From Bacteroidales bacterium (GTDB lineage Bacteria > Bacteroidota > Bacteroidia > Bacteroidales > Paludibacteraceae): a stretch of 35,780 nucleotides of DNA. The first letter of the stretch is position 1; every line of letters begins with the position of its first letter. The translations under genes were made by a program, and so were the position numbers. Of this stretch, positions 1 to 35,780 are shown one piece after another. The notes below the pieces were generated by a model. It was given only the letters and a program-made list of their open reading frames with translations, had not been told where the DNA came from and ran no database searches. The stretch spans positions 1 through 35,780 of the forward strand of contig JAATGT010000141.1 in assembly GCA_015654525.1 (NCBI GenBank). The letters are read 5' to 3'.

Positions 1-507
1 GGTAGGTTCATCGGCCAGTAGAACCTTAGGCTCCGAAATAATAGCGCGGGCTATAGCTACGCGCTGTTTCTGCCCACCCGACATTTCATTTGGCATGTGA
101 TATGCCCAATCTTTCAGCCCCATCTGATCCAGATACTCCATCGCTATAATATTACGTTTCTTGCGACTTATATTTTTATAATAAAGTGGCAAAGCAACAT
201 TTTCCAGTGCATTTTTAAAATTGATCAGATTAAACGACTGAAATACAAAACCAATTAATTCGTTGCGATACACGGCAGCCTGTTTCTCCGACAAATCTTT
301 AATAAGTGTATTATTCAAATAATAATCGCCTGTATCATAATTATCCAGAATTCCCAGAATATTCAGCAAGGTAGATTTTCCGGAACCGGAAGCACCCATA
401 ATAGAAACATACTCACCCTGAGCTACGTGTAAATCTATTCCTTTTAGAACATGCAGAGAGGCCTGTCCCATGTCGTAGGTTTTGTTGATGTTTTGAAGTG
501 TAATCAT
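1..507 (-). CDS. ABC transporter ATP-binding protein, MacB/LolD type (partial)
   Basis: ATPase subunit of an ABC transporter, cut by the window edge; 169 codons are visible from the ATG at 507. The translation starts MITLQNINKTYDMG and has Walker A (GASGSGKST), the Q-loop (FVFQSFNLI), the signature MSGGQKQRVAIARA and Walker B running into ADEPT at the edge. The short Q-loop region and the 'LHVLKGIDL' start are typical of the MacB/LolD/FtsE group, which pairs with FtsX-like permeases; those should lie beyond position 1. It has its own promoter and a striking operator-like palindrome upstream. Whether it exports the peptide encoded further upstream is not shown; it may be an independent efflux or lipoprotein system. 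Confidence 0.93.
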   Translation of the reverse strand, partial: MITLQNINKTYDMGQASLHVLKGIDLHVAQGEYVSIMGASGSGKSTLLNILGILDNYDTGDYYLNNTLIKDLSEKQAAVYRNELIGFVFQSFNLINFKNALENVALPLYYKNISRKKRNIIAMEYLDQMGLKDWAYHMPNEMSGGQKQRVAIARAIISEPKVLLADEPT

Positions 508-619
508 TCTTATTTTATAAGTTTGAAAAAGTTGAAAGTCGAAAAGTTCCTGAGTCTTGATTATGATTCTGTGCTATCACTATCCTATTGTAAACGACAG
601 ACTACGATCAATCACGATG

Positions 620-627
620 CAAATATA
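620..627 (-). promoter_or_regulatory. Bacteroidetes -7 promoter element for the ABC ATPase gene
   Basis: Reading the minus strand, TATATTTG matches the Bacteroidetes -7 consensus TAnnTTTG exactly. It lies about 113 bases before the ATG at 507 and directly beside the large palindrome at 631-669, which would cover the rest of the promoter. The gap 508-822 holds no gene that I can support beyond this element and the palindrome. Confidence 0.55.
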
Positions 628-630
628 TGG

Positions 631-669
631 GCTTTTATAGTACTATGCAATACATAGTACTATAAAAGC
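631..669. promoter_or_regulatory. 17-bp perfect inverted repeat, probable operator
   Basis: Arm GCTTTTATAGTACTATG (631-647), a 5-base spacer CAATA, and the exact complement at 653-669. On the minus strand it sits immediately upstream of the TATATTTG -7 element, where a repressor or activator of the ABC ATPase gene would bind. The inner TAGTACTATG/CATAGTACTA half-sites resemble those of PadR- or GntR-type regulators of ABC transporters, but that assignment is inference. No poly-T tract flanks it on the minus strand, so a terminator is less likely. Confidence 0.6.
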
Positions 670-822
670 AAGACAATCTTTAAACTCCATACAATTAATT
701 ATTTTATTCTTAGACGTATAGAGTTATAAAAAAAGATTTACGCTTAACATTATTTAAGGAGTTCAACTATTCAAGAGTAGACTAAAGAATATCAAACAGG
801 GTCTACATGACACCGACTGTGG

Positions 823-2118
823 TTATTCAAAAGATTTTTTTGCCAATAGTTTTATGGGGGTGCATCGTTCTATCAGAGTTCTGTCATCAGTAATTATCTC
901 CGCTGTACCGGTCATTTCTCCCGAAAATTTCAACTCTCTATTTACAGTTGAATGTAATCCTTTCGGGAAATCGACTTCCACGGAATAATAATCATTATTT
1001 GATATTAAGGAGATATTCTTTGTTTTGGCCTGTAAGAACCCGTATTCCAGATAAGGATAACCTGAAACTTTAATATTGACTTTCTGCCCGACATGAACCT
1101 TTCCCGATCCGGAGGCAGGAACCTTTATCTTTCCAATCAGTTGCCCCGGCTTTCGGGAAACTATAGCAAAGACCTTATCACCGGAGGTTACAAATTGATT
1201 TCGTTTCCAAAAAGTATTGAAAGTTACAACCCCCGATTGCGGGGCTATCAGTAAATAGCTTTGTTGCCAGGTTTCAATAGCAGCTATTAATTCCCGTTGG
1301 GATGATTTCAATTCTGAGAATAACTGATGTTTTTCTTGCAGATATTGCAAGGAAAGTTTATTTACAGACTCTTTCATTTGTAAAAACTCTACGTTTTGTA
1401 ATGAAATAGATGTTTTAAGTTGGAGCAGGTCCTGCTGTTTATTTAAATAGGTTTGCTCGGCCGTTTCCATATCGGATGCTGAGATTATTTTCTGCCCAAA
1501 CAGTAGTTTATCCCTTTCATACGCCGACTTTGCAATAACCAGTTCATGTTTTTTCATTTCTAACTGTTTTTGCAGGTTAGAGGCATAAACCGTTCGGTTT
1601 ACTATTTGTTTTTGCACAGAGTTTTTTTCCTGAATTGTCAGATTCAGAGTCAAAAAGTTATCGTAGTTCATAGCTGCTTTGGTAAAAGCGGAAAAATTGG
1701 ATTGTAAAGCTCCCAATTCAAATGACCGGAGTACTAACTCCCGGGGAATACTAAAGGTCTGATCATTCACAATCACTTGCGAAAGGAGTCGATCTACCTG
1801 CTGCACATCGGTGGTTACTGCCGAATTATCAATGACCGCCAACACATCACCCTGATGAACAGCCTGCTTATCGGAGCATAACAATTCTTTTATTTTTCCG
1901 GTAGATTTGGCAACAAGCCACACCGGCGGATTTTCGGTAGTAATAACCACATCGCCCGATACCACATCGGGGTACCGAAAAAAGAAACTACCGACAAACA
2001 AGATGACCATTACTCCACAAATAACAGATATTCCATACCTGATAAGTGCATGCGGCGGGCGGGATAATATCTCCTGCACTTCCTCGCTACGTAATTCTAT
2101 TTTATCCGATTCTTCCAT
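823..2118 (-). CDS. HlyD-family membrane fusion protein of the peptide exporter
   Basis: A 431-residue periplasmic adaptor that would link the inner-membrane C39 ABC exporter to an outer-membrane channel. A short cytoplasmic N-terminus is followed by one membrane helix (about residues 27-47, YGISVICGVMVILFVGSFFF). A lipoyl/biotinyl-like half follows (GKIKELLCSDKQAVHQGDVLAVIDN), then a long coiled-coil hairpin (about 110-280) and the second half with the beta-barrel (LIAPQSGVVTF, then VHVGQKVNIKVSGYPYLEYG). It lies 68 bases after the exporter gene on the same strand, so the two are presumably co-transcribed. A TolC-like partner is not in view. The length is normal for bacteriocin-type HlyD proteins. 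Confidence 0.92.
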   Translation of the reverse strand: MEESDKIELRSEEVQEILSRPPHALIRYGISVICGVMVILFVGSFFFRYPDVVSGDVVITTENPPVWLVAKSTGKIKELLCSDKQAVHQGDVLAVIDNSAVTTDVQQVDRLLSQVIVNDQTFSIPRELVLRSFELGALQSNFSAFTKAAMNYDNFLTLNLTIQEKNSVQKQIVNRTVYASNLQKQLEMKKHELVIAKSAYERDKLLFGQKIISASDMETAEQTYLNKQQDLLQLKTSISLQNVEFLQMKESVNKLSLQYLQEKHQLFSELKSSQRELIAAIETWQQSYLLIAPQSGVVTFNTFWKRNQFVTSGDKVFAIVSRKPGQLIGKIKVPASGSGKVHVGQKVNIKVSGYPYLEYGFLQAKTKNISLISNNDYYSVEVDFPKGLHSTVNRELKFSGEMTGTAEIITDDRTLIERCTPIKLLAKKSFE

Positions 2119-2130
2119 TTACCTCTTTAA

Positions 2131-2187
2131 TTATCACATTACCACATCAACTCATCATCACATTACCATATCAACTAATCATCACAT
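2131..2187. repeat. 24-bp short tandem repeat between exporter and HlyD genes
   Basis: About two and a third imperfect copies of a 24-base unit beginning CACATTACCAYATCAACT, rich in ATC/CAT steps. It fills the spacer between the exporter stop and the HlyD start. No function is visible. Confidence 0.7.
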
Positions 2188-4379
2188 CATAGTTCCAGTT
2201 GATTCTTCACCAACCAATAATACGCTCCCTGTTTCTTCGTGAGTTCCTGATGTGTGCCTATTTCTACAATTTCACCTTTTTCCAGCACCACTATCTGATC
2301 GGCATTTTTTACCGTACTGAGTCGGTGAGCAATAACCACCGATGTTCGTCCTTCAAAAAAACGTTGCAGATTATCCATAATCACCCGCTCATTATTTGTA
2401 TCTAGTGCATTGGTAGCCTCATCCAGAAAAACAAAAGCCGGATTTTTATAAACTGCCCGGGCAATAAGTATCCGTTGTTTTTGACCCTGACTCAGGCCAT
2501 GCCCCTCGTTCCCTATTTTAGTATTGTACGACAAGGGCAATGTTTCTATAAAATCCCGAATGTTAGCTGTGATTACAGCCTGAAGCAATCTTTCTTTATC
2601 AATAATTTCAGCTCCGGGAGCAATGTTTTTGGCTATAGAGTCCGAAAAAATAAAACCGTCCTGCATCACCACGCCGCATTGTTTGCGCCACTCGCGAATG
2701 CTGTAATTTTTCATATTGTTTTCGCCCAACAGAATATCTCCTTTCTGCAAAGGATAAAAGCCCAACAGCAATTTAATCAGCGTGGTTTTTCCACTGCCGC
2801 TGGTACCTACAATGGCTGTCTGTTTACCCACCGGGATATTGAGCTGAATTCCCTTTATGACGGGTTTGCCTATAGAAGTGGCATCATAACCAAAGGTAGC
2901 ATTACGAAGAATCAGATCTTTATTGGTTGGTATTTCCCGTATGCGGCTTTCATCTTTTGCTTCTTCATCGTCTTTATCATGCACTTCACTCAGACGCTCT
3001 AAACTGAGTCTGGCATCCTGCGTTTCGCGCAAAAAAGAAATAAGTTGATCAACAGGTCCATTCAATTGCCCGATAATATATTGCACAGCCACCATCATAC
3101 CCAGCGTCATACTGCCATCAATAACCAACTTGGCCACCAAAGCAGTAATAACAATATTCTTGGTTTGATTGATAAGTACTGCACCCGAATCCTGATACTG
3201 TGCTAACGCCAGTCCTTTAACACGAAGACGGAAGAGTTTTGTATGGATACGTTCCCAGTCCCAACGTTTCTGCTGCTCACAGGCATTCAGTTTTATTTCT
3301 TGCATACCGGTTACCAGCTGTACGATATTGCTCTGATTAGCGGACAATTGAGCAAAACTTTTATGATCCAGTTCTGCCCGCCGTTTCATGAACAGCCATA
3401 CCCAACAAAAGTACAAAACACTACCAATAAAAAAAATGGCAAAAATCGTGTAGCTATAAAAAAACAATACAATGCTAAAAATAAAAATATTGACAACGGA
3501 AAAGAGTACGCTCAAACTCGAATTAGTCAAATAATTTTGGATTCGAACATGATCGTTAATGCGTTGCAGGATATCGCCCACCATTTTGGAATCGAAATAG
3601 CCCATGGGCAGGTGCATCAGTTTTATAAGAAAGTCCGAGACCAAAGCGATATTAATCCGTGTCCCTAAATGTAATAATATCCATCCACGGATAAAACCAA
3701 CGGCAGAGCTACTGAATGTAAGCACCAATTGCGCTATCAATACCAAATAAACATAACCTATATTCTGTCCGCTTATACCAAAATCGACAATGGACTGCGT
3801 CAGGAAAGGCAGCATCAGCTGCAATAAACTGCCAAAGAGAAGACCTAAAAAAAGCTGAACTATCAGTATTTTATAAGGCCGCAGATAAGAAAAAAGAAAG
3901 GAGAACCCTTTTCGGTTTACTTTCTCGTCTTCCTGTTCGTAAAAGTCAGGCGAGGGCTCCAACAGCAACGCCACGCCCACATCTTTTCCTTCATCTTTGG
4001 TGCTTATCCAGCACCGGCAAAACTCTTTTCTTGGATATTTCAATTTTCCTGCAGCAGGGTCAGCAACATATACTATTTCTTGTTCATACTTACCTTTAAT
4101 ATTGTATACCACCACAAAATGCTGTTGATTCCAATGAACAATACAAGGCAATGGTGCTCCCATCAAATCATTAAATGAAACTTTCACACCAGTACTTCTA
4201 AATCCAATATATTCTGCCGCCTCACTAATTCCTAACATTGAAACTCCTTCTCTCGTCATCAAAGTTTTCTCTCTCAAACTTTCCAACGAAAACGTACGGC
4301 CATAATGGGCAGATATTATTTGCAAACAAGTTGGACCACAATCCATAAAATCATGTTGTCGGAAAAATTTGAGATTCAT
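2187..4379 (-). CDS. C39 peptidase-containing ABC transporter (PCAT), Gly-Gly leader processing exporter
   Basis: Exporter that cleaves peptide leaders after Gly-Gly and secretes the released peptide. With the start at 4379 (MNLKFFRQHDF) it is 730 residues. The C39 domain comes first: Gln8 and the catalytic Cys14 in QHDFMDCGPTC, then the His of HWNQQHFVVV and the Asp of YVADPAAGK. A six-helix membrane domain follows (about 165-440), then the ATPase with Walker A GTSGSGKTT, signature LSQGQKQR and Walker B FVFLDEATNALD. An in-frame ATG at 4451 adds 24 residues, but C39 exporters normally begin a few residues before the Gln, so I prefer 4379. The 24-residue Gly-Gly leaders encoded at 8460-8576 and 10774-10890 are plausible substrates. 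The HlyD gene follows directly. Confidence 0.95.
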   Translation of the reverse strand: MNLKFFRQHDFMDCGPTCLQIISAHYGRTFSLESLREKTLMTREGVSMLGISEAAEYIGFRSTGVKVSFNDLMGAPLPCIVHWNQQHFVVVYNIKGKYEQEIVYVADPAAGKLKYPRKEFCRCWISTKDEGKDVGVALLLEPSPDFYEQEDEKVNRKGFSFLFSYLRPYKILIVQLFLGLLFGSLLQLMLPFLTQSIVDFGISGQNIGYVYLVLIAQLVLTFSSSAVGFIRGWILLHLGTRINIALVSDFLIKLMHLPMGYFDSKMVGDILQRINDHVRIQNYLTNSSLSVLFSVVNIFIFSIVLFFYSYTIFAIFFIGSVLYFCWVWLFMKRRAELDHKSFAQLSANQSNIVQLVTGMQEIKLNACEQQKRWDWERIHTKLFRLRVKGLALAQYQDSGAVLINQTKNIVITALVAKLVIDGSMTLGMMVAVQYIIGQLNGPVDQLISFLRETQDARLSLERLSEVHDKDDEEAKDESRIREIPTNKDLILRNATFGYDATSIGKPVIKGIQLNIPVGKQTAIVGTSGSGKTTLIKLLLGFYPLQKGDILLGENNMKNYSIREWRKQCGVVMQDGFIFSDSIAKNIAPGAEIIDKERLLQAVITANIRDFIETLPLSYNTKIGNEGHGLSQGQKQRILIARAVYKNPAFVFLDEATNALDTNNERVIMDNLQRFFEGRTSVVIAHRLSTVKNADQIVVLEKGEIVEIGTHQELTKKQGAYYWLVKNQLEL

Positions 4380-4818
4380 ATTGGAGAAAGAGTTATAGTG
4401 ATTATATACGCCTACACATAAATTAACAAATAAATTGTTTCTAAAATTCATATCTAAAAATAAAAATTCTTTCTTTGATTATTTAAATTAAACAAACTAG
4501 ATAAGTAATTGAATAAATATAATGTTATATGCATAATTACACCAAAAAGAAAATAAGAAGAACGCAAGCAAACGATGACGGAACAGTTTTTAAATAAACT
4601 TAAAGACTTGTCCGGATAATTTTCATAGTTCTACAACATGATAAGCCCTATGTTATAGTTAAAAACAAAAAAAACTATATCCGTTTTATTATTATCCACT
4701 TTATCTTTAAATGCTGGATTGTTGACATACTCAATCAGCATTCTATTTTTCTTTTTATAAACAACATCGAATTATTCCGGTTATTTCCATCTAGTGGAAA
4801 TTTTCGTCACTTGAATAA
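4380..4818. other. AT-rich gap between acetyltransferase and exporter genes
   Basis: No convincing gene. On the minus strand a 36-codon open frame (4631-4741) has no Gly-Gly motif, Met-rich start context or recognisable match. A small hairpin, TTTCCA-TCTAG-TGGAAA at 4784-4800, lies just after the acetyltransferase stop and may be a weak terminator or processing site. Both strands lack adjacent Gly-Gly codon pairs, so no further leader peptide is hidden here. Confidence 0.5.
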
Positions 4819-5352
4819 TTATTGAACAGAGTCTGAATTTCTATTTTTTAACGAATTTTGGAGTTCAAATGTAAAATACTCATCTCCACTAGCTGTGAGA
4901 TTTGTTGCCACTTTGCGTAAATTATTCTTTTGGCAGATTCTAACAGAAAAATTATTCTTGCTATACATCCTAGCGATTACCTTATCAATATTTAAACACT
5001 TAAAACTATATTCAATTAAACCCTCACAAGTTTCAGTTCCATAGTTATTATTCCAATATTGCGAATCGATGATATATCCTAACTCTAAAACATTACAGTC
5101 CTGAAATGAGTTAAACAAACCAGCTTCACCAACAATACAAGATTTTTTCTTAAGTTCAATAACAAAAAGACCATAACCAATATCATTATTAATTGCTTTA
5201 TATTTTTCTTTTAATTCATCTATCGTCCAATTATATCTACTATTTGATATATATAACATATTAATTGCCTTGTTATAAATTGACAAAAGAGAATTAAAAT
5301 CTCCATCTTCGACTCCACGGATAATTAAATTACTTGTTTCAAAAACTATCAT
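4819..5352 (-). CDS. GNAT-family N-acetyltransferase (RimJ/RimL-like)
   Basis: Acetyl-CoA-dependent N-acetyltransferase of 177 residues when started at 5352 (MIVFETSNLIIRG); the ATG 12 codons earlier at 5388 is possible but would reach into the IS200 end. The opening 'ETSNLIIRGVEDGDF' and the middle 'LELGYIIDSQYWNNNYGTETCEGLIEYSF' match the RimJ/RimL pattern (ETERLxLR and GYxLxxxxWxxGYxTE). It ends with 'ARMYSKNNFSVRICQKNNLRKV', the usual N-x-x-S-x-R-x-x-x-K helix. It lies between the propeller and exporter genes on the same strand, so it may acetylate the exported peptide, or give self-protection; both are inference. The IS200 remnant now separates it from the genes upstream. Confidence 0.85.
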   Translation of the reverse strand: MIVFETSNLIIRGVEDGDFNSLLSIYNKAINMLYISNSRYNWTIDELKEKYKAINNDIGYGLFVIELKKKSCIVGEAGLFNSFQDCNVLELGYIIDSQYWNNNYGTETCEGLIEYSFKCLNIDKVIARMYSKNNFSVRICQKNNLRKVATNLTASGDEYFTFELQNSLKNRNSDSVQ

Positions 5353-5369
5353 AACATTATTTTTTATTA

Positions 5370-5895
5370 ATAGACTACCTCGCAGCAAAGCTGACGAGGT
5401 ATTAAAACAAAGACAGCTGTTGACTATGTATCTTTTTGTATTCTTTTTCTCTACCTTGACCTTTTACATACGCTTGTATTGTAGATTCATCCCCATGTTT
5501 ACTCACAGTATTTACATAAAAACTTTTTGTTCAAAACTCTCCACCCAAGAGCTGTTTTTCACTTCCAAGTGAAGTCTAAATATCTCTTTTGCAGTTATGT
5601 TCTTTACTATTTGAATTATTTTCGTGGGGCAATACATAGGAACACTCTGTATCAAAAAATGAACATGATCTTTATCTGTCCCAATTTCTATAAAAATCAA
5701 TCTCATAACGATAGGAAATACCAATGCAGATGTCTTTCAAACTATTGTCAACTGCGTCTGAAAAAACTACTCGCCTATATTTAGCTTGGCAAACAAAATG
5801 ATACAGTAAGACTGTTACATTATGGCTTTTATGTATATATACTCACATAGCAAAAATACAATTAATTTTCGAAGCAGAGCTTCGAGGAATTAAAC
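5370..5895 (-). mobile_element. Decayed IS200/IS605-family element (IS200 type)
   Basis: Remnant of a single-strand transposing element with only a tnpA-like gene. Both ends keep subterminal hairpins: TACCTCG-CAGC-AAA-GCTG-A-CGAGGTA at 5376-5401 and TCGAAGC-AGA-GCTTCGA at 5869-5885. The element lies between the propeller and acetyltransferase genes, without damaging either reading frame. The exact outer ends are not determinable because IS200 elements make no target duplication. Confidence 0.8.
5402..5848 (-). pseudogene. IS200-type Y1 transposase pseudogene (tnpA)
   Basis: HUH-family Y1 transposase in pieces. Reading the minus strand, SHNVTVLLYHFVCQAKYRR lies in one frame, then GTDKDHVHFLIQSVP with the HUH motif (His-Val-His) in another, and the C-terminal part VNTVSKHGDESTIQAYVKG with the catalytic-Tyr helix in a third. 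A one-base gain lies in the A-run at 5692-5696, a one-base loss in the Lys-rich stretch near 5567-5575, a TGA replaces Trp in the EFW motif, and a TGA is the second codon after the ATG at 5848. All four make it inactive. Full-length relatives are about 150 residues. Confidence 0.85.
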
Positions 5896-5944
5896 CAAAC
5901 GAAAAAGCTTAAAAAAGCATATTCTCTTCATGTCTTTTCTAAAC

Positions 5945-7252
5945 CTATCTTTTAAATGGGAATGTATGACCAATTCCTCTACCTCTTGGTAAATAAAGAA
6001 TTACATCAAATAAATAATCTTCATCCATACCATAAATATAAAAGCATGTGTTTGAAGCTGCAATAATATATTTACTATCTTTTGATATCTCCAAACTTAA
6101 TGGTGATTGCTCTTCGAATACAAAATAACCTTCTTTTGTTGGTTCTGGTTTTGGATCAGGATAGATTCGTATTTTCCTGTATACAGTCATTGTCATCAAA
6201 TCTACTATTGTAAATTTGAAAGGTGTTGTTGTAAATACTAATAACTTTTTTCCATTATATGTAAATACTCTATGTTGTGTAGTTCTAAGACAGTCCGAAT
6301 CTGAAAATGAATCGACAATATTGGTCTGATTATCTCCTATTTTCAATTTTATAATAGATGCATATCCACCACCAACAGTACCAATTTGAGGTAAAACAAA
6401 AAGATTGTGTGCAGAAACATAAATCATTGAGCTATCATCAGGATCTAATTCGAAATGACCTGGAGATGGAACCGGAAGTTGAGTTTCCCAAAGTTTATTA
6501 TTATGTATATCATATGTAGCAACTTTACTATTATGCAATCCCGCTTTATAATACTTCTTCATTTCTTTTAATATATTTGGATCTGAGAATTGAGGATAAT
6601 TAATCACAAAACTCGTTAATACAAGATATTTATTGTCGGCTGAAATAGAAACTTGATGTACATCTTCTGGGAAACTGAAAGTATGTAATTGCTCAATCTC
6701 AAAACTATCCAACTTCAATCTACAAATTTCACAACGAACATATTTAGCTTTCCCATTTCTTACACTTACCATATCTTCCATTGGCCATCTTATAAAATAG
6801 AAAAACTTATAATCATTCGAGAAACAATTTGTTTTGCTGTATAACATCAACTTTTCATCAAAAGACTCCGGAATAAACATCGCCTTATTTCGATTCGTAT
6901 CAACACAAATTATTGAATACGCATTAGTCATAAATAAGTATTTTTCAGAAGGTGTATGACAAGTATGAGGTATTTGTACTAGAATGTCTTTAAGGTAAGA
7001 CTCCGTTACATTAAAGCTATTTTCGTCCTTATAAATTTCGGATATTTTGATTGGGTTCACAAACAAAGGAGTAAAAGTTCTCCGTAATATCTTTCTCATA
7101 CCAAAGTCAATTCTGTCAACTTGTATATTATTGTTCTTATCATGAAGCACATTAAAATATATACCCTTAAATTTAGGCAAATGTGATACATTTCCTCTAA
7201 ATTCTATTAATTCTGTACTTACATCCTGCGTTTTAAAATTAGTTTGATCCAT
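5945..7252 (-). CDS. Cytoplasmic beta-propeller-like protein of the peptide locus, function unknown
   Basis: A 435-residue protein that I cannot assign to a named family. It has repeated strand-turn units of propeller type, for example KYLFMTNAYSIICVDTNRNK, HQVSISADNKYLVLTSFVI, DSSMIYVSAHNLFVLPQ, RVFTYNGKKLLVFTTTPF and SLEISKDSKYIIAASNTCF, about six or seven blades. There is no signal peptide or lipobox, unlike the secreted 6-bladed propellers common in Bacteroidetes, so it should work in the cytoplasm. It starts 13 bases after the Rid-like gene and is surely translated from the same mRNA. That position, between precursor and exporter, suggests a role in modifying or binding the peptide, or as an immunity or scaffold protein. 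No catalytic residues can be named. Confidence 0.75.
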   Translation of the reverse strand: MDQTNFKTQDVSTELIEFRGNVSHLPKFKGIYFNVLHDKNNNIQVDRIDFGMRKILRRTFTPLFVNPIKISEIYKDENSFNVTESYLKDILVQIPHTCHTPSEKYLFMTNAYSIICVDTNRNKAMFIPESFDEKLMLYSKTNCFSNDYKFFYFIRWPMEDMVSVRNGKAKYVRCEICRLKLDSFEIEQLHTFSFPEDVHQVSISADNKYLVLTSFVINYPQFSDPNILKEMKKYYKAGLHNSKVATYDIHNNKLWETQLPVPSPGHFELDPDDSSMIYVSAHNLFVLPQIGTVGGGYASIIKLKIGDNQTNIVDSFSDSDCLRTTQHRVFTYNGKKLLVFTTTPFKFTIVDLMTMTVYRKIRIYPDPKPEPTKEGYFVFEEQSPLSLEISKDSKYIIAASNTCFYIYGMDEDYLFDVILYLPRGRGIGHTFPFKR

Positions 7253-7265
7253 ATAATTTTCTGAA

Positions 7266-8402
7266 TTAAAATTGAGGATATAATTTATCTGAATATATTT
7301 TTAATGCTATACATTCAACTTCAATTAACCACTCTGGTCGACAGACCTTTCCAAAGTTAACTATGTAAGGAGTATTCCTGAATTTCTTCTTTAAATATTT
7401 ATCCACAATCTTATAATCAGCAATATCCCTTATATATATAGTCATGCAAGCAATGTCATTGAGTTCAGCATTAGCATCTCTTAATAACATCTGAATATTT
7501 TTGAATAATCTCTTTGTCTGCATAATAACATTCTTTTCATGTAAGCATATTCCATTTTTGTCAATACTAGCCGTACCTGATATATAGATATGCTTTCTAT
7601 CACCATAATAGATACAAATTCCCCTTTCAAAGGATACTCCATAATTATAACTTTGATTTAAATACTCCGGAGCATTAAGATACCTTATCTGATTAAGAGA
7701 CAACCCTTTGATTGCATAAAAATCAACACAAATACCACAATCTATATTATAATTATTTCCCTCAATTCCAGTAGATGTAATAAAATGAGTATTTTTATTC
7801 AATCCATTATTGATGAATATCTTGTTTCTCGCATCTACAACATCAGAATAATTTCGATCTATATTATTAATATACAACCAAGTTCTTATAGTATTATCTA
7901 GCATTGTCATATCGTATTTCTTTAAATTATTAATATATTCTTGGTAAATACTCTCCGTTTGTTTAAAAACGCTATAAGGGTTATTTAAAACTACACTATT
8001 TAATTGATATAAATGAAGATAATTCGAGTTCTCATAAACAAATAAATTACCATCCTTTAGTCTATTAACATCATTTCGTTTTATCACATTCAAAATGATA
8101 TTGATTTTACTATTATTCAAAGGAGGTTGTTCGATTACTGATACTGCACATTCGCATAATATTGATTTTAACAACGCATGATCATTTAATTTATATATTT
8201 GATTTTTATAATCACTAATATATATTCTTGCAAATACAATATGTGAAATTGAAATTTGGAATTCATTAAAAACACTATAACAACAAGAGACTAGATTGTT
8301 TAACTGTTCATCAAAATCACAGTACTGGTTTGGTTTCAATGCGATATAACATTCAGGCGATTTTTTTGTATTTAAACAAAAAATTGAATATTCTTTTTTC
8401 AT
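7266..8402 (-). CDS. Rid/chorismatase-fold protein (FkbO/Hyg5-like) of the peptide locus
   Basis: A 378-residue protein built of Rid (YjgF)-like folds. The C-terminal third has the best signals: YGVSFERG (254-261), YISGTASIDKNG (273-284) and CRPEWLIEVECIA (354-366). The FkbO/Hyg5 chorismatase family, often labelled pteridine-dependent deoxygenase, carries S-G-T-A-S and C-R-P-x-x-L-x-E-I-E at these places. Residues about 145-230 (TIRTWLYINNI, then ITSTGIEG) look like the N-terminal half of that family. Residues 1-108 (FARIYISDYKNQ, AVSVIEQPPLNNSKI) look like a further Rid-type module. It follows the leader-peptide gene and overlaps the end of the intergenic hairpin. The activity is unknown: a chorismate-type reaction, imine/enamine chemistry on the peptide, or mere binding are all open. 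Confidence 0.75.
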   Translation of the reverse strand: MKKEYSIFCLNTKKSPECYIALKPNQYCDFDEQLNNLVSCCYSVFNEFQISISHIVFARIYISDYKNQIYKLNDHALLKSILCECAVSVIEQPPLNNSKINIILNVIKRNDVNRLKDGNLFVYENSNYLHLYQLNSVVLNNPYSVFKQTESIYQEYINNLKKYDMTMLDNTIRTWLYINNIDRNYSDVVDARNKIFINNGLNKNTHFITSTGIEGNNYNIDCGICVDFYAIKGLSLNQIRYLNAPEYLNQSYNYGVSFERGICIYYGDRKHIYISGTASIDKNGICLHEKNVIMQTKRLFKNIQMLLRDANAELNDIACMTIYIRDIADYKIVDKYLKKKFRNTPYIVNFGKVCRPEWLIEVECIALKIYSDKLYPQF

Positions 8403-8415
8403 ATAAAAAAATTGA

Positions 8416-8446
8416 AAAGGGAGAATATAATAAATATTCTCCCTTT
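8416..8446 (-). terminator. Intrinsic terminator-like hairpin between precursor and modification genes
   Basis: A perfect 13-bp stem, AAAGGGAGAATAT at 8416-8428 and its complement at 8434-8446, with a 5-base loop. On the minus strand it is followed by TTCAATTTTTTT, a T-rich tract, and then by the ATG at 8402. It lies 14 bases after the precursor stop. It is best read as a partial terminator or mRNA 3' stabiliser that keeps precursor transcript in excess over the enzymes, a common arrangement in peptide operons (inference). Confidence 0.8.
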
Positions 8447-8459
8447 AATTTAAAGACAA

Positions 8460-8576
8460 TTACCAGGGATATGTTATAGGAGCATCATTCTTAACAACAT
8501 CTCCACCACCATTAATTTTTGACAAATCGTCATTTCCTAGTTTAACCGCACTGTCTTTAATTGATTGCTTTTTCAT
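8460..8576 (-). CDS. Gly-Gly leader precursor peptide 1 (putative RiPP/bacteriocin precursor)
   Basis: A 38-residue peptide, too short for usual ORF cut-offs. The start MKKQSIKDSAVKLGNDD leads to LSKINGG at 18-24, the double-glycine leader motif of Bacteroidetes secreted peptides. Cleavage after Gly24 leaves a 14-residue core, GDVVKNDAPITYPW; Gly25 makes a cut one residue later possible. The core has no Cys or Ser and one Thr, so lanthionine or disulfide chemistry is unlikely; Lys, Asn, Asp, Tyr and Trp are the reactive residues. It is the first gene of a strand-wise run ending in a C39 exporter. No exact TAnnTTTG element is visible in the 139-base upstream gap. The peptide function (bacteriocin, signal, cofactor) is unknown. 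Confidence 0.85.
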   Translation of the reverse strand: MKKQSIKDSAVKLGNDDLSKINGGGDVVKNDAPITYPW

Positions 8577-8715
8577 ATTTATTTTGTTTTTATTTTCACC
8601 TACTCATAACGCTTTTCAGTTTCCGCGATGGTATTTTACACGTTATTACCACAAACGTCAGACTATAATTTCATTCCATGTTGCGCACCATTTCAATCCT
8701 TACAGTCGTATTTCT

Positions 8716-9294
8716 TTATTTCAGCAACGGCAACAACCCCGTTTTAAATGCCTCCACCGTATTTCCACCAAAGAAGTTTGTTCCAGGGCAGGCTTTGGTA
8801 GAGCCGATGCCTTCTTTAGCAATTCGTTTTCCAGTATTCAAATCGTACCAATGATGATAAACCACCGTAGTTTCAGAAGGCACTAACTTAAACCGAGTGA
8901 GCAGGGAGCGCGTAATATGAATAATACATTCCTTTTGCAAGCTGCTCATGTTGTCTTTTCCCTTGTCGAAGTTTCCCAGGTTTTCGATACAAATACCGTA
9001 ACTGTTTGCTCCTTTAATTCCTGCCGGAATAGTATTCAGGTTCCGGCACACCATGATTTTTCCGTCCGGGAAGGTGGTAAAATTTTGTGCTATCTCGGCA
9101 AAGCCGCGTTCCTTATGAGCTTGTTCCATGCTTTGACAAAGCTGAAAATGGTTACTCCCTGTAAAATGTTTGTATGCAGGAATATAAGTATGATGCTGTT
9201 GTACCAACATTATTTTTCGTTTAACGGTCTGTGCCTGCAGCCAGGAATCGAACTCCGACATATCGAGTAATATAAATTTGCCTATTGCTTTCAT
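8716..9294 (-). CDS. N-acetylmuramoyl-L-alanine amidase (Amidase_2)
   Basis: A 192-residue zinc amidase of the Amidase_2/PGRP fold that cuts the bond between MurNAc and L-Ala in peptidoglycan. Visible signatures are VQQHHTYIPAYKHFTG near the start (first zinc His), ANSYGICIENLGNF in the middle, TVVYHHWYDLNTGKR (second His region) and STKACPGTNFFGG, the usual T-x-C-P-G end motif. No signal peptide is seen, as in phage-type or prophage-derived amidases that leave by other routes. It follows the DUF6261 gene on the same strand with a 161-base gap and is probably not part of the peptide locus. Confidence 0.88.
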   Translation of the reverse strand: MKAIGKFILLDMSEFDSWLQAQTVKRKIMLVQQHHTYIPAYKHFTGSNHFQLCQSMEQAHKERGFAEIAQNFTTFPDGKIMVCRNLNTIPAGIKGANSYGICIENLGNFDKGKDNMSSLQKECIIHITRSLLTRFKLVPSETTVVYHHWYDLNTGKRIAKEGIGSTKACPGTNFFGGNTVEAFKTGLLPLLK

Positions 9295-9419
9295 ACGATG
9301 GTAATTTTTTTAAATGTCGTAAATTTATCGGTGAATCCGCAGGTAAGATTATCATTGACTTTGGTGAATCTATGTATCCATGCTCATTTCAGCATAAACA
9401 ATTGTTTTTCAAAAGCAAT

Positions 9420-9442
9420 ACCCCTACTCGCCGGCAGGGGGT
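9420..9442 (-). terminator. GC-rich hairpin after the DUF6261 gene
   Basis: ACCCC (9420-9424) pairs with GGGGT (9438-9442) around CTACTCGCCGGCAG, 14 bases beyond the DUF6261 stop on the minus strand. The following bases are only moderately T-rich, so termination strength is uncertain. Confidence 0.5.
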
Positions 9443-9455
9443 TCGCTTTGATTAT

Positions 9456-10199
9456 TTATTTAGTTTCAGTGGATGTTGTTGCATTCTTTTTCGCATTTTC
9501 GGTGCGGGTGTCGGAGGCTTTTACTGTTGCCAGCGAGGTGGTTATTAGCTCGTTGAGCGACGCTATCAACGCTGTTACGTTGGCCGAGGGTGCTGACACT
9601 TCCTGCAACGAGATAATCTGAAACAGTTGCCGGACGGATTCGATCAGTGGCTGGCGGGTTTCGCTAACCGTAGGGTCGCTACTGTTGTTCTCGGAGCGCA
9701 CTGCGTTGGTGTCGGCTACCAGGTAATCGGCTTGCGCCTGTTCCAGTTCTTCGAGCAATTCGGTAGCACCAATGGTGGTAACTTCTTCCGGATGCTTGGT
9801 TTTAAGCTCGGTAATAAGTCCGTCCAGCTGACTCAGACGGGCTTTTTGTCCGAGTGATTGTACAGTCCATCCGTACTTACGTATAACTTCAATGATCACA
9901 CCGGCAGCCTCAGACACACCGGCCTTTTTGCGGGTAGAAGCCGATTCGGCTTGCTTACGCAGTGCCATAAATGCGTCAATCTGAGAAGTCGCTTTTTGTG
10001 TTCGAATTTTTACCAGCGGATTTTTTTCTTCCCTGTCGAGCGCACTTTTAAAATCCTCCAATCGAATTTTGGTGTTGCCAAGAAAAGGTTCTACAGCCAG
10101 TATAGTTGTTTTCTTCTCGTCAACCAGAATGACTGCTTTTTTGGAAAAACTATAAAGTTCTTCACTTGGAAATAGCGAAAAATTTGTTTTCTGAATCAT
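9456..10199 (-). CDS. DUF6261 family protein
   Basis: A 247-residue protein starting MIQKTNFSLFPSEELYSF at 10199; an ATG 18 codons upstream (10253) is possible. It is of the Bacteroidetes family DUF6261, of unknown function: helical, with 'NPLVKIRTQKATSQIDAFMALRKQAE' and 'AAGVIIEVIRKYGWTVQSLGQKARLSQLDGLI' and a low-complexity Ser/Thr/Ala/Glu tail (KASDTRTENAKKNATTSTE). A second partial copy is at the other end of the window and ends in a similar Thr-rich tail (TTSTPDPTTTK). The family usually begins with short basic residues and has no signal peptide. Role unknown. Confidence 0.75.
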   Translation of the reverse strand: MIQKTNFSLFPSEELYSFSKKAVILVDEKKTTILAVEPFLGNTKIRLEDFKSALDREEKNPLVKIRTQKATSQIDAFMALRKQAESASTRKKAGVSEAAGVIIEVIRKYGWTVQSLGQKARLSQLDGLITELKTKHPEEVTTIGATELLEELEQAQADYLVADTNAVRSENNSSDPTVSETRQPLIESVRQLFQIISLQEVSAPSANVTALIASLNELITTSLATVKASDTRTENAKKNATTSTETK

Positions 10200-10305
10200 G
10201 GTAGTTACTTTTTTATTTGTGAGTAATGAAGTTAATTCCGTTCGTAATTTCATCGTTATGGCTGAAACTGCAAATAGGCGCTTCTAAAAAAGGTTTTTTG
10301 AGGCT

Positions 10306-10575
10306 ATTTCAAAATTTTCAGACTTAATTATTCGTTTTTTGATAACATATTAAATTTTTTAGCCGTATTTTTTTTCATTTATGACCATTTCAAAATTTTC
10401 AGGATTAATTATTCATCGTTTGTTGACAATTGAAATTTTTTAGCCGTATTTTTTTGTCGTTTGTGACCATTTCAAAATTTTCAGCCTTAATTATTCGTCA
10501 TTTGTTGACAATTGAAATTTTTTAGCCGTGCTTTTTTGTCGTTTGCGACCATTTCAAAATTTTCAGCCTTGTTTT
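10306..10575. repeat. 82-bp tandem repeat, three units and a partial
   Basis: The core ATTTCAAAATTTTCAG recurs at 10306, 10387, 10469 and 10551, a period of 81-82 bases. Each unit continues with TTAATTATTCRT, then TTGAcAATTGAAATTTTTTAGCC, a T-run and GTCGTTTGYGACC. The last unit stops after about 25 bases. The units lie between precursor peptide 2 and the DUF6261 gene, upstream of the latter. No reading frame crosses them. They are too long and too alike across the whole unit for a CRISPR array. Confidence 0.85.
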
Positions 10576-10667
10576 TCTCGTATTCGTGATACCGGGACTT
10601 TTTTATAAATTCATTCAGGCATTTTTTATTAAATGCATGTTCGAAATTAGTTTATAGTATTTTGATC

Positions 10668-10717
10668 CATCCCTAAATCCTCTCCCGCTGCCTTGCGGGA
10701 TAAATGGCAGGGACTTT
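10668..10717. repeat. Interspersed palindromic repeat copy
   Basis: TCCCTAAATCCTCTCCC is followed by an inner CCCGCTGCCTTGCGGG-type hairpin and GGCAGGGACTT. It is a diverged member of the same family as the copies at 19750, 28907, 31415 and 31525. On the minus strand it lies 57 bases after precursor peptide 2 and could act as its terminator. Confidence 0.55.
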
Positions 10718-10773
10718 TGCCGGTTGATGTTTGACTATACCGTCTTATATAAAAAATATCATCAGGCGTTTAC

Positions 10774-10890
10774 TCAAATAGTTTTTTCTACACCATCTTT
10801 GATAATTGTCACCCAAACTCCTCCTGCAATTTTACTCATTTCCGAAGGGGTGATTTTTTTAAACTTTGCTGCATTTTTTCTTGTTTGCAT
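10774..10890 (-). CDS. Gly-Gly leader precursor peptide 2
   Basis: A 38-residue peptide with the same layout as the one at 8460: a basic N-terminus (MQTRKNAAKFKK), ITPSE, then MSKIAGG at residues 18-24 and a 14-residue core VWVTIIKDGVEKTI. Identical total length and identical leader length make chance unlikely. The core again lacks Cys and Ser but is otherwise unrelated to the first. The gene is alone on the minus strand; the C39 exporter 6 kb downstream could serve it. It is divergent from a histidine kinase/response regulator pair, an arrangement known from peptide-pheromone loci. Whether it is a signal, bacteriocin or modified product is unknown. Confidence 0.75.
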   Translation of the reverse strand: MQTRKNAAKFKKITPSEMSKIAGGVWVTIIKDGVEKTI

Positions 10891-10912
10891 AGATCTTTAT
10901 TTTAGAATTTAT

Positions 10913-10928
10913 TAATATTGCAATATTA
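10913..10928. promoter_or_regulatory. Perfect 16-bp palindrome between peptide 2 and the kinase gene
   Basis: TAATATTGCAATATTA is an uninterrupted palindrome 23 bases upstream of the peptide 2 start. On each strand half of it (TAATATTG) differs from the -7 consensus TAnnTTTG by one base, so a bound protein would overlap the probable peptide 2 promoter. The response regulator encoded downstream is the obvious candidate (inference). The rest of the gap 10891-11078 is very T-rich. Confidence 0.5.
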
Positions 10929-10994
10929 CAGTATTATTTTTTTTTCGACTCTAATTTTTTTCTCATTTTTTTTTCATAAAAATCTAATTTTTCG

Positions 10995-11002
10995 TACATT
11001 TG
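10995..11002 (+). promoter_or_regulatory. -7 promoter element for the kinase gene
   Basis: TACATTTG matches TAnnTTTG exactly, 76 bases before the kinase ATG. A T-rich stretch lies upstream where the -33 element should be, without a clear TTTG at ideal spacing. Confidence 0.5.
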
Positions 11003-11078
11003 GCGTTAAATTTAAAATACAATTAAAATTCACGGCCCATAATCTATTTCTAACCCTGCTTTAATCCGAAATATTGCT

Positions 11079-12419
11079 ATGAGAAATCTCATAATTACGT
11101 ATATTTCAATTTTGTGTTTGGTATTCATACTCATTTCGCAAATCGTTGTGCTAGTCAATTACTACCATGCAGTCAGCGAGTCATTAAAGCGTGAAACAGA
11201 CGCCGTACTAACCGAAGCCTATCATGCTGAACTGGATTTACGCGATAAATCTTTAAACAAAGGAACTAAAGACACCATCATTCCACCCCCAACCTCTAAA
11301 AATACCGTGGTTTATAATCTCGACAAGATGAAAATAAACAACAAGGATTTGCTGGGATCAATCAACACTGCCATTAACGATGTTGTGAGCAAAAAAAAAC
11401 CATTAAACATTCACAAACTGGATAGTATCATCTTTACGATATTACAGGCACGAAACATAGAGTCAAACTTTGTGATTCAGCTCGTTAACCCAACTACCGA
11501 GGAAGTGTTGGAGAGCTCAAAAAAATCATTTGCTGAGTCCGGTTTTCTGATTTATTCGAAACAGTTAGCACTCGATTTTGAAAATAAAAAATCATTGCAA
11601 CTTATATTGTTAAATCCGATGGCCAACATCTTTAAGCGAATGGGGACGGTGCTTATCAGCTCGTTACTACTGGCTTTGTTTGGCGTGTATGGTATCTGGT
11701 TTTTGTTTCGCACGCAGGCCCGCCAGAAAAAGCTGATGGCGGTAAAAAATGATTTTTTCGGCAATACGGCTCATGAACTTAAACGCCCGGTGGCACAGTT
11801 GCATCTGGCACTGGAGGCTCTGTCGAAACCGGCAGTAGACGAGAATAAAGTAAAAAAGGAACGCTATCTGGCCATTTCGAAAGAAGCTACCAAGGATATG
11901 TCGGAAAAAATCACCATGATCATGACACTGGCCATGGACGAAGAAGGAGTTTTCAAGCTCAACTATTCTCGGTTCAATCTGGCGGAAGAAGTGGAAAAAC
12001 TGAAAGAGCAGTTTTCCACTGTATCGGACAAAGAGGTGAGTATCCTGATAGAAAACAAGACAGACGATGCGAATATCAAAGCCGACAGGGATCACTTGCG
12101 ACAATGCATTGCCAACCTGATTGATAATGCCATTAAATATTCAGGAGCATCGGTGCTGATTTCTATCAGTATCCGGAGAATAAAAAATTCGCTATGCGTA
12201 TCGGTAAAAGATAACGGGATAGGCATTAAGCCCGAAAAAGTGGAACGCGTATTTACGAAATATACCCGACTAAACACCGAATCCGGATCGCCAGCCGGCT
12301 TTGGTATCGGACTTAGCTATGTAAAAACCGTAGTGGAAAAACACTCCGGACGCATTGAAGTAAAAAGCGAAATAGAAAAAGGAAGTGAGTTTATAGTCTA
12401 TCTCCCCTTCGGGCGTTAG
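11079..12419 (+). CDS. Membrane sensor histidine kinase
   Basis: A 446-residue HisKA-type kinase. Membrane helices at about residues 5-28 and 190-210 enclose a periplasmic domain of about 160 residues of no recognised family. The dimerisation box is FFGNTAHELKRPVAQL with the phospho-acceptor His232; then N-box NLIDNAIKYSG, G1 box VKDNGIGIKPE and G2 box GFGIGLSYVK. There is no obvious HAMP domain. The residue four after the His, normally Thr or Asn in HExxT/N, is Arg, which may weaken phosphatase activity. The response regulator follows after a long repeat spacer, and a Gly-Gly peptide gene is divergent, so the ligand may be a peptide (inference). Confidence 0.93.
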   Translation: MRNLIITYISILCLVFILISQIVVLVNYYHAVSESLKRETDAVLTEAYHAELDLRDKSLNKGTKDTIIPPPTSKNTVVYNLDKMKINNKDLLGSINTAINDVVSKKKPLNIHKLDSIIFTILQARNIESNFVIQLVNPTTEEVLESSKKSFAESGFLIYSKQLALDFENKKSLQLILLNPMANIFKRMGTVLISSLLLALFGVYGIWFLFRTQARQKKLMAVKNDFFGNTAHELKRPVAQLHLALEALSKPAVDENKVKKERYLAISKEATKDMSEKITMIMTLAMDEEGVFKLNYSRFNLAEEVEKLKEQFSTVSDKEVSILIENKTDDANIKADRDHLRQCIANLIDNAIKYSGASVLISISIRRIKNSLCVSVKDNGIGIKPEKVERVFTKYTRLNTESGSPAGFGIGLSYVKTVVEKHSGRIEVKSEIEKGSEFIVYLPFGR

Positions 12420-12712
12420 TAGGCTTCGCCGATATTTGTTCGCTTCGCTCACGACATTTGCCTTCGGCGATATTAGCTCCCTGCGGTCGCGATATTAGCC
12501 CTGCGGGCGATATTTGCCTGCGGCGTTATTAGCTGCGCGATATTTGCCCTGCGGGCGTTAGTAGCTTCGCGAGCGTAACATGAAAGGAATAAATAACACG
12601 ACCGAAGGGAGTAAATATCACGAAGTATAATAACGGCGAAGCCAATAACACGAAGTTAATATCACGACCGAAGGAAGTTAATATCGCCGAAGGCAAATAT
12701 CGGCGAAGCCTA
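12420..12712. repeat. Nested inverted-repeat array between kinase and regulator genes
   Basis: Starting at the kinase stop, short units built on GATATTWGC plus CTTCGGC- or CTGCGGG-like steps run in one orientation to about 12565, then the complementary units (AATATCACGAAG, AATAACACGAAG) run back to 12712. The outermost arms TAGGCTTCGCCGATATTTG (12420-12438) and 12694-12712 are exact complements. A second pair, GCCTTCGGCGATATTA (12460-12475) and 12679-12694, also fits, and a third near 12485 and 12655 fits with two mismatches. The transcript could fold into one long imperfect hairpin. No gene is inside. Confidence 0.85.
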
Positions 12713-12730
12713 ATAACACGAAGTATAAAG

Positions 12731-13435
12731 ATGACTGAAAAGAATAAAATTTTACTGATCGAAGATGATGCCAACCTGGCTTTTATGCTCACCGACGGAC
12801 TGGAGAGCGAAGGTTTCACGGTGCTTCACTTGTCCGAAGGTGAAAAGGCACTGCAGGCACAGGTCGATTTTCAGCCGGATATTATTTTGCTGGATGTAAA
12901 CCTGAAGGGAGTGATGAATGGTTTTGAGGTGAGCAAGAAGATCAGGCAAGGGAGTCAGGTGCCTGTTATTTTTACCACATCGCGTACACAAATTGAAGAT
13001 GTGCAGGAAGGCTTCGGAATAGGGCATGTAGATTACCTGAAAAAACCTTTCGGCATGCGGGAACTTATCCTGCGTATCAATGAACTGCTATCGCGCTCAT
13101 CCAACCAAAAAGCTGTTAGTCAGGCATGCCATATCGGGAATTTTCTATTTTCGGCTAGTGAACACCTGCTGCAAGTAGGGAACGAAAAAATACATTTACA
13201 AAAAAATGAATGTGCAGTGCTGGTTTTGTTGCTCAAAAACCAGGGACAGGTAGTACACAAAAACTGCATTCTCGAATCGGTATGGAACGAGGATACCGAC
13301 GTAAAAACCAAAGAAGCATCGCTCCACAATATCCTGTCGTCGCTCCGCCACAAGCTCAGCACCGACAACCGGATTCACATTGAAACCATTCCAAAGATTG
13401 GCTATAAGCTGACGATAGAGGAACCTGATGTGTAG
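12731..13435 (+). CDS. OmpR/PhoB-type response regulator
   Basis: A 234-residue DNA-binding response regulator, partner of the kinase upstream. The receiver domain has the acidic pair Glu11-Asp12-Asp13 (LLIEDD), phospho-acceptor Asp55 (IILLDV), Thr in FTTSRT and Lys in VDYLKKPF. The winged-helix domain covers about residues 130-230 (LQKNECAVLVLLLKNQGQVV, LRHKL, IPKIGYKL). The two genes share a strand, but a 311-base repeat array separates them. Its target is not known; the palindrome at 10913 is one candidate. Confidence 0.93.
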   Translation: MTEKNKILLIEDDANLAFMLTDGLESEGFTVLHLSEGEKALQAQVDFQPDIILLDVNLKGVMNGFEVSKKIRQGSQVPVIFTTSRTQIEDVQEGFGIGHVDYLKKPFGMRELILRINELLSRSSNQKAVSQACHIGNFLFSASEHLLQVGNEKIHLQKNECAVLVLLLKNQGQVVHKNCILESVWNEDTDVKTKEASLHNILSSLRHKLSTDNRIHIETIPKIGYKLTIEEPDV

Positions 13436-13469
13436 TGGGGAGAATCTACTGTTTTTACCGGATAACAAT

Positions 13470-13614
13470 GATTCCCGGAGGGAATTTATATCCATAGAAT
13501 ATGTTAGTTTTGGCATCGAATTCCCCGTTAGGGGATAAATAGCTAAATCCCCTAACGGGGAATTAATCCACGCAAAACGAACTTTCTATTGATATTTAAG
13601 TCCTAACGGACTAA
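13470..13614. repeat. Cluster of short palindromes (TTCCC..GGGAA family), copy A
   Basis: Three palindromic units lie in non-coding DNA after the response regulator: ATTCCCGGAGGGAAT at 13471, a 17-bp-arm hairpin ATTCCCCGTTAGGGGAT (13520-13536) with its complement at 13547-13563, and AGTCCTAACGGACT at 13599-13612. The linkers TTTATATCCATAGAAT and TTGATATTTA recur in the related cluster at 16195. The hairpin may also end transcription of the two-component operon. Confidence 0.75.
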
Positions 13615-13658
13615 TGTTTAATTGAGCTCACGTAAAATAGTAGGGTATTGTATCAAAA

Positions 13659-13727
13659 GCATGCAAATAACACAAATTGTCGTTAATTAGATTGCGTTAA
13701 TTTGCGTATTTTGTGTCATTTGCGTGC
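13659..13727. repeat. Inverted repeat with TTTGCGT motifs
   Basis: GCATGCAAATAACACAAA (13659-13676) is complementary, at 16 of 18 positions, to 13710-13727, around TTAATTTGCGTATT. The same TTTGCGT/ACGCAAA wording flanks the GxxExxY gene at 29582. It lies 45 bases past the stop of the converging propeller gene. It may be the scar or target of such a cassette (inference). Confidence 0.6.
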
Positions 13728-13771
13728 TAAAAATACTTTTGAGGTCACCCGATCAACCATCCGATTCATTC

Positions 13772-15064
13772 TCAATTCTTCTTCAAATCAAACTTCACCA
13801 ACCGCAACGGGTTACCGACTGCATTTTTCACTTTTAAGACACTGTATATGCTACCGTTGTGAAACCGGAAAACAGCCGGATTAATTTTCAAATCATATTT
13901 CTCGGCAATAAAGCTGGATGTGGCTATTTTTGTCCCCTGACTGTTGAAAGTGTACACGTCAAACTTATTGGAGCCTTCCTTGCGGGTGAAGCGGAAAAGC
14001 AGGATATTATTGTCTGAATCCACTATCATTTCGGAAAAATACGGGAGGTTAGCCGGATAGTTGGCTGGATCGCGAAATTTCTCCAATTGTTGCTTGTATT
14101 GCACCACATAATTATTCCAATACTCCTTGTCATTCGTTCTCTTTGCCACATCCGCTTCCAGCCTCTTCAGATCTTTGGCTGCATTTTGGTAATACTCTTC
14201 CCTATCTTCGCGGGTAATAAGCTCCCGTTTCAGATCAGCTTTAAACTGCCGTAATTTCTTCCCGGTGTTATCAAAAACAGCAATTTCACCGGTAGAAGGA
14301 TATGCAGCAACGAGATTTCCGGCACTATTGGTTGCAAACCTCACCCTATAATACGATGGGTGCGAAAATGGCAAGCTACATGAAATCCATTGACCTATAT
14401 GTTGTTCTTTCCCATCCTTATCTTTATAAAAATAAGGAGTAATCTTGATGCTCTTCTTATCAGAACTGGCATAAAGCTCAAAAGTAGAACTGATAATTTT
14501 CTCTTTTCCATCTGAATAATTCAAAAGCGAAACGATGTGTTTAGCACCATTTCCGCTTGGCACATGACCCAAAATGGCTATCTTACCGCCTTTCATAGGC
14601 ATTGATCCAAGCGGCATATATTTCAGTCGGATCGTCTTTACCCAATTGCCATTCAAGTCAAAAAAATGCATATGCCCGTCAACTGCTGTTGTATAAAGAT
14701 ATTTACCATCTAAGATTCCCTGTACAGAAGGCATATAAATAAAATCGGCAGGACCTTTACCTCCTTTTTTCCCAAATTCCTTCACGAAATTTCCATTTTT
14801 ATCAAATTTGGTAATAGAATAGCGGGTGTGATGACTCATAAATACCGAGCCATCGGGGGCTACTACAATTTGTTTGGACATACCAATAGGGTCTCCCCAA
14901 GCAGTTTGGTTGAAGTCAGAAAACTGTTTGTTCCAATTCACGTTTTTGGCATAATTGACATCGGGTGCAAGTTTTATTTCTCCACTCTTATAAATAGTGG
15001 ACAGTTGCTGCGACCATAGAGTTGCTGACACAAACAGCAACGCTATAAAAAGATTCTTCTTCAT
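13772..15064 (-). CDS. Secreted 6-bladed beta-propeller protein
   Basis: A 430-residue exported protein with a signal peptide MKKNLFIALLFVSATLWSQQ and then NHL/6-bladed propeller repeats typical of Bacteroidetes: VAPDGSVFMSHHTRYSITKFDKNGNFVKEFG, YLYTTAVDGHMHFFDLNGNWVKTI, NSAGNLVAAYPSTGEIAVFDNTGKKLRQF, and IVDSDNNILLFRFTRKEG. A helical insertion, rich in charged residues, lies near 280-320 (LKRELITREDREEYYQNAAK). It starts 12 bases after the anti-sigma gene and so belongs to the sigma-factor operon. A role in envelope sensing or as the regulated effector is inferred only. Confidence 0.85.
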   Translation of the reverse strand: MKKNLFIALLFVSATLWSQQLSTIYKSGEIKLAPDVNYAKNVNWNKQFSDFNQTAWGDPIGMSKQIVVAPDGSVFMSHHTRYSITKFDKNGNFVKEFGKKGGKGPADFIYMPSVQGILDGKYLYTTAVDGHMHFFDLNGNWVKTIRLKYMPLGSMPMKGGKIAILGHVPSGNGAKHIVSLLNYSDGKEKIISSTFELYASSDKKSIKITPYFYKDKDGKEQHIGQWISCSLPFSHPSYYRVRFATNSAGNLVAAYPSTGEIAVFDNTGKKLRQFKADLKRELITREDREEYYQNAAKDLKRLEADVAKRTNDKEYWNNYVVQYKQQLEKFRDPANYPANLPYFSEMIVDSDNNILLFRFTRKEGSNKFDVYTFNSQGTKIATSSFIAEKYDLKINPAVFRFHNGSIYSVLKVKNAVGNPLRLVKFDLKKN

Positions 15065-15076
15065 ATTATTTACTTT

Positions 15077-15547
15077 TTAATTGGTTCCACATTTAACTAC
15101 TTTCCCATTTGCATCTGTAACGGTGGTAATAATCATATTCTCCTGAAAAGCTGTGTTAGCATCCACACTGTTGCACATTTCGTACATTCGAATACTTTCG
15201 GCAGTTGGTTTAAACTCTTTTTCATTGAGTTTATCCGGCTTCATAGTCATTTTCCAAACAAAACATGCCGGAATAAGCAGTGCAGCCATTTTTGCCCAAA
15301 GAGGAAATCGTTTTACCCGCGGAGCGGTATGAGTAATACTTGCCGGAATCTGAAATTCAGGAATTCTTTCGGGCAATTTAGCAACGCTGTTTATCTGTTT
15401 TTTTATTGATTGTGCCAATAGCTTTTGTTCGTTATACAATGCTCTACAACTTGGACACGAAATAAAATGTTGGAATTGTTCCGGTTGTAGTGATGGCATT
15501 TCACGATCTATAAACCGTTGTATTTGTTCATTGGTTAAGCATTTCAT
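15077..15547 (-). CDS. Anti-sigma factor with N-terminal zinc-finger (zf-HC2-like)
   Basis: A 156-residue single-pass membrane protein. The N-terminal part has QFQHFISCPSCRALY, the His-x3-Cys-x2-Cys motif of zinc anti-sigma domains that hold an ECF sigma factor. One membrane helix lies near residues 85-99 (WAKMAALLIPACFVW). A short periplasmic tail ends VTDANGKVVKCGTN. The gene overlaps the sigma gene by 20 bases, which implies translational coupling and a sigma/anti-sigma pair. Confidence 0.85.
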   Translation of the reverse strand: MKCLTNEQIQRFIDREMPSLQPEQFQHFISCPSCRALYNEQKLLAQSIKKQINSVAKLPERIPEFQIPASITHTAPRVKRFPLWAKMAALLIPACFVWKMTMKPDKLNEKEFKPTAESIRMYEMCNSVDANTAFQENMIITTVTDANGKVVKCGTN

Positions 15548-16034
15548 AATAGTGTTTTTTAAGCAATGGTCTGAGTTTCTCTAAAGCTCTGGAAAGATTT
15601 TGACTTACCGATGTAAACTTAATTCCGCTTACCTCGGCTATTTCTTTATATGAAAGTCCTTCTGAATATAAAATCACGACCAGTCTTTCATGTTCCTTTA
15701 GCTTCAATAGAGCACTTCTGATTATTTCTTCCCGTTCATTTTGATCAATATTCGTTTCTAAAGAATCAGACGTTCCAAATTCCAACTGACTGACGCTTTC
15801 GATCGATTCAGTCTCTTTGCGTCGACTTACAGTGTTGATACAAACATTCACTGCAACTTTGTAAAGCCATGTTTTTGGATATTGAACCTGATTTCCAGAA
15901 TTGAATTGAAGATACAGTTTGACAAATACATCCTGAACAATATCTTCAGCTTCGTGGCTATTGAGCCGAAACTTGGATACCAATCTGTAAATCGAGGTAT
16001 AATGTTGTTTGTATATGTCGTTAAACTGTTCCAA
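15528..16034 (-). CDS. ECF RNA polymerase sigma factor (sigma-70 family)
   Basis: A 168-residue extracytoplasmic-function sigma factor. Region 2 is YRLVSKFRLNSHEAEDIVQDVFVKLYLQF and PKTWLYKVAVNVCINTVSRRK; region 4 is LLKLKEHERLVVILYSEGLSYKEIAEVSG and SVSQNLSRALEKLR. Regions 1 and 3 are missing, as usual. The 20-base overlap with the anti-sigma gene and the propeller gene behind suggest an autoregulated envelope-stress unit. Confidence 0.92.
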   Translation of the reverse strand: MEQFNDIYKQHYTSIYRLVSKFRLNSHEAEDIVQDVFVKLYLQFNSGNQVQYPKTWLYKVAVNVCINTVSRRKETESIESVSQLEFGTSDSLETNIDQNEREEIIRSALLKLKEHERLVVILYSEGLSYKEIAEVSGIKFTSVSQNLSRALEKLRPLLKKHYYEMLNQ

Positions 16035-16194
16035 TGAATTGTGGTTTTAATAATAGACACCTAAGCTCGCAATTTTGTGACAAGTGGAGAGAATTTTATT
16101 TAAAATAGTAAGGCCACTCATTTCTGAGTAGCCTTACATATATATTTCATGCGAATCAGGAGTTGGAGGCAAGTATCTATTACTTCTAATGAGT

Positions 16195-16343
16195 TATTTC
16201 CCGTAGGGAATATATATCAAAAGAAAATGAAGACAGATACAACCAATTCCCCGTAGGGGATAAATATAGAAAAACCTGAATGCCCTACAGGCAATAAGCT
16301 GACATATATGTTTATTCTATGGATATATAAGTCCTACGGACTA
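16195..16343. repeat. Cluster of short palindromes, copy B
   Basis: Four palindromes in 150 bases upstream of the sigma gene: TTCCCGTAGGGAA at 16198, ATTCCCCGTAGGGGAT at 16246, TGCCCTACAGGCA at 16281 and AGTCCTACGGACT at 16330. Linkers such as TATATATC and TTATTCTATGGATATATAA repeat those of copy A in the opposite sense. Apart from these units I see nothing in 16035-16453 that supports a gene. Confidence 0.75.
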
Positions 16344-16453
16344 TTTACAACTACAAATTCACATACTTCATGAATATCGGTTATTCCAATCACGATACCG
16401 ATTGATTCAATGCCTCAAACATATAACTTTTCTTCGGGATACTGTTTCTTATA

Positions 16454-16630
16454 TCACAAGTCCTTGATATGTTCGTCCACCACATAATGAAATGCATCAA
16501 GCTCCTTTACGGTTTCCCCCTCAAAGGTAACCAAATCGTTTATTCCTTCAACCTTACCAAAAAACACCATGTCGTCGGCAGAGAAGTGAACACTGCCGAT
16601 AAAACCTTTATAATTCAAAACATCTTTCAT
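16454..16630 (-). pseudogene. Shortened HicB-type antitoxin
   Basis: 58 codons from the ATG at 16630: MKDVLNYKGFIGSVHFSADD, then FFGKVEGINDLVTFEGETVKEL and a stop after VDEHIKDL. This is the HicB fold start (YKGxIGSVxFSxxDxxFFGKIEGINDLVTFEG). Complete relatives run to about 110 residues and end in a ribbon-helix-helix DNA-binding part, which is missing here; the bases after the stop do not restore it. One residue is also lost in the 'ELKxAFH' stretch. No HicA toxin gene is adjacent. It may be a remnant or a solo antitoxin domain. Confidence 0.7.
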
Positions 16631-16658
16631 CTTTTGCCTCCTTTAAATTAATCCTTCT

Positions 16659-17534
16659 TTAGTTCATCACCACAGCTTCCACCGTATAACCCGCTTTTTT
16701 CAACTGAGCCACCAGTCCGCTATCGCCAATCAGGTGCATGCACCCTACCGCCACAAAGCAGGATTGCTTCGTAAATAATGCAGGCAATTGTTTCATCCAA
16801 GCATCGTTCCGGTTTTCATACAAGGGTTTTCGTTCCTCAGCCGTCAGATCATCGTCTTCTGCATCTATATCGGATATTTTCTTTAAATCCGCGCTTAGAT
16901 ACGCCTCATTCAAGCGTTTAAGCAGTTCAATTCCTTTTTGCTTTTCTTTTACCGACTTCACCAACAAGTCCGCCTGACGTTTCAACGATAAGAAATCGAA
17001 CAGGATAGCAGATTGTTGCTCGATGGTTTCCAACCCAATCACCGCCTTATTGTTTTCCTTAGCTTTTTTCTGAAACAGAATATCAATACCTTCGGGTTGC
17101 TTAGTCAGGTTTTGCGATTTCAAATAAATCAGACTTGCATACATTGTTTGCAACATCATCGGTTTTAAAATACCCAACTGACCCAATCCGGCACCTATGA
17201 GTTGTTTAAATTCAGTATCTACCAACGCATAATCTTCGGCACTCAGCAGGTCTTTGATAGTAGTTCCACTCATCACAGCCACCTGCATCATTTTAGTCTG
17301 CATCGCAACCATATCCGTCATATCCATCTCGCCCACCACCGCATCGGCCTGTCCGGCATAGTTCAGCACCTTGTCAAAATCTTTAAGCTGATCTTTCTCT
17401 ATTAAATGGTGCGTTCCAAACAAATAACTTGGCTTAACCAGTCCTTTGCCGGATACTTTCCAGAAAATCTGTGCCTGAATGCCCACCGTACACGCAAAAC
17501 CGATAAGAAGCGCAATAATAATTCTTTTTTTCAT
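16659..17534 (-). CDS. TraB/GumN family protein
   Basis: A 291-residue exported protein (signal peptide MKKRIIIALLIGFACTVGIQAQ). The TraB/GumN pattern is clear: FWKVSGKGLVKPSYLFGTHHLI near the start (G-T-x-H), VVGEMDMTDM, then PEGIDILFQKKAKENNKAVIGLE and a final AVGCMHLIGDSGLVAQLKKAGY (V-G-x-x-H-L-x-G). The fold is related to EreA/ChaN metal-dependent hydrolases; Tiki proteases belong here. The substrate is unknown. It stands 28 bases upstream of the HicB remnant. Confidence 0.88.
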   Translation of the reverse strand: MKKRIIIALLIGFACTVGIQAQIFWKVSGKGLVKPSYLFGTHHLIEKDQLKDFDKVLNYAGQADAVVGEMDMTDMVAMQTKMMQVAVMSGTTIKDLLSAEDYALVDTEFKQLIGAGLGQLGILKPMMLQTMYASLIYLKSQNLTKQPEGIDILFQKKAKENNKAVIGLETIEQQSAILFDFLSLKRQADLLVKSVKEKQKGIELLKRLNEAYLSADLKKISDIDAEDDDLTAEERKPLYENRNDAWMKQLPALFTKQSCFVAVGCMHLIGDSGLVAQLKKAGYTVEAVVMN

Positions 17535-17621
17535 GAAGAGTTGAATAATGATTAATTATCAATGATAAATTGTAAATGATGAATTATAAATTATTAATTG
17601 TCAATTGTCAACTATAAACTG

Positions 17622-18890
17622 TCAACTATCTTCCTCGTTATCCATCTCCGCCTCCGAAAGTTCAAGCAGCTTTACAGACTGAATGGCATTGCCGGCAATA
17701 CCTTTTATGGATGCATGCATATCGATGGTGTTGATAGTCACTTTTTCTATTTGTTTCTCGCGTTTCTTCCAGATGCTCTGCATGGCCCGCTTTTCGCTTT
17801 CCAGGTCAAGCCTCATCTGCGTAAAACCTTCCACTATGGCTTCCACCTGTAAGCGGAAGGTATTGCCCGTGAGGTAATCATACAGCATCTGCATTTTATC
17901 ACCTTTGTTTTCCTGCGAGCTTACCGCCGCACTGATCTGAATAAGTGTTTCGCGCAAAACGGCACAAAGACCCTTGAACTCTTCGTAATTACAAATCCAG
18001 ATGCCTTCTTTTAAACCCATACGGTCCATATCGGCGGGCATTACTTCGGTTACCAATACGCCAATATTAGCACCCTTAACGCGAATATCGGCTTTGAATT
18101 TTTCTATCCAGCTTGGCTGAAAATCTTTGGTTCGTTTACTTTCGTAATAAATGATTCCGCAATTCTGGAGTGTGCGCGTATTCACCACCTGAATGCAATC
18201 GCCTCCGCGTACACCTTTTTTTATTTCTTCAATAGAGTCGAGCGGAAATTGCGATGCAAGCCATTCCTCAATGGCCAGTTCCTGCACTTCGCCCTGCAAC
18301 TGCATGGACCCTTGCTCCTGCTTACGCTTCATCTCCTCAGTTAAGCGTCGTTGATCTTCCAGTTGTTTCTGAAGTTCTTTAAAACGCAGCTCATTTTTAT
18401 CCTCTTCCTGTTTCCTGATTTTTTCTTTTTCGGCTATCAGCGTTTCATTCAGGTTGCGTTGCGCTTCGGCTTCGGCTATCTCTTTCAACTCCGACTTTTC
18501 ACGCTTCAGCTTTTCGATCTCGGCCTTTGTGCGGTTCAGCTCCCTTACCTGCTCCGATTTCTCGTTCAGTTCTTTTTGCAGGGCATTAAACTGCTCCGAC
18601 TGCTCTTCCCTGAATTTCAGCTTCAACTTTTCTTCCAGCGCCTTCCGGTCTTCCTTCAGCTGTTTATCCAGCCGTTCCTGAAAAAGCTCGTTTTCCTGTT
18701 TTTTCTTTTGCTCAAACAGCTCTTTGGCCTTATTCAAACTATCGACCTCGGCATCATACTTTCTCTTTTCTTCGGCCAGCTGTGTTTGATATTTCAGATT
18801 AATCTCATCTTCCAGCTGATGAGCCAGAATATCCTGTACATCGATAGAAGTGCCGCAATTCGGGCATTTTATCTGGGTATTGTTTTTCAT
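17622..18890 (-). CDS. DUF2130 domain-containing protein
   Basis: A 422-residue cytoplasmic protein starting MKNNTQIKCPNCGTSIDV at 18890; the ATG seven codons earlier is less likely. It has an N-terminal zinc ribbon half (CPNC), a long charged coiled coil (about 30-200, rich in Lys/Glu/Gln) and the C-terminal DUF2130 domain (EEWLASQFPLDSIEEIKKGVRGGDC, CGIIYYESKRTKDFQPSWIEKFK, GVLVTEVMPADM). The conserved E-S-K-R-T-K/W core resembles PD-(D/E)XK nucleases. Role unknown. It lies 26 bases after the phosphoesterase gene. Confidence 0.88.
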   Translation of the reverse strand: MKNNTQIKCPNCGTSIDVQDILAHQLEDEINLKYQTQLAEEKRKYDAEVDSLNKAKELFEQKKKQENELFQERLDKQLKEDRKALEEKLKLKFREEQSEQFNALQKELNEKSEQVRELNRTKAEIEKLKREKSELKEIAEAEAQRNLNETLIAEKEKIRKQEEDKNELRFKELQKQLEDQRRLTEEMKRKQEQGSMQLQGEVQELAIEEWLASQFPLDSIEEIKKGVRGGDCIQVVNTRTLQNCGIIYYESKRTKDFQPSWIEKFKADIRVKGANIGVLVTEVMPADMDRMGLKEGIWICNYEEFKGLCAVLRETLIQISAAVSSQENKGDKMQMLYDYLTGNTFRLQVEAIVEGFTQMRLDLESEKRAMQSIWKKREKQIEKVTINTIDMHASIKGIAGNAIQSVKLLELSEAEMDNEEDS

Positions 18891-18916
18891 ACGTTTATTT
18901 TTTACCTGCAATGAAT

Positions 18917-19711
18917 TTAATCACCACACTGATTTTGCTTTATTCTTTTACTCAACAAGTCGGCATAAAAATCGGGAACTTCACTATTTCGGATTCCCGA
19001 TATGGTTTCGCCAATATTATAATCAATTTTGCGTAAAACTGGCTCCACTTTATTTTGCAACTCATCAATAGTAAGCCACAAATAAACAGCTTTAGCCCCG
19101 TTCATTTCCTTAGTTCGCCCCACCGATCCGGCATTGACAAACAAGTTTCGCTGCCCGTCATTATCCGAATCAGTATATTTGATGAATGATAAATGTGTAT
19201 GTCCAGCCACAATAATATTCACATCCTCTTGTTTAAAGAGACGTTTGAATAATTCATCGTCGGTATACTCATAGATATATTCCTCATTATTACCAGAACC
19301 ACCGTGCACAAGCAAACAAGAAACAGAGCCAAAGTTCAGACGAATATCCGGAACCAGCTCCGAAAGAAAAGCCTTGTTTAGCTCAGATATGGTATTTTTG
19401 GTCTGGTTGATCGTTTTCAACCGGGCTTGTTGCTCCTCAAGATTATGTTTTTTTAGCGACAAAACCTCATAATTAAATGCAATACGCTCATCATGATTAC
19501 CCATGACGGTAGGTATTTGCAAAGCTCTGATTGTATCTACTACTTCGTTGTTCCAGGGAGCTCCATCGGTCAAATCGCCTAAGCAATAAATAAAGTCGGC
19601 TTGAAAAACTGTTTTTATATCGTGAATCACCGCATTCAGAGCCGGTAGGTTTCCGTGAATATCACTAATTATTGCTATTTTCTGCACAAAGGTATTTTTG
19701 GTTAAGTACAT
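18917..19711 (-). CDS. Calcineurin-like metallophosphoesterase
   Basis: A 264-residue phosphoesterase with motifs in the usual order: IISDIHGNLPAL, YCLGDLTDGAP, VMGNHDERI, IIVAGHTHLSF and NAGSVGR. This is the YfcE/MJ0936-like branch with two metal ions. The start is uncertain: the ATG at 19711 gives MYLTKNTFVQKIAIISD. A TACCTTTG stretch that matches the -7 consensus lies inside these first codons (19687-19694), so it is either chance or sign of a later start. Confidence 0.88.
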   Translation of the reverse strand: MYLTKNTFVQKIAIISDIHGNLPALNAVIHDIKTVFQADFIYCLGDLTDGAPWNNEVVDTIRALQIPTVMGNHDERIAFNYEVLSLKKHNLEEQQARLKTINQTKNTISELNKAFLSELVPDIRLNFGSVSCLLVHGGSGNNEEYIYEYTDDELFKRLFKQEDVNIIVAGHTHLSFIKYTDSDNDGQRNLFVNAGSVGRTKEMNGAKAVYLWLTIDELQNKVEPVLRKIDYNIGETISGIRNSEVPDFYADLLSKRIKQNQCGD

Positions 19712-19749
19712 GATATGAATTAGTTTGCGCTAAAAAGACTCTCTTATCT

Positions 19750-19853
19750 GCCCCCAAACCCCCTAAAGGGGGCTGTCGAAGTGCGACATGTGCGAAAAAA
19801 ATCCACATTTTCACACGGCAAAGATCCCCTTTAGGGGATCTAGGGGCGGATCA
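19750..19853. repeat. Interspersed composite repeat with inverted ends
   Basis: CTGCCCCCAAACCCCCTAAA with GGGGGCTGTCG stands at the left, and GATCCCCTTTAGGGGATC with TAGGGGCGGAT at the right, in inverted order; about 45 bases lie between. It is a double copy of the CCCCCTAAA-type element seen elsewhere in the window. It lies between two genes on the same strand. Confidence 0.7.
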
Positions 19854-19876
19854 ATATAATATAAACTAATTTCAAA

Positions 19877-20602
19877 TCACAAAGCACTGTGAATAACATC
19901 CCAGGTTTTCTGAATCAGTTCATGAATATTTTCCGACTGAAAAGTGCTTATCTCCAACGGCTCGTGCACGCACATTTCTATCAGGCCCGGAGTTACCCTA
20001 GCCGAATTCCGATGCATCCGTTCAAAACTGCCACGCAGCGTAACCGGAACAATAGGTAGCGATAAATCGGTGGCAATACGAAAAGCTCCGCGCTTAAATA
20101 CTCCCATCTCGCCGGTATACGTACGGGTTCCTTCAGGAAAAATAACGACTGATATGCCATTCACTAACTGCACTTCGGCTCTTTCTAGACTCTGTCGGGC
20201 TGCAACAGGATTAGAACGATTAATGAAAATATGTCCCGCCGCCTCACAGGCTTTACCAATCAAGGGTATTTTGCGCAACTCGGCTTTCATCATCCATTTA
20301 AAACAAAACGGTAACCAGCCATACACCACAAATATATCAAAAATACTCTGGTGATTAAGTGCAAAGACATACGATTGCCGGGGATTGAGCCGCTCCATAC
20401 CATACACTCTCACCTTGACGAAACACAACCTACAATAGATGCGCGCCCACCAACGTGTCGGAGCATACGATAACTGACTGTTTGGGAAAAATGGTGAAAG
20501 CGCAATGGTAGATAATGCAACTAACACGGTTATCACTATTAGAATAGGGTAAGCCAACAACCACTGATAAATTCGGAATAAAATGTATTTCTTTGGTTTC
20601 AT
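19877..20602 (-). CDS. plsC: 1-acyl-sn-glycerol-3-phosphate acyltransferase
   Basis: A 241-residue inner-membrane enzyme that adds the second acyl chain to lysophosphatidic acid. The catalytic NHQSIFD (H-x4-D), the second block GHIFINRSNPVAARQSLERA and FPEGTRTYTG are present, followed by VPVTLRGS. An N-terminal membrane segment is present (LAYPILIVITVLVALSTIAL). The paralogue count is unknown, so some other lysophospholipid or ornithine-lipid acceptor is possible. Confidence 0.88.
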   Translation of the reverse strand: MKPKKYILFRIYQWLLAYPILIVITVLVALSTIALSPFFPNSQLSYAPTRWWARIYCRLCFVKVRVYGMERLNPRQSYVFALNHQSIFDIFVVYGWLPFCFKWMMKAELRKIPLIGKACEAAGHIFINRSNPVAARQSLERAEVQLVNGISVVIFPEGTRTYTGEMGVFKRGAFRIATDLSLPIVPVTLRGSFERMHRNSARVTPGLIEMCVHEPLEISTFQSENIHELIQKTWDVIHSAL

Positions 20603-20725
20603 TGCGGCATCTTCATGATCAGGTTACGAAAAGAGCTTTATGCTGTCTCTATAAAATGAATACACACTGAATTGGAAAGACAAAGTTAATAATTATTCGA
20701 ATATAGCAAGCTGTTTATACGCATT

Positions 20726-21634
20726 TTAAAGAATTTCTTCTGTTTGTTTGTTGAACTTAATCTTGCCCCACTGACTAACAAAAAGCCCGACTACCACAAT
20801 AGATATACCGAACCATTTGCTACGGGTAATCATCTCGTCGAGGATTAACCACGAGAAAATGGCGGTAAAAACCGGAATCAAATTGACAAACACATTAGTT
20901 TTAGCCACTCCTACCTGACGAACTGCCCCGGCAAAAAGTACAAAAGCAATGACCGACGCAAAAACCGACAACATCAGCAAGGCTACCAAGGACTCCCGAC
21001 TCACTGTCAGGGTTTGCCAAGAAGAATAATCAGTCAGCAAAGAAGTGGGAATAAAAAAGACCAGCCCCAGCAAGCTCTGATAAAAAATCACATTCATATT
21101 ATTGTAATATCGTGGAATTTTCCGAAGAACCGTGGCATAACAAATGGCCGCAAGCACAGCAAGAAAGAGTAAAGCTATGCCTGTAGGATTGGCTTTAAAT
21201 CCACCTCCAGGTTCATAGATAACAAAAAAAACTCCAAGCAAAGAGATTAGAATGCCAAGGATATTGGCCAAACCAATTCGTTCACGCAACACGACAAAAG
21301 CCATAATGGGAGCAAAAAGTGGAATGGTGGAAACAATAACAGAAGCCAGAGTCGACTCCACCGTGGTAAGCCCATACGTTTCGCCTACATAATACAAAAA
21401 GGGCTCAAAAAAAGCCAGCAACAAAAACCATTTAAAATCTTTCCGACGGAGTTTCTGGAACCTTCCGGTCGACTTAGACACAATGAATAACAATACCGAC
21501 GCAATCAGCAAACGTAAACTTATAAGCATCATTGGTTGAAACGAATGGATAGCCACTCGCGTCCAGATAAACGAAAATGACCAGAAAACCATAGCCAATA
21601 CGATGGCAGTGTAAAGTTTGACAGAGTTGAGCAT
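20726..21634 (-). CDS. EamA/DMT-family permease
   Basis: A 302-residue membrane protein with ten predicted helices in two EamA repeats: MVFWSFSFIWTRVAI to about residue 140 and ALLFLAVLAAICYAT to the end. Typical motifs are ASVIVSTIPLFAPIMAF and VFVNLIPVFTAIFSWLILDE (the N-L-x-P-V-F signature). Substrates of this family range over amino acids, metabolites and drugs; none can be named here. Confidence 0.88.
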   Translation of the reverse strand: MLNSVKLYTAIVLAMVFWSFSFIWTRVAIHSFQPMMLISLRLLIASVLLFIVSKSTGRFQKLRRKDFKWFLLLAFFEPFLYYVGETYGLTTVESTLASVIVSTIPLFAPIMAFVVLRERIGLANILGILISLLGVFFVIYEPGGGFKANPTGIALLFLAVLAAICYATVLRKIPRYYNNMNVIFYQSLLGLVFFIPTSLLTDYSSWQTLTVSRESLVALLMLSVFASVIAFVLFAGAVRQVGVAKTNVFVNLIPVFTAIFSWLILDEMITRSKWFGISIVVVGLFVSQWGKIKFNKQTEEIL

Positions 21635-21647
21635 CAGTAAATAAGAT

Positions 21648-21813
21648 AGTTGGTAGTGAGAAGTAAGTAGTGGGGAGTTTTTAGTAAGAAGTTATCATTT
21701 AAATTAGCTGTGAGAAGTTAGTAGTTGAACAAGAAAACTTTTTAATTCAAATCAATTGCACCCATGAATAGAGTGATCTTTTATAAGAAACTACTTACTT
21801 CCCACTACCAACT
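21648..21813. repeat. 24-bp inverted repeat pair flanking an intergenic spacer
   Basis: The arm at 21648-21671 (AGTTGGTAGTGAGAAGTAAG...) is complementary at 23 of 24 positions to 21790-21813. Related GTGAGAAGTTAGTAGTTG words lie between. It fills the gap between the permease and adenosine kinase genes. It could be a small non-autonomous element or a transcript hairpin. Confidence 0.65.
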
Positions 21814-21831
21814 CCTAACTACCGACTATAT

Positions 21832-22818
21832 CTATCGATTAAAAACAATTTCTTTCATATCGGCATGAATAGCATCCCAGACTTCGTCGGACATCTTAGC
21901 TCCAAGCACTTCTACCACATTACCAGAAACCAACGACCCAATACGACCGCAAACTTCGAGTGAATAATTATTAGCCAATCCGAACAGAAAACCGGAAGCG
22001 TACAAATCACCGGCACCAGTAGTATCAATACAATTAGCAAGACGCGGTTTTACATCAACCCGATCAGTTCCTGATTTAATCAACGAACCTTCTTTGCCAA
22101 CTTTGACAATGGCAATTTCACATTGTTCCGAGATTACATTCAGCGCCTCTTCGGGTTCTTTACCGGTGTATGCACGAGCTTCTTCTTCGTTGGCAAAAAC
22201 AATATCTACATACTCGCGCACAATTCCATGCAAGAAGTCGAGATTTTCCTCTACAACATTATAACTTGCCATGTCAATGGAAACCTTCAGCCCTTCCTGC
22301 TTTGCCATCTTAACCGCCGTACGAATCAAGTCGTGATTTTGCACCAGATAACCTTCGATGTGAAAGATCGCATATCCCGCAAACATTTCCGGCTTTAAAT
22401 CCGAAGCTGCCAGCTCACAAGCAGCTCCCAGATAAGTGCATAAAGTCCGTTCACTGTCTGGTGATACCAAAACAGTACAATGTCCCGAAGGTGTTTCGCT
22501 CAACAGCAAATGAGGCTTTACTCCATTATTGATAGAATCGTTCTCAAAAAACAAGCCTATATCATCTTTTCCTACCTTGCCAACAAAACCGGCCGGCAAA
22601 CCTAAGCGTGTAATGCCATTTATCGTATTAGAGGCTGAGCCACCGGTTGCCATTTTCTTCGAATAATTAACTACCGCCTTATTTATTTCAGCCGATCTTT
22701 CGGTATTTATAAGCTGCATTCCACCTTTCAGCAAATTTAAAGACGATAAAACCTCATCCGTATCAATTTGCAACAATATATCTGTCAACGCATTGCCCAT
22801 CCCCAATATCTTATTCAT
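21832..22818 (-). CDS. PfkB-family sugar/adenosine kinase
   Basis: A 328-residue kinase from the ATG at 22818 (MNKILGMGNALTDILLQID); the ATG 30 codons upstream would lie beyond the -7 element. PfkB signatures: GGSASNTINGITRLG and the ATP/anion-hole DTTGAGDLYASGFLFG. The proteins of this branch in Bacteroidetes are usually named adenosine kinase; ribokinase-like sugar kinases are the alternative. Confidence 0.88.
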   Translation of the reverse strand: MNKILGMGNALTDILLQIDTDEVLSSLNLLKGGMQLINTERSAEINKAVVNYSKKMATGGSASNTINGITRLGLPAGFVGKVGKDDIGLFFENDSINNGVKPHLLLSETPSGHCTVLVSPDSERTLCTYLGAACELAASDLKPEMFAGYAIFHIEGYLVQNHDLIRTAVKMAKQEGLKVSIDMASYNVVEENLDFLHGIVREYVDIVFANEEEARAYTGKEPEEALNVISEQCEIAIVKVGKEGSLIKSGTDRVDVKPRLANCIDTTGAGDLYASGFLFGLANNYSLEVCGRIGSLVSGNVVEVLGAKMSDEVWDAIHADMKEIVFNR

Positions 22819-22841
22819 GCTATTTTTCTTTATTTTTTGTG

Positions 22842-22849
22842 CAAAGATA
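22842..22849 (-). promoter_or_regulatory. -7 promoter element for the PfkB kinase gene
   Basis: TATCTTTG on the minus strand, an exact TAnnTTTG, 24 bases before the ATG at 22818. It supports this start over the one at 22908. Confidence 0.6.
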
Positions 22850-22913
22850 TTGTATATTTCAGGAAAAGCCATTACTTTTGCAGCGCATTTGACAAAAAAG
22901 TGTAACACAAAAT

Positions 22914-22987
22914 TCTTCCTTAGCTCAGTTGGTTAGAGCATCTGACTGTTAATCAGAGGGTCCTTGGTTCAAGTCCAAGAGGGAGAG
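22914..22987 (+). tRNA. tRNA-Asn(GTT), copy 1
   Basis: 74 bases fold as a tRNA: acceptor TCTTCCT pairs with AGGGAGA (one T-G pair), D-arm AGCTCAGTTGGTTAGAGC, anticodon stem TCTGA/TCAGA with loop CTGTTAA (anticodon GTT), T-arm CTTGG-TTCAAGT-CCAAG, discriminator G. The CCA end is not encoded. A TACTTTTG -7 element is at 22873-22880. Confidence 0.97.
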
Positions 22988-22989
22988 CG

Positions 22990-23022
22990 AAAGAGTCGTA
23001 GCAATATGGCTCTTTTTATTTT
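22990..23022 (+). terminator. Terminator after tRNA-Asn copy 1
   Basis: AAAGAG(TC) and (GG)CTCTTT pair around GTAGCAATAT, followed by TTATTTTT. It separates the two tRNA genes into independent units. Confidence 0.65.
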
Positions 23023-23147
23023 TCAGGAAAACGTGCAAAAAGACCAAACTGGTCTACTTTTCCAGAATTCTTTTAGTTTTGCTATTGCATGATTGCAAAA
23101 AAACTACTACTTTTGCAAAGCATTTGAGAAAAAGTGCACAAACAAAT

Positions 23148-23221
23148 TCTTCCTTAGCTCAGTTGGTTAGAGCATCTGACTGTTAATCAGAGGGTCCTTG
23201 GTTCAAGTCCAAGAGGGAGAG
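23148..23221 (+). tRNA. tRNA-Asn(GTT), copy 2
   Basis: Identical in all 74 bases to the copy at 22914, and with its own TACTTTTG -7 element at 23108-23115, 33 bases upstream, as for copy 1. The upstream 40 bases are also similar, so the duplication included the promoter. Confidence 0.97.
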
Positions 23222-23222
23222 C

Positions 23223-23252
23223 AAAACCACTGCAAATTGTAGTGGTTTTTTT
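23223..23252 (+). terminator. Terminator after tRNA-Asn copy 2
   Basis: AAAACCACT (23223-23231) pairs with AGTGGTTTT (23241-23249), followed by T-rich DNA: a strong intrinsic terminator. The open frame of the next gene runs back into it, so that gene must start later. Confidence 0.85.
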
Positions 23253-23319
23253 GTTTTTCATTCAACATATAAGCATACACAAAATTAAAAAGTCATTTAA
23301 ACTATTGACTCAGTTCGTA

Positions 23320-24039
23320 ATGATTATAGCATTACTATACAGCAGTCAAACCATGCAAGCTCAATCCGTAAATCAAAAAACGATTTACAAAGCTTATATA
23401 AACAGCGATGTAACGAAATGGTCAACCACTATACGCAACATAGAAACCAATACCCCTCCTACTACCATCGACAAAAAACTAGAGCTTGTAAATTTTTATT
23501 ATGGTTATGCCAGCTATCTTGTTGGAATAAGACAGAATAGTCAGGCTCGGAAAAACATTACAACTGCACAAAAATGGATAGACCAAATTCTTGCAAGTTC
23601 TCCTAAAAACGCATCTGCGCTGGCTTATAAAGGATTATTCATTGGTCTTGAAATCAGCATCAGCAAAACAAAATCAATCTCATTAGCTTCACAAAGCCTC
23701 TCTGCCATCAACAAAGCTTATGATTCTGATCCTCATAATGTACAAGCTGTAATTGCCAAAGCCAATGCACTCTATCAGGCACCAACTATTTTTGGAGGAG
23801 ATAAACGCGAAGCCATTAAGTTTTTCCTGAAAGCTATCAGCTTAATGGAAACATCCAAAACCACCGACCAAAACTGGATATACCTCCACACACTAATTTC
23901 AGTAGGCAGAGCTTACGACAAGCAAAACAAAACACGTGACGCAAAACTTATGTATGAAAAAGCATTGCGTAAAGAGCCAAACTTTAGATTATTAAGAGAT
24001 AATCTTTATCCCGCCATCCTAAATAGAATAAAAAATTAG
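23320..24039 (+). CDS. Exported TPR-like repeat protein
   Basis: A 239-residue protein from the ATG at 23320. Helical repeats are of TPR kind: ASALAYKGLFIGLE, LSAINKAYDSDPHNVQAVIAKANALYQ, then the phrase PTIFGGDKREAIKFFLKAI and RDAKLMYEKALRKEPNF. The N-terminus MIIALLYSSQTMQAQ looks like the end of a signal peptide whose Lys-rich part (HKIKKSFKLL) lies just upstream in frame. An earlier non-ATG start is therefore possible, but not before the tRNA terminator at 23223. Partner and role unknown. Confidence 0.75.
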   Translation: MIIALLYSSQTMQAQSVNQKTIYKAYINSDVTKWSTTIRNIETNTPPTTIDKKLELVNFYYGYASYLVGIRQNSQARKNITTAQKWIDQILASSPKNASALAYKGLFIGLEISISKTKSISLASQSLSAINKAYDSDPHNVQAVIAKANALYQAPTIFGGDKREAIKFFLKAISLMETSKTTDQNWIYLHTLISVGRAYDKQNKTRDAKLMYEKALRKEPNFRLLRDNLYPAILNRIKN

Positions 24040-24093
24040 GCCAACATACCTCGGCATTTTATTAATAGTTGTTATATCATTTCAGTTTTTACA

Positions 24094-24136
24094 TCGTGTA
24101 CGACATAAAAGATCTATTTTTGTATCGCAAACGATA
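24094..24136 (+). promoter_or_regulatory. Paired operator-like repeats around a -7 element, peroxidase promoter
   Basis: Two similar sites, ATCGTGTACGACATAAA (24093) and ATCGCAAACGATATAAA (24124), each contain an inverted repeat (TCGT-GT-ACGA and TATCG-CAAA-CGATA) and are 31 bases apart, three helical turns. The -7 element TATTTTTG (24115-24122) lies between them, 38 bases before the peroxidase ATG. This is what a repressor site should look like; the OhrR-type regulator two genes on is the natural candidate. Confidence 0.65.
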
Positions 24137-24159
24137 TAAAAATAAAAAAACAACTAGAA

Positions 24160-24645
24160 ATGAACACAAATTTTCATCAATTCACTGCAACCAGCCTGCA
24201 AGGCAAAGAAATAGACATGGCACGTTACAAAGACAAAGTAATAGTCGTTGTAAATACTGCCAGCAAGTGTGGCTTAACTCCTCAGTACGAAGGTCTGGAA
24301 AAACTATACAAAGACTATAAAGATAAAGGACTAGTTATACTTGGATTTCCCTGTAACCAGTTCGGGCATCAGGAACCTGGCAGCGAAAAAGAGATTTCGG
24401 AAGGTTGTCTGATCAATTACGGAGTCACTTTCCCTATGTTCTCTAAAATTGAAGTAAATGGAGAAAATGCACACCCCATTTACAAGTACCTGAAAAATGA
24501 ACTGAAAGGTACATTCGGAAATAAAATCAAGTGGAATTTCACGAAATTCATCATTGATAAAAACGGAAATCCATACAAACGATTCGCCCCTACAACATCT
24601 CCAGAGAAATTACGGAAATACATTGAGACTCTATTGCAAAAATAA
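24160..24645 (+). CDS. Glutathione peroxidase-family thiol peroxidase, cytoplasmic
   Basis: A 161-residue peroxidase with peroxidatic Cys37 in VNTASKCGLTPQY, the Gln-containing second motif LGFPCNQFGHQEPG and KWNFTKFIIDKNG with the active-site Trp/Asn. It uses Cys, not selenocysteine. Bacterial members commonly take electrons from thioredoxin (Cys in FPCNQF is the usual resolving candidate). The start MNTNFHQFTATSLQGKEI has no signal peptide. The OhrR-like regulator follows after 22 bases, so they are likely co-transcribed. Confidence 0.93.
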   Translation: MNTNFHQFTATSLQGKEIDMARYKDKVIVVVNTASKCGLTPQYEGLEKLYKDYKDKGLVILGFPCNQFGHQEPGSEKEISEGCLINYGVTFPMFSKIEVNGENAHPIYKYLKNELKGTFGNKIKWNFTKFIIDKNGNPYKRFAPTTSPEKLRKYIETLLQK

Positions 24646-24667
24646 ATCGTAAACAAGAAAACTAAAC

Positions 24668-25132
24668 ATGAGTTACGACCAACTAAAACTGGAGAATCAA
24701 CTTTGCTTCCCGCTTTATGCTGCATCCAGACTAATCATTAGAGCCTATCAGGAAGATTTGGATAAACTGGGAATAACATACCCACAGTATCTGGTGCTGA
24801 TGGTTATGTGGGAATACGAAGAACTCACAGTAAATGAGATTGGAGAAAAATTGATTCTGAACACAAACACACTCACTCCATTACTAAAAAGGATGGAAGG
24901 TATGGAAATACTCACCCGCGTACAGTCAAAAACTGATCAACGCAAAGTGCTGATCCGACTTACCGACCATGGCAATGAAATGAAGGTTAAAGCTGCCGAA
25001 ATCCCGGCAAAGCTTCTCAAGAAATTAAACATCACAGCAAATGAGGCCGAAATAACCAAAGCACTTGAATTAAAAAATCAATTGTACGATCTGATTCAGC
25101 TACTCAAACAAAGTGAACAAACAACCGCCTGA
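24668..25132 (+). CDS. OhrR-type MarR transcriptional regulator
   Basis: A 154-residue winged-helix repressor close to Ohr[20 protein letters not shown] keeps the single peroxide-sensing Cys of that group, [15 protein letters not shown] the tyrosine-rich helix, then [24 protein letters not shown] and a wing with [10 protein letters not shown]. OhrR proteins release DNA when this Cys is oxidised by organic hydroperoxide. Here no Ohr gene is adjacent; two glutathione peroxidases flank it instead. The operator pair at 24094 is its probable site. Confidence 0.88.
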
Positions 25133-25260
25133 GTTGTTTGAAATCATATAAATAAGTAATAAATAATATTTAATGATCTGTTTCTCAAAATCAAAATGCA
25201 GATAAACAGTCTTGTAACTCGTAACTATTTACTTGTAACTACTTAAAATAACATCACATT

Positions 25261-25821
25261 ATGAAAAACTATTCAATAATTATCTGCTTAGCCATGCTTA
25301 GCATGTTTTCGCTAACAGCTCAAAGTAAAAAGAACACAGCAGATTTCTACAGCTTTAAGAGTACAACATTACAAGGTAAAGAAATAAAAATGAAAGCCTA
25401 CGAAGGAAAAGTTGTACTCATAGTCAACACAGCCAGCAAATGTGGGTTTACACCACAATATGAAGGACTGGAAAAACTATATAATACGTATAAAGATAAA
25501 GGATTAGTTATTTTAGGGTTTCCATGCAATCAATTTGCCAGTCAGGAACCCGGTAGCGCCGAAGAAATTTCAAAGTTTTGCACATTAAAGTATGGAGTTA
25601 CTTTTCCGATGTTTATGAAAATAGAAGTAAACGGCAAAGATGCCGATCCTTTATATAAATATCTGAAAGCCGCCTTACCCGGAACAATCACAAATGACAT
25701 AAAATGGAATTTCACCAAGTTTTTATTGGACAGAAAAGGAAAACCTTTTAAACGATATGCTTCAACTATAAAACCAGAAGAAATAAGCTCTGACATAGAA
25801 AAACTCTTATCAGAGAACTAA
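25261..25821 (+). CDS. Glutathione peroxidase-family thiol peroxidase, exported
   Basis: A 186-residue paralogue of the peroxidase at 24160, with an added signal peptide MKNYSIIICLAMLSMFSLTAQ, so it should act in the periplasm. It keeps VNTASKCGFTPQYEGLEKLY, LGFPCNQFASQEPG and KWNFTKFLLDRKG. The two proteins agree over most of their length, so this is a local duplication with a change of compartment. It is 128 bases downstream of the regulator and may have its own promoter. Confidence 0.93.
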   Translation: MKNYSIIICLAMLSMFSLTAQSKKNTADFYSFKSTTLQGKEIKMKAYEGKVVLIVNTASKCGFTPQYEGLEKLYNTYKDKGLVILGFPCNQFASQEPGSAEEISKFCTLKYGVTFPMFMKIEVNGKDADPLYKYLKAALPGTITNDIKWNFTKFLLDRKGKPFKRYASTIKPEEISSDIEKLLSEN

Positions 25822-25834
25822 AAAAATAAAAAAA

Positions 25835-25866
25835 AGCACATCAAAACGATCTGATGTGCTTTTTTA
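25835..25866. terminator. Bidirectional terminator between peroxidase and leuB
   Basis: AGCACATCA (25835-25843) pairs with TGATGTGCT (25852-25860) around AAACGATC, with A-runs before and T-runs after. It serves both converging genes. Confidence 0.9.
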
Positions 25867-25883
25867 TTTCTATTCATTAATAC

Positions 25884-27005
25884 TTACTTAGAAATATAAT
25901 TAACAATCCATTCACCTACATCCGTAGTTTTATAAGCCGGCCCATTATCAGCAATATCTTCAGTTACAATTCCGGCAGACATACTTGCAGCCACTGCTTC
26001 ACGAATCAAAGCACCCTCTTTCATCATTCCGAATGCATATTCAAACATCAATGCAGCCGAGAGTATTGTTGCTAACGGATTAGCAATGTTTTTTCCGGCA
26101 GCTTGTGGATAAGAACCATGTATCGGTTCAAATACTGAAGTATGAATACCTACCGATGCTGACGGCAACATACCCAATGAACCTGTAATAACCGAAGCTT
26201 CATCAGTGAGAATATCACCAAAAAGGTTTTCGGTAACTAATACATCAAAACTTTTGGGCCATTGAATAATACGCATAGCAGCATTATCAACAAACATATA
26301 TTCTGTTTCAATATCAGGATACTGAGGGGCAATTTCCTGTGCAATCTGACGCCACAAACGTGAAGTGGCCAACACATTCGCCTTATCAACTACAGTTACT
26401 TTTTTGTTACGTTGTCCTGCGTATTTATAAGCCAAATGAAGTATCCGTTCAATTTCTTCACGAGTATAAATACAGGTATCATAAGCTGTATTGCCATCTT
26501 CAGCCCTTCCTTGAGGACGACCGAAATACATACCGCCAGTCAATTCGCGAATACACATAAAATCGGCTCCATCAACAAGATCGGCACGAAGAGGAGATTT
26601 ATGAATTAATGATGGGAATGTAGTTACCGGACGAATGTTAGCATACAATCCTAAATCTTTCCTCATCTTCAATAAACCTTGTTCTGGACGAACCTTAGCA
26701 GCAGGATTATTATCATATTTTGGATCACCAATTGCTCCAAACAAAACGGCGTCTGATTTCATACACAGCTCATGAGTGGCTTTTGGATAAGGCTCTCCAA
26801 CCGAATCAATGGCGCAGGCTCCAACAATTGCATACTCATAAGTCAAGGCATGACCAAACTTTTCACATACTGCTTTTGTTACATTCAAAGCTTGTTCAAC
26901 AATTTCGGGTCCAATCCCATCTCCGGGAAGAACCGCAATGTTTATTTTCTTTTGAACCGAAAAAGAATTATCTTTTTCACCAATGTTTTCTGAAATAACT
27001 GACAT
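25884..27005 (-). CDS. leuB: 3-isopropylmalate dehydrogenase
   Basis: A 373-residue NAD-dependent decarboxylating dehydrogenase of the leucine pathway; in organisms that use citramalate synthase it also oxidises the methylmalate step towards isoleucine. Signatures: [88 protein letters not shown] and [19 protein letters not shown] 19-residue hydrophilic extension precedes the normal start of the fold; no other ATG is near. A small gene on the opposite strand separates it from cimA. Confidence 0.95.
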
Positions 27006-27113
27006 ATTTTATTTATATTTTAAGTGTTTTGTTATTTTGACGTAATTATTATTTTTTTTTGAACCAAGTATTATTATCTTTGCAGGATTAAAACTTTAAA
27101 GCTATCAAACGAA

Positions 27114-27293
27114 ATGATTTACTTACTAGTAGCAGTTGGTGCATTTGTCTCTATAATTACTACAGCAATTTTTAATTTTATAGGAAAAACACAAGAGCAC
27201 TATAGGTTAAAAAGAGCAATAGTCGTTCTTGCTTCCTTTATAGTATTTATATTAGTCTGCGTATTTTTACTTGGTCAAAAAGGTTACCAATAA
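27114..27293 (+). CDS. Small two-helix membrane protein
   Basis: A 59-residue protein with two hydrophobic segments, IYLLVAVGAFVSIITTAIF (2-20) and AIVVLASFIVFILVCVFLL (35-53), and a charged loop GKTQEHYRLKR. A TATCTTTG -7 element lies at 27075-27082, 32 bases before the ATG, which supports expression. It is unrecognised. It lies on the opposite strand between leuB and cimA and ends 7 bases from the cimA stop. Confidence 0.7.
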   Translation: MIYLLVAVGAFVSIITTAIFNFIGKTQEHYRLKRAIVVLASFIVFILVCVFLLGQKGYQ

Positions 27294-27299
27294 AAACTA

Positions 27300-28868
27300 T
27301 CAATCAATTATATTTAGCATCTTTATTGTTGCTTTAAGAGCTGCGACGGTTTGATCACCGTCTAGTCCACGTGTTTTAAAAACCTTCTCTTTAAACCTCC
27401 ACGTAATAATTGTCTGAACAAAAGCATTGGTTTGTCCACCGGGAGGGATGACAACCACATAATCCAATAGTTCAGGCGTTGGTTTATTTAGCTTTCGATA
27501 TATTTTCCACATGGCTTTCGATACGGCATTGTACTGACCATCACCCGAAGCTGATTGTTCGTAAACGCTCCCATTAATTTCCATTTTTACCGAAGCCATA
27601 GGTCGCAAACCATACGTCAAGGATAAAGAATAATTCAGGATCTTAACCACCTGTTCTTCCTGTTCGTTTTTGAGCACATCGGAAACAATATAAGGAAGTT
27701 CATCCAGTGATACCATTTCCTTTTTGTCACCCAATTCAATCACACGCGCCGTTACACGTTGCATGGTTTCATCATCAAGTTCAATTCCGAGCTGTTGCAA
27801 ATTCTTCAGAATATTGGCTTTCCCGGATGTTTTTCCAAGTGCATACTGTCGTTCGCGACCAAACCTTTCAGGCAATAGATCGTTATAATACAGATTTTTT
27901 TTATTATCACCATCAGCATGAACTCCAGCGACCTGAGTAAATACACTTTCACCAATTACCGGCTTATTATGTGGTATTCGTATTCCCGAGTATGTTTCAA
28001 CAACTTTACTCACCGAATTAACTTTGTCTTCTTTAAGATAGGTCTTCACTTTCAAATGATCATGCAGCACAGCCAATACACTTGACAAAGGAGCATTACC
28101 GGCGCGTTCACCTAAACCATTGATGGTTACATGAACACCTCTCACTCCTGCTTTAACTGCTTCAAATACATTTGCCACAGCCAAATCATAATCATTATGA
28201 GCATGGAAATCAAAATGCAGTTCAGGATAGCGGGCAATCATACGACTACAGAAATCATAGGTTTCGACCGGATTTAAAATACCCAGTGTATCCGGAAGCA
28301 TAAAACGTTTAATGTTCTCATCTTTCAACGAGTCAATCATAAAATAAACGTAATCTTCTGATTCACGCATTCCGTTTGACCAATCTTCAAGGTACACATT
28401 TACAGTTATACCCATCTCTTTTGCATTGGACAAAACCTGTTTTATATCAATAATATGCTGTTCAGGTGTCTTTTTGAGCTGATGAACACAGTGCTTAAGC
28501 GAACCTTTACACAATAAATTAATTACTGTGCAACCTGCATTCTGAATCCAGTCAAGCGACAAACGCCCATCAACAAAGCCTAATATTTCTATCTGATCAA
28601 TATGCCCCCGGTTACGCGCCCACTGGGCTACTCTTTTTACAGAAGCAAATTCGCCTTCGGATACCCGGGCGGAAGCAATCTCTATTCTGTCAACACACAA
28701 TTCTTCCAACAAAAGGCGCGCAACGCTCAACTTTTCCTGTGCCGCAAACGAAACTCCCGATGTTTGTTCCCCATCGCGAAGTGTGGTATCCATTATTTCA
28801 ATAGCCCCCCTCTTTTCCCCCGGTAGAGGGAGGTTTGATATAGAACTATTTGGTTTATTTTTGTTCAT
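27300..28868 (-). CDS. cimA: (R)-citramalate synthase, Leptospira type
   Basis: A 522-residue enzyme of the DRE-TIM family joining pyruvate and acetyl-CoA to citramalate, the first step of the threonine-independent isoleucine route. It resembles LiCMS of Leptospira closely: [15 protein letters not shown] with Arg31-Asp32, IEIASARVSEGE, EILGFVDG, NLLCKGSLKH, NVYLEDWSNGMR, FHAHNDYDLAVAN, and GVHADGDNKKNLY. The three residues known in LiCMS to set pyruvate preference (Leu81, Leu104, Tyr144) correspond to Leu96, Leu119 and Tyr159 here. A C-terminal LeuA regulatory domain is present. Residues 12-21 (NLPLPGEKRG) come from an interspersed repeat. A second isopropylmalate synthase is the alternative. 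Confidence 0.85.
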   Translation of the reverse strand: MNKNKPNSSISNLPLPGEKRGAIEIMDTTLRDGEQTSGVSFAAQEKLSVARLLLEELCVDRIEIASARVSEGEFASVKRVAQWARNRGHIDQIEILGFVDGRLSLDWIQNAGCTVINLLCKGSLKHCVHQLKKTPEQHIIDIKQVLSNAKEMGITVNVYLEDWSNGMRESEDYVYFMIDSLKDENIKRFMLPDTLGILNPVETYDFCSRMIARYPELHFDFHAHNDYDLAVANVFEAVKAGVRGVHVTINGLGERAGNAPLSSVLAVLHDHLKVKTYLKEDKVNSVSKVVETYSGIRIPHNKPVIGESVFTQVAGVHADGDNKKNLYYNDLLPERFGRERQYALGKTSGKANILKNLQQLGIELDDETMQRVTARVIELGDKKEMVSLDELPYIVSDVLKNEQEEQVVKILNYSLSLTYGLRPMASVKMEINGSVYEQSASGDGQYNAVSKAMWKIYRKLNKPTPELLDYVVVIPPGGQTNAFVQTIITWRFKEKVFKTRGLDGDQTVAALKATIKMLNIID

Positions 28869-28906
28869 TAATTTTTTGTTTCAAAAAATACAAATCAAAT
28901 GTCTTT

Positions 28907-28934
28907 AAGTCCCCCTTGGGGGATTTAGGGGGCT
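28907..28934. repeat. Interspersed palindromic repeat copy
   Basis: AAGTCCCCCTTGGGGGATTT plus AGGGGGCT: the well-formed version of the element, between cimA and leuD, 2 bases before the leuD stop codon. A diverged copy at 28802-28838 lies inside the start of cimA. Confidence 0.8.
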
Positions 28935-28936
28935 GT

Positions 28937-29521
28937 TTATCTTGTTTTTTCAAACTGTTCTATCTGTTCTTTTTTGCTCAACAAATAGTCAATATCATCC
29001 AAACCATTGAGCAGGCATTCTTTCTTATAAACATTTATTTCAAATGTTTCAGATTTTCCTGTGGCGTTATTCGTTACAGTTTGACCCTTAAGATCTATAG
29101 TCAAAGATGTTTTTGAATCAGCAACAACACAAGCGAATACCTCCGCAAGAAATTCCGGAGACACTACCACCGGAAGCACACCATTATTCAAGGCATTATT
29201 ACGGAATATATCTGCAAAAAAACTTGACACTACGACTTTAAAACCATATCCGGCAATTGCCCACGCAGCATGCTCGCGACTGGAACCAGAACCGAAATTT
29301 TTACCGGCAACCAGAATTGATCCGCTATAAGTAGTATTATTCAATACAAAATCAGCTTTAGGACTGCCGTCTTTGCTGTAACGCCAATCGGCAAAAAGGT
29401 TATCACCAAAACCATCTTTATTCGTTGCTTTTAAGAAACGAGCAGGTATAATCTGGTCTGTATCCACATTCTCAATTGGAAGTGGAACGACAGACGAAGT
29501 TAATGTTATAAATTTTTCCAT
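28937..29521 (-). CDS. leuD: 3-isopropylmalate dehydratase small subunit
   Basis: A 194-residue subunit of isopropylmalate isomerase, which also serves citramalate. Signatures: [20 protein letters not shown], the swivelling-loop motif [17 protein letters not shown] and [20 protein letters not shown]. It needs the large subunit LeuC, whose gene is upstream beyond the GxxExxY cassette. Normal length. Confidence 0.95.
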
Positions 29522-29581
29522 CTTTCATTTAATTTGAACGCAAATTACGCAAATACACGCAAATTTGAACTCTGATTTTAT

Positions 29582-30001
29582 TTAAAGAAATTTTCTATTA
29601 TTTGAATATACTTTTCTACTAAACCTAGCTTTTTTCCCAAAGTTCAGAAGATATCCAACTTCAATTTCAGTTGCTTTTAAATAATTTATCAACTGAGCCT
29701 CATGAGCTGGATTAATATCCTCACAAGCCTTTAACTCTAATATTACGCAATCTTCCACCAATAAATCAGCACGATAATCTCCAACAACATGTCCATCATG
29801 AAAAACCTTAATAGGCTTCTCTACCTCACACTTTAAACCTTCATTTGTAAGAGCAAAATAGAGTGCATTTTGATAAACTCTTTCGAGGAATCCATAGCCC
29901 AAATCATTATAAACCCGATAAAATTGCGTCAAAATGATATCAATTAATTCCTTTGAAATTAAATCATCGTGCTCTTCCATCTTTATTTGATTTGCGTTCA
30001 T
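29582..30001 (-). CDS. GxxExxY family protein inserted in the leu cluster
   Basis: A 139-residue protein (or 132 from the Met of MEEHDDLISKELI) of the GxxExxY family. The name motif is GYGFLERVY; RADLLVEDCVILELKACEDI follows, a PD-(D/E)XK-like core, and LINYLKATEIEVGYLLNFG. The function is unknown; such genes occur scattered and often in repeats. Here it splits leuC from leuD, on the same strand. The flanks carry ACGCAAATTACGCAAA/TTTGCGT words on both sides (29537-29562 and 29988-30020), like the gene-less pair at 13659, so it looks like a moveable cassette (inference). Confidence 0.88.
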   Translation of the reverse strand: MNANQIKMEEHDDLISKELIDIILTQFYRVYNDLGYGFLERVYQNALYFALTNEGLKCEVEKPIKVFHDGHVVGDYRADLLVEDCVILELKACEDINPAHEAQLINYLKATEIEVGYLLNFGKKARFSRKVYSNNRKFL

Positions 30002-30025
30002 TTGTGGAATTTGCGTTCTAAAAAA

Positions 30026-31474
30026 TCACACTCGTGGATCAGTAATTTTTCCGGTAATAGCAGCAGCAGCAGCTACCAGCGGACCGGCAAGAATAGTGCG
30101 TGCACCCGGACCCTGACGTCCTTCGAAGTTTCGATTCGATGTAGATACTGCATATTTTCCGGCAGGAACTTTATCATCGTTCATGGCCAGACAAGCAGAA
30201 CAACCGGGTTGACGCAATTCAAAACCGGCTTCGGTAATAATATCATACAAGCCTTCTTCACGAATTTGTTTTTCAACCATCCAGCTGCCAGGAACAAGCC
30301 ATGCTACTACATTATCGGCTTTCTTTTTTCCTTTTACGTAGTTGGCAAACACGCGGAAGTCTTCGATACGACCATTGGTACAGCTTCCCAGAAAAACATA
30401 ATCAACAGATTTCCCTACCAGTTTTTCACCCGGTTGAAAGCCCATATAATCCAGTGATTTTTGGAAAGAAATACGTCCGGCTTCGTCAATATCACTTAAT
30501 GTTGGAATAGTATCCTGAATACCCATACCCATGCCCGGATTTGTTCCGTAGGTAATCATTGGTTGAATATCGGCTGCATCAAAAGCAATTTCTTTGTCAA
30601 ACTTCGCACCTTCATCTGTTTTCAACGTTTTCCAATAGGCAAGTGCTTTATCCCATTCCGCTCCTTTGGGAGCAAATTCGCGACCATTTACATAGTCGAA
30701 AGTAGTCTGGTCAGGGGCAATCATACCACCACGCGCCCCCATTTCAATACTCAGGTTACAAACCGTCATGCGTTCTTCCATCGAAAGATTGCGGATAGCT
30801 TCGCCTGCATATTCAACAAAATATCCGGTGGCGCCACCTGTTGTGAGTTTGGAAATCATATAAAGAGCCAAATCTTTAGCCGTTACACCCTTGTTCAGTT
30901 TACCATTAAATGTAATGCGCATTGTTTTGGGGCGAGACTGAAGAACGCATTGCGTAGCAAGTACCATTTCCACTTCGCTGGTTCCGATACCAAATGCAAT
31001 AGCACCAAATGCACCGTGAGTAGAAGTATGACTATCGCCACAAACAATGGTTGCACCCGGATGAGTAAAGCCATTCTCAGGTCCGATGATATGTACTACA
31101 CCATTTTTAATATGACCAAGTGGAAAGAACAATGGCAATTCAAATTCAGCGGCATTTTTAGAAAAAGTATCCAGCTGATTTTTAGACACTGGATCCTTTA
31201 CCGGTTGATCCTGATTAATAGTCGGCGTGTTGTGATCCGCCGTTAAAGTAGTTTTTTCAGGACGAAATACTTTCAATCCACGTGCACGAAGTCCGTTGAA
31301 TGCCTGCGGGCTGGTTACTTCGTGACAAAAATGACGGTCGATATACAACTGTGTCGGACCATTCTCTACCGCTGACACCACATGGGCATCCCAGATTTTA
31401 TCAAAAAGGGTTTTGCCCCCTAAATCCCCCATAGGGGACTTTGTGTTGTTATTTTCAACTTCGTTTTTATTCAT
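30026..31474 (-). CDS. leuC: 3-isopropylmalate dehydratase large subunit
   Basis: A 482-residue aconitase-family iron-sulfur enzyme. Cluster ligands are the Cys of [11 protein letters not shown] and both Cys of [11 protein letters not shown]; the other marks are [26 protein letters not shown] and the N-terminal [10 protein letters not shown]. It is about 18 residues longer than the usual 464. The extra N-terminus contains KSPMGDLGG, which is the interspersed repeat at 31415-31442 read in frame. Met15 of this stretch is an alternative start that would still keep part of the repeat. Confidence 0.95.
31415..31442. repeat. Interspersed palindromic repeat inside the leuC start
   Basis: GCCCCCTAAATCCCCCATAG plus GGGACTT, read on the minus strand as KSPMGDLGG within LeuC residues 11-20. 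It is the same element as 28907-28934 in the opposite orientation. Confidence 0.8.
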
Positions 31475-31524
31475 TTCTCTATCTTAATTTTATTTTCTAT
31501 TTTTCAATTGCAGTTTTCTCTCTT

Positions 31525-31552
31525 AAAGTCCCCCATGGGGATTTAGGGGGCT
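31525..31552. repeat. Interspersed palindromic repeat copy after leuA
   Basis: AAAGTCCCCCATGGGGATTT plus AGGGGGCT touches the leuA stop codon on its right. It lies in the leuA-leuC spacer, in the same direction as the copy at 28907. Confidence 0.8.
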
Positions 31553-33045
31553 TATCTCACAAATTTATTGATTGCATTAATATATGCTTCCACCGATGCA
31601 GCAACAATGTCGGTATTAGCACCAAAGCCATAATAAACCACTCCGTCATATTCAACCTGCATATGCACTTTTCCCATATCATCGCTGCCTTTATTCATTG
31701 ATTGAATGGTAAATTCCTGCAGATTCATTTTGCGTCTGATTATTTGTTTCAGGGCTTTGATAGCAGCATCTACAGGACCGTTTCCGGTAGCCGCAGCTTC
31801 AAATTTTTCGCTGGCAATGATGATTCCAATGCTGGCAATAGGTTTTACACCGACACCCGAAGTCACTTGCAAATAATCAAGTTTGATATGTTGTTTTTCG
31901 CTGCGTTCCATGCCGGCAAGTAACAATATATCATCATCATTGATATCTTTTTTCTTATCAGCTAATTTCAGAAATTCTTCGTAGATTTCATCCAGTTTTC
32001 CGTTTTCAACATTCACCCCTAAGACACTTAACCGGTGTTTCAAAGCTGCACGACCGCTCCTGGCAGTCAGCAAGATGGAATTTTCATCAATGCCTACATC
32101 TTTCGGATCCATAATTTCGTAGCTTTCGCGGTTTTTCAACACGCCATCCTGATGAATTCCCGAGGAGTGTGCAAAAGCATTACGACCAACAATGGCTTTA
32201 TTGGCTTGAATAGGCATATTCATTAATCCGGATACCAACCGACTGGTAGAATAGATTTTCTGCGTGTTGATCTGAGTTTCGATATTCAAACCCTTGTGAC
32301 ATTTCAATATCATAGCCACTTCTTCGAGTGAGGTATTTCCGGCACGTTCGCCGATACCATTCATCGTTACTTCCACCTGACGGGCACCATTCATAACACC
32401 CGAAATAGTATTGGCAGTAGCCATGCCCAAATCGTTGTGACAATGAGTGGAGAGAATAGCATTGTGTACGCCTTTGACATTTTCCATCAGGAATTTGATT
32501 TTATCTCCGAATTCCCATGGCAGGCAATACCCTGTTGTATCGGGAATATTTACCACTGTAGCTCCGGCTTTGATAACCGCTTCCACCACACGTGCCAGAT
32601 ACACATTGTCGGTACGTCCGGCATCTTCGCAATAAAATTCCACATCTTCCACATACTTTTTGGCATACTTTACAGCTGCAATGGCGCGTTCCAGAATTTC
32701 TTCCTGAGTAGAGTTGAATTTATGTTTGATATGAAACTCCGAAGTTCCGATACCGGTATGAATACGTTTGTTCTTTGCGTATTGGAGTGCTTCGGCGGCT
32801 ACATCTATATCTTTCTGAACTCCGCGGGTCAACGCGCAAATCGTAGGCCAGGTCACAGCTTTGGATATTTCAACCACCGAATTAAAATCACCCGGACTAG
32901 AAATAGGAAAGCCAGCCTCAATTACATCCACACCCAGAGTTTCCAATGCACGAGCCACCTGAATCTTTTCAACAGTATTCAACTGACATCCGGGAACCTG
33001 TTCGCCATCGCGTAATGTGGTGTCAAAAATAAATAATCTATCCAT
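31552..33045 (-). CDS. leuA: 2-isopropylmalate synthase
   Basis: A 497-residue enzyme condensing 2-oxoisovalerate with acetyl-CoA, the first step of leucine synthesis. Signatures: [43 protein letters not shown] (metal ligands), [14 protein letters not shown] and [19 protein letters not shown]; the C-terminal third is the LeuA allosteric domain ([15 protein letters not shown]). It is the first structural gene after the attenuator at 33101-33234. Confidence 0.95.
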
Positions 33046-33060
33046 ATTCTTCTATTTAAG

Positions 33061-33089
33061 CTTTTCCAAAGTTCAGAACTTTGGAAAAG
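33061..33089 (-). promoter_or_regulatory. Perfect hairpin between attenuator and leuA start
   Basis: A 13-bp perfect stem, CTTTTCCAAAGTT with loop CAG, ends 15 bases before the leuA ATG. It is not followed by a T-run. It could protect the mRNA, or control leuA translation together with the terminator upstream. Confidence 0.7.
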
Positions 33090-33100
33090 CTGTTAGTACA

Positions 33101-33133
33101 AAAAAAGCCTTCCGCACCGAAGTGAGAAGGCTT
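33101..33133 (-). terminator. Attenuator terminator of the leu operon
   Basis: On the minus strand AAGCCTTC pairs with GAAGGCTT, with an inner CAC-TTCG-GTG stem-loop (UUCG tetraloop), followed by TTTTT. It lies 38 bases after the leader peptide stop and before leuA: the terminator of a transcription attenuator. Confidence 0.85.
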
Positions 33134-33171
33134 TATATATTCATTGAACTTATTACATACCAAACTCACTT

Positions 33172-33234
33172 CTACTTGTTTTGCAAGAGAATAATAATAC
33201 CGAGTAGGAGAATATGTAAATAAGTTTTGTTCAT
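33172..33234 (-). CDS. leu operon leader peptide (Leu/Ile-rich)
   Basis: A 20-residue open frame beginning MNKTY and containing LHILLLGIIILL: six Leu and four Ile, half of all residues. It is followed by a terminator and then leuA. Ribosome stalling at the Leu/Ile codons when charged tRNA is scarce would prevent termination and turn on the operon, which makes precursors of both amino acids (leu genes and cimA). The mechanism is established for other bacteria; its use here is inferred from layout. Pairing of an antiterminator was not computed. Confidence 0.8.
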   Translation of the reverse strand: MNKTYLHILLLGIIILLQNK

Positions 33235-33256
33235 TGTCTTTTTTCTAAAAGCGTTG

Positions 33257-33264
33257 CAAAGATA
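33257..33264 (-). promoter_or_regulatory. -7 promoter element of the leu operon
   Basis: TATCTTTG, an exact TAnnTTTG, 22 bases before the leader peptide ATG at 33234. It puts the transcription start just before the leader, as an attenuator needs. Confidence 0.65.
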
Positions 33265-33364
33265 CTGCATTTTTCGAAACACACAAATACAAAGTGAAAA
33301 TATTTTGATATTTTTTGTTTCAATTCAAAATAAAACATCCGCAAAATAAGCTATTTTAATATAC

Positions 33365-33961
33365 TCATGAAATAATGGCAGAGACATCAAGCTGTAGTTC
33401 TCCAAATTCAATCATAGCATTAAACAAACTAATGTATTGAAAGTTCATCAGTTCTGTTGCCTTAATGTCTTTCTCCACCAATTTGCCCTCCGAAATTAAC
33501 TGCTTCCGATTGACACCATATAATAATGGTGTGCGTGGCGTGCACCAGTTTTCACCATCGTAAAAAGCGATATTACAATACGAAGTATCAGTGAGCAGGC
33601 CGTCTTTGACAAGCAGCACATCGTCGCACCCGCCCCGCTGAGCAAAGGCAGCATTGAACTCCGTACGGTCTTCCTGTTTATAGGGCAGACTTTCCTGCTT
33701 TGTTTCCACCAACTTCAATGAGCGAATATCACGGCGCACATAGGGTGCAATATCCAGCGACTGCAGATCAGAATTGTAAACCAGCCGGCATTTACACAGA
33801 CCTTTCTGAGGAAAAACGGTTTGAAACAGGGTTTTCACTATATTTACAGGTTCTTCGGTGGGATAAAAAGCCTCAAAAGCTTTATTTACACGCTGCTGAT
33901 GGAGTTGTAGACGATAAAAAACACCATCTTTGAGTTTTATTGATTCAACAAACCGGCACAT
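33365..33961 (-). CDS. pabC: Class IV aminotransferase, probable 4-amino-4-deoxychorismate lyase
   Basis: A 198-residue PLP enzyme. It should split aminodeoxychorismate into p-aminobenzoate and pyruvate for folate synthesis. The start is MCRFVESIKLKDGVFYRL. The PLP-binding Lys is probably in SLPYKQEDR; LLTDTSYCNIAFYDGENWCTPRTPLLYGVNR corresponds to the class IV signature. It is shorter than the usual 250-270 residues, as is common for the Bacteroidetes form beside pabB. It overlaps the pabB-like gene by 17 bases, which supports the same pathway. Confidence 0.85.
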   Translation of the reverse strand: MCRFVESIKLKDGVFYRLQLHQQRVNKAFEAFYPTEEPVNIVKTLFQTVFPQKGLCKCRLVYNSDLQSLDIAPYVRRDIRSLKLVETKQESLPYKQEDRTEFNAAFAQRGGCDDVLLVKDGLLTDTSYCNIAFYDGENWCTPRTPLLYGVNRKQLISEGKLVEKDIKATELMNFQYISLFNAMIEFGELQLDVSAIIS

Positions 33962-34940
33962 ATACTTTCTGAATTAGTTCTTCGTATTCTTTTTCGCAAT
34001 CGCTTTGCGAGGTGATGCCACCGCCGCTTTTAAAAATAAGTTTGTCCCCGTTTTGTTCCGTAAAACGGATCATCACAGCCGAGTCAAGGTTGCTACCGTC
34101 GAAATAGCCGCAAATGCCGGCATAGAATCCACGCTTATAACCTTCGGCTTGCTCAATGATCTCCAGCGTTTTTTGTTTCGGAGCTCCGCAAATGGAACCT
34201 GCCGGCAAAAGTCGAAACAGGATATCACCCAACTGCTCATGATAATCGACAGGCAAACGACCTGTAATTTCGGAACTCACCTGCAATAAATCCTGCTTAT
34301 TGGTACTGAGTTTATCTATATAACGGTAGCGTTTCACCTCCACATCAGTAGCTACCAGACTCAGATCGTTGCGAATCAGGTCCACTATGGTAGCATGTTC
34401 GGCACATTCTTTCGGGTCGGCAAGAATCACCGCTTCCGCATCGGGCACAGCGGCATCGATGGTTCCCTTCATGGGATAGGATGAAATAACGTTATCCTGA
34501 ATACGTACAAAAGTCTCGGGCGAAAGAACGGTAAACAGACCGTTGAGCCACAATTTATATTTAGCTGAACCCTGTTGATATAAATCGAGCAAAGACAGAT
34601 TGGTAGTAAGCTCTGAGGGTTGCGTAAGATTTACGAGAAATGAATTTCCTAACCGAATCTGCGCTTGCACATAATCGAACTTTGGTTGATATGCTGCGAA
34701 GCCAGGTGGATTGACCTGCCAGAGGATTGGTTGAGTGTTTGAATGGGTAATTCGTTGATTCGTTGACTGGAATTGAAAGCGAATAAAACGTTCATCCAGT
34801 TCGTCCCGACGGATAAGGTAACCTTGCCCGGCTTTATAATCGAGAATAAACAGAAAGGGTATGCGCGAGCCCGCCAGTTGATTGATTTGTTCTTTGATTT
34901 GCTGCTTGCGGAGCAATATATAGGGAAAATGTTTTGTCAT
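33945..34940 (-). CDS. pabB: Aminodeoxychorismate synthase component I-like
   Basis: A 331-residue chorismate-binding enzyme (anthranilate synthase I/PabB family). Only the catalytic C-terminal domain is there: QIRLGNSFLVNLTQPSEL, YPMKGTIDA, HATIVDLIRNDL, LLPAGSICGAPKQKTLEII and YAGICGYFDG. The N-terminal regulatory domain of typical 450-residue PabB is missing, a short form frequent in this phylum. The glutamine amidotransferase PabA is not beside it. Overlap with the pabC-like gene argues for p-aminobenzoate rather than tryptophan or menaquinone synthesis. Confidence 0.88.
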   Translation of the reverse strand: MTKHFPYILLRKQQIKEQINQLAGSRIPFLFILDYKAGQGYLIRRDELDERFIRFQFQSTNQRITHSNTQPILWQVNPPGFAAYQPKFDYVQAQIRLGNSFLVNLTQPSELTTNLSLLDLYQQGSAKYKLWLNGLFTVLSPETFVRIQDNVISSYPMKGTIDAAVPDAEAVILADPKECAEHATIVDLIRNDLSLVATDVEVKRYRYIDKLSTNKQDLLQVSSEITGRLPVDYHEQLGDILFRLLPAGSICGAPKQKTLEIIEQAEGYKRGFYAGICGYFDGSNLDSAVMIRFTEQNGDKLIFKSGGGITSQSDCEKEYEELIQKVYVPVC

Positions 34941-34966
34941 TCTTTACTTTGTATCCTGAAAGGGCG

Positions 34967-34974
34967 CAAAGTTA
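34967..34974 (-). promoter_or_regulatory. -7 promoter element for pabB-pabC
   Basis: TAACTTTG on the minus strand, an exact TAnnTTTG 27 bases upstream of the pabB ATG. Confidence 0.6.
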
Positions 34975-35004
34975 CGGAAAGATTTCAGCTTACCCAATTG
35001 TTCA

Positions 35005-35066
35005 CCCAAGGCGTTGTCCTTTCAGGACGTTACCATTGGGCTGAGATATACTGAGCTTTCAGCCCG
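35005..35066. repeat. Short palindromes, GTCCTTTCAGGAC type
   Basis: CCCAAGGCGTTGTCCTTTCA with GGACGTTACCATTGGG forms an inverted repeat with core GTCCTTTCAGGAC, followed by GGGCTGAGATATACTGAGCT and TTCAGCCC, another palindrome. It is of the same general kind as the clusters at 13470 and 16195 but with different sequence. Nothing else is seen in 34975-35146. Confidence 0.6.
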
Positions 35067-35146
35067 AAGATAATTACGCGAATTATATGTCGGGGCAACA
35101 TCTTCATTATGATACATCCTGTTTGATGTTACCGTCCCAGTTCCTA

Positions 35147-35287
35147 TCATTTTGTTGAAAGTCCTATTTGAAATCCTTTTTTGAAATCCTTCACGCTATT
35201 ATCCCAATCACAAATTGATTCTATAATAAAAAATGTAAACATGCCCAGTAGAAAAATTGCAACTTCTCTTTTTGTTATCTTTTTCAT
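35147..35287 (-). CDS. Small single-helix membrane protein
   Basis: 46 residues from the ATG at 35287: MKKITKREVAIFLLGMFTFF, one membrane helix (about 9-24), then a charged tail SICDWDNSVKDFKKGFQIGL. The open frame extends upstream for 29 more codons through the terminator at 35340, so I take the inner start. Family not recognised; it follows a DUF6261 gene. Confidence 0.6.
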   Translation of the reverse strand: MKKITKREVAIFLLGMFTFFIIESICDWDNSVKDFKKGFQIGLSTK

Positions 35288-35339
35288 ATTAAATAGTGTT
35301 TTATCGGACTGGTTGTGACCAGCCCTGTGTTTATAAAAA

Positions 35340-35370
35340 TTTCCCCCGCCACTCTCGCAGCAGGGGAAAA
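35340..35370 (-). terminator. Terminator after the second DUF6261 gene
   Basis: On the minus strand TTTTCCCCTGCTGCGAGAGT with GGCGGGGGAAATTTTT: a GC-rich hairpin with a T-run, 8 bases past the DUF6261 stop. Confidence 0.75.
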
Positions 35371-35377
35371 TCAATTT

Positions 35378-35780
35378 TTATTTCGTTGTGGTAGGATCGG
35401 GGGTCGACGTAGTGTCTTTTCCGCCTTCCAGCCCATGATAATTTTTACGGTATTCATCCATCTTGTTGAACAAAGCAATAATCGTATCGGTAGGTGCGTA
35501 GTTATAAGCTTGCTCAATGGAAGTACAAAATTGAATATAAGCCGTTACTGTTGCTGGTTTAAACTCACTTGCAGCCGCATCACTTTCGGCATATTCTGCA
35601 TTACGACTCACATAAGTGGCATTCAATTCGTTGTTTTTGGCTTCCAACAGCGTAAATACATTATCAATTCCCAGCGTTTTAGCAGCAGCCACCAAATCGG
35701 GACGCGCGTTATATTTAGCCACCATATCCGTCACCAATCCGGTTTCTATATTTACCGGTTGCGAGATAATGCCTCTGTAA
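35378..35780 (-). CDS. DUF6261 family protein (partial, N-terminus outside the window)
   Basis: The last 133 codons of a protein open to the window edge; visible from RGIISQPVNIETGLVTDMV onwards. It shares the helical make-up and C-terminal Thr/Pro-rich tail (KDTTSTPDPTTTK) with the DUF6261 protein at 9456. Motifs such as LGIDNVFTLLEAKNNELNATY and YIQFCTSIEQAYNY are of the common form. Function unknown. Confidence 0.8.
   Translation of the reverse strand, partial: YRGIISQPVNIETGLVTDMVAKYNARPDLVAAAKTLGIDNVFTLLEAKNNELNATYVSRNAEYAESDAAASEFKPATVTAYIQFCTSIEQAYNYAPTDTIIALFNKMDEYRKNYHGLEGGKDTTSTPDPTTTK

Follow-up and report, generated by a model that had tools for sequence, protein, structure and literature searches.

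In a Bacteroidales bacterium of the Paludibacteraceae (GCA_015654525.1, contig JAATGT010000141.1, positions 1-35,780 of the forward strand; this stretch of 35,780 nucleotides is the window below), a short Gly-Gly precursor gene and three enzyme-like genes lie beside a C39 peptide exporter. Our preferred reading, held tentatively and a little short of an even chance, is that an AT-rich cassette of outside origin has come to occupy the cargo position of a resident exporter, and that its enzyme pair, a Rid/chorismatase-fold protein and a beta-propeller, came from a non-peptide pathway and probably decorates the peptide. The product may therefore be a peptide decorated by chemistry of an unfamiliar kind. 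Common strand and spacing, the break in GC, exporter relatives that carry Gly-Gly ORFs, and the conservation of the pair and of its residues favour this reading; against it stand a single occurrence, relatives of the pair whose flanks lack exporter and precursor, an insertion sequence remnant, a low score against the chorismatase model TIGR04444, and the fact that a scan of the window's ORFs, all but some eleven beyond 19 kb, turned up no CoA ligase.

ORF calls place the precursor, Rid-fold, propeller, GNAT, C39 exporter and HlyD genes in this order and direction on the minus strand (Table 1). All the genes that the earlier note had named on one strand are present, the propeller by its modelled fold. 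The GNAT probably starts at the ATG at 5352, not at the TTG at 5388 of the ORF list, and the exporter probably at Met25 (4379), where its relatives begin, within a longest ORF from 4451.

Table 1. Coordinates of the features discussed, in window positions.
Feature	Position	Strand	Basis or remark
HlyD-type membrane fusion protein	823-2118	-	HlyD_3, 4.3e-11
C39 peptidase/ABC exporter	2187-4379	-	Peptidase_C39, 2.5e-31, plus ABC domains
GNAT acetyltransferase	4819-5352	-	Acetyltransf_3, 4.1e-20 (Pfam)
IS200-type transposase remnant	5402-5724	-	5402-5506 by eye, 5512-5724 by Pfam
Beta-propeller protein, 435 aa	5945-7252	-	Fold by predicted model
Rid/chorismatase-fold protein, 378 aa	7266-8402	-	Ribonuc_L-PSP, 2.6e-18
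Terminator-like hairpin with T tract, possible attenuator	8416-8446	-	Between precursor 1 and Rid gene
Gly-Gly precursor peptide 1	8460-8576	-	38 codons; ORF call, sequence
Second Gly-Gly peptide	10774-10890	-	Loosely like peptide family beside relatives' exporters
Sensor histidine kinase	11079-12419	+	Sequence comparison with relatives
Response regulator	12731-13435	+	Best model RprY, under cut-off

The GNAT, propeller and Rid genes (GC 0.275, 0.301 and 0.264) form one block of 26-30% GC between the exporter (0.407) and an amidase gene (0.421), in a window of 0.384 overall. Precursor 1 (0.342) adjoins the block, but its composition alone tells little, because the second Gly-Gly peptide, which lies outside the block, is similarly low (0.333). 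The cassette may have moved as one. The IS200-type remnant (Y1_Tnp 2.1e-9, profile positions 43-96 of 121) sits between the propeller and GNAT genes, and the 57 bp gap between precursor 1 and the Rid gene contains the hairpin (-17 kcal/mol, z -5.07); terminator-like sites in the region are no more frequent than in shuffles (3 against 3.2). Two tRNA-Asn are all that ARAGORN and Rfam at gathering scores detected. The GC break, remnant and hairpin, like the second Gly-Gly ORF and the kinase/regulator pair, did not figure in the earlier note.

Precursor 1, a putative translated peptide gene judging by its sequence, has the Gly-Gly leader that the earlier note had read in it, 24 residues ending in SKINGG, followed by the core GDVVKNDAPITYPW or one Gly less; the core has a single Lys and, as also claimed, neither Cys nor Ser. 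It matches ComC weakly (E 0.029, under the cut-off), and neither window peptide matches TIGR04149 at E up to 10. Could the 38-codon ORF be no gene at all, the pair and GNAT an unrelated acquired operon, and the peptide at 10774-10890 the exporter's true cargo? That peptide does resemble, loosely, those beside related exporters, and one leader-like ORF alone is weak evidence, because 47 of 200 dinucleotide-shuffled windows yielded at least one under the strict leader rule (mean 0.255). The window, however, holds two such ORFs, a number reached in just 4 of the 200 shuffles, so that Gly-Gly leader peptides near the exporter exceed chance; moreover, the leader of the ORF at 8460 is canonical, and this ORF stands first in the AT-rich block, with a strong hairpin after it, and scores 32% to the second peptide in the alignment that compares the latter with peptides beside related exporters. 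We regard this alternative as very improbable.

The exporter carries DCGPTC, HWNQQHF, ADPA and RQHD, which we take to be the Cys, His, Asp and Gln motifs of a C39 peptidase, so the Cys and Gln said earlier to be intact can indeed be read in the sequence. Both marks of a C39-exported Gly-Gly system, a C39 domain with these four residues fused to an ABC exporter and a leader nearby, are present in the window. Relatives of the exporter are 54-87% identical, the four nearest that carry HlyD are 76-80% identical in that protein, and 13 of the 18 loci fetched carry leader-like Gly-Gly ORFs under a looser rule. The cargo differs from locus to locus (judged partly by eye), and none of the 18 has a match to the window's Rid, propeller or GNAT proteins (E 1e-8, ORFs of at least 60 aa). 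Gly-Gly peptides exported through C39/PCAT systems have been mined in Bacteroidales (PMC10352776); the window shares with them the leader, the C39-ABC exporter, HlyD and varied maturation genes, and differs in having Rid, propeller and GNAT genes instead of a radical SAM protein or another known RiPP enzyme, neither of which was identified in the ORFs scanned. The two marks of a TIGR04149 radical SAM-modified peptide, the leader match and a radical SAM gene, are likewise missing from what was scanned.

The Rid-fold protein bears out the FkbO-like description given earlier, at some distance: it matches the FkbO/Hyg5 chorismatase model TIGR04444 at 1.2e-10 (41.2 bits, far under the cut-off of 325) and the RidA model TIGR00004 at 45.8 bits (cut-off 106.25), and a profile of the family matches Hyg5 at 2.3e-16 and FkbO at 2e-11. 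The conserved R355 and E361 coincide with the conserved Arg and Glu of RidA-type chains, on the residue numbers that we presume for RidA. Both residues are described as important in RidA-type proteins (PMC4433059), and imine chemistry of a plain RidA deaminase is conceivable, though less likely because the architecture is longer and chorismatase-like. E361, C354, G212 and G276 align with Hyg5 Glu334, Cys327, Gly173 and Gly240 and are invariant in 10 of 10 sequences; the roles of the catalytic Glu and of the Hyg5-type Gly/Gly/Cys set follow PMC7170507, whose numbering is that of Nat-hyg5; we shifted it by 9 to obtain Hyg5 positions. With the FkbO/Hyg5/XanB2 chorismatases the protein shares a Rid-type fold over the C-terminal half, homology beyond it and these residues, whereas its TIGR04444 score sets it apart. 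The window protein sits on a long branch, and the trees neither establish nor reject a common descent with the paired clade (AU p 0.25 when joined with it, 0.50 for the other grouping); a second tree leaves out rows L018, L024, L031, L033, L036 and L038, which are near copies or long branches, and the short matches L028, L029, L030 and L032 are in neither tree.

The propeller is unassigned, as the earlier note had it, with nothing significant in Pfam or NCBIfam. H96, H199, H266, H282, H327 and H429 are kept in 11 of 11 sequences down to 20% identity, and in our preferred reading the protein is probably a metal enzyme whose channel houses a cluster of His residues. Carotenoid/stilbene cleavage oxygenases, seven-bladed propellers with a 4-His-Fe centre (PMC6097328), came to mind from these His residues ahead of any fold comparison, the residues being apparently placed as theirs are at inner-strand starts, and then from Foldseek with a relative's model, where they make up 32 of the best 50 matches (TM about 0.4-0.5, many copies of few enzymes). 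The window protein's own, poorer model has none among its best 50; PF03055 matches neither it at E up to 1 nor ten family members at 0.1, and occurs in 0 of 61 genomes of its phylum. Given the different His spacing and an hhalign probability of 3.4% against seven plasmid-borne carotenoid oxygenases, below the 7.3% reached by a YncE-type propeller-cytochrome protein, we keep the likeness as an analogy.

A contig search with the single propeller sequence confirmed no relative, and one with a two-row alignment found nine. Rid and propeller genes are adjacent in six of them (Desulfovibrio types and Smac51; L040-L043, L045 and L046), five times in the window's order; the pair is a real two-gene module, for which we know of no name. 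Those six have other surroundings, and the five pairs measured have a GC of 51-69%; the propeller there has an extra N-terminal domain, found in most relatives and lacking in the window. The earlier note had asked whether a Gly-Gly ORF and a C39 exporter recur where the two proteins are neighbours, and had counted their general absence against its proposal; absence is largely what we found. On the flanks examined (3.9-20.9 kb), none of the nine relatives has a match to the exporter's C39 part, and the few matches to the Gly-Gly ORF rule are not leader-like; of 29 Rid-only loci, 3 yield a match of whatever kind under the looser rule. The propeller did not appear outside its own genome in samples of 295 genomes of the order, 200 of the family, 395 of the phylum and 48 of the genus (own genome included), so the association of precursor and enzymes is known from one genome, with no recurrence in four samples of its group. 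The alignment query found no propeller relative in viral contigs, nor was there one in phages; the plasmid match was Smac51 alone, and a single-sequence query, reaching close kin, found no Rid relative in viral contigs.

Because the relatives' flanks lack a C39 match and a convincing leader, the pair is evidently not dedicated to peptide maturation, and here would have been recruited. Alternatively, it may be a small-molecule or glycan module in its own right, placed by chance beside a Gly-Gly locus, that leaves the exported peptide unmodified. Besides the flanks without a C39 match, this possibility, to which we give substantial though minority weight, draws on glycan-type genes at most loci examined (L041, L043, L048 and the Rid contig of L047's genome carry genes for radical SAM, glycosyltransferase, DegT, WbqC, PglD, NeuB, epimerase or formyltransferase proteins) and on the plain Gly-Gly peptides that adjoin related exporters (L102-L106). 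In the window, on the other hand, the ORFs scanned include none recognised as a glycan gene, pair and GNAT share strand, tight spacing and low GC, and the pair adjoins precursor 1. The earlier proposal that the middle proteins modify the peptide accordingly gains from the exporter relatives, their differing cargo and the AT-rich block by the precursor, and loses from the relatives of the pair.

In some peptide systems a GNAT protects its own host, and the window's GNAT, a single Acetyltransf_3-type domain in 189 aa, would suit a role in which it, the Rid protein and the propeller shield the producer or control how much is produced, for instance through inactivation by acetylation, with the peptide unmodified. 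Relatives of Rid and propeller that lie outside recognised peptide loci nevertheless keep catalytic-type residues, which favours metabolic enzymes; we consider such a role improbable. Acylation of the peptide itself has precedent in the selidamides and nostolysamides, GNAT-acylated RiPPs (PMC13060382), where a GNAT accompanies a precursor and the core has a Lys, as here. The selidamide enzyme NpuN, however, is a tandem GNAT, and its relatives occur with NHLP or Nif11 leaders; the window has a single domain and a short leader nearest, weakly, to ComC.

What would the acquired cassette of our preferred reading do? Precursor 1 would be translated; the Rid-fold enzyme would make or process a small aromatic, chorismate-derived molecule or related group; the propeller would process that molecule or the peptide; and the GNAT would acylate an amine, for which the core's one Lys is a candidate. 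Cleavage after Gly-Gly by the C39 domain would follow, and exporter and HlyD would release the product, although action on the peptide, the substrates, the metal and the order of steps are our conjecture. A bolder version, which we think rather unlikely, is a new RiPP class in which an aromatic group is provided or built by the chorismatase-type enzyme and then reshaped by a propeller that depends on a metal and resembles carotenoid oxygenases in modelled fold, without detectable descent, and the GNAT or the pair attaches it to the Gly-Gly peptide; the cassette would dock on resident C39 exporters, and the same pair would serve surface glycans in Desulfovibrio. Were the peptide their substrate, the maturation of ribosomal peptides would extend to chorismate chemistry, and one module of two proteins would connect the decoration of glycans with that of peptides; if it is not, an uncharacterised enzyme pair common to distant bacteria has been exposed.

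The resident unit would comprise the exporter, HlyD, the second Gly-Gly peptide, the kinase and the regulator, and serve peptide export and signalling. Whichever reading holds, peptide signalling in this group becomes open to direct tests through a unit that combines Gly-Gly peptide, kinase, regulator and exporter. The second peptide adjoins the kinase/regulator pair, an arrangement seen in several exporter relatives; the kinase is 38-41% identical to the kinases next to three related exporters and 31% to a partial kinase, and the response regulator 39-40% to its counterparts beside three.

ORF and family-model searches bore out the gene content that the earlier note had described, namely minus-strand genes for a Gly-Gly precursor, a Rid-fold protein, a beta-propeller, a GNAT, a C39 exporter and an HlyD protein. 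Gene kinship, for example plasmid matches in Phocaeicola, Bacteroides and Parabacteroides, suggests a member of Bacteroidales. In the exporter, the catalytic residues of a C39 peptidase can be made out, and so can the Gln. Two ORFs of the window satisfy a strict leader rule, precursor 1 and a second peptide; 200 dinucleotide-preserving shuffles of the window gave a mean of 0.255 leader ORFs, with at least one in 47 shuffles and at least two in 4. A single leader-like ORF is weak evidence alone, and two beside an exporter are better.

Features of the locus and its surroundings
Feature	Position	Strand	Remark
ABC ATPase	1-507		truncated by window edge
HlyD		-	in the same gene set
C39 exporter	probable start 4379	-	relatives begin there
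GNAT	probable start 5352	-	
Propeller	5945-7252	-	
Rid-fold protein	7266-8402	-	
Precursor 1	8460-8576	-	Gly-Gly leader ORF
AT-rich repeat array	10287-10590		units of about 41/82 bp, five copies listed
Second peptide	10774-10890	-	Gly-Gly ORF
Kinase	11079-12419		
Regulator	12731-13435		

An exporter relative at E 1e-150 or better occurs in 32 of 200 family genomes, the window's own genome counted. We sampled 18 exporter regions, including the own genome's second exporter and several short contigs, with a leader rule looser than the strict one, under which the window yields the same two ORFs and no more. Leader-like Gly-Gly ORFs are present in 13 of the 18, and locus L098 adds one more by eye; the additional match at L111 and L112 is not leader-like, and the control, 29 short Rid-only loci, has any match in 3. 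Cargo varies among these relatives, with Cys-rich peptides at L097 and L098, plain peptides at other loci, and, by eye, a peptide adjoining a radical-SAM-like protein at L100 and an ATP-grasp-like protein at L101. The window's Rid-fold protein, propeller and GNAT have no match in any of the 18 (E 1e-8). Next to HlyD at L096 lies the same ABC ATPase gene as at the window edge (94% over 63 aa), possibly an immunity transporter.

Five exporter loci (L102-L106) have in common a peptide family whose cores include YWLRIKTSDGRTTTVWL; a divergent kinase related to that of the window accompanies it in four (the L104 copy is partial) and a related regulator in three. In the window, the second peptide ends 188 bp from the kinase gene. 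Its resemblance to the family is loose, at 19-39% identity where precursor 1 gets 32% in the same alignment, and its match to the BlpC pheromone model is weak (E 0.024, 14.4 bits, cut-off 70). We infer that the exporter, second peptide and kinase/regulator genes form a resident peptide-export and signalling unit, in which the second peptide and the stretch from kinase to regulator are a candidate peptide-signalling circuit. Among relatives, at L102-L106, a comparable peptide goes together with kinase, regulator, C39 exporter and HlyD genes. The repeat array lies between the second peptide and a DUF6261 gene.

Why would a Rid-fold protein and a propeller stand at a peptide locus? Our reading, to which we give slightly less than an even chance, is that an acquired maturation cassette sits on the resident exporter, and that its two enzymes, taken over from a pathway for aromatics or glycans, would decorate precursor 1 before C39 cleavage. 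GC content is 0.275 in the GNAT gene, 0.301 in the propeller gene, 0.264 in the Rid gene and 0.342 in precursor 1, compared with a window value of 0.384, with 0.398-0.407 in HlyD and exporter, and with 0.421-0.456 in the amidase and DUF6261 genes. Because the second peptide, outside this AT-rich block, is also low at 0.333, the value for precursor 1 says little and the signal rests on the three enzyme genes. Between precursor 1 and the Rid gene stands a 13-pair hairpin followed by a T tract (-17 kcal/mol, z -5.07), in a region where terminator-like sites are no commoner than in shuffles (3 vs 3.2), and an IS200-type remnant lies between propeller and GNAT. Composition, hairpin and remnant are compatible with a block acquired at the exporter's cargo position, and the block would be one unit. 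A shallow look through the open-access literature found no description of a Gly-Gly peptide and exporter combined with a Rid-propeller pair.

The main rival, which we consider somewhat less likely than our own reading, is that the pair is a bystander at a peptide locus, and the pair's occurrence elsewhere bears on it. In four overlapping own-group samples the propeller is confined to the own genome (1/295, 1/200, 1/395 and 1/48). A plasmid search returned one match, Smac51 from cockroach hindgut, where the Rid gene overlaps the propeller end. A two-row alignment run against genome contigs gave nine propeller loci, in seven Desulfovibrio-type MAGs, Smac51 and one Prevotella MAG. Of the nine genomes, eight were searched whole: six have a Rid protein (that of L047 on another contig), and at 1e-10 none is detected for L044 and L048. 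Among 199 genomes sampled from the family of one Desulfovibrio relative, 4 carry the propeller, one of them (G992) as a distant 470-aa form with no Rid gene in the 14 kb covered there; a neighbouring protein matches radical-SAM models weakly (NCBIfam 8e-6, below cut-off; no Pfam match at 1e-5).

The earlier note had proposed to look for the two proteins as neighbours and to ask whether a Gly-Gly ORF and a C39 exporter recur with them. Rid adjoins propeller in 6/9 loci (L040-L043, L045, L046), with a spacing that ranges from an overlap up to about 500 bp (L043). Across flanks of 3.9-20.9 kb at the nine loci, the C39 part of the exporter has no blastp match, the only hit being an ABC ATPase at L044, and the looser leader rule gives three ORFs at two loci (L045, L047), none leader-like by eye. 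For the pair as a class, what the earlier note named as refuting its proposal, homologues mostly without a Gly-Gly peptide and exporter, thus largely holds on these flanks. Neighbours, from family scans (L040, L044 and L045 lie outside them), are radical SAM/SPASM, a family-2 glycosyltransferase, a PglD-type transferase, WbqC and DegT at L041; FkbM methyltransferase at L042; epimerase and B12/radical SAM at L043; cytidylyltransferase, DegT, NeuB and epimerase at L048; and formyltransferase, DegT and glycosyltransferase at L062, the Rid contig of the L047 genome. Annotation places a glycosyl transferase and sugar-type enzymes at Smac51. In the Prevotella MAG (L048), the propeller relative comes shortly after the genes for NeuB and the epimerase.

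The window propeller was modelled with pTM 0.75 and mean pLDDT 68.8, and its Foldseek list opens with hydrazine synthase and continues mainly with propellers of the WD40 type; carotenoid oxygenases are absent from the 50 matches listed. A Desulfovibrio relative gave a better model (pTM 0.86), with NirN as top match and, among 50 listed, 32 carotenoid, apocarotenoid, stilbene or aromatic cleavage oxygenases, many being copies of a few enzymes. According to PMC6097328, carotenoid/stilbene-type cleavage oxygenases are seven-bladed propellers marked by a 4-His-Fe site. Thirty columns are invariant across 11 propellers, six of them His (binomial P 0.0008 at 3.8% His, kinship ignored); judging from the model's strands, five would lie at inner-strand starts (H96, H199, H266, H327 and, on the closing strand, H429). 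Membership of the carotenoid oxygenases is disfavoured by the lack of a Pfam match, an hhalign probability of 3.4% vs 7.3% for a YncE-type protein, and different His spacing. The propeller is likely a metal enzyme; an oxygenase is only possible, because Desulfovibrio are anaerobes.

For the Rid-fold protein, a ten-member profile matches Hyg5 (5ag3, 2.3e-16) and FkbO (4bps, 2e-11). By counting along this profile alignment, Hyg5 Glu334, Cys327, Gly173 and Gly240 align with window E361, C354, G212 and G276, all invariant (10/10). PMC7170507 identifies Glu334 as the acid that sets off catalysis in Hyg5. The paper numbers the Hyg5-type Gly, Gly and Cys as in Nat-hyg5, and we converted these to Hyg5 numbering by a shift of 9. 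The window protein also retains the RidA-type Arg (R355), so imine chemistry is possible too. On Acidiphilium/Acidithiobacillus plasmids (L035, L036), a homologue with 34% identity adjoins SCP2 and two U32 peptidase genes; we read these as UbiTUV, where a chorismatase would make sense, which suggests the homologue as a 4-hydroxybenzoate source for anaerobic ubiquinone. A Rid match at E 1e-50 or better occurs in 24 of the 295 order-sample genomes, counted from the listing. In the tree the paired copies form a clade (support 100/99) and the window protein, on a long branch, may or may not belong with them. A Parabacteroides homologue adjoins an annotated di-haem protein, and the own-genome homologue lies beside a protein with a haem motif (by eye). 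Propeller and Rid genes are also neighbours in a second way: at L033 (1483-3940) and L038 (4010-6891), a distant chorismatase-fold protein directly follows a propeller protein of the YncE type that bears CxxCH haem motifs.
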